From Spironucleus salmonicida (taxonomy: Eukaryota; Fornicata; Diplomonadida; Hexamitidae): a DNA stretch of 64,000 nucleotides. The translations under genes and the position numbers were made by a program. The stretch lies in contig CM035317.1 in NCBI GenBank assembly GCA_000497125.2, positions 1,784,001 through 1,848,000 of the forward strand, given 5' to 3'. The notes under the pieces are model-generated. The model had not been told where the DNA came from, did not search any database, and saw only the letters and a program-made list of their open reading frames with translations. How positions within the stretch are numbered: position 1 is the first letter of the stretch; every line of letters starts with the position of its first letter. Shown one piece after another: positions 1-64,000 of the stretch.

Positions 1-1321
1 GATTATCGCCTTTATTGAAATCAATATTAGGAATATTAACTTAGTAACGGGTGATGGGTGTAATTACTTCATTTTTTATTTATAATATATTACCAGGAAT
101 CCATAAATCTGTAGAAGAAGAGTAATCGGATTACTCTATCCATTCAGATAATTATCCATCTATAAACTGTTTTGGTACTATTTTCTAAATAGCCTCCTAT
201 TTAATATAAAATTTACTATATCTACAAACAGGATCATCTTCATTAACATAGTGCTTTCCAAACGTTTTCAAACATAATCTTGAACCAAGATGTGGAGGAC
301 AACCAAAAGTAACACAATATTAATTTAAATCTGGAATATAAGACTTAAAGAACATACTAATAATACTAACAACAGCAGCACCATAACTATGACCCGTTAA
401 CACAATTTTAGATATCATTTTATTTCTCCAAGCAAATTAAATAATCTACTAAACTTATCTGAATACATATACTGCAGCTTTAAACCACCCTTCATGAATT
501 GGCTCGTTAAATCCATCAATAAGGCAAAATAATGGTTAAAATTAGCTATCTGTTATACCATCGGTCAGCATCTTTTCTGTGCCTCTCACTACTATAAATA
601 TTAAATCTTCTTCGCTGTAGCATTAAAAAACTGGCATGAAAACTTTAGCATCTTTATTCTATGATAATATATTTTTACTTAATGATGTTTCAGAGTAAAC
701 TGTGTTGCACTGTTTCGCCATTTTTAAATCGAAATCTAAATTATTTTTATCAAAAATTTCATTTGAATTTTAAGGCATACTTAGATTTAAAAATTATTAT
801 TAAAATTAATCTAAGTCTTACTATTCAATTTTTTTGTCATCTAACATTTTCATTGCCTTAGAAACTTTAATGAGACCTTACATTCCTAAAACTAAAGCTT
901 TAACTGATGAAACTTACTATTTATTGAATAATCTTTATTAAATACTAACTCCATGTTAAATAATCAAATATGATTCCTTAATGCAACTAATTAATTCTAA
1001 ATAACAAGCTGCATCAAATAAAAAATCAATTAAAAATTAAGAAGGTTAATAACGTTTTGATTCCTAAATAAATATTTAGATATATTTTGCTGGAGAATTT
1101 AATGATTTTAATGCATAATAAGCATTATACAATATAAATTCATACTTTTTAGTCTTAATAAGTTAAACAACAGACTCACAAAAATTATCATAATTTTAAT
1201 TTATAAGGTATTATTTTTAGGTGTTAAGTTACTACATTATAGTCTATGGTCCTTTTTACGATGACAAAAATATATAAACAGTATTGTAATAATGATCTGG
1301 AACATTAGAATTTATTAGCAT
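1..1321 (-). CDS. Class 3 (fungal-type) lipase, C-terminus cut by window edge
   Basis: About 440 residues are visible; the C-terminus lies beyond base 1. The alpha/beta-hydrolase core is clear: a first strand IFIVVRGTEKML, then EPIHEGWFKAA, then the nucleophile elbow GHSYGAA (catalytic Ser, bases 374-391), followed by VTFGCPP and an acidic YVNEDDPV segment that probably supplies the catalytic Asp. The catalytic His is not visible and is probably past the edge. This order is that of class 3 lipases, which hydrolyse acylglycerols. A stretch of roughly 200 residues before the core has no recognised domain and is rich in Leu, Ile and Gln. I chose the Met at 1,321 because the frame stays open from there and the upstream sequence is low-complexity AT. 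A shorter start (Met at 721, MAKQC) is possible. The function is inferred from motifs; the substrate is unknown. Confidence 0.8.
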
Positions 1322-1488
1322 TTAAATTAAAGTAGTTATTATTATATTTATTTATATTATATTTTAATAGGTTATAAAGTAAAAGTCAGAATATTATACC
1401 AATTAAAGTAAAAATAAAAATAATCCGATACTGTAAATAAATCTAAGATATTTTATTATAAATAACAAAACATATAATTGATATAATA

Positions 1489-2700
1489 TCAGATAGCTTT
1501 CCAATCCACAACTAACATTTTGGCAACAGTACTAATTGCCATAGACTAAATTTCTTCATCTAAAATTTGCATACACTGCATTGAGAACTATAATATCATT
1601 GGGACTTTCTATAAAAATTCTCTACCTGTTGGGTGGTTTACTGCAAACTATCCAATATCATTAAGTACAACTTTAATTGTTGTATTATCTTAATTTTTAA
1701 TTGCAGCTGAACCTACTTAAGCCAATTATTTTAATAAATTTCCCCCGTCTGCGGTAAAAGTTTAACAATTTTGCTTCCAAAATAAAATACTGTGGTGTAA
1801 AGGTGTAAGTTCCATTACACCGGCTTCTATCTATGATCTATAGTTTTCGATAGTTGATATATCTTTAATCCTTCCAGAAATTTCATCATAAAGCTCTTTT
1901 AAAGGCCCTTCTATTCCTTCAGGCCAAGACATTTGCTATAATTATCTTAGAACTATCTATAATTCAGAAGCTATCATTTATTCAACACCTCTGTTTGAAT
2001 TTAACGTTTTAAGACCTAAAAGAATGCTTCTTACTACTTTACTAGATATTTATACATCATGTGATTTTAACATTCTGCACAAAAGTCCAACACATCCGTT
2101 ATTGATGAAGTAGTTGGAGATAGTATCTGACTACTTTGCAAGTACCCATAAAAGAATGATTGATGCATATGTGAAGTTTGCAGTGAAAGGTTTTCTCAAA
2201 TTTTCTACTGCAATATTTAAAAATTAAGTATTGTTAATTTTTCCAAACTCTATTTCTTAAGAAGTGGAACTAAGCAATTATGCAACCAGTATACTATTTC
2301 TTGAAAATCGAGCTGCTGAGAGTATAGAATATTCATCTCCTTGGATACATTTTTAATATACAGATAAAGAATCCAGTTAAATATGGGAAATAGAAACCTA
2401 TGATAATAATCTATAATATACCACGTAATCGGCCTATGAAAGACATTACAGTTTATCAAAGCTTTCTGCTAACATAATTTAAAATTTATGAGATGAAGTA
2501 AAATCGCATAATCTTAGGGCAATAAAAGATGCACGCTAAGGAGAATTAACAAATGTAGGTATATTTTAAATTAGCACTGTTATTTATTATTCAGTAAGAT
2601 TAACTAAACGTGAATCCACAAATAATCCAGGCAAATTTTACTTTTCTTGTTCGGTTACAGTATTTTTATCAAAGGAACGGGCTTAAATAAGATTGTCCAT
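1489..2700 (-). CDS. VMA13: V-type H+-ATPase subunit H
   Basis: 403 aa, close to the usual length of this regulatory V1 subunit. The C-terminal domain is the recognisable part: PLHHSILFWKQN is followed by an ARM/HEAT-like repeat containing VVLNDIGQFAVNHPTGREFL, matching the 'HD(V/I)G(E/Q)(Y/F)VRxxPxG' region of ATP6V1H/Vma13. The N-terminal 250 residues are helical repeats, as expected. Subunit H holds the catalytic V1 sector to the V0 membrane sector and silences free V1. The protein acts at the cytosolic face of acidic compartments. The start at 2,700 (MDNLIQ) is the first Met after AT-rich spacer. It lies on the same strand as its neighbours (lipase upstream of the window start, kinase at 2,800), with spacers of 100-170 bp, so each gene probably has its own promoter. 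Confidence 0.85.
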
Positions 2701-2799
2701 TTAAATGATTTGATTGAAATTATAGAATATATTTATTATATTATAACAAATAATTTATTATACTTGAATTCATATAAATTATAATATAATAAATATATT

Positions 2800-3666
2800 T
2801 CACCAGATTCCTAAATATTATCCAAACTCTAATGGGACTCTTTATGTAACTATTTCTTGAAAAGGTAAGAATTATATAATTTTAATTAGTTAAATTCTTT
2901 CTTCTGGGTTAACCTTTAACATTTTACTAATTAAACTCTTGAATAACTAGGGAACATCCGGTGGTAATTCTGTTGGCGGCCCTTTTATAATACATGCTAA
3001 TAGTTCATCTTTATTGTTTCCTTGGTATGGTAATTTTCCTGAAAATATATAATATAACATTATTCCAAGTGACCAAACATCAACTCTATAATCATATAGA
3101 GACCCTCTTAAAATTTCTGGTGCAATAAAATATGGTGTACCTGTTTATGTTGATGTTTTGTCTATTATTGAATTAAGCTTTTTTGACAAGTTAAAATCTG
3201 ATAACTTTGCTCGATATCCTAACTATTTATCATTAAATATTAATATATTTTAAGGCTTCAAATCTCTATGTATAATAGATTATTTTTATAAATAGTAAAT
3301 TCCAACTACTATGTCAATAAAAATTTATAATATTAAGTCTAGATGTGTTTTTTCGGCTCTATTAAATTATATTCTTTTTAAAAAGTCATATAAATCTCCT
3401 TTTTCTGCAAATTCAGTAACAATAACCAATGTCTATGTCTCTTGATCAAAAAACTAACCGTACATTTTGAGTACAAATGGTGATTTTAATTGATTTAAAA
3501 TTTCAGCTTCATGTAGGTTTGAGCTTAATGCTTTGCTAGTTGTTATTCGTTTTAATGCAAATAAACAATTCTCATACTATCCTTTATAAACAATCCCAAA
3601 AGTTCCTTTACCAATTATTTCTATGTTTGAAAACTATGATAATGAAGTAAAAGGTGATTAACTCAT
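2800..3666 (-). CDS. Compact Ser/Thr protein kinase with DFN in place of DFG
   Basis: 288 aa, essentially only a kinase domain. Visible in order: glycine loop IGKGTFGIVYKG (about residues 18-29), the Lys strand LFALKRI, an acidic hinge VTEFAEKGDLYDF, catalytic loop HRDLKPQN, then the metal-binding triplet as DFN (LSDFNLSKK) instead of DFG. After this come a normal activation-segment end GTPYFIAPE, the DVWSLG helix and the subdomain XI arginine region NPEERI. All catalytic residues except the Gly of DFG are present, so it is likely active, but this is not proven. The fold is closest in style to general eukaryotic cytosolic kinases (ULK/NEK-like look); I cannot assign a family. No regulatory domain follows. 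The start at 3,666 precedes MSQSPF. It is divergent from the coiled-coil gene at 3,761, with a 94-bp shared promoter gap. Confidence 0.85.
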
Positions 3667-3760
3667 TTTATTTTAATGATTTTATATTGATAATAATAGT
3701 ATTAATAAAAAAATTTAATTCATAATAAACCAAATATGATATATATAATTGTTATCAAAA

Positions 3761-6700
3761 ATGTCAAATAATATTATTCCTCAAAATGTTTAGAAAATGT
3801 TAGATTAATCATAATAACTACTTGATAAAATGGAATAGAAATAGAATAAATAATCTAATGAATAGAATATATAATCTGCAACAAAGTAGCTACTAAAAAA
3901 AACTGCATAATTACCAGAATTGCTAGAAGACCCACTTCCAACTAGATCCACGGCGATGGAATTTCTTATGAGAAATAAAGGTTATTTACTTGATGAAGAT
4001 ATTAAGAAAAAAAACCAACTTATAGAAGATACTGCTAAATAAGTTGTTGATTCATCATTAAATAATTTCTTTTACAATAATGTTCCAGATCTTTCATCTG
4101 CTAAGTATACTGAAAATACATAACAACATGTGTAATAAGTTCTATCTCAGGCAGCACCATAGAAACCATAAAAATATACATTTAAAGCTGCGAAGACTTA
4201 GTATAGAACATTAGCGAAATCAATTAAAATATTTGAAACATTTATGGCTTAACCAATTTAAGATGGTGCTAGTTTGTTCTCTTATGCTTATAGAGGGTTC
4301 GCTGGAAGTATGTTTTTAATTGATGATCTTATGGAAGCACTAAAAATTGACAATAAAGATTAGGCTGAAGCTCTATAATTAATTAAAAATACACTTAAAT
4401 CTGCTTTTAGCGATTAAAAATCTGGTGAAATGTTACTTGTTGGGGAAACAGCTCGTTTACGCTAAGAATTATACTAAATAAATATACTATTATAGAAAAA
4501 TAAAGACAGAGCAAAAGAATTAATAATAGCATTGGAAAATAAACGGAAGTCTGAAGTTAATATGCTTAATAATAAGATAAAAGAAGTAGAAAATAAAAGA
4601 AGTTAAGAAGTTCAATAAATAATAGCTAAAAATATGGAATATGGTGACTAAGTGAGAACCCTTAGAGGAATTTTAGATGTGATCAAAAGTGATTAATCGG
4701 TATAAGAGGTGGACAATTTAAGAACAAAATTAAAAGAAAATGATACTTAAATAGAATCATTTATCTAGTAAATTAAGTCATATTAATAGTAAATAGAAGA
4801 TAAAGTCAAAGAATTTGAAGATTTTAAAATTTAATCGTAAACTGCTGAAGAATAGATATAAAATTTAAAATATGAACTCAAAAGATCTGAAATGTAAAAA
4901 GATTATTGTAAACTCTGCAGTGCAAAAGTTCTTGACAGAAGTATGAAGCTTACTGAGGAGATTTAATTCAAATTAGAAAGAAATGTATAAATTATTTAAA
5001 ACATAAAATCCGTAGAAACTTAAATCTAGCAGTAGTAAAAAATTGATGATTTATTTTAAATATTGAATAATTAAATTTATGTTGATGAGGGAGATAAGCT
5101 TAACTACAAACTTGATTTATTATAAATTAGTAAAGAGCTATTACTGATCGAATTAAAATTGCGTGATATGCCTAAAATTCAAGATTTAGAATAAGATATT
5201 TAATTCTAAAAACTTGAGATAGATAGACTTAAAGTTTTAGAAAAAGATCTTACTAGTTTAAAGAAATTATACAAAAATGCAATTGCTAAGAGTTCAGATG
5301 GAATGAGCATGAGTAATACTGAAACTATTTAAGGAGCTAGTGTCACTAATTAAAAAATTTCAGAAAATTAAATAACACTATTAAGATGCTAGCCATTATT
5401 CTTACTACTACCTAAATTATTTTCACTGCATGTAACAACAACTAAGTCTGATAATGTTCTTAGTGTATCATCATCATAAGTTTAATGCATTATTTAGTAA
5501 TTTTTAAATTAATTAGTAGTTACGTGTTTTAGAGATAATAACTCGATGATAGATACGATGACTATTAAAATTAATCCACCAACATCTAATGCACCATAAT
5601 AATTAAATGAGCCTATTTAAGCTATCTTCAATGGTTGGATACACTAATAATTTGTTTTTAGTCAATCAAACAATAAAGTTTAAGATGCTGAATTAATTGT
5701 AAATAAAGTTGCGTTTATTTTAAATGTTTTTAGTGATGTGAACTCAGATATTGATGTAGACGATGATAGTAACTTTTTATCTATTGGCCATTTAATATTT
5801 AATCAGCCTATGACTGCAGATGAGTTATAATTTTTACTATTTGTATATAATCTAAGTGTTGGTGGCGTGGATATAACTAAAAAGCTAAAACCTATTTACT
5901 AAATTGCTCTAACGGATAAGGTATAAATACAATATTTAACTCTTAAACGAGCAATATTGATAACTTAAATTGTACTTAATAAAGCAGTATTAAAAGGATA
6001 TTTTGAAAAATTTATTGAATAAGGAAAATAAACAGATATGATAAAAGATATTTAACAAAGCGATATATAAGATTATAATGTCTGCGATGCTAATATGGAT
6101 TTTGTTAAGTCAATTCTTTAAAATGCTACACAAGTTGTAAAAATTGAAGGAGAATTAGAAGGAATTGTCAGTTTGGTATAAACTTAATTTTTTATCATGT
6201 CGTTATTGAAGGCATATAGAACAGAATAATTAGTTAGAATTGAAGCTTTACGCACAATGTATGCTGGATTTTTATTAGATACCAATGAAAAAATTATATC
6301 CGATACAAATAGATATCGTATAATAAAGCAGATTATTGAATCAATTAACCCAATAGCCCCAAAGCCAGTTATCGATTCGATTTACTTGGACACCATCTGG
6401 AGAAGTCCGAGTGGATTGTGGGCAATTTTAATAGATAGTTGCCGTGTTCGAGGATTATTCAGTTCTGGGCTGAGACTACCACCAATTGATTGTGCAATGA
6501 CCTTGGTTGGTGGCTATAAAGATTAATCAAAAGATTATTAATATGATTTATTGTATAATAGGTTAATTGGCTTTATTAATCAGTTTAAAGGTATATCATT
6601 ACATCTTATGTAATTTGAAGTTTTTGATTTGAAGGCTATTGGTATTTAAATCAATACGATTCTATAAACATAAATAAATAGATAAAATATACTTATGATA

Positions 6701-6964
6701 CTTAATATCATTAAAACGTTGATTATTAAAGGTATAACAGTAGTTTTTAGCTTTATATCCTCCACCGGAAATGATTTAGGTAGCTTAGATATAAGAAATG
6801 GTGTTGATTAAGGATTTAAACTATCAGGAAGTAAACGATTGCCAGCTGATATATACTTAGATTCATTGACTGGACTTTTAGGTGCTTTCTAAAGTATCTT
6901 AGGGTGGACTGCTCATGATGATGCGAAAAAAGAGACATTTAAGACTACTAAGAAAAATAAGTGA
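3761..6964 (+). CDS. Large coiled-coil protein, unrecognised
   Basis: 1,067 aa. The first 90 residues are Gln/Asn-rich. The middle (about residues 200-540) is a long predicted coiled coil rich in Lys, Glu and Gln, with a CKLCSAKVL pair of cysteines near residue 385. The C-terminal 500 residues are globular, with alternating hydrophobic segments, a Pro-rich stretch (NPIAPKPVID) and a glycine-containing region near the end. No enzyme motif is seen. It could be a cytoskeletal or vesicle-tether protein, but that is only a guess from shape. The stop TGA (6,962-6,964) directly abuts the minus-strand stop of a possible small gene at 6,965. Confidence 0.8.
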
Positions 6965-7174
6965 TCACTCTTCTTACTAAGATACGTCAAAAATTGAGAA
7001 TTCCTCCTCTATTAAATCCTTTAAAGAATATGATGATACAAAAGAATCATTTTTTAGTTCGGAACAATTAATAGTAAAATCGTTTTAACAATCATCATAT
7101 AATTTTAGATTTAATGATTTGATAGGTTTTACTGGTAGCAGTAACTACGTTTGCTGCTAAGGAGTAAATTCCAT
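6965..7174 (-). CDS. Possible small acidic protein, unrecognised
   Basis: 69 aa, from Met at 7,174 (MEFTPQQQ) to a TGA whose complement (TCA, 6,965-6,967) abuts the stop of the convergent 1,067-aa gene, giving TGATCA. The C-terminus is acidic (LIEEEFSIFDVSQQEE). An open frame of this size is common by chance in DNA this AT-poor in TGA, so the support is its balanced residue composition, a clean ATG and the same abutting-stop arrangement that two other gene pairs show. No family is recognised. Confidence 0.4.
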
Positions 7175-8659
7175 TATTAAAAAGAATAAAATGTGTTATA
7201 TACTTCATAATATCAATAATAATTATATATTTTTGGTTTATATAATTATTTATATACCATATAATTATATAAATACCTATACATTCAAGTAAAATAAATT
7301 AAAAACTAATATCATAATATATTAAAAATTTATTATTATATAATTTATCAATTTAGATATATACTTATCTTTTTTTATATCCTTTAGTAGTTTTTTAAAA
7401 ATCTATAATTGGAAATAAACTTAATTTTATAATATATTATATAATAATATATATTGTTGATATAATTTGTACCGAACAAGAATAATCGTTTTATCTTATT
7501 CAAATATACAAAATTTACGATCCTTCACATTATTAAATTTAGTAAATACTATTTTTTGAGGATATTAATAATTTAATAGAAATATCAGCTTTTTAAATTT
7601 AATGATATATTTTTAAATTTAAGTAACCTAATATTAGTTTATTTAACTAATATTAATGACAATAAAATAAATGATGATTAACAAAAGAGTTTGAAATATC
7701 GTACTATTAATAAAATTTATATTTTAAAATCTTATAAATGGACTGAATAAAAATTATCAAATAAACATAGGTAGCGTATAAAATAAACTTTAGAAAATAA
7801 AGTGAATAATCTATTAATTAATATATTCTGCAGAATATGACATTAGAACATATAAATTAGTTTTCAAATTACTATTTAATAGTTATACAATGTCAAATTT
7901 CTACTAAATAATTATTATTTCTGTGATAATTTTTAATAAAAACATTCTAAATTATTTTTTTAAAAGTTAAATTGCAGTTGAATAACTATAAAATATGTTA
8001 TTTTCTATAACAATAATTTATGTAAATAAATTATATATAAGCGAATAAATATTAATAAGCTGAATAAGGTTGCGTAAAACTTATAAGTATATATTTTTAT
8101 GAATCAATTTATAATACATATATATTTAAGTAAATGCTGGTTCTTACTACTATGAATTTAATTTTTTTTAATTTCTTATTTCGACTTACTTATTGCAAAA
8201 GAATTGCTAGTAAATATAGTACGTAGTAAATAAGGTGTATATTTTATAATAGAACATAATATAAATATTAATACATATTAATTTTAATTTAGATATACTA
8301 AAAATTAAATAAAAGAGGTTAGTCTAATTGTTTAGTTTACAGTATTAAAACAAATGATTTCTAAGAATACATATATAGTGAAGTATTTTAATATATTATA
8401 GATTCTTCATATAATATATACGATGGAAGTGTAAATTTATTTATTGTTTTAGAAAAAAACGGATGTATTTATTAATAAACTTTAACATAAATATTAGTAT
8501 GTTGCTACTATTTTTAGGATAAAGATTTTTATTAAGGAGTGAAGTTTCAGTCATAAAACTATGATATAAATAACAAAAATATCATAGTATATAAAAAAGT
8601 ATATATATACTATTTTTTTAATCCAATATGCATACTCGTTCTATATATATTTACTACAA
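7175..8659. other. Gene-free AT-rich stretch
   Basis: About 1.5 kb with long A/T runs and short AT repeats. A plus-strand frame is open for about 135 codons around 7,440-7,854 but has no ATG and an Asn/Lys/Ile/Tyr-heavy composition expected of untranslated AT-rich DNA. I see no RNA gene or repeat I can support. Confidence 0.6.
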
Positions 8660-9292
8660 TCACTTTAATATTGTATTAGCAGCTAGTTTAATTAATTCAA
8701 TGTTATACTTTTAGCTGTAAAACTATGACAAATCAATACTTTAAAGTTCATTTTATAAATATATAGTATAATTTTCAATATTTAACTTGGCTTCTTCGAC
8801 ACTAATCATTGGAACTAATGATATGGCTTAGTTTTCTATATCTTTAATATAGCATGAGAATTCTAATAATTTTTTATTTATAAAGTTTTAACAGATTTTG
8901 GCATTTGCAGTTGTTTCATTAACGACTTGCATTTGTTCAAAAAACGGTTATATTTGTTTATTATCTTTTATTATTGAAAGAATTTATGGATCTGACATAT
9001 TTTAACACCGAGTATAGTCAGGAATAGAAATAAAATTTACAAAAGCAGAAAAGTTTTAAGGTCGGTAATTAGATATTGGTAACACCATAGAATGAACTAT
9101 ATTGAAAAATTAATTTACATCATCTGTAGATTACAAAAATACTTATTAATTAAATGTATTGCTTTGATCAAAATATGATAATGCATCACAACGAGGTACT
9201 ATAGTTATTATAGGTAAAAAATACTATTTTTTATGAAAAGATTATGGGTTGGGGTTCATTGTTAACGTATACATACCTGCAGTTTTTTTCAT
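8660..9292 (-). CDS. Hypothetical protein, about 210 aa
   Basis: The frame is open from Met at 9,292 (MKKTAG) to TGA at 8,660. A second Met (9,259, MNPNPQ) would give 199 aa. The core reads as a folded protein: hydrophobic strand YFLPIITIVP, then ALSYFDQSN, then SMVLPISNY, and a helical C-terminal half with LVPMISVEEAKL. No motif is recognised. The sequence around the first Met contains GGTATGT, which looks like a splice donor, but the nearest AG would break the frame, so I treat the gene as unspliced. Confidence 0.6.
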
Positions 9293-9650
9293 TTTTAAAG
9301 TTTGATTGATAAAGTTTATGATATAGTATTATATATATTTTATTATTCTCTTTATTTACAGATACCATGAGGATTATATTTAACTGGCATGAAAGTAGAT
9401 GATATTTAAATTATATATTGTTAAAAAACGTAGTTATACGATATACTAGAACATATAATATTATTTATATGGGGTTAGTGACCTTTAGTTTAAAAAAATA
9501 TAATATTGCTTATTTTATTTTTAGTGATTTGTCACTTTAACCGTACTATTAATTACTATATCATAAACTACAGAATTTTAAATAGAATAAGACAATTTAT
9601 TCAAGTAAATTAAAATATATATAAATAATCAATATTAAACTAAAAATAGG
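9293..9650. other. Intergenic AT-rich spacer
   Basis: About 360 bp between two minus-strand genes, very rich in A and T. It must hold the promoter of the gene at 8,660-9,292 and the 3' end of the gene at 9,651. Nothing else is recognisable. Confidence 0.6.
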
Positions 9651-12206
9651 TCACGCAAAACAATTACTTGCCATACCACCAGGAGGAGGAATAATTGCAT
9701 TCTAACAAATAGCATTACTTATAATATTATCTACGTTTATTTGACCATTCTTATAAATTTAACAGGTTTTTGTACCACCAGCAGCATCTAAACATTTTGA
9801 ACTCAAACACATTATACTATCACATACACCTTTTATTGACAAAATATTAGTACGAACTTACAATATATTTGCTTAAACTGTATCAATGTTGTTAGCAGTT
9901 AAATTTGTAGAAATTATTGGATTAGCTGCTAACGTCTATGAAGTCATATTTATTGCATTAACTATTTATGATGTTATAATAGTTGCTGTTGCGGAATTAA
10001 TTGTGGTTATTGGAGCATTTACTGTTAAACCTGGTGTCACGAGTTGTTAGCGGAATGTGATACTTAGAGGTAACACAATTACTGGATTAATAGCTAACAT
10101 AGAATATTATACATTTGTAGTAAACCCTGTATTGTTGAGATTTGAAATAAATCCATTTTGCTAGTTAACTATTGTTAAATTTTATAAAATAGTTTCATGT
10201 GCTGTTTATACATTTGGAGTCATAAGATTTCCATGATTAGTAAAGGTACTAGTTGTTATTTATTAATCGGTATCCACAGAAGGGACTTTAATATTACAAT
10301 TCATACCTGCCCCATGGCCTCCACATTATAAATTTTATAAATTAGATTAGTTGAGTTTCAGATTTTGTCCTTTTAAGTCATTTATATTCGTGGTAGCGTT
10401 CATTGTAATATTTCCATTATATTAAAAGTTAATAGGATTAATAAAATTTTAGTTAGTTGAAAGGACGAAGTTTGAGTTTTAATTAAAATTTAAAGTTGGT
10501 AATGCATTCTCCGCTATAGTAAGCTTAGAAGTAAGTTAGACTGGAAAGTTTGCTATAATAGGTTAAACTGCAGTCAAAGAAGTGGTTAATGCCATATTTG
10601 TTGTCTAGATTGATGTAGCAGTTAATTACGCCAAATTTGAAGTAAGTACCTAGCTGGATCCTTACACATTCATTTGACCAAGAATTTCAAGTGTAGTTTA
10701 AACATTTAAATCGCTGATACTAATTAAATCTGTGGCTTCAATTGATGCAGTAATTATATTATTTGTAGTGAGCTAATCAATATTCAATTAAGAAAAATCA
10801 GTATTTTATTAGAATGTTAATGCACTTGTAAATGTGAGGTTTTTCGCATTTAAAATATTTAAATTAAGATTAGTCACCGTGGGGTTTATCAATTATGTAA
10901 CTGTTAATAATAAATTATCGCCTGCACAATCCATTGATGTTTGTGAGGAAGCTAAATTTGCAGTAGAGGCAGTAACATTTTGAGCATAAAGTTATTACGT
11001 ATAAACTGAGAATTCAGATGCTGTTAGTTACTTTTTCGAGATAGTTTAGTACACATTTTAATCAAAAAACATTTATTTTTATTGTATATTGGTTGGATTT
11101 GCTAGAAATCTGTTCATTTAATCTAAATTTTATACAGATGGTAAACCTAGAAACGCTTATCTTTAAATTATTAAATCATTTAAGACCATAGTAGAGTTTA
11201 GCCTATGTGTGATTAGTGACATAAGAACGAGTGAAATAAGAAACATGCCAATAAGAATTGCTATTATCAACCACATACACCAATTAATTTCTATTGAATT
11301 AAAAACAGCTTTTTACTAAGTAACTTATGCTTATGGCTAATATATCAGTGGGGTTTCATGTTATACACTATTAAGAACAGGTTATAATTTAGGAGTAATA
11401 GGTTAAATTTCATACATTTTGTTTAATTTTTCTCTCATGACAATTTCGCAAAAACTTAAATTAAAAAACATATAAAATTCTAATTTTCCTGCTGTTTTAA
11501 TTATTTAACCTTAACCTTGAATCCATTAATTGGCTTTATTAGGGTCCAAAAAAGTCATATCATTAATTTAAAGCGATGTTTAAGCTTGTTAATTACATGA
11601 TAATGCATAATGGAACTAGTTTTTAGAATAAAAATCAGAAAAAATGCTAAATATATAATCTTTTCTTGAGAATCCTGTAAGTAATACATATGTATCATTA
11701 TTTGAGATAAAAGAAGAAGGCATCAGTTCCCCTGAAAAAGATGCAATTATTGGAGACTTGTTTATTATTAATTAATGAGAGCATTTTGAGCAGGCCCGTT
11801 TTTATTAATGATTAGAGGAAGGAAATATAGCGGTTATTAATTCTTGTTATCCACAGGATTAACATATATATTAGATACTAAAAAGTTATTAGAGAACTTC
11901 TTTAGGTAGTGTTTCTATACACTTTTTAATTGCCATTCCAGTTGAAAGAGGTAATGGATGGAGCAAAGAAGACAATAAAGTTACATCTATATTTTGATTA
12001 TTTAGAGCTAAATTTATGCATTTGGACCATTCTTATTGAATTTATTCCTAAGCCTTAGAAAATAAAGGTGAATCTTTAATTACCTAATAACTTGTAGCAA
12101 TAAGTCTAATAAACGAAGATACTATTCCAGATTGATCATTTATTATATTATACGTGACTGCAGATACCCGGTGCAGTGGACCATATGAGGATGGACTGCC
12201 GTACAT
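9651..12206 (-). CDS. Single-pass membrane protein with zinc ribbon and large Asn/Thr-rich ectodomain
   Basis: 851 aa. The N-terminal 300 residues look cytosolic. They begin MYGSPSSYGPL and hold a four-cysteine zinc-ribbon-like pair, CQSC near 115-118 and CSKC near 139-142, followed by a beta-rich stretch. One strong membrane span (WLIIAILIGMFLISLVLMSL) lies at about 311-332. The remaining 520 residues are rich in Asn, Thr and Ser with many N-x-S/T sites and repeated short blocks of the kind ...NLT..NI.., and end in a Cys-containing tail (VCDSIMC, SSKCLDAAGG, ICQNAIIPPPGG). There is no cleavable signal peptide, so a type II-like orientation with a surface-exposed C-terminus is most likely. 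I recognise no family. The start at 12,206 is the first Met of the open frame. It forms a same-strand series with the two genes upstream (12,289 and 12,885). Confidence 0.75.
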
Positions 12207-12288
12207 TTTGGATTTTAGAATAAATATACTGTATTTAGTAAGATATTATAATTTTTTAAATAATAAATATTTCTATATAGACTAAATT

Positions 12289-12888
12289 TCACTAATTATC
12301 ATTAATTATTTTACCAATTTGCTATGTTAACTTGAGATCGGCTATTTGGGAACATGTATATAATTTCGTGGCTGATAGGTTAGTTATAAACATATAGCTA
12401 CTGCTATCTTATACTTCACTTAAGGTATCTAATCTGTAAATATCTAACTTTAGATTTTCAAAACTTGTTTAATTTTTTTATATACTATTAATATATAATA
12501 ATTTTTATGTTATACTTGTAGTTTTTGCTTTTTATTTAATTATTTTTTTAACATAATCTTCTCCTTATTTGCGTTTCTTAAATGGTACAAGAGATGAGCA
12601 GCTTAAAATATCTGAATTATAAGCATTATCTTTACACAATTTCAAACTAGTTAAAGATTTAGTAACTTTTTCTTGTTTATTTAAATGAGAAGGTTAGATA
12701 TTGGTATCTAGCTTATAGGCATTCAATTATTATATTAAATTTATATTTGATCCTAGTTTTGAATTAGTACTATTTAAATTCGCGTTACTTTTTTCTAGTG
12801 AGCCTTAGCTTGATATTCCCATTTATTGCTGACTTAAATTGTTAATATTGGAACAAATTAATTAAAATATGTAAAATAATTTTATCAT
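12289..12888 (-). CDS. Hypothetical Ser/Asn/Lys-rich protein
   Basis: 199 aa if read from Met at 12,888 (MIKLFYIFQL), whose ATG overlaps the TGA of the upstream gene as ATGA. An internal Met at 12,822 (MGISSQGSLEKS) would give 177 aa and is equally credible, because the first 22 residues are hydrophobic and could simply be readable spacer. The body is hydrophilic and looks disordered at first (Ser/Asn/Lys), then helical (DIYRLDTLSEVQDSSSY). No domain is recognised. The spacer to the next gene downstream is 82 bp. Confidence 0.6.
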
Positions 12889-14414
12889 TGGAAAGGCATA
12901 AATGCAACACTTTTTTTTTAAGTTGGGGCTTTCTATACAGTTAGGTCAGTAAGATCTAATTTACCCTATTTATTCTATACAAATGTACCCGCTCCTACTT
13001 TAACTCCAGTGCTTACTGCACCAGGTGCTTTGAAAGCGTTAAGTTATTTCTACTATGCCTAAATTTTAATAGATTATTACTAAGGCATTTACAATTAATA
13101 TATACCCTATTAAATTCCACTAATTATTTCGATTTGCACTAAAAAATCTTTTATATCTTATTAAATTTCATATATTTCACCACATATGTTTAACTCATAA
13201 CATGGAGTAGTACCAGTTTGAAGTATACCTGAAACAAAATACTCTTTATTAATGTTTACTAAAAGGTGTAAAATTTTAATTTTACACTAAAATCTTCCAC
13301 TTAATATAAAGGCTGAACACACATATTCTGTAAAAGGGTTACCACTAAAAACAACACTAGTTGAAGTCCCAGAATCAATATTTAACTCTTTACAAAAAAC
13401 AAGTACATCAAAAAGAGCATTTAATGCTGTGGTTAGTTCTTGATCTAAATCTTTTCTACATTTAAAGTCAATATTAAGTTTATGTACATACTTAGAATGA
13501 TAACTAGTTAAAAACTACATTTTGTAACCTTTTGGGATCTCTGCATTTTCAACAACACACGCAAGTAGTTCAACTATGTACTTTGTTAAATTCTATATTA
13601 ACAAACTAGGTGAAACATCACAATTAATTATTAAATCCATACACATATCAATATCTCCTCTAGCAGCTAAAGCTTGAGTTAGTTAAGCATAATTAAGTTA
13701 AACCACTGCGCTTGGAGCAATAAAAAGATCTTTTTAGCTGCCACTAACACCTCCACCTTTGCATCGTCCCATATGGCCTTCACAGAGGCAAATTCTAGCC
13801 TTCAAACTGCAATAAAATGCTTTAATCTCTTTCAACGTCCATCTCATACCCTCACTTTTCATATTAATATCTTGAATTGACTTAATTTAATCCTCTAAAA
13901 ATGCTATTTTTCGTACATTAACATCAGCCTCTTCCTATGAATTAAATTGCTTTAGTTACTCAATTTCATCCTTAAAATTCTACATCTTTGCGAACTTTTT
14001 ACCCTCTCCAGAAAAACCCCACTCAGCAAACCCAGAAATTTAGGCAGCAGATAGCGACTTTGCAGCCTAAAAGAAAGCCTTTTTAATACTAAATATAATA
14101 TTATTTTCTAGCGAAGAATTGAGCTGGGAAGCTATTTCAACAGCGGTTAAGAATTATTTCTCGCTTCCTCGAAAGGCAGCACCCGCCGCTCGTGGAAAAT
14201 TTTATAGTGATGCAAAATGTGAAAATGTATGATTAAAAGTTTAAATAGCAGGGGTATGCTCACATTTCGCTGTTAAGTAATCAGATACAACCGTCTGGAA
14301 AGGTCCAAAGGTTATAAAGTAAGCACGATCTAAAAGTGCATATAAACGTGCAAGAATATCTGAAGTTATCTGATTGTGTTTGGTATACAGTTAGTAGATT
14401 TCAACAAATTCCAT
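12885..14414 (-). CDS. Hypothetical Cys-containing coiled-coil protein
   Basis: 509 aa. The N-terminal 180 residues are helical (LARLYALLDRAYFITFGPFQ, then an Ala-rich segment with RAAGAAFRG). A short coiled coil follows (about 170-215), then a compact cysteine/glycine patch CLCEGHMGRCKGGGVSG (about 233-250). The rest is a mixed alpha/beta region with scattered cysteines. The C-terminal 60 residues are Gln-rich then Gly/Val-rich (GAVSTGVKVGAG) and probably disordered. The cysteine patch could bind a metal, but the spacing matches no zinc finger I know. The start at 14,414 (MEFVEIYQ) lies 91 bp from the divergent RRS1 gene, so the two share a promoter region. Function unknown. Confidence 0.75.
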
Positions 14415-14484
14415 GGTCTGTTAGTCTACCGACAACATTTTAAGTGTTAAAATTTTTAAATAAAAATATATAATAATAATATAT

Positions 14485-14505
14485 TTCTTTCCACTTTCCA
14501 TTTTA
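14485..14505 (+). promoter_or_regulatory. Pyrimidine-rich element before RRS1
   Basis: The 20 bases before the ATG are almost all C and T (TTCTTTCCACTTTCC), in sharp contrast with the A/T runs upstream. Similar C/T blocks precede the Drs1-like, UAP56-like, La and ornithine decarboxylase genes. A role as initiator or 5' leader element is inferred. Confidence 0.4.
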
Positions 14506-15075
14506 ATGGAATACGATCTTCATTATTTATCTATCTATAATCCAAGTATTATCAAAGCTGATGTAGAGGAATTAGAATTAATGTAGCTTACATCTAACGC
14601 TTTAGGATTGATGTTTGCAGAACTTTAGAAATGTAAACGTGAATTTTCTTAAGATGGTTATTTAATTGAGTTACCTATGGCTAAACAAATATTACCACGG
14701 GAAAAATCTTTACCTTTACCAGAAAGAACAACTAAATGGGATAAGTTTTCTAAAGAACGTGGTATTCGCAAATTAAAGAAGGATCGTTATGTTGTAGATT
14801 AAGCTACTGGTGAGGAACATCCTCGTTGGGGAAAGGATAGAATTTCTAAAAATTCTATATCCACACCTATTATAGAAGGAAAGAAGGGTGTATCAGATTA
14901 TGCAGGTTGCCCTGATCCGTTTAGTAAATAGAAATAAGATAAAAGGAAAAGAATCGCAGAAAATTCAGAGAGAAGAGACAAAAATGATAAATTTAATAAG
15001 TAACATGCTAAAAAGCATCCTTTATATGAAAAAAAAGAAGAATAGGAAAAGAAAAGAGGTAAGAAAGGTAAGTGA
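14506..15075 (+). CDS. RRS1: Ribosome biogenesis regulatory protein Rrs1
   Basis: 189 aa. The conserved N-terminal half is unmistakable: EYDLHYLS followed by NPS, then NALGLMFAELQKC, the LPREKSLPLPERTTKWDKF block, FSKERGIRKLKKDR and a TGEEHPRWGKDRI segment. The C-terminus is a Lys/Glu/Arg-rich tail typical of nucleolar proteins. Rrs1 works with Rpf2 to bring 5S rRNP into the 60S pre-ribosome. It is shorter than yeast or animal Rrs1, mainly through loss of C-terminal extension. The stop TGA at 15,073-15,075 abuts the stop of the convergent gene at 15,076. It sits near other ribosome-assembly genes (Tsr4-like at 15,790, Drs1-like at 18,827). Confidence 0.92.
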
Positions 15076-15693
15076 TCACTTCTCAAAAAATTTTTTAATG
15101 CCATTATGAATTCCTTAATCATCTTAGATTGAATATTTATTTCTAACTGCTATCAAAATAACTAAAGCCTACTGAATATTGTTAACACCCGTAATTTTTT
15201 TAATCATTTATTAATCAATAGGATCTAATAAAATGTCATTAGTCATTTTTTATTTAACAATGATTTCAACGGCTTCTTTTAATAACATAAATGATGTTTT
15301 CATCCAAGTGTTAATTGTTTCAATACTACTAATAATTTCATTAAGAATATTCATTTTCCCGTTGAGATTGGGATTTATTAAAGAATAAATAGAGCAATTA
15401 AAATGAAAAAATTAGCTGATTTAATCAATTGGATTCATTTCCTATTATATCAGCTTTTCATGATTTTTAATGAAAATTGAAATTCTATTCGCTACCTTTA
15501 TGTCAAAATAAGGATCATATACTAATTAATCAGTTATAATTGATGATATTTGATTAAAATACTGATAATTAGAATATATGACTAAAGGATTTAATTTATA
15601 ACCTGTAATTCCGATAAGTATCTTTATAAATTTAGTGAAGTCATTCTATGAAATCTATCGGACAAAAGTTTAAAAGTTTTATTCAGGATTCAT
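15076..15693 (-). CDS. Hypothetical helical protein, 205 aa
   Basis: Runs from Met at 15,693 (MNPEQNFQTFVRQI) to a TGA that abuts the RRS1 stop tail-to-tail (TGATCA). The protein is almost wholly alpha-helical in appearance, with hydrophobic heptad-like spacing, Gln-rich linkers and no charged low-complexity tracts. Two Met-Asn-Pro segments occur. No known family is evident; a HEAT-like helical scaffold is possible. The divergent neighbour is the PDCD2-like gene at 15,790, 96 bp away. Confidence 0.65.
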
Positions 15694-15789
15694 TATTTTA
15701 AATTGATCTTATGTATTATATATAAAATTATTCAAAACTAACAGTAATCACATATATTTATATATAATTTTACTAGTTTCACTTTTCAA

Positions 15790-16704
15790 ATGTCATTTAG
15801 AGTTGGATACTACGGTGATGTACTTTAGCTAGATGATTAGGATATTATGTTCTCATAATTAGGTGGATATATGTGCTAAGCACCAAAAACTAAATTAGAT
15901 CTGCATTGTTAAATTTGCAATAAACCTTTGGAACATATTTTTTAGTTTGTTTCTTCGAAGTCAGATATATTGGTCCATAAGGTAGTGTATGTACTTCTAT
16001 GTGATTCAGATCATTATCATGAGAGTGTCAAAGTTTTAGTCTGGCGAGGCCAATTACCAACATAAGAAGCGAAAGATGAATAGTAAAAAATAGAGACAAC
16101 AAGTAACGTAGAGGAAATTGATTTATTAACACTTGTTTCTGATTTAAGTTCAGCTCATTTAGTAGATTAGTATAAGATTAAAGAGCATAACCCAAGAATT
16201 TATAGTTAAAAAAGAAAATCTAGATTATGCCCTGCTTATGATATTTACACAGAAGAAGCAGAAGATTTCTTAGAAAACTTAACAGAAAAAGCAGGTAACC
16301 TTATAGATAATTTTAATTAGATATATAAAAATGCAATTTATGTTGTTTCAGATACCACTTTATGTGAGTAAACATGTAAGCAAAAAATGAAAAAGGGAGA
16401 ATTTTCTCAAGTTGCGTGGGTGGATTTAGAATATTCCGATTCAGATGAAAATTAAATAATGCCTAATATAGAAATAAATTTAGACCCTTGTTAATGTTAA
16501 TATTGTGTCAAGTTTAATGAAAATTATTAACATGAATTTGATTTGTTTTCTGGCGCTATTTGGCCATTAAAACTCCAGTATGCAGAGTTTAAAGCTTTAT
16601 TTATATTTAGTAATGCAAACACATAATTAGGTTGGGCCGAGGGTGTTTGTTTAATTTTAAAGGATGAAGATGATGTTTAACAACTTAAATTACATAAAAA
16701 ATGA
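15790..16704 (+). CDS. PDCD2/Tsr4-like protein
   Basis: 304 aa. The N-terminal domain carries the family's pattern: GGYMCQAP, then CQICNKPLEHIFQF with paired cysteines, then the YVLLCDSDHYHESVKVLVWRGQLP end of the first PDCD2 subdomain. The C-terminal half has a second set, CQCQYCVKF, followed by FDLFSGAIWPLKLQY. PDCD2/Tsr4 proteins are dedicated chaperones of ribosomal protein uS5 (Rps2) in 40S assembly. Some of the canonical MYND-like cysteines and the usual WADWG-type motif near the end are reduced, so it is a divergent member. The acidic middle (residues 95-130) is probably disordered. The start follows a short C/T-rich leader. Confidence 0.75.
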
Positions 16705-16714
16705 TTAATTATCA

Positions 16715-18079
16715 TCACTCTTAAAAAGGGCAAAAATTAAGAAATTCGTCTAATTTTAGTGGTTAGTCATTTTTAACATTGAATACTTAAAATATAATTC
16801 TTTCAATACTTTTATATTTTAATACTTACATTTTTTAATATGGAGTGTATAGATTGTTATCTTATTCTTAGTATTCTACAATAGGTTGAAATCCTTATAT
16901 TTCTTTATTAATAAAAATAGTATCCTCTTAAATTGGGGTGTCGCAAAGAGACGTGAGCCCATTTCTTGCTGGTCTCAGTTTCCAACGATTTTCATTATTA
17001 ATTGCCTCAACTATACCCTTTAATTCTATTTACTCTTTTCTAAAACCATCTAGCTAATTTTATAATAATTCTAACCTTTCTTGTTAATATAATCTCGTTT
17101 GTTCAATATTAAACAATGATTGTTATACATGTTCTTTAATATACAACGTGATTTCTGATAATTTTGTAATATTAGATGAAAGTGCAGCGAATTTAGAATC
17201 AGTAATAGCTTTTAGATAATCTTACTATTTTAATTTTTATTCAATACAAGGCGTAAATATTGAAAAATTATCTATTTGTAAATTTGATGACTAATAAAAT
17301 CCTTTCAGTTCTTAATAAACTTATTAAAAATCAAAATATTATTAGCATGATTTAATTTAAGTAAAGCTCTAAATTTTAATGTCAATTAAATTATTAAGCT
17401 TTAAAAATATTTATTCTGCCCGTTTTTGAAAATTCTAAGAGTCTTTATCACAAAGCTTTTAAAATCTTTGTTCATCTTAGATTATTTGTTGTTCTTATGA
17501 ATATATTTATCCTAATTTTTCTTAATATAATTATTTAATATACAAAGCCTCTTTTTAAATATTCTCCATTTACTATTTTTTCTTTTGTACTTAATCTTTA
17601 AATTAATCTCTTCGTATTTATTCTTAGCTAACTAGTTACTACAATTCGTCTGCTTATGGATTAATTTTATAATACTACATCTAAATTGAATAAATTTAAT
17701 CCTCATTGACCAAAGATTTATGTTCATTTTATGATAGAATCGTCTAGTTTATATATTACTTAGATTAAAACTACTATGATAATGTAGTTACAGCGTTTTA
17801 TTTATCAGATTTTTTTTAGGAACTATCTACTAAATTCACAGTTTTAAGTTCTGATTCTTTCTCTAATTTTAAAAGCTTTGTCTTCAATAATTAATGATCT
17901 TACTGGTGTTTTTATATTTAGAGATTACATTAATCTATAATATATGCAGACTAAAGTGCAACTTCATTTTCTTATACATATTTATTTTATAAGAAAAGTT
18001 TGTATATATTAGATAATAGATGTTATATTAATAGCAAAAATTGACGCTAATAAAATTTAATATAAAACTATGATTACAT
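16715..18079 (-). CDS. Coiled-coil protein, 454 aa
   Basis: Starts at 18,079 (MQSQFYIKF) and ends 10 bp from the PDCD2-like gene's stop. Nearly the whole of residues 60-360 is a Gln/Lys/Glu-rich coiled coil (for example QEQIRRDQFKDQVQKKKQQ and QEQQIIQDEQRF). The C-terminal 90 residues are a different, more globular region beginning NENRWKLRPARNGLTSLCDTP and ending DEFLNFCPFQE. It could be a centrosomal, basal-body or cytoskeletal linker, but the evidence is only its shape. Its neighbour on the far side is the Drs1-like helicase. Confidence 0.75.
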
Positions 18080-18090
18080 TAATAAACATA

Positions 18091-18371
18091 ATGGAATATT
18101 AGTAACGTCAGAAATATGTTTTAAGAATGTTTAATGAAAAAATTTTTAAAAAGAATTTATTTAGTATAGATCATTTTCCCAGATAATAGGTATAATTTAG
18201 CTACTAGAAATTAGTTATGATTATAGTATAAATTTTTATAGAAACTTTGGTATGAAAAATGATTACTTAGCAAAGATAAGTTAATAGATGATTGTTGAAA
18301 ACATATCTTTAGGATATAGATTATAAGCTAGCACAATAATATTTTTAAAATTTGTCTATTAATCAGACTGA
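18091..18371 (+). CDS. Tentative small intron-split gene
   Basis: Codons 18,091-18,249 give a 53-residue helical peptide starting MEYQQRQK and ending VQIFIETL, closed by a TGA at 18,253. If the 38-nt segment 18,250-18,287 (GTATGA...TTAATAG) were spliced out, the frame would continue in phase to TGA at 18,369-18,371, giving about 80 aa (second part MIVENISLGYRLQ). Both pieces look helical. Short open frames are expected by chance here, so this is a weak candidate, kept because it would be the only intron seen in the window. Confidence 0.2.
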
Positions 18372-18800
18372 TTAATCTATTAACTATTACCCTCACGAAT
18401 AATCAATTAATTGATTATCTCTTACGTATAATATGAAATAAACTTCTTATTTTAAACTAAATATTATATTTACTATGTTAAGGATAAAATAGAATTATAT
18501 TTCTTCTAAAATGTTGGTATTTAAATATTATTACTGTTTGTTTACAAAATTCTAAAGTGATTACATTATTTTTTGCAATTTAGGATCAGAGTTTTATCAA
18601 AAATTTAAGACATTTTATTTTGATACGGTTAAATATTTCGATTTATTATAAATTATGGTACAAAAGGTTAACTCATATTCAGTTATTATTTTTGGTCTTT
18701 CATTATAATGACAAGGGAATGATATGAAGTATATTATTATATAGTATAATAGTTATAATTATAGTTTTATTAGTCGATTAATTATTATGTTATATTTGTT

Positions 18801-18826
18801 TTTCATTTTATCTTCCGCTCCTTAAT
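18801..18826 (+). promoter_or_regulatory. Pyrimidine-rich leader of the Drs1-like gene
   Basis: TTCCGCTCCTT precedes the ATG by a few bases. The ornithine decarboxylase gene at 30,793 has TTCCGCTTCTT in the same place, differing at one base. The shared element before unrelated genes suggests a transcription or translation initiator; this is inferred from position alone. Confidence 0.4.
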
Positions 18827-20485
18827 ATGTCCTGGAAATAATTCAAGCTATCTCAATAATTATTAACAAATATTATTTCATTAGGTTGGGAAACTCCTAC
18901 TTAAGTATAATTTTAGTCAATACCTTTAGCACTAACCTCTAGAGATATTTTAGTATCTTCACATACTGGCACAGGGAAAACAGGATCATTTCTTATTCCA
19001 TTAATTTAACGTATTTCTCTATAAACTCAGTAGCGTAGAACTTAAGTTTTAATTTTATCTCCAACCAGAGAACTGGCGGAATAAACATTTAAGGTTGCCT
19101 AGTTATTGGGGGATAAAATATCAACGGTGGCCCTTATTACATCTTCAGGTCCAGTTAGAGCCTAAGAGATTGTATTATCATCTTGTCCATAAATAGTTAT
19201 TGCTACACCTGGAAGGCTTATTGACCATATTATGAATTCTCTTTTTATGGTTAACGATATTGAAGTATTGGTATTAGATGAATGTGATAAAATGCTTGAG
19301 CTGGGATTCTATAAAGAGTTATTGGAAATTATTAAAAATTTACCAGAAAAAAGGTAAACACTATTATTTTCAGCAACAGCTTAAGCGGTTAGTAAAATTG
19401 CAGGGGAGGCATTGAATAAACCAATGTTAATATAAGTGGATCCAGTGAAAAGTATTGGAAAAAATATTGATCAGTAATTTATAATATTGAATAATTTTAT
19501 GGGTTTACTCGATAGTACGTTAAAATTTCATGGTATCGGCGAGAAGTATATTTTAAAATGTTGCATTATTCACTAATTGTTAGAAAAAAGCTTATCTGGA
19601 TAAAAAGTTATTATATTCTGTAATTATAAGAGTTCAGTAAAGCTCTTACATTATTTTTTAGAAAAATTAGGTTCTAGAACAATTATGTTTAGTGGTGAAA
19701 TGGGTTAATAATAACGCACCGAAACTATTAATGATTTTAATGAAGATTTTACTCCAATTATCAGTACAGACTTATTGAGTAGAGGAATTGATATTAAGTA
19801 GGTGGATACAGTTATATAGTTTGAAATAGGCGCGCCAGATTCTTATATTCATCGTGCGGGAAGAACGGGAAGAGCTAGTTTAGATGGAGTAGCTATTAGT
19901 ATAGGATATTAGAAAGAAGTTTAAATTCTCACTTAATAGTTAAGTAAAATGAAATTTAATGAAAGAGTTATTGATATGATAGCATTTTCAAAAATATTGT
20001 CAAATATTGACACTAACTTCTTAGAAGAAATAAACATCTCAATTAAAGAAGAGGAGATAGTGAAATAAGAAAAAGAAATTCAAAGATAAATAGAAAAAAC
20101 TAGTAATATTGATAAATATTCTACAGAAATTTTATCATCAGAAAAGAGAAAATGGATGTTAGACACTAAAGAGAAACACATTTTACAATAGTTAAAAGAT
20201 TAAGTTAAATAAGGATCAATAAAGGAAAAAGACGCAAAATAAATTATATAAAATAAAGGCTTAAAGGAGTAGTAACGTAAACTTAAAAATATTGCCGTAG
20301 CCTAGAAGCGAGCATCTAAAAACATTGCTAGTAGATTACCAGAAGACCTTAAATCAAAAATTAAAAAATAGAAAATGGAATAAAGGAATTATAAAGGTAA
20401 TAATGGTGCATTTAATAGAAATGAAGTAGTGAAAGGAACAAGTTTGGTTGAAACAGGGAAAAAAAGTAAGAAAAATGGAAAGTGA
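18827..20485 (+). CDS. DEAD-box RNA helicase, Drs1/DDX27-like
   Basis: 552 aa. RecA domain 1 shows the Q motif region (GWETPTQVQ), motif [26 protein letters not shown], motif II as DECD ([10 protein letters not shown]) and motif III SAT. RecA domain 2 shows [11 protein letters not shown] and motif [12 protein letters not shown] Lys/Gln-rich C-terminal tail of about 150 residues with [15 protein letters not shown] resembles Drs1/DDX27, which acts in 60S rRNA processing in the nucleolus. The assignment to Drs1 rather than a related nucleolar helicase rests on the tail and on IDHIMNS after motif Ib, so it is tentative. The DECD form of motif II is more typical of the UAP56 group. An insertion of about 25 residues separates the two RecA domains. 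The gene ends 2 bp from the convergent LRR-IQ gene. Confidence 0.85.
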
Positions 20486-20487
20486 AC

Positions 20488-23400
20488 TCATTATTATTTC
20501 TTCAACATGTTTTATAACCCTCTACAATATGTGAGAGAACTCAATGCATTATTTCGTATATTTAATTTCTTTTTAGACTAAATAGCCTCAAGCTTTCTTT
20601 TTTCTGCTAATAAGGATATTTCTTGCTGCTCTTAACGCATTTTTTCTTACCTCTCCTATTACTTTTTAATCATATTATGTTAAAATTCAATACAATCTAA
20701 TTTCTTCCTATCAGCTACTTGACTTGTAGTTGTTCTCACCCCATCTTCTAATTATCTTTTTAGAACTTGTGTTTTGAAGTATTGTTACTCTTTTAAAGAT
20801 ATTGGACTGGTTATTGATCTTTAGGATTGTGATAGATCTGGGAGAATTATATTTTTTTATTCTTCTTAGGTAATCCCTATATTACTTTTAATAATAGGAC
20901 GTTAAAATTCATTTATAACGAATTTTGGAGCCATGATAACCCTACTACTTAACTGATTGCTCCTAATTTTATCTTAAAGTGAGCCATCTTGAACTTCCTA
21001 TTAAATAATTTGTTCTAATTCTAATAATAATTTTTTAGGCTTCTGTATCATTTCTAATTATTTTTATAGGTTAATTTAAGTAAGCTCATGCACAGCTTAC
21101 ATTTTTTATTTATTTTAGTTCATAAGTATATCTCGCTTAGCTTCCTTTGCAGCCAGTAGAAGACAGTGATGATATCTAACTTCTGTTGCACTTAAAATCT
21201 TAGACTGTGTTATTAACATTTTAGGAGGAACAACTCTAATAGGAATTGTAGAAATTTATATGTTACTAGTAATTTTACTGTAAATAGTAGGAATAATAAC
21301 CGCCTGTGTTATTTATTAAGCACATTTAATTAAATTTATTGCCGCTAACTCCCGTTAAGCTGCCAAAAGCTGTCCTTCTTTTACCTAACTTTGCTCATCA
21401 AACAGCATATTTATTTTTTTTAATAGTGTAGTATTTTTAGGCATTTATCTATACTATTTTCTTGCATGATATGCCCTAATATGCTTTTATATGGTTATAG
21501 TGGAAAGCATTGCATTTAAAGTGAAAAAAGAATTAGTGACACCAGGATTAGTAATGAAAATCCATTTTCTGGCAATAAATGAAAATGTGTCAAACATTAA
21601 ATTCTTCGGGTCACAAAATAATAATTCCAAAATCAATGCTTTAAAAGCTATATCAGATTAATGTATATGTTAATTAGCTGGCAGTCTAATAATTTTCAGA
21701 CCTTATACATATCTTTACGCCAAATCTTAGAGTTAACGTGGCACCAGATTCAAATCGAAGTCTATAATTTCAACATTACTTAAAATATTTTCAACAATAG
21801 ACTTATAGTTCAATGGACTAGTAATTACTTCTAGCTTAAAAAGATCTAAAAGTCTATCAGTTTCAACACTTCCACCCCCACCATTTCTTAAAGCACACAT
21901 AGATTTAATAGCATCTAAGTCTAAAAACATGTTTTGTTGGTTCTATATTTCAGACGAAATTTACGCACCAAAAAATTCAAATTATTGCTATTCAATATCC
22001 GGTAAATGCCTGACCCATGAGAATAGAGCTTTTGAAGTCAAAGGACTTGACCCTAAAAAATCAGATTTTAATTAAACAAATCCTTCGTTTTCGCGGTTTG
22101 CAGTACCAAACAGTTATCCAGTAAATGCTGAAAATAGATTAGAAACCTTAATTGGTAATGAAGCAAACTATCTAAAAATAGAATTGGTTTGAAGATGGAC
22201 ATTCATGGCTTAAAGATCTACATTTTAGTCTTTAAATATTTAGTTTGCAAATTGTTACGAAATTGGATATGAGTAATTCACATGAATTGCCTGCAACCAG
22301 TGTGCTGGATTTGGGTTAGTTCTCAGTTTGTTTAAAGTTTCTTCGTGGATAAAGAAAAATTAGTTCTATAAGGCAGATGTAAAAGAATCACGCATTCTAT
22401 TCAAAATTAGTGATTTTATTCTTCCTAAAACTCCTCTAAAACATCTTTAAATAAGTTTGGCAGCACGCTAAAGCAATAAAAGCTAATGAACTCTGATACT
22501 ATCTTTATTTAAAAGCTAAGCAAACTTAGTTGTTTATATTTTATTGGATTAATGCATTCTAAAGCATTTTTAAATTATAACTGCTGAACTAACGGATCTG
22601 ACAAATAAAGGCTCTAAGATAATAAGTTTTGATCTCTAATCTTACTTACCAAGCAGAGATATAGGTATGACATGATTTTCGAATAACATAGAAATTTGAT
22701 TTTTTGGACCTGCTGCAAGAAGTTTATTGAATATGAATGAACCATATTATAGCGCATCCTTATGCTTTTATGACCACTTAATATTTTAAAATTCTTACAA
22801 AATATACTTTAATAGACATACAACATCTTTTTGCTTGAAACTGACTAAAAAGAAATATGGCTAATCTGAATATTCAGATGCTTAATGCTGCGCAAGCTCA
22901 GAAGATTTAGTCATATCTAATTAAAAAAGCATTTTTTTAGTTTTCTGGTAGATCGAATTTTTTAACTTATTTGTTGTTGATTTTAGTGCTTTGATAAGTG
23001 TTTTATGTTAAATAAACTCCTCAATATTATAATCTTGAGTAAGTTACTTAGAGATTGTATTATTAATACTTTCTGGATTAATATATTTTATACAATAATC
23101 TTTATTTAAATTAACTTCATCTTACAGAATCTTGTAATTAAATAGTTTGTATTTTGTATAGCTAAATTCAAAATTAACATTTTTGTAGTTCTATATATCC
23201 GACGAAGAATGTTAAGATAAACTGGATGATATTTCGTCTTTTAAAAAATCGCAAATTTGTTAAAAAAAATTAAACGATGATTTTTCGTCATCATATGTTT
23301 TTGCTACGAAAAGATGCAAGGAATATGGTTCGTTGTAAAAGTCATCCACTATTTTTTAGAAATTTGTGTTAGTTCTAACTAATTTCCGTTTTCTTAATGC

Positions 23401-24483
23401 CTAGATAATTATATTTCTAGACATAATTTAGTGGAGTTTAAATAACTAGTCAAACTCATATTGCCTTACTATTTTTCTTTCCCTTAGGAAGCGAAGAATT
23501 ATTTGTAATGCATAATGCTTCGCTTATACTCGTAGTTTTATTTGATTATTATATAATATAAAAGCATAGGAAGCACGCAACTCTCTTTAAATAACTGTGA
23601 TAGATGGTAGCTATTATTTATCAAATGTTTTCAGTCGTTTTCTAGCAAAGTACCCTCTAGAACATTTTTATATCATAGTAATAGGACAATTTTTAAAATC
23701 TTTATTTATCTAGAGAGCATCTTATAAAGATGAAAATAGATTAAAATTTTCCAAACAAAATAAATCATGATAGTCTTTAAGATCAGGATTAATCATTTCA
23801 CATTTTTTTAACTATGAATTAAATTTATCGACAATTTACTAAATATGTTAGGACTTGTATTATTACTTAAAAAGATCTGGTTAAGATGTGACAAAATGTT
23901 CAAATTTTGATCTACTAACAAAATATTTCGAATTTCCAATTTAATCCGAGTATGATAGCCTCATATTATCTAATACTTGTAAGTTAGGAAATATATCAAC
24001 AATAGTTGTGAAATAATTATTTTACTATGCTATAGGATTCAAAAATAATGTTAACACAATGAGTTGCTATAAGTCCTTTATAATATTTATATCTTAAAGA
24101 TTTGTTATATTATTTCCGTTAAGATATAGAAACCGCAAGTCAACTAATTTTTCCCAAAAACTACGAAATCCTAAGCTTGTTAATTAATTATTTTAAAGAT
24201 CTAATTTTATTAATTTAGGAAACACATTAATTTTACCTATAGACTTAATTTAATTATTAGACAAAAACAAATATTGCAATTATTTGCACTTACCTACTGT
24301 AGATAAGAACTCTTATAATCCGCAGCCACTTCCATTTATAGAGGAAACGTTCACTAATCTATCATCTAAAGTGCCATATGGATTTTTGAAGAGCGATAAA
24401 TATAATATAAATTCATCTTTTGTAACGCCTCCTGGTTATATTAGATCGGAGTGACGAGATAAAAATTCTATACTGATTTCCAT
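20488..24483 (-). CDS. Leucine-rich-repeat and IQ-motif protein
   Basis: 1,331 aa. Leucine-rich repeats occupy about residues 65-190 (LQYLFLSNNQIKSIG, LIKLDLQNNQLTSL, LRFLYLNGNNITNL), ending in a cap PNLQVLDNMRL. IQ calmodulin-binding motifs follow near 270 (IQKCSRGYFARKRL) and 295 (VIQRELRASYAF), with another basic IQ-like stretch (IIIQALRKRKLVR) further on and a clear one near residue 994 (TIQKHIRAYHARKQYR). The last 330 residues are helical and Gln/Lys-rich. LRR-IQ architecture is found in axonemal, basal-body and centriolar proteins of flagellates (LRRIQ, CEP97-like), so a calmodulin-binding cytoskeletal scaffold is likely. The start at 24,483 is the first Met, 103 bp from the divergent coiled-coil gene. 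I saw no internal stop across 4 kb. Confidence 0.85.
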
Positions 24484-24586
24484 GATTTTGCAATTACTTT
24501 TTAATATAAAAATATATAATTATTAATGTAGGTAATAAATATTGATGTAATATTTAAATATATATTCAGTAAATATAAATTCCGAA

Positions 24587-26062
24587 ATGCAAAATTATAG
24601 TGTAGATAAAGTAAGAAATAGAGTGTTTCGAAATAACTCACCTTTAAGATCACAAGCTCTATCTAGTAATCCTTAAGTGTTTGATTAGTTATTAACTGGG
24701 TATAAACCTCCACAATATAATGCGACACCCTAGGGTACAGTATTTGGTTCTGCTAGACGAGTTATCTCTGCTAAAAGATTTAATGATTAGACATCAATTT
24801 AGAATGTTAGATAATTTAGGGGTGTTGTATGTGATAATGAAAAAGTTTATTAGGAGGTTAAAAAAAAAGAAGATCTTAGTTAAATGTAATGGAAAGGTAA
24901 AGACGATTTTACAGGAAAAATCAGAGATGATATGCGTTAATAATTTTAAATGGTGGAATATCATAAATAGATCGTAAAAAGTAAAGAGGAATGCTTAAAA
25001 AATTTGTAGAATGATGAGCATAAACGATTATAACTATAATCTACACTTTAAACTAATATCAAACTTTAATAAGATAAATATGATATAAAAGAATTAAATC
25101 ACGAAAAGCTGATAGTAAAAATTGAAAATGTTTAAAAGACAAATGACTATCTTAGAGTAAGAATTTAAAGTGAAGAAAATCGCCTTAAATAATTTAAATA
25201 AAACACTACAAACTTAATAGAAGAGAATTTAGACAAAATACATGAAAAATATGCATATATTGATCCATAAATAATTATCTAAAAATTAACTGCGTTAGAG
25301 GATAATACAGTGCACACATACAATAAACAATAAGAAATTTTAGACGAGCTTAATGAAGTTTAAGAAAAAAATAAAATTTAGAAATAATTAAATTAGACAT
25401 AACTATAAAAATAAGAGAATTCGAATAAGTAAGCTAAAACAAAAATGGCAAATTAAGTTATGAAGCTTAAAAATTAGTAATAAAAACTTGATAATGACAC
25501 TTTATAAGCAAAAAGGGCTCTTGTACTATTAGAAAATGTGAAAGGTCATTTGGTTGAATTTTTTAATACCTGGAGTTTAGCTATGTTTATGATGATGGAT
25601 AATAAAGAATTAGAAAGATTAAGACAAAATTAATTTTTTGCAATTAACTATTAAGTTTAGAGCAAAGATCCACTTGAAATGGTCTAAAAATTAAGTAATA
25701 TAAGCGATTTAATTATTAATTAAAAACCTGGAAACGATGCTTTAGGATAAAGTCTATTTGTTAAGAAATCGTCATAGGGTTAGGCTTATCGAAAAATAGC
25801 ACTTTATGCAGATGAGATTTTTAAAAATCTTTATTATTAAGAATAAAATTTAAATAAAAATGTCGTTTCTATTGTATAGAAGGTATGTGATGGAGCAGTT
25901 TAAGGGGAACTGATGAAATAAAAGCGTCTAAAAGATATTTAAGTTTATGAATAAGATATTGTCAAGTTAATATAAGTTAGAGATGAGATGGAAAAATGGT
26001 AACTCTAAGTTATTAAATAGTTAGAATAACTCCTAAAGCGTAAAGAGATGGGTATAGATTGA
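24587..26062 (+). CDS. Coiled-coil protein, 491 aa
   Basis: The N-terminal 75 residues are basic and disordered (RNRVFRNNSPLRSQ, GSARRVISAKRF), with Pro/Tyr patches typical of microtubule- or flagella-associated proteins. Residues 95-330 form a long coiled coil of Lys, Glu, Gln and Asn. A short globular stretch (HLVEFFNTWSLAMFMMMDN) separates it from a second coiled coil at the end. The gene is divergent from the LRR-IQ gene and might be co-regulated with it; a shared cytoskeletal role is a guess. The stop TGA at 26,060-26,062 abuts the stop of the kinase-like gene at 26,063. Confidence 0.75.
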
Positions 26063-26779
26063 TCACTTTAATATTTTTAGTATTTCTGTCATCGATGATC
26101 TTTCACTTTAATTTTTTCGTAGAGACATTTCAAGTAATGAGAAGTACATTTCATCAACCTATTTTGGTAATTTATATTTTCCATTGGATGCTGCCTATTT
26201 GTTCTCAAAAGGTTTTTAGCCAAAAAGAAGGAAATATATCATGACTCCAAATGTAAAAACATCAGCTTTTTCAGTTAAATTCTGACCAGAAAGTAGATTT
26301 ATATATTCAGGGGGTAAATAATCTTCAGTAGTGCATAATTCAATTTCATTTTACAGTTAGTTTCTAATATTATTATTTAGAAGATCTTCTTTAGTATATG
26401 TTTTAGTAGTTGCAGAAGAAAAATCACAGATTTTAAGCAAATTATCAAGTTAAATAAAGTTCTCATATTTAATATCACGATGTATTATATTATTCTGATG
26501 CAGATATTCAATTATTTTTGCTGCTTGTATAGTAAAATTTTTAGTTGTTAATGTAACTTAATGCGCTTTTTCCAAAACTTAAAAAACTCGTTCTTATTCT
26601 ATAATTTAATGATAAAGTTTAATTACAAAGTATTCAGATAGCTAATGTTATATTTAAAACTCTGTTTCAGCCTGCTCAATATGGCACAAAGTTGGAACAA
26701 TAAAAGTCCTAACCACAAGTTGTTTATGATTAGTAGAATATATTTATGCATAACCACCACAGAACATAACTTTGTTCAT
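26063..26779 (-). CDS. NAK/AAK1-family kinase-like protein, probably catalytically altered
   Basis: 238 aa, a bare kinase domain. The glycine loop is CGGYAQIYS, as in the NAK family (AAK1, GAK, BIKE). The strand that should hold the ATP-anchoring Lys reads QLVVRTFIVP, with no obvious Lys. The catalytic loop is intact (HRDIKYENF), but the metal-binding DFG is DFS (ICDFSSAT). The peptide-binding end is a good NAK match: EDYLPPEYINLL, then LTEKADVFTFGVMIYFLLFGQKPF. NAK kinases phosphorylate clathrin adaptors and act in endocytosis. With both the Lys and the DFG Gly changed, this may be a pseudokinase. The start at 26,779 is supported by the first residues MNKVMFCGG. It converges on the coiled-coil gene, with abutting stops. 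Confidence 0.72.
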
Positions 26780-26885
26780 GGTTAATATTGTATTGTTAAA
26801 ATATATTTACTTTTTGGATAAAAAATCAGATTTACATTTGAGAAACATTCTGCAAAATACATATTATATTTATATATGAATTAAT

Positions 26886-27611
26886 TCATTACTCAATCAG
26901 CATTTCAATCTAATTATTCTCATCAGTTAAATATACAAACTTTGACTTTTTCTTTAACTTTTTAATGAAACTATAGTAAACTAAAACTGTTAATGAAATA
27001 ACAAATATAATCATGGATAGCAATATGTAAATTTCATTAGAAGCACCGGAGAATATTCTAATTGATACTTTGAATCCACTAACATCTACTCTTTGATTGA
27101 TAGGTTTTCCCACCAAATATTTTTAGTTAATATATTTATTAGAACACTAAGATACATCATATTAATAGTATTAGACTTTATAACTTTTAACACTAAGCTC
27201 ATCTATTCTACAAATCGTTGTATTATTGATATCAAAATCATATCCTTAAATATTGCTACAATTAACTGTTGTTGGTATTGATTTATCATGGTCAACACTA
27301 AAAAAATGATATTAATTTTTTTCTAACTATATACTAAAATCATTTGAAATTAGCTAATTCTTTATAATATTAGTTAATATTAGTTAATCGCAATAAAATA
27401 TCTCAGAGCTAAGAAAATTATTTACTTAAATAATTTTATTTTAAGGTTTATTAAATGTAGATAGTTAAATAGCAAATTAATCATGCATTGTAAGAATTGT
27501 TAGTTATTATTATGGTATTGTTTATTAGGTTGCTAAAAAATATTTTAGGATCAAAGCAGAGTATGGGATAATAAGTAGAATAAGCTGAATATATTCATTT
27601 TTTCGATTCAT
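26886..27611 (-). CDS. Small type I membrane protein, unrecognised
   Basis: 241 aa with a clear secretory layout. A basic start and hydrophobic stretch (MNRKNEY, then IQLILLIIPYSALIL) act as signal peptide. About 150 luminal or extracellular residues follow, with several cysteines and N-glycosylation sites (TVNCSNI, INNTTICRIDE). One membrane span near residues 196-218 (YILLSMIIFVISLTVLVYY) leads to a short basic tail (KKLKKKSK) and a mildly acidic end. The lumen part is probably beta-rich. It could be a surface protein or a cargo-receptor-like protein; no family is recognised. The tail has no KDEL, KKXX or YxxL signal that I can point to with certainty. Confidence 0.75.
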
Positions 27612-27764
27612 TTATAGTATAAAATATAATTAGAATAATTATAAGTTTTATAGTAAATATTTAATTCGTTTACTATAGTATTATTATTTATTAATATATA
27701 ATAGTATATATTAATCAACAAATAATTATTAACTATAATTTATATATAATTATTGTTTAATTTT

Positions 27765-27781
27765 TAATTTTTCCTTTCCTC
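27765..27781 (+). promoter_or_regulatory. Pyrimidine-rich leader of the UAP56-like gene
   Basis: TTTTTCCTTTCCTC runs directly into the ATG. It belongs to the same class of C/T block seen before RRS1, the Drs1-like gene, La and ornithine decarboxylase. The function is inferred. Confidence 0.4.
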
Positions 27782-28981
27782 ATGCCCCCTAAGAAATCAA
27801 GCACAAGCGACTAAAAACCATAGGAAAAGAATAATTCTGGATTCACTGATTTCGGCTTAAAACAGGAAATATTAGATAAGATAAGAGAAAATGGCTTTGA
27901 GCGTCCATCAGATGTTTAGCAGTCTACTATCCCTCAATGCTTAGAGCGTAATGATATCATTTGTCAGGCCAAATCAGGTAAGGGCAAGACATGTGTCTTT
28001 GTACTTTCTATCCTATAACTGCTGGATTTTATTCCTTCACCAGCTCCAATTTAAGCCCTTGTACTGTGCCATACTCATGAATTGGCACTTTAAATCTCAG
28101 AAGAATTCGAAAGATTTTCATCAGATATCAAGGTTATTCGTACGGTTGGAAAGACCCCAATTCATTTATAGAAATAATAAATTGAGGCTAAAAGTGCTTA
28201 AATCTTAGTTGGTACTTTAGGTCGTGTAGCAGACTTATGTAAACGTGAAATTTTAGATTTGAAAGATATTAAAATATTAGTTGTTGATGAAGCTGACTCC
28301 TTATTATCAGAGAAGACAAAGCCATAATTCGCAGATGTTATGCAGTTTTTACCTACTGATAAATAAACTATGGTTTTTTCGGCTACTTTTTCAGAAGAAG
28401 CGTTGTTATCTTGTAAAGAAATTTTGCGTGCAGGTTTCAAGGAGGTAAGAATTGATGATAAAAACTTAGTTTTGCATGGTTTACATTAAAGGTATGTTAA
28501 ATTAGAGGAAGCGGATAAGCTTGATTTTTTGTTAGATGTGTTGAAGTTAAGTTATACTTAGGCTGTTATCTTTACTTCTAGTACCGAACGTTGCAGGACA
28601 TTGTAGTAATTTTTATCTGAAAACCAGATTGATTGTAATGCATTTTATGGGCATATGAATCAAAAATAACGTGAAGAGTTATATAAGAGCTTCAAGACTA
28701 GAAAAACTCGTATTATGGTTGCCACTGATATATTTCAGCGTGGGGTTGATTTTGAAGGTGTTAATTTAGTGGTTCATTTTGACATGCCTTAGGATTGTGA
28801 TTCATATCTTCATAGATCTGGCAGAGCAGGTAGATTTGAGACGAATGGCGCAATTATTAGTTTCAACTCATCAGAGGATGATCAAAAGGTTTTAGACGAA
28901 ATCTAAGATAGATTTGCAGTTGCAATTTAAAGTATGACTAGCAGCGTTGACATTGATGAAAAGTCATGCTTTTTAAAGTGA
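27782..28981 (+). CDS. DEAD-box RNA helicase, UAP56/Sub2 type
   Basis: 399 aa, close to the 420-440 aa usual for UAP56/Sub2, the helicase of the TREX mRNA export complex and of spliceosome assembly. In order: Q motif [26 protein letters not shown], motif [19 protein letters not shown] in place of [16 protein letters not shown] in place of TPGR, motif II DEAD, motif III SAT (FSATFSEEA), then domain 2 with [26 protein letters not shown] and motif [11 protein letters not shown]. The CHTHELA and [11 protein letters not shown] forms are diagnostic of UAP56. Motif II is DEAD rather than the usual DECD. GC content is higher than in neighbours, in keeping with strong expression. A free-standing gene with a C/T-rich leader. 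Confidence 0.9.
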
Positions 28982-29229
28982 TGAAATAAATTTTCATTTG
29001 TTGACTTTAATGTGATTAATCGATAATAAATCAATAACAGATCCATTTTAATAAGAATTGGAATTATTAAACTTTTGCAAATTTCATATCAATAGTTTAC
29101 TAAATAGTAAATTCAGAGGAAAAAAGTATTGAGATTTTGATAGAATATTAATTTAGTATAATAATATATTATAATTACCCACTTCATTGACATGAATGTA
29201 TAACCAATGGCAAATTCAAATTTGATTAA

Positions 29230-29541
29230 TCACTTGATTTAGAATAATACAACATAATAAATTACTACATAGATATCATAATTTGAATCTAGAGTATATA
29301 AATATCTAATGAAAGGTTTATCGTAAATAAACCCAGAGCAGTTAAAACAAATAGATAGTTGCCTACCAGAAACGATATCATTACCAGAAAGAATATAAAT
29401 TCTTAATTTTGTTCCATTAAGCTTACCAGAATTATATTCCTGCATATTTAATGCAAGTGAGAAATTTACTTAAGAGTAACTAGAGAATATCCTAATTGAC
29501 ATTTGTAGTGTATTAGGTGTTTCATAAGAGTGATCTATCAT
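29230..29541 (-). CDS. Possible 103-aa protein, unrecognised
   Basis: Open from Met at 29,541 (MIDHSYETPNT) to TGA at 29,230. It has a balanced composition with a mid-section of alternating strands (GTKLRIYILSGNDIV, LSICFNCSGFIY), which looks like a small beta-rich domain. The size is only a little beyond chance for this base composition. It lies between the UAP56-like and La genes, divergent from La. Confidence 0.45.
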
Positions 29542-29655
29542 AATATACACTATAATATATCATAATTTTACTCGCTTATATTCATGATATATTTTTTATA
29601 TAATATACTAATCTATAATAATAATTTTACTCTTTATTCACCATTTCTTTTTAAA

Positions 29656-30438
29656 ATGCACCCTATTTTACGCCAGTTAGAGTTTTATGTTTCTGATGCT
29701 AATTTGCTGAAAGATGAATTCACAAGGAATCTTATGAAGGAACATAGCTGTTAAATTCCATTAGAAATATTTAACTCATCCTACAAGAAATTGTAACTCC
29801 ATAAGTAAACACTGGACCAGGTTATTGAAATTTGTAAGGCGTCAAAACACTTAAAAATTAATGACAATAAGTGTGTTGTGCTTAATCGTGAACCTAGAAA
29901 TACTCCAGTAACAGTGATTGTCAAGACTACTAAGAATCCATTCAAATTTGATAATGTTATATCAGCCTTCAAGAAAGAAGGTTAGTGGGAGTTGGGTTTT
30001 TATGAGTAGGAAGAAGCAGATGAATGTTTTGCTAAGTATAACAATACTGAGAAAGATGCTGAAAAATAATCGGATAACAAACCTAAAACTTACGTTAAAG
30101 GATTAATTTTAAAAGTTACTAATCTTCCAACTGATACAAGAAGAGGAGATTTTACAAAAATTTTTGAAGAGTTTGGGGAAGTCAAATTTGTAGATTTTTA
30201 TGACGGTAATGAATTCGCGTGCGTAAGATTTAAAGAAAGCAGCCCAGAGGCAACCATATTAGCAGTAAATAAGTTTTAATAAACTTCGCTTTAAATAAAC
30301 AACCAGGAAGTCGTGGTTACACTAGTAGAAGGTGATGAAGAGAAAGAAACATGGGATAAAATTTTAAATCCTAAGGGTGGAAATGGTTCCAAATAAAATT
30401 ACAAAAGAAATCAAAAGAGTGGTAGAAAGTTCAAATGA
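29656..30438 (+). CDS. Lupus La RNA-binding protein
   Basis: 260 aa. The N-terminal La motif is clear: LRQLEFYVSDANLLKDEF followed by the winged-helix pattern IPLEIFNSSYKKL. A first RRM-like region occupies about residues 78-130 (NPFKFDNVISAFKKEG). A C-terminal RRM from about residue 145 shows LILKVTNLPTDTRRGDF and FEEFGEVKFVDFYDG, the pattern of the xRRM of genuine La. It ends in a basic tail (NYKRNQKSGRKFK). La binds the UUU-OH ends of new RNA polymerase III transcripts and protects pre-tRNAs. It is shorter than human La (408 aa) and of the compact protist type. The start follows a C/T-rich leader. Confidence 0.88.
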
Positions 30439-30792
30439 TTTTATTATATTTATTCTAATTTGTTTCGCAATATTTAAATTATATTATATGCAATAAACTT
30501 TTGCTATAGTTATTATGATTATTGCAACAATGATTATATAATCTGTACCTTAATAGCCTAATATAATAATTCATCACTTCAAAATTCACATTTTAAAATA
30601 AAGAACAAAGTTAAAAGTTAATTATAAATATTGTGGACAATTTTATATTATAACAATTAAAGTTACTTTGTATTGTTGATAATTTAGAATATAAAATCTA
30701 TAACTATTAATGAATTTTTAAAATGATTCTCACAAATTTAAAATATATAAAAACACACTACATTTTTTACTAAATCTTTTTCCGCTTCTTCA
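30439..30792. other. Spacer between La and ornithine decarboxylase
   Basis: About 350 bp of A/T-rich DNA. The last 30 bases before the decarboxylase ATG turn C/T-rich (CTTTTTCCGCTTCTTC). Nothing else is recognisable. Confidence 0.55.
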
Positions 30793-32124
30793 ATGTCTAT
30801 AGCATCCAAACTAACAGATTTGAATTTAGTCACAATCCCTAAAGGACAGACTTCCACCCAGTTTGTATTGAACTAACTTCCTACTGCTGCTCGTGACTCT
30901 TATTCTATACTTAACGTTTCTGCTCTTGAACGTAACTTCAATCTTTGGCGCAAAGAGCTCCCTGAAGTTAATCCATTCTATGCAATGAAGTGTAATCCAC
31001 ACGAAACTATCCTTAAAACAATGCGTGCACTTGGCTCCCATTTTGATTGTGCCTCCCCACACGAAATAAAGTTGGCATTAAGCACTGGAAATGATCCAAA
31101 AAAACTTATTTATGCTAATCCACACAAAACTCCACACTCCATTATTTAGGCATATAAAGATGGAGTTGATATGTTTACTTTTGATTCCGAATTTGAGTTA
31201 TTGAAAATGATCGAAAATACTCCCAAAGGATCTCGTGGTAGGTATGTTTTACGTATTCTTCCACCTGATGAATCTTCTTCAATCTGTAAATTTGGTGTCA
31301 AGTTCGGTGCTAACGAGTATGAAGCTGAGCGTCTTGTAAGACTCTGCGCTGAGTTAAAGAAGAAAAACGATACTTTTGATTTAGTCGGTATTTCCTTCCA
31401 CGTGGGATCTGGGTGTGGCTCTACACTGAGCTTTGCTTTGGCCGTTCAGTTTGGGGGCCGCATTGCCAAAATAAGTCAGAATATCGGAATGGAAATGAAC
31501 ATTTTGGATATTGGCGGAGGATTCATGACTACCGCTAGCGAAAAACATTATGAAAAGGTTAATAAAGATCATGGAATTTGTCCTCCTACTTTTTAGGAAA
31601 TTGCAAAGACTCTCAGAGAGGAGATAGGATAAGTTAAACAATATTTCAGTAAAGATTTATATCAGCTTGCTGAACCTGGTAGATTTTTTGCAGGTGACTG
31701 CATGACACTTGCTATCAGAGTATTTTCAAGAAGGATTCTGTTTGAGTATTCTTAAGATGAAGATCGTACTAAACTACCATTAACTGAGTCTGAGTTAGTA
31801 AAAGTTAAGCCTATATAGGAGATAAAATATTATGTTGGTGATGGCCTTTATGGATGGTTTAATGCTATTATTTTTGATCATGTTTTCCCTTATTTAGAAT
31901 ATTACAGAAATGGTTAGGTTTTAAATTAAACTGAAGTATACCCTACTCATATATTTGGTCCTACTTGTGACTCAATGGATTGTATTCTCTAAGACTAAAA
32001 GTTGTAACTTTTGGAAATTGGTGATTGGGTAATTGCTCCAGCTTTTGGTGCTTACACCGCTTCGGCTGCAACTGAATTCAATGGTATTCCGTACGTCAAC
32101 GTTATAGGTGTAATTGAAGAGTGA
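30793..32124 (+). CDS. ODC: Ornithine decarboxylase
   Basis: 443 aa. This PLP enzyme makes putrescine from ornithine, the first step of polyamine synthesis. The PLP lysine is Lys66 in FYAMKCNP. Further fold-III decarboxylase motifs follow: LGSHFDCASPHEI, HVGSGC, NILDIGGGF, EPGRFF, then the dimer-interface catalytic cysteine Cys392 in FGPTCDSMDC, and GDWVIAPAFGAYT with the conserved Tyr. Length and order match eukaryotic-type ODC. The C-terminus stops shortly after this and has no PEST-like tail of the kind that gives vertebrate ODC fast turnover. GC content is among the highest in the window, suggesting strong expression. It is a solo gene with a C/T-rich leader resembling that of the Drs1-like gene. 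Confidence 0.93.
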
Positions 32125-32420
32125 TACTTTTGTTACATATAATTATTTCCTTTATAAATAACGTATTGTCTCTAATACTTTTAAATGATTTCTGTGCGAT
32201 TTATCATTTAATAAATTGTTGATGAATTTAGTAATAATAACATTATAATAACAAATATTTTACTAACGAAATATTCTAGATTTTACATATATTAATAGTA
32301 ATAATTTATAAAATATAATAATTTATAAATTATGACTAATAAGTTTAATATTAAAGTTTTAAATCATAATTACATAGTATTATACGTTATTTATATCTAT
32401 TGGTTCGTTCCTTCTGTAGA

Positions 32421-35108
32421 ATGTCTTTTGACATTAATAAAAAACTAAGTGAAATGTTCTAAGCATATAGAGACTAAAATCCATCAAATGCTTCCAATTT
32501 ACTACAAGAATTCACTTCTCATTTTATCATAGCATCTTAGCTAGAAATTTTAGAAGTTTTTTCTTAAGAATCTTTAAGTTTAATATTTAATTTTTTAGGT
32601 GAATCTCCATCATTCATTGCGTTAAATTTATTGTCATTTATTTAACTATTTACTGAGCATATGAATTCATTATCAATTTTTATTAATGAAAATTTTGAGA
32701 TATACATTTAAGGAGTATAATTCATTGAAACTTAGGAGCTTCTATAATTTTATTAATTTTCTATTTCTCACCTTAATCCAAACAAGAAAACATTAGAATC
32801 TATAATTTAGAAAATGTTTGATTTGACATTATTAGCAAATAGTTAGTCATTTTCAAAATAATTAGGTGATTTAATAGGTTCTATTTTAATATTGGTTGCT
32901 AGAACAGATAGTATTATTATATTTTTAGAACGATTCATTGTATTTTTTTAAAAATGGACTATAAATTATTTGTTCGGATTTTCAGAGTTAGTGCCTAGGG
33001 TGTTACGAGTATGCATTAGTAATGATAGTCTTATGATTATGTAAGTTCAAAACTTGGTTATTTAATAATTTTAATAGATTTTAAGCTATTGCTCTGATCC
33101 CATTTGCTCTAGTTATGAAAATTATAAGATTCATTATTACCTACATAATTTATTAGAGTATTCTTATATTGATTAAAATATTTCATTTTTTAACTAATTA
33201 GATGAGATTAATTTCTTCTACTCTATTTTTAAAAAGGCGTAAACATCCGATTCTCATTCAATTTCATTTTCTCGTAATATGGGACATTTTTACATTTAAA
33301 TAAAATAAAGGTTACCTTTCACTTAATCTTTGTTAGATGATGGATCTAATTAAGCCAGATAAATAATGTTTTCATAATAAGCTATTAGTGTGATCTCTAA
33401 AGTTTAAAAAAGAACTGCAGAAAAAGATTTCTTAACATATGCTTAATATAATGGATTAATCCCAATTAAGTTGCGTACTCCTTATATTTCATTGATTATT
33501 AGTCTATTAAAAGAGTTTTACGTAGACTTATTATCATAAAAGTGGCGATATGGTGAATTATTCTAGAAAACACAAGGTAATCGGAAATTAAAAATATTTT
33601 CAGTAGATTAACTTTTATATGAATCTGTAGAAGAATTTTTAAGATTTTTTCTAATTCCTTCCAAGGCAGCTGTTAAAATGTTTAAATCATAGTAATTTTT
33701 GCATGAATAATTTTAATCTGATTATTTTACTACTATAGTTTCGCAGAATATGTATGATAATGAGATGTCAGACTTATTTATAGAGGATGCATGGACTGGT
33801 GTTCAAGAAATTGGTGTTCGCCCTCTACACTAGATGAAAAAAAAGCGACGTAAATCATAAGTCGATCTAGAGGGTATTGGGTTAAGATCTTAAAGACTTG
33901 ATGGTGAGATATAGTTACCTATATAATAGTTTAATTTTGATATTGCATAGCTACCGAAAGGATAGATGCTTCAAAAGTTTGGTAAAACCTCAAAAGGTAC
34001 AAAAGCTATAAAGCTATCAGTTAATATAGATAAAAATACTACAGAAATAAATAAATTACGAAAGTAATCTGATCTTAGGAATCAAAACAAACTATCCCTT
34101 AAAATAGGTTTATCTTTACAAAAATCTGTTTTATCATCTGAAGAATCTTCTATTTTATCTGCCCCAAAATAAATTAAATAATTAAACAAAAAATTATATT
34201 TAAAAATTAATAATACAAACAGTATATCAGATAATTATAATGTAGAATAATCATCTGATTCTGATAATTCGTAAATAGAATATTAGGGAATAAAAAATCA
34301 ATAATTGTCAAAATTTTCTTCAAATAGTTCCTTATTAGATGATTTAAATTGGTCATAAAATATGGATTTTAATTATAAGTTGACAAATAAATTGTCACTA
34401 AATATTAACAGCAATAATTGCTAATAATTATTATCATAATCTTCGTAAGGCCATATTAATTGTATTTATGAAAATAGAGTTTTATATAAAAATAGTAAAC
34501 CTTAATGTGTTATAAATCAAGAATAATCGGAATCTGCCGATATACCAATATAAATATCACAGAAAATAGAAAAATAATCTTCTTTTATTGAGGATGCTAC
34601 CAAAGAAAATTTTGATTAGTTTAGTTTATCGAATGATGATATTTCCAACGCAATCATTGCCTCTTCTGACGATTTTAGCTTAGATATTGATTTTTAAAAT
34701 CTCTATTAATAAACTGAACCAAATTTAAATATATAATCAGATTTTAATTTTGTAAAGCCTAATATTGATATATCGTAAGTAAATGATATAATTGATTGTG
34801 ATACTGATACTTCTCTTAAAAATGTATCAAGTTTATCACTTAATATGTCTAGTTAAGCTATGCCGGGCAGTAATCAGTAATTGTCATCAAGATTATTAAA
34901 TAAAAATTCTAGCTCTTCATCAGATCTTGACGACGATAACAGACTATCTCTTAATATTAAACAATCAAAAAATATAAATAGCACATAAAAGCTCGACATA
35001 TTTTAGATAAAATAGGAGAATGCGGAGACAATTAAAAGTTCTTCATCTAGTAATAAGAGACTAAAATATAAAGATGATGATTTTTAATTAAATGGCTCTG
35101 ACTCGTGA
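32421..35108 (+). CDS. Large protein with helical N-half and disordered Ser-rich C-half
   Basis: 895 aa. Residues 1-430 form a helical, hydrophobic repeat-like region (FIALNLLSFIQLF, SKQLGDLIGSILILV) resembling an ARM/HEAT scaffold. A basic patch (MKKKRRKSQ) near residue 470 could be a nuclear localisation signal. The remaining 400 residues are dominated by Ser, Asn, Asp, Gln and Leu, with repeated KLSLNI/RLSLNI-type blocks (KLSLKIGLSL, KLSLNINSN, RLSLNIKQS) and many possible phosphorylation sites. I do not recognise the family. The layout suggests a regulatory or chromatin-related scaffold, with the LSL(N/K)I blocks as docking motifs; this is inference. It ends 13 bp from the convergent gene. 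Confidence 0.75.
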
Positions 35109-35121
35109 GTAATTATTTTGA

Positions 35122-38100
35122 TCATTCAATAAATTCTAACATGTCATTTACGTTAACAGTCCCAGCATTAAGAAGACCATCTGCTTAATTATCATCTTCG
35201 AATTTACTATATTCTGCTTCATCATTTTCAGATTCTTACTTATTCATTTCTAATAACTCCTCTCCTAAAAATTTTAATTATTCATCTGGTTAAATAATTC
35301 CAGCATTAACGCCCAACATCAAAGTTGCCATGGCCTTGCTTAGTCTATCTATTAGTTTTATCTAATCAAAATACTAGTTTGCAATCGATAGTTGTCGATA
35401 CCAATTCATTTACTATTCTTCTTTCTTCTATTACTCTTCTTCAAAAGTGTTAGCTTTTTATTGTTCATTAATTTCATTTTAATCTTTCAATTTTTACTCT
35501 GCCTCCTTTTCTTTTTATTCCTTCAATTCATCTTCTTTAATACGTTTAGCTGCAGCAGGAGTAATTGGTTTTGACGTCTTGGGTGATGATTTAACAGATT
35601 TTTATGTCTTTGGCGAGCTTATAACAGATTAATTAGAGAGTTTTTCCAAAGGATTAAGAACTTCAATAATATCTCTATGAGTTTATTAAACAGGCAATTA
35701 TAAGTCTCCAAATGAGTTATTTTCTATTTAAAGTTCACTAAGCAAACCAGCTTATTTAAGTGCTCCTTGCTTTACTTTAAGTTCTTTTTATTAGGCTAAT
35801 TTATCAAAATAATTATTAGCTTCATCAAATTTTTCTGGAAGCTTTTCCGCCAAAGAAAAAATAATAGAGTATAATTGTTTAGTAACTTCATTTTATTTAC
35901 GTATTACTGGCTAGTATTTTTTATTATCTTCTGGTTTATTGTAAATAATTTCGTTAATAACAGGATATTCATTAATCACGGATAATTAGTATTCTTTGAA
36001 GACACCTTAATTTAGTAATTCTTATTAGAAACCTACTAACCCATATATATCAAATAATTGATCTAAAAATGCAACTTTATTTGTAAATTGAGATTCCCCA
36101 ACTAAAAGTTATGCCGTACCAAACGTTTTTAAAAGTTTATATACCAGAGATTTGTTAAATAAATTTATTTCTTTTATAGAAGCATCTTTAGCTACCTCAA
36201 TTTAACTTATAACTGGTTTGGTATCTTTAGGTTTGCTACCTTTACCATCAGAAGAAATTGCTCTTCTCTATTCCAAATTTATAAGATTCTAATTATATTT
36301 CAATAAATAAGCACCCTCTAAAATTTTTATAGGTACAAACAATGATGATATATCTATAACCATAGGCTTTCTAGGAATAATGGCCTAACACTAATTAGAA
36401 AAAGAGGGACTTAAATCAAATTCATACACATCTTGAGTGATAATTAGAGAATCTAATATTACAAAATGTTATCTTAATTAATCTGCCAATATTTTATAGT
36501 AATTAAATGTATGTTACCTAGAAATTAAAAGTGAAACTTTGTCATTCTTAAGGATTTCTAATAATATTGGATTGATAATAAGTTTTTACTACAATTTAAC
36601 TTATACATAGTCCGAATTTAATGAATAATGTATGACTTAAGATCTTGGCATCATACAAGATGGTGTTGTACGAGACTAAGGTCTATCTCCTAGTAAAGGG
36701 TTATATTAAGATAATTGAATAAACCCTTTTTCTGCTGCAGGTAATTTCTTTATATCATTAAATTAGATATAATCAGATTCCATAAATCTTTATATAATTT
36801 ATTCAAAACTGTTATGTTGTAATAAGTCAAGAGCTACTAGAGTAGAATCATTTACATCAAAATGGGCATAAATAAATGAATTTCCCCTACCGATAAATTA
36901 TAACTATAAGCTTATAGCAAATGTTATTAGCCAAGAGTCTTCCTCGCTATTAAGAAGTCTTAAATAATCATTATAACCATCTTTGCTGTCATTAGGGACC
37001 TTTTTACTTAATATTACTCTACATACATAAGCTATAATATCAGATTTTTTAATAATAACTTCTTGCTTTGCGCCTTTTTTTGCGCTTTCCAGACGATCTG
37101 GTGCTTTTTCTATTCCTAAAAAACCTTCCCAAAATTCAGTATTCTTACAGTTTTCTCCTAATAAGAAAATCCATTCAACTGCATACGCAGGAGATAAACA
37201 AATATATTATTGCAACTATTTAAATGAAAAAATCTTTGACTCAAGTTAATTCAATGATTCATTGCCTAATAAAAATATATCTTTGAATTCTATAATTTTA
37301 AATGAAAACAAAGAAACTAAAGGCTTTATATCTTATGAAATTAATGGTGCATCTGAAACAGCTTGTTCTAAAAGAACTTTTTGTACTGCTTAAACAATTG
37401 GATCTTGAGACTACTCATAAGTGAGAAAGGCTTAAAATGATTTTACAGTAAAATCATCTTTTATTGGATTTTTTAATTAGACTTAGTATGCTAATGCATT
37501 AATTGTAGACTACGATAAAATATCTTTAATTGAAAAATTATTCAAGTTGATACCATTATGTTTAGGTATATTACACTACTCAATAATATCTATTAGTTTT
37601 TTATTAATTATAAAATCTTAATATGAAATTCGTAATGGTACTATTTTTTGGCTACTAAAAACTTCAATAGGTACCAAAAGCTCTTACTGTTAGTTTTTTT
37701 TATCTTTCCTTTCTGGTTAAGAAGCTGTAATAGGCTTCTCTATTTTATCAAAATTTATATCACCAAATAGACCAATTTAAAGGCAAGTCATTAATTCGTT
37801 TATTGATAGATTTTAATCTAATACTAGCATAGTATTAACTGGTAAAGAATAAGAATACATTGCAATTCGTTAAGAAGAAGTAAATGGTAAGAAAGAATTC
37901 ATATCTATGAAATGAGGAAATAGTTTAAAATATTAAACAAATTCACATAAATCTTTAAAAGGATTAAACTATTATGCATATGAATCATATATAATACCGT
38001 GATAAATGACGGCACCCGTAATTTAACGTTCATTTAATGATTTTCTGGCTAAAATATTTTAAAATTTATCAACTAACATTTTTTACATTTTAAATTAAGG

Positions 38101-38484
38101 CAGAGTAGTATATTAAGAATCAATGTTCAATATAAATGATGAGTCTTTCTACGCAAAAATTTACCATTCAGAAATTAATTGCATATATACAGAACGACAT
38201 GATTATTAAATTAATTCTATTATTTTTAGAGATTATTTAATATCATAATCTGATAGAATAAAAATATCTGTGGATTATAATACTTCAATAAAAACATCCG
38301 AATATATATCATCCTATGATAAAATATTTATTCTATTTGGTAATTCTACTTTCGTCTTGTTGATATTTATTTACGAATAATTATATAATGTTCCATATAT
38401 ATTAAATTTATCGTTAACTGCAAAAACTTTGATAATTTATTATAAGGCTGGTGTATCAATATGCTGAATAAATATATTTTTCAT
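35122..38484 (-). CDS. Large unrecognised protein, 1,120 aa
   Basis: Starts at 38,484 (MKNIFIQHIDTPAL). The N-terminal 850 residues are mixed alpha/beta without low-complexity tracts. The section with TGAVIYHGIIYDSYAQ and VIKKSDIIAYVCRVILSKKVP looks folded. A segment near residue 940 (SSPKTQKSVKSSPKTSKPITPAAA) is a basic Ser-Pro-Lys linker, followed by a short Glu/Lys/Gln coiled coil and a conserved-looking C-terminal domain (QADGLLNAGTVNVNDMLEFIE). SPK/TPA linkers with a coiled coil are common in flagellar or microtubule proteins, but no known protein is identified. The gene's 5' end lies 158 bp from the left arm of the inverted repeat. Confidence 0.75.
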
Positions 38485-38703
38485 TTTGCGGAAAGAAATT
38501 ATACATTCAAAAATAAGTATAATATTTAGATACATTTTAAAATTATTTTAACAGTATTCTAAAGTTTTATTGATTTTCATAAAATATTGGTTAACTTGTA
38601 CATATTTATTCTAAACATTCGAATATAGTTTAAATAAATAGCTTTAGGAGCCCACTCCTTAAAGGTCGGGTTTCCCGGGGATCTACGAGTTAAAGTTCTG
38701 CAA

Positions 38704-40173
38704 ATGGTATCAAAAATAAAAGTATCCGACCCACCTAAAATAGGCAATTCACTTTCGGATTAGGAAGCTAATAAGACTGGTAAGTCACCATTTTAAGAAG
38801 ATTTACTGATGTAGATTGAGCATCTTAAGGATTTGTTATAATGGTCGTTCGAAAAAATATTTGAAAATAATAAAAATATAACAAATAGTTCATCCTTTCC
38901 GTATCCTGTAAAAGTAGCTATTTCACTAACTCATCCAGAGGTTTTGAACTTGAATATAAAAGACCTGTTGCATAATTACTTTTCTGTATCCGATTTATAA
39001 TTTATTCGATTGGAATCTATATGTTAGAATAAAACTATTTTTATATCTGTAGGACATAATTCTGTTAAAATTATAAATAATGATTATTATGCTACGTCAA
39101 ACTAAAAAGAAGGAATTAGAATTCTACCAATCGGCAGCAAAGATATTACATAATTTATTTAGTAAAATTTACAGGCAAAATACTAATTTTTTAGTTCTAA
39201 TATAACTTTTGACTTTGCTGAATTTGTTAAATAATCTTGCTGTAATTATTCTTATTATTATTAAGATGAGTCAGATATGTCGATTTAATAAAAATACGAA
39301 TATGACTATGTATAATATGTACAGAAGTTACAAAATATTAAAGTTCCACATTTCAAGCTAGATAATATTAACGAAAGAGCAATGTCTTCTAATTTTATAG
39401 GTGATGCCTATGTTAATACAGTTAGTAAGTATGCATTTATTGAAACCAGTTTACAATTTAAACAATTATTCAATCAATAACAAATAATAGAACTAAATGA
39501 ATTTGGGAAACGTGCAAGGTCTACGACAATATAGAAATTAATTAATCTGGCAAAGGTATAAAATCCAGAATCGCTAGCTTCATTAGAGTTAGAAGAATAG
39601 TTAAAGAGTATAAAAATCAGTGCAGATAATTAGCTTTAAATCCTATCTAGTGAAATTAAATAGTTCGAACGCAAAAAATAAATTTAATCTATGTTTGAAA
39701 GTGCATTAGAAAAGGTTGATTTTGGAGATACTTATATAGATATTTAAAAACTATAAAATCATCTTTATGCATAATATAATGAATTAAATTAATGTTCTGC
39801 GACGTGCAGTTTATAGCTAAATGATCTTGGTGTTGGAGAAACTACTATGGTTTAATTTCCACCTATTTATTATTTTAATTCAGGAGCAGCAAGTATTAAT
39901 GGCAATGTAATAATTCCTATAGTTGGAGAGTAAATAGTAGCACAAGAGTCGTATTTCAATCCATAGCTGATAAACCTAAACTGTGTAGGTGTAATTGAAG
40001 GAATTAGAGCATGTTTACCTGGATATTAGTCGTTTTCTATTGCACTTGTAGGCGCAAGTTTCCCAGGAATGGCTTAACGAATTTTTGAAGATTGTAGTAA
40101 ATTTGGTTGCATTGAAGTTTAGGCAGTAGATGAATATGATACATTAAGCAAATTTATTTTAAACTTTCAGTGA
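38704..40173 (+). CDS. Actin-related protein, left copy lacking its natural start
   Basis: From Met at 38,704, 489 aa identical to residues 54-542 of the right copy (43,892-45,520). The right copy begins with an actin-type phosphate-1 loop (LGAHSLKVGFPGD). Here the repeat begins inside the codon just before that loop, so the loop DNA is present but the native first 33 codons are missing. The frame is open further upstream, with no TGA back to an ATG at 38,461, which would give a chimeric 570-aa protein with foreign N-terminal residues, but that ATG lies inside the opposite-strand gene. Without the loop, nucleotide binding would be impaired. Whether it is expressed is unknown. Later actin-fold features (FISVGHNSVKI, RILPIGSKDITQFI, ALVGASFPGM) are intact. 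Confidence 0.7.
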
Positions 40174-40262
40174 ATTAATCGTTGACTCACTTTAGCTCTA
40201 CTATTTCTGTAAATCTGTGCACATATAAACGTAACATATGTAGTATGCAATTAAGTCGAGAT

Positions 40263-40829
40263 TCATAACATTTTCTTAAAATAAATAATTCTAGCATCAA
40301 TTTCTGATAATAATTATTACAATATATTAAAATGTTGTTAAGCAAATATTTTTCTCCCAATTTAAACATATTTATTAATAAAAAACACCTCACAATCAAT
40401 TACATGATTAGATAAGTTAAGTGTTTCAAATATATCTAAAGCCAAATGCAGATGTTTCTCCCAATTTTAAACATCTAATAATGCTAAATCGTAGTATATT
40501 CTAGCCTTATCTTCTGTCTAAGCTAATTTTGAAGCAATTTTTAATAACATAATATCCTTTAGTTATAATCCCTTAAGATGAAAATAAATTGCCTATTATT
40601 CAGGTAGAAAGTGTGCAAGATCTTATTTATTAATTAATGAAAATTAATTCTTAGCTATTGCTAAATTTAGTTTAGAAATTATAGAATATTGTGCAGCATC
40701 ATGTAATATTCTTTAACATTAGTGTGGCTTTTAATTTAAACAAAGTATCGCAAGTTTATTCATGGCGTCTACTTATTACGTTTTGTTAAACTAATTTGAA
40801 AAAATGATAATATTTAAAGCTGCCTCCAT
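40263..40829 (-). CDS. 188-aa helical protein, left copy
   Basis: Identical to the gene at 43,236-43,802. It starts MEAALNIIIFSNQF. All-helical appearance with Ala/Leu/Gln-rich pairs (LAIAKNQF, IYYDLALLDVQNWEKHL, LALDIFETLNLSN) that resemble TPR-type helical hairpins, though no repeat fits the TPR consensus closely. It converges on the actin-related gene (89 bp between stops) and lies 41 bp downstream of the Gln/Asn-rich gene on the same strand. Function unknown. Confidence 0.6.
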
Positions 40830-40870
40830 TCTTTTTTATATCTTAAATATATAATATCAAATAAAAATAG

Positions 40871-41983
40871 TCATTAGCTAGACATAACAAGTTTCTTCAA
40901 TTTAGAATTATAATGAATAAACTTTAAATTACGACTGGTGGCTTATAATTCAAATAGAGTAGTATTGGTATCGTTTTCTACGTATATTCCATATAGTACA
41001 ACAATAAACGCTTTGCTAGCCAATTTTGGAGGTAAAATAAAATCGCCAAATGAAATTTTGATTGAGTCAGGCATGATATCAGAGATATCTACCTTCTATG
41101 AAAAAGAAATCTATCCAAACTCATTAGAGATCTATAAATCAGAAACTAATACTGGATTTAATTATATCTCTTCATAAGATGGAGAGATTTGATAATAGTT
41201 ATATAGCTCCTTAAAAGTTTCTAGCATTTTATACGATTGCGACTTCTAGAATAATGATTACTTAACATCTTGATAAAACTAACTCCTATTCAATTTTTAT
41301 GTATCACTTGTAGAAATTGGTTACTCCAAAATATTCTACTTTAATACAGATTAAATATCACTGGTTAATTAGTAGCCATTGGTCGGCTATAGCTATGAAA
41401 CCGGCGCAGGTAATGTAATTTATGGTTATGACATATGAGATTAAATTTGCTATTATTTGACTGAGTCTAATTTTTCCTATGAAGATGATTTAATATCCAA
41501 TTATAAGATAGTAGCTTCACCGTTCCATTTTTAATTCTAAGTTTACTGATTTACGTGGCCACCGAAAAATTAAAGTTTTTAGTCTAAATTTAAAGAATCA
41601 TAAAATTTTTAATGGTAGGATGGTAGAACAGGTCTACTAATTTTGGTCAAAATAATATTGTTTTAACTATGAATAGGCTAGTTATGTATCGACTAATTTT
41701 AAATGCTCATAATTTAATTTGGTTAAATATTTTACTATTAATATTAGATACCTGGCTAGATAACTAGCTATTAATTTTAATATTACTACTTTAACGTAGG
41801 GGATGATATATCCATACATACCTTTTTATCACCATATTACGGTGTATTTGGCGTATCGACTCTTGCTCTTAACAAATCATTAGTAGGTGTATTGGAATGT
41901 GGACTATTAATAGCAGCAGGTGTAAATAAAACATTTTACTTAGTTGAAATACGAGGAGTATTAAGATTAGGATAATTGGACAT
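40871..41983 (-). CDS. Gln/Asn-rich protein, left copy with its own N-terminus
   Basis: 370 aa. Residues 1-41 (MSNYPNLNTPRISTKQ...) lie in the unique spacer and are rich in Asn-Thr-Pro (NTP) steps. Residues 42-370, from VDTPNTPQYGDKK onward, lie in the repeat arm and equal the right copy. After the junction comes a Gln/Asn-rich, probably disordered stretch (QQQYQNQQ, QNQSIHNQ), then a folded C-terminal region of about 130 residues (YKMLETFKELYNYYQ; DSIKISFGDFILPPKLASKAFIVVLYG). No family is recognised. The NTP motif runs smoothly through the junction (SPHSNTPTN... VDTPNTPQ), which hints that this N-terminus may be the original one. Confidence 0.65.
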
Positions 41984-42204
41984 TTTAAAATGTACTAATT
42001 TAATATAAAATAATATATATAAGTCATAAAAAAATGATCCCTGGAAAGATGATCGATATTCATGCTTCTTTACAATCTTATAATTTTAATAATGGTAAAG
42101 ATATTAATTCAGTAAAATATAATGCTATTAATCTTAGTAATAATATAAACTTATCTACATTACATTCAGTAAATTAATAATAAAGTAATTTATAAAAAAT
42201 CAGT
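41861..42204. other. Unique spacer between the inverted-repeat arms
   Basis: 344 bp, not repeated. It codes for the two different N-termini of the Gln/Asn-rich gene copies, on opposite strands, separated by a 50-bp gap (41,984-42,033). Confidence 0.85.
41984..42033. promoter_or_regulatory. 50-bp bidirectional promoter gap
   Basis: The start codons of the two divergent Gln/Asn-rich gene copies are only 50 bp apart. The gap is A/T-rich (TAATATAAAATAATATATATAAG) and must contain both promoters and both leaders, unless transcription starts inside the opposite gene. Inferred from position. Confidence 0.5.
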
Positions 42205-43194
42205 GTCGATACGCCAAATACACCGTAATATGGTGATAAAAAGGTATGTATGGATATATCATCCCCTACGTTAAAGTAGTAATATTAAAATTAATAGCTA
42301 GTTATCTAGCCAGGTATCTAATATTAATAGTAAAATATTTAACCAAATTAAATTATGAGCATTTAAAATTAGTCGATACATAACTAGCCTATTCATAGTT
42401 AAAACAATATTATTTTGACCAAAATTAGTAGACCTGTTCTACCATCCTACCATTAAAAATTTTATGATTCTTTAAATTTAGACTAAAAACTTTAATTTTT
42501 CGGTGGCCACGTAAATCAGTAAACTTAGAATTAAAAATGGAACGGTGAAGCTACTATCTTATAATTGGATATTAAATCATCTTCATAGGAAAAATTAGAC
42601 TCAGTCAAATAATAGCAAATTTAATCTCATATGTCATAACCATAAATTACATTACCTGCGCCGGTTTCATAGCTATAGCCGACCAATGGCTACTAATTAA
42701 CCAGTGATATTTAATCTGTATTAAAGTAGAATATTTTGGAGTAACCAATTTCTACAAGTGATACATAAAAATTGAATAGGAGTTAGTTTTATCAAGATGT
42801 TAAGTAATCATTATTCTAGAAGTCGCAATCGTATAAAATGCTAGAAACTTTTAAGGAGCTATATAACTATTATCAAATCTCTCCATCTTATGAAGAGATA
42901 TAATTAAATCCAGTATTAGTTTCTGATTTATAGATCTCTAATGAGTTTGGATAGATTTCTTTTTCATAGAAGGTAGATATCTCTGATATCATGCCTGACT
43001 CAATCAAAATTTCATTTGGCGATTTTATTTTACCTCCAAAATTGGCTAGCAAAGCGTTTATTGTTGTACTATATGGAATATACGTAGAAAACGATACCAA
43101 TACTACTCTATTTGAATTATAAGCCACCAGTCGTAATTTAAAGTTTATTCATTATAATTCTAAATTGAAGAAACTTGTTATGTCTAGCTAATGA
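42034..43194 (+). CDS. Gln/Asn-rich protein, right copy with a different N-terminus
   Basis: 386 aa. Residues 1-57 (MIPGKMIDIHASLQSYN...) are unique, Asn/Ser-rich and unlike the left copy's start. From Val58 (VDTPNTPQYG) to the end the protein equals the left copy. The change falls at a codon boundary within the repeat edge, and both reading frames run through it. The Gln-rich segment is coded mainly by TAA/TAG, so the region would look like a string of stops under the standard code. The TGA at 43,192 is followed 41 bp later by the 188-aa gene. Confidence 0.65.
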
Positions 43195-45422
43195 CTATTT
43201 TTATTTGATATTATATATTTAAGATATAAAAAAGAATGGAGGCAGCTTTAAATATTATCATTTTTTCAAATTAGTTTAACAAAACGTAATAAGTAGACGC
43301 CATGAATAAACTTGCGATACTTTGTTTAAATTAAAAGCCACACTAATGTTAAAGAATATTACATGATGCTGCACAATATTCTATAATTTCTAAACTAAAT
43401 TTAGCAATAGCTAAGAATTAATTTTCATTAATTAATAAATAAGATCTTGCACACTTTCTACCTGAATAATAGGCAATTTATTTTCATCTTAAGGGATTAT
43501 AACTAAAGGATATTATGTTATTAAAAATTGCTTCAAAATTAGCTTAGACAGAAGATAAGGCTAGAATATACTACGATTTAGCATTATTAGATGTTTAAAA
43601 TTGGGAGAAACATCTGCATTTGGCTTTAGATATATTTGAAACACTTAACTTATCTAATCATGTAATTGATTGTGAGGTGTTTTTTATTAATAAATATGTT
43701 TAAATTGGGAGAAAAATATTTGCTTAACAACATTTTAATATATTGTAATAATTATTATCAGAAATTGATGCTAGAATTATTTATTTTAAGAAAATGTTAT
43801 GAATCTCGACTTAATTGCATACTACATATGTTACGTTTATATGTGCACAGATTTACAGAAATAGTAGAGCTAAAGTGAGTCAACGATTAATTCACTGAAA
43901 GTTTAAAATAAATTTGCTTAATGTATCATATTCATCTACTGCCTAAACTTCAATGCAACCAAATTTACTACAATCTTCAAAAATTCGTTAAGCCATTCCT
44001 GGGAAACTTGCGCCTACAAGTGCAATAGAAAACGACTAATATCCAGGTAAACATGCTCTAATTCCTTCAATTACACCTACACAGTTTAGGTTTATCAGCT
44101 ATGGATTGAAATACGACTCTTGTGCTACTATTTACTCTCCAACTATAGGAATTATTACATTGCCATTAATACTTGCTGCTCCTGAATTAAAATAATAAAT
44201 AGGTGGAAATTAAACCATAGTAGTTTCTCCAACACCAAGATCATTTAGCTATAAACTGCACGTCGCAGAACATTAATTTAATTCATTATATTATGCATAA
44301 AGATGATTTTATAGTTTTTAAATATCTATATAAGTATCTCCAAAATCAACCTTTTCTAATGCACTTTCAAACATAGATTAAATTTATTTTTTGCGTTCGA
44401 ACTATTTAATTTCACTAGATAGGATTTAAAGCTAATTATCTGCACTGATTTTTATACTCTTTAACTATTCTTCTAACTCTAATGAAGCTAGCGATTCTGG
44501 ATTTTATACCTTTGCCAGATTAATTAATTTCTATATTGTCGTAGACCTTGCACGTTTCCCAAATTCATTTAGTTCTATTATTTGTTATTGATTGAATAAT
44601 TGTTTAAATTGTAAACTGGTTTCAATAAATGCATACTTACTAACTGTATTAACATAGGCATCACCTATAAAATTAGAAGACATTGCTCTTTCGTTAATAT
44701 TATCTAGCTTGAAATGTGGAACTTTAATATTTTGTAACTTCTGTACATATTATACATAGTCATATTCGTATTTTTATTAAATCGACATATCTGACTCATC
44801 TTAATAATAATAAGAATAATTACAGCAAGATTATTTAACAAATTCAGCAAAGTCAAAAGTTATATTAGAACTAAAAAATTAGTATTTTGCCTGTAAATTT
44901 TACTAAATAAATTATGTAATATCTTTGCTGCCGATTGGTAGAATTCTAATTCCTTCTTTTTAGTTTGACGTAGCATAATAATCATTATTTATAATTTTAA
45001 CAGAATTATGTCCTACAGATATAAAAATAGTTTTATTCTAACATATAGATTCCAATCGAATAAATTATAAATCGGATACAGAAAAGTAATTATGCAACAG
45101 GTCTTTTATATTCAAGTTCAAAACCTCTGGATGAGTTAGTGAAATAGCTACTTTTACAGGATACGGAAAGGATGAACTATTTGTTATATTTTTATTATTT
45201 TCAAATATTTTTTCGAACGACCATTATAACAAATCCTTAAGATGCTCAATCTACATCAGTAAATCTTCTTAAAATGGTGACTTACCAGTCTTATTAGCTT
45301 CCTAATCCGAAAGTGAATTGCCTATTTTAGGTGGGTCGGATACTTTTATTTTTGATACCATTTGCAGAACTTTAACTCGTAGATCCCCGGGAAACCCGAC
45401 CTTTAAGGAGTGGGCTCCTAAA
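42205..45422. repeat. Right arm of 3.2-kb inverted repeat
   Basis: Inverse copy of 38,643-41,860, 3,218 bp. This arm is joined at its outer end to the intact 5' part of the actin-related gene, so it is the better candidate for the ancestral location at that end. The apparent identity of the arms points to a very recent duplication, ongoing gene conversion, or an assembly effect. Confidence 0.9.
43236..43802 (+). CDS. 188-aa helical protein, right copy
   Basis: Identical to the left copy at 40,263-40,829. It ends TGA at 43,800. Its helical hairpin-like pattern and small number of charged low-complexity tracts suggest a folded adaptor or repeat protein. In this arm it is 41 bp downstream of the Gln/Asn-rich gene and converges on the complete actin-related gene (89 bp apart). 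No domain is recognised. Confidence 0.6.
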
Positions 45423-45520
45423 ACTATTATTAACGGTGTATTAAACTAAGGTAAGGGTCTATCTAGATTAAGTTATTCTCTAAAAGGAATATATGCATTG
45501 GGATTCAGAAGTACTGTCAT
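43892..45520 (-). CDS. Actin-related protein, complete right copy
   Basis: 542 aa from Met at 45,520 (MTVLLNPNAYIPF). Strand 1 and the phosphate-1 loop (PLIIVLGAHSLKVGFPGD, residues 29-46) match the actin pattern 'D.Gs...KaGFaGD'. The phosphate-2 region is FISVGHNSVKI, followed by GIRILPIGSKDITQFI, the typical 'p.gG.dlT..l'. Near the C-terminus, GVIEGIRACLPGYQSFSIALVGASFPGM matches the adenosine-binding actin segment with its GG.t.. turn changed to VGAS. The Asp of the first loop is Leu/Gly here, and an insertion of about 130 helical residues (315-420) interrupts the fold. This resembles nuclear ARPs of the Arp5/Arp8 group, which serve in INO80-type remodellers and tolerate loss of ATPase residues. 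Subfamily is uncertain. The outer repeat boundary at 45,422 falls in codon 33. Confidence 0.65.
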
Positions 45521-45560
45521 TCTAAAAAATAATAAATATAAATGAATATATAATAATATT

Positions 45561-48500
45561 TCAATCTAATTAAACCCCTTTCCATCTTGCAATTCGCATC
45601 TACATATTTTCACCATTCATCATAAAATCACCCTATTATTATAACTAATTGAAGTTATCATTATATTAAATTGATACTAAATCAATTTATGATACTATTT
45701 CATATTTAACAGATTCAATTATAAAATCAATATAATATAACCCTCCTATTTAAATATCATGTAGTTATTATATGTTTTGACAAGATTAACAAGCACAAAT
45801 TTTAGCAACTATTGACATTAAATCAGAATTTAGAAGAGTTATTGGCAATTCTATAATATAGTTTTCATTATTAATAATTTTTTTACAAGAAAGTGCAACT
45901 ACTAAACAAAAATCAGACAATGAATTAAGATTAACATAAATTGCATTCTTAAGTAAATTTTTAGTTTATTAGGCAAGGGAAGAATACTATTTACTAATGA
46001 AGAGGAGCAAAACGTAAATAGAAAATGTAGTTAAATCTTCAGAACTGAAATTAATATTTTAGTTAAAATAATTACTTAAATTCATAAATACTTAGTTTGC
46101 ATAAATTTATTTATTAATACTTCTAGTATATTCTATAAATGAAAGTTGATTGACCTATAACAAATTAAAAGTATGATTATTTTTTATTTTTGAAGCTATA
46201 TCAAAGCATAATTAGCGAGATAGTAAAATAAAGTCTAATTCGCTATCTTATTCATTGTTAGTAATATATATCTCTGAGATTACTACATAATGAATGCAAA
46301 ATAATGTAAATTGGGATGTTTAGCCAGACTATATTGATTTTTCTACTAGTGACTAAGATAAATTCAAGGCTAAAAGCGGGTTATTAACAAATATAAAAAG
46401 GGAAATAAGCTTAAATATTAAGTATTACAAAGAATATTCTATAGACGAAATCGGAAATAAAAGTTACTGTTTTAACATATCTAAATAATTTTATTGAGTA
46501 AAAATACTTTAAATAAGCATAGTATTGCGTATAGATAAATCATTAAGTGAATTTTTAACAGTAGATTTTTTGTTATAATTCACTTCTTGCAGAATATTTA
46601 TAGCTAATTAACAAGCTATTTAGTGATTTTATGAATGAGTCAATTAGTCAAATAGTGTATTTATTAGATGAAGTCTAATACTTAGTGGTTAAATCTCATT
46701 AAATTTTATAGTATTGAGCAAATAATAATTATTATAACGCTGTAAAATGATATTAAAGTATTAAGTTTGTGAATTATACGTTTATATAAGTTCATATGTT
46801 CTTATTGATTCATAAATTTAATAAAATGTACTTTACTAAGATGATTTTTATACAATATCAATAAGAATATCAAATTTAATTATATTAAATCCTTAGATTC
46901 CATTAATATCAACATAATTTGTAATATTTTATTATTTTAGGAAGTGATTTATTTCCCTAAGTTTACTAAAGCTTTCATTTACTTAGTTTGTATAAATATA
47001 CGGTATTTAACCTAAAAATAATGCTTATTTGACGCAATATTAATTTAATTTCATTATTTCAATTTAATCATAGATATCAGTAAAAATTTAAGAGCATGAA
47101 TTTAAACATTACGTTAATAGATCAATTGGAAAATAAATTCCATCAAAGTAATAAATAATATTTTATTTTGGAATATTTTAGACTGCTTGTTATATAGAAC
47201 GATTCTTTTTTGTCACTAATTCCTGCAAAAGCTTAGAATCTGTTTATCTAAAAGCTAACTGCAATATTGATGCATTTGTAGCGATTTTTTAACTAGAAAA
47301 ATTAAATACCATTTACAAATCTTCCAATATTCCTGCTTCATAACTTTAAAATGAATCAGATTAAATGGATTAGATAAAGCAAAAGTTTAAAAGAGATTTT
47401 CTATCCTCTAATAACGATATTTATTGGTAATATTTATTAATCATATATTTACTACATTTATAAAGTTCAAGACTGTATTATTAAATGAAATTTTCTTTGA
47501 ATATGCTACGCATTAAAGAATTTTACCAAGTGTAAATAGTTTCCAGACAACTATATGTATTGCTTTGAACAAATTATCCTTTCAGTCCATAATTTGCATT
47601 TTTAAGGGAACAATTTGGCAATGATGGATTAATAAGATGTGTGATTGTACAAATATTAGTACATGATGCCATAGATTCTTCATTTTATATTTCTAATAGT
47701 CGTGATAAATGCTATGAATTAAAGCTAGGATCTAATAGTGTTGATGTTGCTAAAACAGATATATCTCTTTTAGTGATTAAATGATCTTTTGATACTAGTT
47801 TAACATATTAATATGCAATATATAAATCATCCATCTCTAATAATTCCAAAGTTTTATTGATAATCATACCAGATGCTAATACAGCTGAATGTTAATATAA
47901 TTTAATTAATAATTTTTCAATGCATTTGATACTACCAAATGACTTTCTCATAAGAGTAAGTGCTAAATCTGGCTAGTCTATATTAAATACTTGTTTAAGA
48001 TAATCTTAAACCTAATCATTATTCATATAGTTAATAGCTAAAAATGCAACCTTGATACCTCTATTCTATGCAGCAGCATATGCAAAACATTTTGTTCTAA
48101 TTTCCTATTGATCAATAGAACTACTAATATGAGAGGCTTCAGACTACACTTCAGACTATATTGATGCAATATCAGCGTATGACTAAGATATTTATTTTTG
48201 TTATAAAGTATACATATCCTTTTCATTAGATTGAATATATTCCGAAAATTATTAAAATTAATCCATTATTTTTTAAGTGCTATATGTTTAATCCAATTAA
48301 TTCTCTGTTTAAAGACAAAACATAGAACTATTTAACTTTAAACCTGGAACTTCTGATGTCATAATCTGCAATCTGGGAAATTTTTTTAGCAGTTCTAATA
48401 AAACTCTAATTTAGTTCATATGAATATTAGACTAAAAATCATCAAGAAGAATAATAACCATTAAAGAGCACTCTAATAATTATTTGATAAATATAAATAA

Positions 48501-49955
48501 TAGGTCCTTTATTTAATCAATTGCAACTTAAACTATTGATGGTTAACCTAGTTCTAAATATTTTGCAAATCCTGGTACTAAAGAAAAAATAATATTAATC
48601 TCTTTTTATTGCTTAAATAAAGAAATAAAAGTTTACTTTAATATTTCATTTTTTAAGTCAATAATACCTTAAGAAAAGTAAATTAGTAGAAAATGATAAA
48701 AATTTTAAACATCAATTTACTTATTCGTCCAATAATTTGATAAAAGTATTTCGCTTATCAACTCCAAGCTATCATTTTTACTAGGAATATAAAAACAAAG
48801 TGATTGTAATTTTTATGTCAATACTTATCTTACATCTAGTAGAAGCTAGGATTTACCTGAACCAAAATAGCCTTGAATAATTGTAAGCCGTCCAGTTTCA
48901 TCGGATGCATATTAATTACCATCTAATCCCATATTGACATTTAAATACTTAGAAGGAATTATTGTTGCGTCCGGTAGGATAATGCTTTTATGCTATTTAT
49001 CTGTTATTATTATCTATTATGAGTCAAATTTATTGATTTTAAGACATTCAAAGCTGAGATTCCCTGAAAAATGATCACATACCTATTTCAGTAAGCCATT
49101 ATATATTTATAACTTATGCTTATCAATTTTATTCTTAAATATATGATAATCATATATTGGTCTCGTGTTTGGTTTATCAAATAGGGTACTCCAAATTTAA
49201 TTAAAACTAGAATGGACTTACGAGACAGACATGAAATAGTCTGATGGTTAATAGTAGAGTAGTTTTACTATTTGAACTATGAGAAGTTAAGGAATATTCT
49301 TATTTTATAAAATACAGATAGTTTATAATTTTTATGTTTATAATTAGTCAAGAGTGTTAATATTAAAAGCATCTAGAGGTAGCTCACCAGTACAAATTTA
49401 ATAAAATAAGCTACCAATTTAATATATATCACATGAAATTGTGAATCTTATCTTTTAAATTACCCTTAAATCAGGAGGAAATGCTAAATATTATCTAAAT
49501 TTCAAAAAATTATCAAATTTAGGGTCATCGTATGATGAATAATTAAATTTTTAGCCTGTAAATTCTAGAGGACATAAAACTTATATGGATAAAGTCTCAA
49601 TTGGTATATAGTAACCAATAAATTAAATATTTTTGCCAATTAGTACATTTTATGTACTGATACCTCTAACAACACCTCCATTAGTATGAACTGTAGTTAC
49701 ACCTTCTAAAATAATAAAAAATATAGCAAACATCTTTTATGAATAAGGTAAAGAATATCTTGAAATAGGCTTTGAATTAATATCTACTAAACATTACACA
49801 ATTAATTTCTATGTTGATTATTCAATATAAATAGGTAAAACGGAACTAGTGATATTAGTATGAGTTTTAAGCTTCAATAAATCTAAATAATAAGAATCTA
49901 AGTGCTCTTATAACCAAGTATGCGTGTTAATATAGGTGTCAAAGGTTTACGTCAT
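45561..49955 (-). CDS. Pseudokinase-like / P-loop NTPase / helical-repeat protein, 1,464 aa
   Basis: A single frame from Met at 49,955 (MTQTFDTYINTH) to TGA at 45,561. Residues about 90-220 resemble the C-lobe of a protein kinase: HTNGGVVRGISTQNVLIG stands where 'HrgivHrDi.p.NiLi' would be, then YLAFPPDLR and SCDIYQIGSLFYQICTGELPL, like 'Y.aPE...' and 'DiysLG.ilyel.tG..Pf'. The catalytic Asp and DFG are not evident. At 361-368 is a Walker A motif, GYFGSGKS, and at about 497-505 a Walker B, VIILLDDFQ. The remaining 900 residues are helical. This order (kinase-like, STAND/AAA-16-type NTPase, helical tail) is the plan of some bacterial and protist signalling kinases. A role as a nucleotide-switched signalling scaffold is inferred. 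It ends 41 bp from the actin-related gene's start. Confidence 0.75.
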
Positions 49956-50015
49956 TTTATGAAACGTATTTAATTTATTATATATAATATTAATATAGTT
50001 TGCGTTCCAATAGTT

Positions 50016-53000
50016 ATGTATATAAGCACACTATAGCTAAAATGCTTTAAGTAGTTTCAAGATATTTTACTTTACCCACATCATGGATTAAATTTTATAA
50101 TAGGTAATAATGGTGAAGGGAAATCTAATATTCTTGAAGCTTTATAATGTCTGACAGTGTCTACAAATTAAGAAAGAAGAATTAGCCTAATTCAGAATCA
50201 TTATGGTAGTGCCAGTATTTACTATCAGTTTAATGATTTAGATATCGTAAAAAATTATTCAGATTAATTCGAAGAATTATTTCTTAATGGTACTAAAATT
50301 TCATTTCCTTAACTTTAAAGTTAACTAGAATATTATGGAATAACGAATTTATAGATTATTAAATAAAGTGATGTAACTCTCATAAAATCATTATAAGATC
50401 TTTATGCAGTAAAAAACTTTGATCAAAGATAGAAGGAAAATAGAAACCTTTTATTAAAGTCGAGCTAGAAGCATGATTAGATTAAGGAAAAATTAATCGA
50501 ATTAGACATGAAAGTTAAGACTTTATAAAATGATAAAGCTGAATTTACTATGTATCTAGATTTTTAGCATTAAAAATAACGGGCTGAAGCTACAGTAATT
50601 TATTTTGATTTAGTTATGCTAAAGGGGCGAAAGATAGAAATAGATTAATTATTTTAATAAAATCTGATTTAACACGATAATTAAATAAAAGATTAATCCA
50701 TTTATGAGAAACTAATTTAAGAAAGTGAGTAGATAATTGAAGAAACAGAGTAAAAAATAAATCAACTTTAATAGTAAATTTACTAAAATAAATAATAAAA
50801 AGATATTTTATAAGAATTATTGCTATCTTCTCCAGATTATATATTGTCTGTTAAGTCATAAACATAAAATGTTGAAGATCTAGATCACTAAATCTTGTAA
50901 ACACAATCCGAAATTTAGGATTTATAAAGTCAATTGTAGATAATAATGTAATAATACCAATCAATAGTTGTAAAATTACAATAATTTAATAATTCTGAAA
51001 GTTTAGATGAAAATAAATCTTAGATTTAGAGCAAGCTTCTTAAAGCTAAACATAAATGTTAAGAATATAGTGAATAGCGCACATAATTAGTATCTTAGTT
51101 AAATTAGTTATAAATACCAATAGAACAATAGGATTCAATCAGTGTATAATAATATGCTAGAATAAAATCACAGTTATATATAGCTGTATAAAGTTTAGAG
51201 AAATAATAAAAACTTAAGTAAAATTAAATGTTTGATAACTAAAGAGCGGTTTCAGAGCTAAATAGATAAATACCTGGTTAAGTTGCATATCCTATTTAGT
51301 ATATATAAAAGTTATTAAAGTCATAAGGAAATAAATTTGAAAATAAAATTTTTGGGCCATTGTATTAACTTTTAAGTTTTGATAAAAGTCTTATTAACGT
51401 AATAGATGCAGCTATAGGGATGTCATTATTTAATATAGTGGTGGATACAGAAGAAGCAGCACTCTAGATAATAGATTTAATGACTGTAGACTCACAAATT
51501 GATCTTGATTTAGTAAATGCGAAAGTAAACTTTTTACCTTTGTCTAATTTTAAAGTATAATAATATTTGAATCTTAGTTTACCAGATGATTCAGTATAGT
51601 TGTCCTCATTACTCTCAGTGGATGATTAATTTTAAACTTTGATCTAATGTTTGTTTGGACGAGTTATTATTTGTAAAAATTTATAACTGGCAAAAGTAGT
51701 ATAAAATACTTTAAATCTAGATTGTTTTACAATTGATGGCGACTCTTTATAGCATTCAGGGTTAGTAGTTGGTGGGTATAGAAATACGATTAGAGTAAAA
51801 TGCTGTTTTGATGTGATAAGTACTGATATATAGTTAAAATAGACTATTAAGGTAATAGTAGAATCAAAAGAAGAGCATGATAGATTAGTGTAAGAAAATC
51901 ATAGGTTATAACTAAAAGTTATTTAAGATGAAAAGTATTAGCAGAATTATATCAATGATATGACTATATATCGCAATAATATATTAGAATTGGACAGTAA
52001 AATTAATTAGCTTGAAAAGCAAATTAGTGAAGAGACTGTTTAAATAAATAGCATGGAAAATTAATTAATTATTTTAAATCAAGTTGATGTATCATAAACT
52101 TAGCAGTCTGTCGAAGAGCTTAAAAATTCTAAATAATAAAAGGATGAACTTATTTAGTAGTAAAAGCTTAAAATTTTTCAATCATAGAAATAGGAAGAAT
52201 TCCTCTTAGAGAAATAGTAATTATTAAACTAAAAGAAAAACTAAGTACAAATTTAGCTAGATGTTCAATTACAGAAAGTTAAGCGATAATTTTCTAATTT
52301 GGATATTCCTTCAGCAGCATCTCCTGAAGAAGCTATGGAAATAGCATAGCGACGAAATAACGATTTATAACAATAGATTAGAATGGATAATGAACAAATT
52401 TACTAACTTAATAAAGTGTTATAAGATCATTATTAATAACTTCAATAAGTTTAGTATAGTTTGGTATTAGCTAATAAATAAGTTAATGAGATATCATTAT
52501 TGTAACAGATTACTAAATAAGAAATTGATGACTTATTCTAATCAATTCATTTATTAGAGATGTAATTGTTGTCTTTACCACAACCTTTGGACTTCCCATC
52601 ACGAGCAGATGCAGTATGCTTTTCTTCTAAAGTTTAAAACTAGTTATTATAATTTAAGAACATTAACAAATTATCAATTGATTAGTTTACATTACTTAAA
52701 TCTAAGTTTGATTCTTCATCGGATAAATTTGCTCAGCTCACTATAAACTAAATGGAATTAAGCAAAAATGTTGAAATAGCAGATTAACGTTTTAATTCTT
52801 AGTTTGACGATACTTTAGAAAAGGTGAAAAAATATTATAAGTAATATTTAAAATTTTTATTAGACCTGACTGGTGATATTTTAACTAAAGAATAAACTAT
52901 TGAGTTAGTAATTCACTGTAAAGGATCAGCTTCAGCAGGGTAATAGGCTGCTGCTAGGGCAGCATATATTTTAGCTCTCTAAGCGAATTCACCAATTTTA

Positions 53001-53177
53001 ATTTTAGATGAAGTTGATGCACATTTAGATTAAGACACAAAACTAAAGTTTGGTCAGTTACTATAAAGTGTTAGTTAGAAATCTTAAATTTTTTGTGTTA
53101 GTTTTTGCAAAGAAATTCTATCATTTGGAGATAAAATATTTTAAGTAGCAGAGGGAAATGTAAATGAGGTGATCTGA
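50016..53177 (+). CDS. SMC3-like chromosome structure protein
   Basis: 1,053 aa. Walker A is GNNGEGKSN (about residues 33-41), preceded by LKCFKQFQDILLYPHHGLNFIIG, the standard SMC head start. LIQNHYGSASIYYQF follows, like the 'llHeGtg..v.sA.VEi.F' of SMC3, then SQLEYYGI and IKQSDVTLIKS. Two long Gln-rich coiled coils flank a hinge (about 440-590: FGPLYQLLSFDKSLINVIDAAIG, DTEEAALQII, ending GLVVGGYR as in SMC3). The C-terminal head has a degenerate ABC signature GSASAGQQAAARAAYILAL and Walker B ILILDEVDAHLD. SMC3 with SMC1 forms the cohesin ring. It is about 150 residues shorter than most SMC3, with shorter arms, and the signature Leu-Ser-Gly-Gly is SAGQQ. Start chosen at 50,016 because MYISTLQLKCF fits the family N-terminus. 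Confidence 0.82.
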
Positions 53178-53572
53178 TAATTTTTGTTATTATTATTTAT
53201 AGGGGCTTTATAAGGTTAATACCATATAATTATAAATAGAATAATAATACTGTATAATCGTTGATATAAATTACTATACTTAGTAGATTAAGTCAAGTAA
53301 CAAGAATAATCTTAAAAAATTTAAATTTTACATATTCAATGTTATCATAGTCATATAATGACTACATATTAAAAGTAAGTAATTTAATCTTAGATATAAA
53401 TATTTCATAAAGTAGTAAGATTGTGTATATTTCCATTACTTAAATGAGCATCATCTAAATTATACTTTGATAGTTTACTTTAATCTAATATGCTTAATTT
53501 ATTTTATTTATTGAATACGTTTTGCCTGCTCATGCTGAACCCATAAGTCCAAAATAACCATAGCTCATTATT

Positions 53573-54436
53573 TCAATTTTTTAATTTCAAAAATTTAATT
53601 TCATCTGATTGGATATTATAGTCCATATATTTAATTGAATAACAAAATAACTTAAATTATAAGTATTAATCACTTTAACAAGAATCTACAAAAAATATAA
53701 ATTGATTCTATTAAGCTTCTTCCTGAGATGTGATCCTTTTACTATCAATTTAATTTAAAATATTAAATGATAATTAATTAGTTCTATTTGTCATACTTTT
53801 CCAAACAAATATATATCGATTTAATGGTTACAATATTAAACTTTTGGATGTTACAATGCCTATTGTTTCATCGTATTAATTTGATTTTATATAAAATGTA
53901 TTTAAATATCTAGAAAACTTAGCTGAATTAATTTTGCTTATAAGATCAGCTTTAATAATTAATCTTTCTTTGTTATTTGCAAATCCATCTTTTGCTTGTA
54001 GTTAAAATATAACCTCAATTCAATTATTTAAAATTTGAATGAATATACTATTCGCTGAATTCTAATCAAAAATATTTGTAAAACATATTCTAGGAAACCT
54101 CAGGAACGACATTATATCCACCACTGGAATCAAAAGGCTTTTAGTAAAACAGCCTAAAATAATTATCATTTATTATTTATAACGGTATACGCTTATCACT
54201 AAAGTTTAATAAAATATGATAATTAGTAATATTTATATAATACATTAATAATACACTTTATAGATTATATTATTTATTAAAAATGAATTGTTTTGATTTT
54301 TGTAGTGACGAAGGAGTAATATTATCTTAGCTGTAATTGTAATAATTTTTAGAATTAAGAACTTGATTTTAGTTACCAAAAACGTATTTTTATTTATATA
54401 CATGTTTGTAAAAATACGATTAGTAGTAAGCATCAT
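53573..54436 (-). pseudogene. Possible decayed gene with an in-frame TGA
   Basis: A frame of 288 codons from Met at 54,436 (or Met at 54,169, MIIILGCFTKSLL) interrupted only by TGA at 54,020-54,022. The section around and after it reads like a folded protein (VVDIMSFLRFPRICFTNIF; then EVIFQLQAKDGFANNKERL and ADLISKINSAKFSRYL). It continues past the final TGA for a further 50 codons in the same frame. Either it is a pseudogene with nonsense changes, or TGA is read through here, or the frame is a chance one. The stretch after the TGA has a faint look of a sliding-clamp or checkpoint-clamp strand-helix pattern, too weak to name. Confidence 0.25.
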
Positions 54437-56774
54437 TTATAAAAGTATAAGTCAGGATTTAATGGTTTCAGAAAAGGTTGATCACCTTATGGTTTGCAAC
54501 GCGAATTATAAAATATTGAAACTTTTTCAAAAATTAAAATATGTATATCACTGTATTTTGCGATATTGATTATCTATTTATAGTTAATTTTCGTGCCACA
54601 TAATTAGGTGTATAGTTTCAAAATCATTAGATTTGCTAATTTTAATCCATATTAATTTGTTAAAATTTAATTATATAAATCAAAAGTATATGAGTTTAAA
54701 GCTGAAACCTATTTCAGATTAGCATTAATAACTTTTAATAGAAATTATAATTTGTATTTTGTCATCATTAAAATCTTTTTCATATTGTTTCATATACTAC
54801 TACACAGTTATTTGACCATCAAAATGCAGAATTTTAAAAAATATTTTTAATATGTATTTTAATACGGCTTTTATTAACATAATTCAGATCATCCAACTTT
54901 CATGAATATTTTTGAGAGATAATTTTGGTAATTAAAAATTATATTGTATGGTAAACGTAAATAGTTATATAATATTCAGATTCCTTTTATTTTCAATTGT
55001 TCTAATTGGCAGTCACATATATCTTAGCATGTCTCATTATACTTTTTATGATCACTTTAAAAACTAAAATCTCACTTTAGAGTATATTTTAAATCCTGGG
55101 TCAGAAATATAATCTGTGAATGTTTAGTTGCTATTATATTGAGAGAAGTATAAGGTCTCCTTATACTTCATTTTGAGGTATATAAACTATGAATGTTATT
55201 TTTATTATTTACCAATGAGTGATGTTTTTACAGTTTAAGTTAAAAATAAACTGAAATATTTAATTTGCTATTTTATAATTACATTTATAGCAGAGAATAT
55301 AGGTATTAAAACTATGGACGATCGATAATTCGTATTTAAGTTAAAAGATGTGATTCAAATTCTCAAATAATCAATCTAAAGACTATAAATATTAATTAGT
55401 ATATTATTCATTATTCTAAATTGAAAAATTAAAATCGAAATCAATAATGCTGCTTAACATTTTTAGTGTTTATAAATATAATTTACATTAGTAATTTATA
55501 ATCAGAACATATCGTCGAATAGATTGTAACAACTGCAAATATGTAATTATTTGAAAATTATTCCATTATTAAATAGTAAATTGAGTTTATGATTGAAAAA
55601 CTAAAGATGAACTTAAAATATGCTGAAAAGTTCGAGAAGGATATGAGAAGAATGAATTGTAAATCGTAATTAAAGAGATAGAAATTGAAATGAATATTTA
55701 AAATTTTCTATTAACTCTCAATTTCCTAATATTATATCATTTCTGAGGATTTGTAGTTATTAATCATTGCTATAACATTCGTTTTTAAATATTGATATTT
55801 AAGTGCATACAACTTGTAAAGTGATAAAGGATTATATTTGATAGATGTTAAATATCCGATTGCTAATAAGATTCCTAGTAAATCATCGTTACTAATTATT
55901 TATATTTATTTCTAATACGGAATTAATTTTTAGAATTACTATAGCTCCGTCCTTTATCTCTAAAATTAATAAGTCATAATAAATTCAATATATTATCTTT
56001 ATCACTATGAGCATTATTAAAAATAGAAAAATTAATTTGGAGTTACAGGGTGTGCTGATACGAGAACTTCTATATGTTAGGGATTCGTTACTTCTATATT
56101 GATAGAGTTGTATGATATCGTTATACTTGATATTAATGTATTTAAATCCAAGAAGGTAATTATAATTTGGAAATGAGTTATGATTTTTGACAGTTCATGA
56201 ATTCTAAATGTTCTACTTTTAATAATAAATTAAGGACATTAATTTTTATAATTGTACACTTATGATAAACAAGATGAGTGATAAAATGTGTTTCAATTAA
56301 ACAGATTTCAGTTTTATTTGATAGTACGTAATTAGAGAATATACTGCACTTGATTTGTTATGTATGAATATACAGATTAATTGAATTCAAATTTTACTTT
56401 CTAAATGATGTTATAGGTTATTTTATTTATTATACGATGATAAAGACGAGTATGTCAAAATTTAAGAAATATATCAACTAGTTATTAAAAGAATATTATA
56501 ATTATTTATATAAATTACTATATAATAATTATTATATTTTATGACTGTTTTGTAAAATTTTAATAGTATTTAGAATAATTTTTATTTTATCTTAGCTAAT
56601 TTTATCCGATTAGATCAAGGTTATAAAAAAATTGATATCTTGGATATAATATATCCTTGTAATCACTTGGTATTAATTATACATATCATTAATACGTATT
56701 AATAAGTTATGTTTCTAATTTTTATGTCAGTTCTTAGATTTAATTCTTCATCCATAAATATAAATTTTAAAAAG

Positions 56775-58546
56775 TCATATAAGTATAATATCTTTCAGTT
56801 TCCATGAACAAAGAACTTATTCTTTGATTTATTAAAACTTTATACTTACCTTATAATCAATCTTATTATTAGACGTCACTTTAATAGTTGGTTAAAATTA
56901 TTCTCTACTAAAAATAATTGTTTCTTTATTGCAATCGAAATGAATGGTAACAATTACTTCCTATTGGTAGTAGAAATTGTAACCATAAATTTCTAATTTT
57001 TCGGTATTTTGTAAATGTTCTATTCTCTCAATATTGCTATATTTATTTTCCCATGTGATTGTAAAATGTTAATTTGTTATATTGAGAGTTTTTAGTTCAA
57101 TAATAGGATAGTTTTAATAAGTTTTATCAAGAATTTTTTTATTATCATGTAACCCAGAGTCTGCGAAATATATAATTGGTTTATGAACTCTTTTGTAGAA
57201 CTATCTCTATCAAAAAAATATAAAATCTGGAACTGATCCTTTTCTATGTAACAGTATATTAATAGAATTAACATCAAATATAGTTATAAATAATATCTTA
57301 TTCGAGACTTAGTTAACTAAAAGGTATTAACAGCGAATTATAACATCTTTAAAGATATTTTATCTAATTTAATAGAAAACACGTTATTGATTAATTTATT
57401 ATTTTAACTTTATATTTTTTGTATTATTTAATTCGTTAAATTTTCTTTCAAAATCTATTTCACTTTACTAAAAATTCAATTATTCCTAGATTTCGGCGTT
57501 TATTTATTAATCATCATCAATAAAATAGTTTGAAGAGTCATTAATTTGAATTATTGATTAATTAAATTAATCAATAACTCAGCAGTAAATGTTTTTTTCT
57601 AAACTCCTTAAAAATTTGATGGCTTTGTTTATATACTTAATATCAAATAGTCAAATAATAAGATAATAATCTTTTAAATTTTGTTAAAAAAACTTTCTTC
57701 TTCTGTTAAGTAGAAAATAAATTATAACATGTATATTATTTCGGTCAACTATTATTTAGAAAACTATACTTGTATATAATTAAGAAACTATTCAATATCA
57801 TACTGTTCTGAAGTTCTAATATATTAACAAAATTGTTTAAAAATAAGTTATGTTCCTAAATTTACAATTCTTTAATTAACTAAAGATGATGTGACAGCAA
57901 TAAAAATTTAATTTTAACCATATTTCGGATTTTCTGGAAATTAAGCTTTTACTTTCACATTATTGATACAATATTAATATGTTTCTTTAGTTTTAACAAG
58001 TTTTAACCCATTTAGTGTATTTTCCAAATTTAAAAGTAAATATAATGATAAGGATTCTATCTTTGTATTACTATATTTAGAAAGATTAATAGTAAATTAT
58101 GATACATTATTATAACGTTCTAATTTGTTTTTAACTCTGAAATATAAAGCAGGTGTGATAAAAGGTGTAATAAATTATAGATTTAAAGTAAGTTCTTGTT
58201 ATATAATAAAGAAAAAGAGAGGAATATCGAAAAGATTTCAAGCTTCTTCGATTTACTATTCTACAGTATTGTCAGAAAAATTATTTTTAAAAATAGAAGA
58301 TTCAGTATAATACTCTTTTTTTAATTAAGATGGAAGAAATTATATCTAACCCATGAGCTAAAAATGTATATAATGGTTATAATTCCCAATAGATGTATTA
58401 TAAAATTTATGAAATCGAGTGCTATTAATTAAAGATAAATCAGTACTAGCATAAATGGAAAAACATTTTGTTTATGTTTAAGATTAACTTATTTAATCAA
58501 TTTAAAAAAAAAATTAGTTAAATATTATCAATAACTATATTGGCAT
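56775..58546 (-). pseudogene. Possible decayed gene with TGA codons and a frameshift
   Basis: Part A: Met at 58,546 (MPIQLLIIFNQ), TGA at 58,238-58,240, then 253 open codons to TGA at 57,476, containing well-mixed residues (IPLFFFIIQQELTL, AQFPENPKYGQNQIFIAV). Part B, in another frame, runs from just below a TGA at 57,579 for 122 codons to TGA 57,210-57,212, and then 144 codons to TGA at 56,775 (VHKPIIYFADSGLHDNKK; NQHFTITWENKYSN). A and B overlap and neither has an early ATG after its internal stop. This is what a frameshifted, nonsense-bearing gene would look like, but runs of 100-250 codons also arise by chance in such AT-rich DNA. No family is recognised. Confidence 0.25.
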
Positions 58547-59013
58547 AAATCTAAATTATTATTAAATTAATCAGTTAAATTTCTTATGATATATGTTTAT
58601 ATGGTCATAGGATTATAAAGTTCTAAGCAAAGTGTGTATAATAAATGTTCATAATCTTTTTTACTTTAAAAATGTAAATTAAACTACTCAATTGTTTTTT
58701 TTGAAGTAAGTCTAAAGCATATTGGGGAAGCACAAAATAGGGATTATATAAAATATGAACCAAAATCTAAAACTTCAAAGTTTTCGTATGACTTCTCTTA
58801 ATCTTATTAATTATTGTCATAAGTTTTTATACAAGTGCTATTTCTTCTAATATCTAATTATACATTTAAATAATAATTCTATGAGTATTTCATATCTGAT
58901 TTTTCTTTTTAATCCAAGAAAATTGATGAACTAACTAATTATGAATTTTCACGACTGTAATTTAATAAAGAACGGCACAAATCTAAAAAATCATGACTGT
59001 AAAGGCTAGAAAT

Positions 59014-60546
59014 TCATTTAATGATAGATTTATTTATAGTACTTTCTTTATTCTATTAAGTTTAGTTTATTTCCAATATTTTTTTTTAATATAAACACTA
59101 TGAAAACTTTGAAATTTGTAATATAAATTAATAATATACTTATTAAGCTTCGGTTAATGATTCATCAATTAGTAAGTAGATATCATAATTTAATATAGGA
59201 ATTGTAGAAAACTTACTAATATCCGGATTTGAAATCCATTATGTAGAATCAAATAACTATAATTAACTAAAATCTTAATTAATATCAAAAAGGTTTTATA
59301 AGAAATTTAACATAGTAGTATTATCAATTTATTCTATATTATCACAGTATATTTTATTAATACAATTTATTAATGATTATTGATATGTTTTCATATTAAA
59401 ATGCAATTAGTGATCTGCTTTGATAAATTCTTTTACTTATAAATCTAAAGTATTAAAATTAGTTGGAATTTTGTTTAAATATTTTGTATAAATGTTTATA
59501 GTTAAATCTTTGATGTCAATATAAACTGGATTTGTAGTACTTAATTTCGAGATATATAAAATCTTAAAATAGTAATATAATGTTAGCATTGTCACTGTTT
59601 TCCCAGAATTTTGACTTTAAGCCATAACACCATTCTTCAATTTTCTGAAGCTCGATAAAATAGTAATGTACTCTGGTTTAAATGCAATTGATATATGAAA
59701 AAGTTATTTGAACATAAATAATAATTAACCTGGATTATGATTATTCTTAATAAAAGAGTAATAAAAATGAAGAGGTAATTAAAAATAATTTTATTGATAA
59801 GGAAGATAATATTCTTTTTAATCTATTTTATTATCATATATATCTTAAACATTCTGAAAATAAACAGCATGTTCAAGAAATCGTTGATGGAATATACTAT
59901 TTTAAGAATAAGCCTTCATAAGCATAAACGCGCTTGTTGCAAATATTAATGCCATTTTGTGTGTGTTTTCATGTAAGATTGACTACTAGATGACAACTAT
60001 TTTTGCTATTACTGCTAGCTAGTTATTATATACAATTAAATCGACATCATCATAGTCACAAACTAAAGGTTTGAAAGCTAGTTATTCTATATCTTTTTAT
60101 ACTACCGGTTTTCTGACTAAATATATTATTGTTTCGGTGTGACGAATTACTTTTTAAAAGAATTATTCCAACGTTTATTCTGAAATATATAAATTAAGAC
60201 CAATTCTAGTACAATAAAGTTCTATATGAGGATATAATTGTAAATAAATTTAGATTATTTTACTCAAATTTGTTTATTCTAAAATTATTTACTATACATT
60301 TAGAGGTTAGAAATTAACCTTCTAACTTATATATATAAAGAAAATAATTTAATTTTGCAATTTAGAGAGAATTTAAATCATCTAAAGAAAGAAAAAGAAT
60401 TACCTTCTCGTCTACTAAATCTTCTCCAAAATTTGGAATATCAATAGATAATCCCAGTGAAGACATCCGAACAATTAATTTGCTAGTAATTAATTCATAA
60501 TTACGATGATAATGCAATTTAAAACAAAGTATCCCAACATAATCAT
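59014..60546 (-). CDS. Divergent P-loop protein with a Dbp5/DDX19-like motif I
   Basis: 510 aa, an open frame far beyond chance length. Starts at 60,546 (MIMLGYFVLN). At about residues 308-318 is GVMAQSQNSGKTVTM. The AQSQ(S)GTGKT form of helicase motif I is typical of Dbp5/DDX19, and the approach ITILSSFRKLKNGVM sits where the Q-motif-to-motif-I segment would be. After it, NPVYIDIKDLTINIY is placed like motif Ia. I cannot find DEAD, SAT, or any second RecA domain with HRxGRxxR. The protein is thus either a strongly degenerate helicase or an unrelated P-loop protein. The N-terminal 300 residues are rich in hydrophobic and Gln residues with no named domain. It is the only intact gene in an otherwise gene-poor 9 kb. 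Confidence 0.65.
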
Positions 60547-62541
60547 TTGTTGTTATTTATGAATTAGAAGATTATATATTTATATATAATATTATATATT
60601 TTTATAACAAATGTATTTAATATTTGTAACCAGAGATAACTACCAATAGAGTGTATTAAAATTAGATATATTGAATTCCAATAATATTGCGCTTTTGAGT
60701 GAATCTATAATAATAGAAAAATAGGTTTATTTAGTAATATCAATTAAATTTTATGTAGATTGTTGTAAGTAACTATTTGGATATTTAATTATTTATATAT
60801 TTTAAGTATACTTTGGAGTGGGTATTCTATGTAAGTGAGGCCAAATAAGTCAGCATCAATATTTTATAATATTAATTAGTTAAAATAAGTTATCATTATT
60901 ACTTAATAAAATATATTATGTCTAAACTATATTCCATTAGAAGAAAAAAAGTAATACAAAATATAAATTTTAGTAAACAATAATTATTATAGTATAAGTT
61001 AATATGATCAATTCTTATAAAAATATTTATCAAAAACGGTTTTGCACATTATTTCCTTATTTCTACTATATTTTAAATTTATATCTATTTTATAACTCAT
61101 ATTTAATACAAAATAATGTTAAACTAAAGTGTATAAAGCTACTTATATAAAAGTTAAAAAATTAAAGTTAATCAAGGTGATTTTATTTGTCAGCCTAACC
61201 GTATATAAGCTAACCGAACCATTACAAAATTATGAATTTCGTACTGTCATTGTGAATCAGAAATCATATGGAAGCTAGATTACATATTTCTTATAATTCA
61301 TTGGCCAAATACTTAAACAACTAAGGGTACATAATAATAGTTAAAGGTTAACCTAATTCTCTAGTTAGTTTCATCAAAGGTAATGATATGATTATAAATG
61401 AGTATTTAGAAATCTATAATTTTTTATAAATTTAGTAGTTTGTTATTATCTATTAAGGTATCAAATTCAAATTATGGATCAAGTTAAAGAATCAATTCAA
61501 ATAATAAATATTTATCATATTCTGTTGTGTTATGGGCATATGAATATGTCACATCATACGTTTTAATATTAGTAACATATATCTAATAGATCTTATTAGT
61601 TGGTATCAAGTGATGAAATATAATTCCACTAGTAAGCTACTATCATCAAATACAAGTGTATATCATGATTAATATTCAAAAAAAGATATATCATCATTCG
61701 CGTTGCGAACACTGAAATACCTTTCCTTTTCTAACATAAAATTGGTATATATTTATTTACTTATGGTGGCTTACTACTAATCTAATCAAGTAAGATCTAA
61801 AGTGCGTTGTCTGAGATATCATAGACAGAATTATCTACAAATAGTGATATTTGCATTTCAATTAGCATGCATTAGGATATTTATACTACTTGGGATGAAA
61901 AAAACTGAACAATAATTCGAATATAATCTTATAAAAAGGAATATATAATTATTATATAAAATATCAGATCAAAATTGTATGAATGGTAAAATAATGTAAA
62001 TGCCATATATACCTAACAAATAAGCAGACGATATTTGAGTGGACAAGATCGACACGTTATGTTTATATTAATTTAATGAAACATATCTTACTTTAATATA
62101 GAATAAATACTCTAATTATATGTAAAATATACTCAAAATTTTAAGCTTAAAAGTACTTCGGAGCAATCTAAACATTCTGAGACGCATATATTTTAAGTAG
62201 TAATAATACATAGGCAATATCATGGGATCTTTGCGTGGAAAAATAATTCAATAGCAAAGCTCAGAGAAACATTTATTAATGTGCATCAAGCACTTATATG
62301 ATTCAACACCATAGAAAAAACATCACTAATTGATCATAACCTATAAACTACAATATCTATTGTTTTAGATAGGTTCTCTTGATTTTAATATCTGCTGTAG
62401 TAAACATACAGGGGTTAACTGTTAATAGTTATCTGATCAATGAGCACCTAATCAAAAGTTATAAAAAGTAAATGAGTAAATTATATTTTATCGTTTTTGC
62501 TGTATTTTAAATGGATAAATAATAAATCATAATATTACCTG
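60547..62541. other. AT-rich intergenic region
   Basis: About 2 kb without a supportable gene. Plus-strand frames around 61,150-61,620 are interrupted by TGA every 40-50 codons, the spacing expected of random sequence of this composition. Short A/T-rich direct and inverted motifs are present but none stands out. Confidence 0.55.
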
Positions 62542-64000
62542 TCATTTCACTGCCTCAATTATTCTAGGAATTTCAATTAAGGTTGTACAGACTGCTGCTA
62601 TTACTAGCGCACAGAAAACCGTAAATATAATCTTCTTCAGCAAAATATGCTGATCCAAGATCTTGGTTGCCGTCATATCACCACAAATAATAGCTCCAGT
62701 AAATCCACCGCCTGGGAAGCTCCACGCAGACGAAAAGCACAAGTTTTTGTACATGGGATGGAAATTCTTCATTCTGTGTTGAGAACCAAATTCGTCAGGA
62801 TTGTATCCATATAGTGATCCAGATTCACTTCTTGTGTATCTACGCATTGTGTTAGGAGTACCAACCTCTATATGATCAATCACAGCCTTTATGCCAGGGT
62901 AGTATTCCTCTAGCCTATTGATGTAAATATCAGCAACTTCCTATTTCTTCAGCTTATATGCATCTGGGGTAAGATCCTTCCACTCCTGAATATAGGCTGC
63001 GGTAGTAATATTACAGAAAGTTCTGCCTGATGCGGTTAACCTGGAATCGACTTTTGAGTGATCTACAAATACAAATGAACGTTCTTCTATCTTTTCATAC
63101 GCCACTAGGTTAAGGTCAGAGAGTGGGCGTGACAGGTCATTAGAGAAGAAAGTAGAGTACGCATTATTGGGGAAAAGCGTATTAAGATCAGCATTGCATA
63201 CGAAGTAAATGACAAACAAAGATACTGCTGGCGCCTTACGTTTAGACCTTTCATCAAAAGTATTTTTAAGCTTCGGTATCATTCTGCCAAACACTAGGTC
63301 TGGAGCACAATTACAAACAATCTTGTTGGATTTGGAAATCTTAGTCAGGTTTACGTTTACCTAAGTTTTGGTTTTTCTATCGAAGTAGCTCACGCCAGTA
63401 CAAATTGGTTTCTTAGCATGTTCGTCCTGAAGAATTATCTTAGTTACATCAGCCATGAGACGCACTTCGCCGCCATGTTCGCGGATCACTGAAACCAGGT
63501 AATTTGAGAGGGTTCCTGAGCCGCCTTAAATCTAAACAGCTTTCTGGTAATAGCAACACTAAGGAATGGCGTGATAGATTAGATTCATATTGTAAGGATT
63601 GTCGGAGTAGTAAACAATGTTTGTGTTAATTACATTTTTGAGCTTTTCATCAGTGATATAAAAATCCAACCATTAACCTATAGTATGTTTTCTGATCATT
63701 GGCCAGGTGAAGTGGACAGAGTGTACAATGGGGAAGAAAAAGAACTAGAAGTAACCCATGTTATAAGGAAGCGTAGTAGCACATCTGGCAGTATTGTATA
63801 TTTTTTTGAAGTATCTTCTGATACCCTTCTCTTCATGAGGGAACTTTTCAATCAGATAATTTCTTGCATTATCTAGACCATGAGGTATAGAATAGTGATT
63901 CTCTTTATCTGCTATATCCCAGACTGAGTTAGATGACACAAAGGTTATATTTTTATCAATACCTAGTTCTTTAAATATCCTGTGTTTTCCATCTGTCTTC
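62542..64000 (-). CDS. FAD-dependent oxidoreductase, carotenoid isomerase/retinol saturase type, 5' end cut by window edge
   Basis: About 486 C-terminal residues are visible; the N-terminal FAD Rossmann motif (GxGxxG) would lie beyond base 64,000. The diagnostic middle is IQGGSGTLSNYLVSVIREHGGEVRL with VTKIILQDE, the 'GG...L...L...i...GG.i......v..i' substrate/FAD segment of CrtI/CRTISO/RetSat proteins. Near the end, SGSLYGYNPDEFG and NLCFSSAWSFPGGGFTGAIICGD match the FAD-closing motif 'G.w..PGgG..ga...G..aA'. A single C-terminal hydrophobic helix (IIFTVFCALVIAAVCTTLI) could anchor it to a membrane. The family reduces or isomerises conjugated double bonds of polyenes; the substrate is unknown. 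GC content is clearly higher than in the rest of the window, consistent with strong expression or recent acquisition. TAG/TAA still occur as Gln, so the gene is adapted to the host code. Confidence 0.8.

What the first reader, a model, noticed from the sequence alone, without database searches (positions are those of the whole stretch)
38643..45422. Palindromic 6.8-kb locus: two apparently identical 3.2-kb arms with three genes each
The window contains an inverted repeat of 3,218-bp arms around a 344-bp spacer. Base-by-base pairing at both ends gives exact boundaries, and every coding stretch I compared is identical. There is no transposase, integrase or terminal motif, so it is not an obvious mobile element. 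Identity over 3 kb means very recent origin, continuous gene conversion between arms (as in other large palindromes), or selection for dosage. Large palindromes are also prone to hairpin formation and copy-number change, so this may be an active site of genome rearrangement.
Basis: seen in the sequence. Interest (0 to 1): 0.85.

Follow-up and report, generated by a model that had tools for sequence, protein, structure and literature searches.

The report
Inverted three-gene duplication in fish parasite
A 3.2-kb stretch carrying three genes lies twice, head to head and without a single difference, near one chromosome end of a fish parasite; it is most likely a recent, fairly ordinary copying accident that also fused a new front end onto one gene copy.

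Summary
The host is, very probably, Spironucleus salmonicida, a diplomonad with TGA as only stop. 'Three genes each' needs correction. Only gene B is whole and alike in both arms. Gene A (weakly actin-like) is whole only on the right. Gene C has its likely natural start only on the left; the right copy has a different, in-frame start made of spacer DNA. So two of the four junctions look ancestral and two new, and the ancestral ones sit on different arms. Best explanation: one replication or repair event inverted a 344-bp piece and left an inverted 3.2-kb copy beside it; the implied single-copy row has ordinary spacing and needs no lost DNA. Fold-back duplication plus a later spacer flip is the main rival. 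A protein record that was not translated from this assembly contains the new inner junction, which argues against an artefact; the new outer junction has no independent support. Recent origin and arm-to-arm conversion cannot be told apart. New member of a known kind.

The parts
38643..41860 (+). left arm of the inverted repeat (3,218 bp)
   Evidence: exact reverse complement of the right arm; the 2 matches in the own assembly are the two arms
41861..42204 (+). spacer, 344 bp; holds the first 41 codons of C-left, a 50-bp gap between two divergent ATGs, and the first 57 codons of C-right
   Evidence: 1 match in the assembly
42205..45422 (-). right arm of the inverted repeat (3,218 bp)
38643..40173 (+). 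gene A, left copy, 5'-truncated (lacks about the first 33 residues; the frame stays open upstream to 38461 in GC-poor flank)
43892..45520 (-). gene A, right copy, complete, 542 aa; weakly similar to actin-related protein 2
40263..40829 (-). gene B, left copy, complete, 188 aa
43236..43802 (+). gene B, right copy, complete, 188 aa, no Pfam family above cut-off
40871..41983 (-). gene C, left copy, 370 aa, likely natural N-terminus in the spacer (four [ST]P motifs continuing the run in the arm)
42034..43194 (+). gene C, right copy, 386 aa, first 57 residues from spacer DNA fused in frame to C; same N-terminus as UniRef V6LXQ9
38642..38643 (.). junction left flank/left arm, inferred new; supported by this assembly only
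41860..41861 (.). junction left arm/spacer, inferred ancestral (inside C)
42204..42205 (.). junction spacer/right arm, inferred new; also present in protein V6LXQ9
45422..45423 (.). junction right arm/right flank, inferred ancestral (inside A)
35122..38484 (-). left neighbour gene L (1,120 aa from the likely ATG), no Pfam family
45561..50201 (-). right neighbour gene R, 1,546 aa, weak ATPase match below Pfam's cut-off

Best explanation
A real inverted segmental duplication of a once single-copy gene row L(-) - C(+) - B(+) - A(-) - R(-). In one event (template switching during replication or break repair, or an inversion with staggered breaks) a 344-bp piece holding the first 41 codons of C plus part of the L-C intergenic DNA was inverted, and 3,218 bp of C-B-A was copied in inverted orientation on its other side. 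Shown: exact arms, junction positions, reading frames. Inferred: which junctions are ancestral, the ancestral order, the mechanism. Consequences: B doubled intact; A kept intact on the right with a 5'-truncated second copy on the left; C kept intact on the left, with a second C copy given a new in-frame 57-residue N-terminus from spacer DNA. The arms are identical because the event is young or because they convert each other; the data do not separate these.
For: Arms exact, identity ending abruptly. The C-left N-terminus continues C: 4 [ST]P in 41 aa next to 3 in the following 60, against 32 in 9,937 residues of ten other window ORFs (0 of 9,527 windows reach 4), and GC 30.9%. The C-right N-terminus has 0 [ST]P in 57 aa and 19.9% GC, as low as 56 of 563 coding windows. 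A-right has a complete 542-aa frame starting 40 bp from its neighbour's stop with 30.6% GC in the 98 bp outside the arm; the matching 98 bp of left flank have 18.4%, a value reached by 71 of 953 coding windows. Turning the spacer round and dropping the left arm gives gaps of 379, 41, 89 and 40 bp, the L-C gap being near the published mean of 421-460 bp, with nothing missing. The new inner junction is in V6LXQ9, whose last residues differ from this assembly, so it was not translated from it.
Against: No unrearranged relative or read data could be examined, so the ancestral order is inferred. The codon score does not decide: the spacer part of C-right scores 0.05 with its frame best of six (26% of 1,020 gap windows score as high, 18% of 152 coding windows as low), the C-left part scores 0.227 but one frame of its other strand scores 0.247, and the A-right N-terminus scores -0.011 with another frame at 0.092. 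Microhomology is weak: 0 bp directly at either new junction; 5 bp behind one mismatch at the outer one (0.2% of random pairs, picked after the fact) and 2 bp at the inner one. The searches for A and C each listed one protein cluster: a 454-aa A and the fused C, not both forms.
Confidence: 0.5

Rival explanations
1. Fold-back inverted duplication: a broken end folded back with a 344-nt loop and was copied for 3.2 kb, then joined to the left flank; later recombination between the arms flipped the spacer.
For: A unique spacer between inverted copies is the fold-back hallmark (all 21 sequenced human junctions, 766-70,466 bp, passages of PMC3907307; yeast large-loop hairpins median 36 nt and up to many thousands, passages of PMC7467729). 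Perfect arms could pair and flip the spacer.
Against: In a plain fold-back the arm with its natural outer flank also keeps the natural spacer junction; here these seem to sit on different arms, so a second step is needed. The spacer is shorter than any of the 21 human ones.
Confidence: 0.25
2. Older inverted duplication kept identical by continuing gene conversion between the arms.
For: Concerted evolution of inverted duplicates is described for Drosophila Attacin genes (passages of PMC7584159). Zero differences in 3,218 bp is also what conversion would give; the upper 95% bound on divergence is 0.093%, about the published allelic heterozygosity of 0.09-0.15%.
Against: No decayed similarity beyond the arm edges, as partly converted old repeats would often show. 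V6LXQ9 differs from both arms near the end of C; this could be an error or a variant.
Confidence: 0.12
3. Assembly artefact (chimeric or missed-adapter long reads, or mis-joined haplotypes).
For: False palindromes occur in long reads (after whole-genome amplification: PMC6218980, listing and start of abstract only; missed adapters: recalled). The locus ends 48,329 bp from the right end of contig C2; the paper says that the chromosome 2 optical map is incomplete at its right end (that C2 is chromosome 2 is inferred). The junction left flank/left arm has no independent support. The protein searches show only one form of C.
Against: A missed adapter gives no asymmetric 344-bp spacer and no distinct unique flanks on both sides; 40 ug of genomic DNA from culture was sent directly for sequencing. 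Left-arm/spacer is supported by the coherence of C and spacer/right-arm by V6LXQ9, so the arm sits on both sides of the spacer on two different kinds of evidence. Coverage 161x, read N50 14.6 kb, long enough to cross 6.8 kb.
Confidence: 0.1
4. A mobile element with long inverted ends, or a functional palindrome.
For: Long inverted repeats around a spacer.
Against: No Pfam match to a mobile-element protein in genes A, B, C, no other copy found in the assembly, a gene cut at an outer edge. Target-site duplications were not looked for beyond the junction comparison.
Confidence: 0.03

Closest known systems
Inversions flanked by inverted duplications (staggered-break / chromatid models, Drosophila; described in PMC7584159, passages)
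   Same: inverted copies of one stretch on both sides of an inverted segment, two ancestral and two new junctions
   Different: the inverted segment here is only 344 bp and the duplicated stretch 3.2 kb; the uninverted state has not been seen
Attacin inverted duplicates of Drosophila subobscura (PMC7584159, passages)
   Same: arms of about 1.1 kb, highly identical, 250-407-nt spacer, opposed gene copies, spacer orientation differing between chromosomes, concerted evolution
   Different: one gene per arm in a fly; here three genes, one truncated at the edge, one fused reading frame, and no population data
Fold-back inverted duplications (human PMC3907307; yeast PMC7467729, PMC10622511; passages)
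   Same: single-copy spacer between inverted copies
   Different: natural junctions seem to lie on different arms, and the copy is interstitial, not terminal
Intra-isolate inverted duplications in Giardia (PMC7048089, passages)
   Same: diplomonad; 2, 14 and 0 inverted duplications predicted in three isolates, figures in parentheses 2257.0 and 2680.1, which I take as mean sizes in bp
   Different: predicted from reads as variants; genes and junctions not described in the passages seen

Membership tests
Inversion with inverted duplication at its ends (staggered break or template switch) | same sequence in inverted orientation at both ends of a segment | tested here: met
Inversion with inverted duplication at its ends (staggered break or template switch) | the enclosed segment is inverted relative to the single-copy state, with two ancestral and two new junctions | tested here: inconclusive
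   continuity of C and A and the spacing of the implied row agree, but the single-copy state was not observed and the codon score does not decide
Inversion with inverted duplication at its ends (staggered break or template switch) | duplication absent from the uninverted chromosome | not testable with these tools
   no relative or alternative haplotype at hand; only two arm copies found in the assembly
Fold-back inverted duplication | unique spacer between the copies | tested here: met
   344 bp, 1 match in the assembly
Fold-back inverted duplication | the copy with the natural outer flank also keeps the natural spacer junction | tested here: not met
   as assembled, A is natural on the right and C, by inference, on the left; a later flip would restore it
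Fold-back inverted duplication | short inverted homology where spacer meets inverted copy | tested here: inconclusive
   0 bp next to the inner junction, 2 bp behind one mismatch; the ancestral neighbour sequence is unknown
Gene-converting large palindrome | arms more alike than their age predicts | not testable with these tools
   age unknown; 0 of 3,218 differences
Long-read palindrome artefact | symmetric centre without spacer (recalled), junction absent from other data | tested here: not met
   344-bp asymmetric spacer; inner junction present in V6LXQ9; outer left junction not checked by other data
Transposable element | transposase or integrase, or more copies | tested here: not met
   no Pfam match to a mobile-element protein in genes A, B, C; two copies only

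The most novel reading that the evidence does not exclude
The perfect arms keep recombining, so that the 344-bp spacer flips between orientations among the genome copies of this cell with two diploid nuclei. It would act as an invertible bidirectional promoter that decides which arm makes the natural C and which makes the fused C with its new N-terminus, a new gene form born from non-coding DNA.
Probability: 0.12. Interest if true: 0.65.

Novelty: new member of a known kind. Interest (0 to 1): 0.3.

Why it matters
It is a clean, base-resolved case of how a protist with two diploid nuclei doubles ordinary genes outside its multi-gene surface-protein families, and of how such an event can hand a gene copy a new start made of spacer DNA. 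If the spacer orientation varies within one culture, the locus would be a ready measure of recombination in diplomonads.

Tried and rejected
Standard-code reading: no open stretch longer than 148 codons in the window; the TGA-only code resolved the genes. Considered that the spacer holds the start of a further gene running right (so that DNA was lost): codon score indecisive (the earlier attempt had poorly chosen training and calibration sets and is not relied on), GC low; left open, but not needed by the implied row. Considered that this stretch continues into the left flank: the joined frame closes after 78 residues, uninformative. Homologue searches with A and with C-right each listed one protein cluster, no other species (clusters at 90% identity may hide further members), so no relative with the single-copy order was available; B, L and R were not searched there. 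Single-sequence structure models of A and C failed (mean pLDDT 34.3 and 31.6), so no fold search was made. That A is an actin-related protein rests on weak matches (best E 0.0033); C's resemblance to the Nup98 autopeptidase domain (Pfam E 0.15, below cut-off) is only a lead.
Full report
Observation. The inverted repeat is exactly as stated: 38643-41860 equals the reverse complement of 42205-45422 over all 3,218 bases, spacer 344 bp. It is the only inverted repeat reported for the window at a minimum of 40 bp. The arm has 2 matches in the 14,471,397-base assembly, both here, and the spacer 1. Identity stops at the edges; outside the outer edge one mismatch is followed by 5 matching bases.

Organism. 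Reading only TGA as stop opens long frames. Contigs C1-C9 sum to 14,014,076 bases (lengths, sum), CCTA repeats stand at the start of the small contig C10, and a protein of the locus is filed under Spironucleus salmonicida, UniRef V6LXQ9. This agrees with the chromosome-scale assembly of PMC9509377 (parts 1 and 2 of 3 of its text read): nine chromosomes, 42 scaffolds, 14.7 Mb with 284 kb of gaps, (TAGG)n telomeres, 161x PacBio coverage. The contig counts differ (37 here), and the genome handle carries no name, so the identification of the assembly is an inference, though a strong one. The window lies at C2:1784001-1848000 of 1,877,751; the locus ends 48,329 bp from the contig end. The paper says that the optical map of chromosome 2 is incomplete at its right end; that C2 is chromosome 2 is inferred.

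Genes. With table 6 the arms carry three genes. A-right is 542 aa and complete; A-left lacks about its first 33 residues, and the flank it runs into has 18.4% GC against 30.6% for the matching part of A-right. B is 188 aa and complete in both arms. C-left is 370 aa and C-right 386 aa; they share the residues encoded inside the arm but begin differently: 41 codons of C-left and 57 codons of C-right lie in the spacer, on opposite strands, with 50 bp between the two ATGs. Both ATGs are preceded by at least three A, a start context that PMC3916229 (section 6 and passages seen) reports for 33.0% of genes. A has weak similarity to actin-related protein 2 (5 of 7 listed chains, best E 0.0033). C has a sub-threshold match to the Nup98 autopeptidase domain. 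Protein searches of the assembly found A only in the two arms and C in the two arms plus one insignificant match (E 0.07); B was not searched as a protein.

Which junctions are ancestral. The first 41 residues of C-left hold four [ST]P motifs and the next 60 hold three; ten other window ORFs hold 32 in 9,937 residues and 0 of their 9,527 windows reach four; among TGA-free windows in all six frames of the window, this locus included, 9 of 13,524 do. The 57 residues of C-right hold none. GC is 30.9% for the C-left part and 19.9% for the C-right part. So left-arm/spacer is taken as the natural junction of C, and right-arm/right-flank as that of A. The other two are new. The codon score does not settle it: C-left part 0.227 bits per codon, but 0.247 in one frame of its other strand; C-right part 0.05, best of its six frames, within the range of both coding and gap windows; A-right part -0.011 with 0.092 in another frame; left flank in the A frame -0.164. 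If the spacer is turned round and the left arm removed, the row L-C-B-A-R has gaps of 379, 41, 89 and 40 bp, against a mean intergenic distance of 421-460 bp in the two papers, with no DNA missing.

Mechanism. Two natural junctions on different arms is the pattern of an inversion with an inverted duplication at one end, by staggered breaks or by repair synthesis; PMC7584159 discusses both readings for a Drosophila inversion (passages). A plain fold-back would put both natural junctions on one arm (reasoning from the models in PMC3907307, PMC7467729, PMC10622511; passages), so it needs a later flip of the spacer. Such flips are not far-fetched: in Drosophila subobscura, Attacin duplicates with arms of about 1.1 kb and a spacer of 250-407 nt differ in spacer orientation between chromosomes and evolve in concert. 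In Giardia 2, 14 and 0 inverted duplications were predicted within three isolates (PMC7048089, passages). An inverted duplication in a diplomonad is thus not unheard of. Searches for S. salmonicida with 'inverted repeat' (3 papers) and for Giardia with palindrome terms (35 papers at three of four terms, 20 listed) showed no description of this locus in their listings; PMC3916229 has no occurrence of 'palindrom' or 'inverted' at a word start in its main text. Neither is proof that it is not in print.

Artefact or real. V6LXQ9 starts with the 57 spacer residues of C-right and runs into the arm, 351 of 352 aligned residues identical, then differs in its last residues, so it was not translated from this assembly; most likely it comes from the 2014 assembly of the same strain, made from 454 reads (inference; the age of the accession is recalled). 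That supports the spacer/right-arm junction. The left-arm/spacer junction is supported by the coherence of C. So the arm stands on both sides of the spacer on two lines of evidence. The junction left flank/left arm rests on this assembly alone. Against a full confirmation: the protein searches listed only a 454-aa A (which the window itself encodes, so its source is not shown) and the fused C. That is what a collapsed short-read assembly would give, but also what a single-copy locus with the fused C as the natural form would give.

Age. Zero differences in 3,218 bp bound divergence at about 0.09%, about the published allelic heterozygosity (0.09-0.15%). This fits a recent event or ongoing conversion. 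[quoted passage not shown]

Verdict. A real, probably young inverted duplication of known kind; novel details are the apparent split of natural junctions between the arms and the fused reading frame.

Noticed in passing
42034-43194 against UniRef V6LXQ9 (P0002): The public protein and this assembly differ by a frame change near the end of C: the last residues of V6LXQ9 match neither arm. Sequencing error in one assembly or a variant between copies.
   Followed up: partly
L024 end (C2:1868001-1877751) and L005 start (C3:1-10000): The right end of C2 ends in, and the left end of C3 begins with, the same 8-base satellite (TATAGTAA and its complement), not the TAGG telomere repeat.
   Followed up: partly
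49860-53177 (+): SMC-family gene (SMC hinge E 1.8e-15, SMC_N E 6.3e-15), its open frame overlapping at the 5' end that of the large ATPase-like gene on the other strand.
   Followed up: no
32424-35108 (+): 894-aa protein with only a weak sub-threshold Pfam match to Transposase_28 (E 0.14, 17 residues); probably chance, but it is the one mobile-element name near the locus.
   Followed up: no
window, NheI sites 39573, 41015, 43045, 44487: Both arms carry two NheI sites each, the enzyme of the published optical map, so the map could show the duplication if it reaches this far and resolves such short fragments.
   Followed up: no
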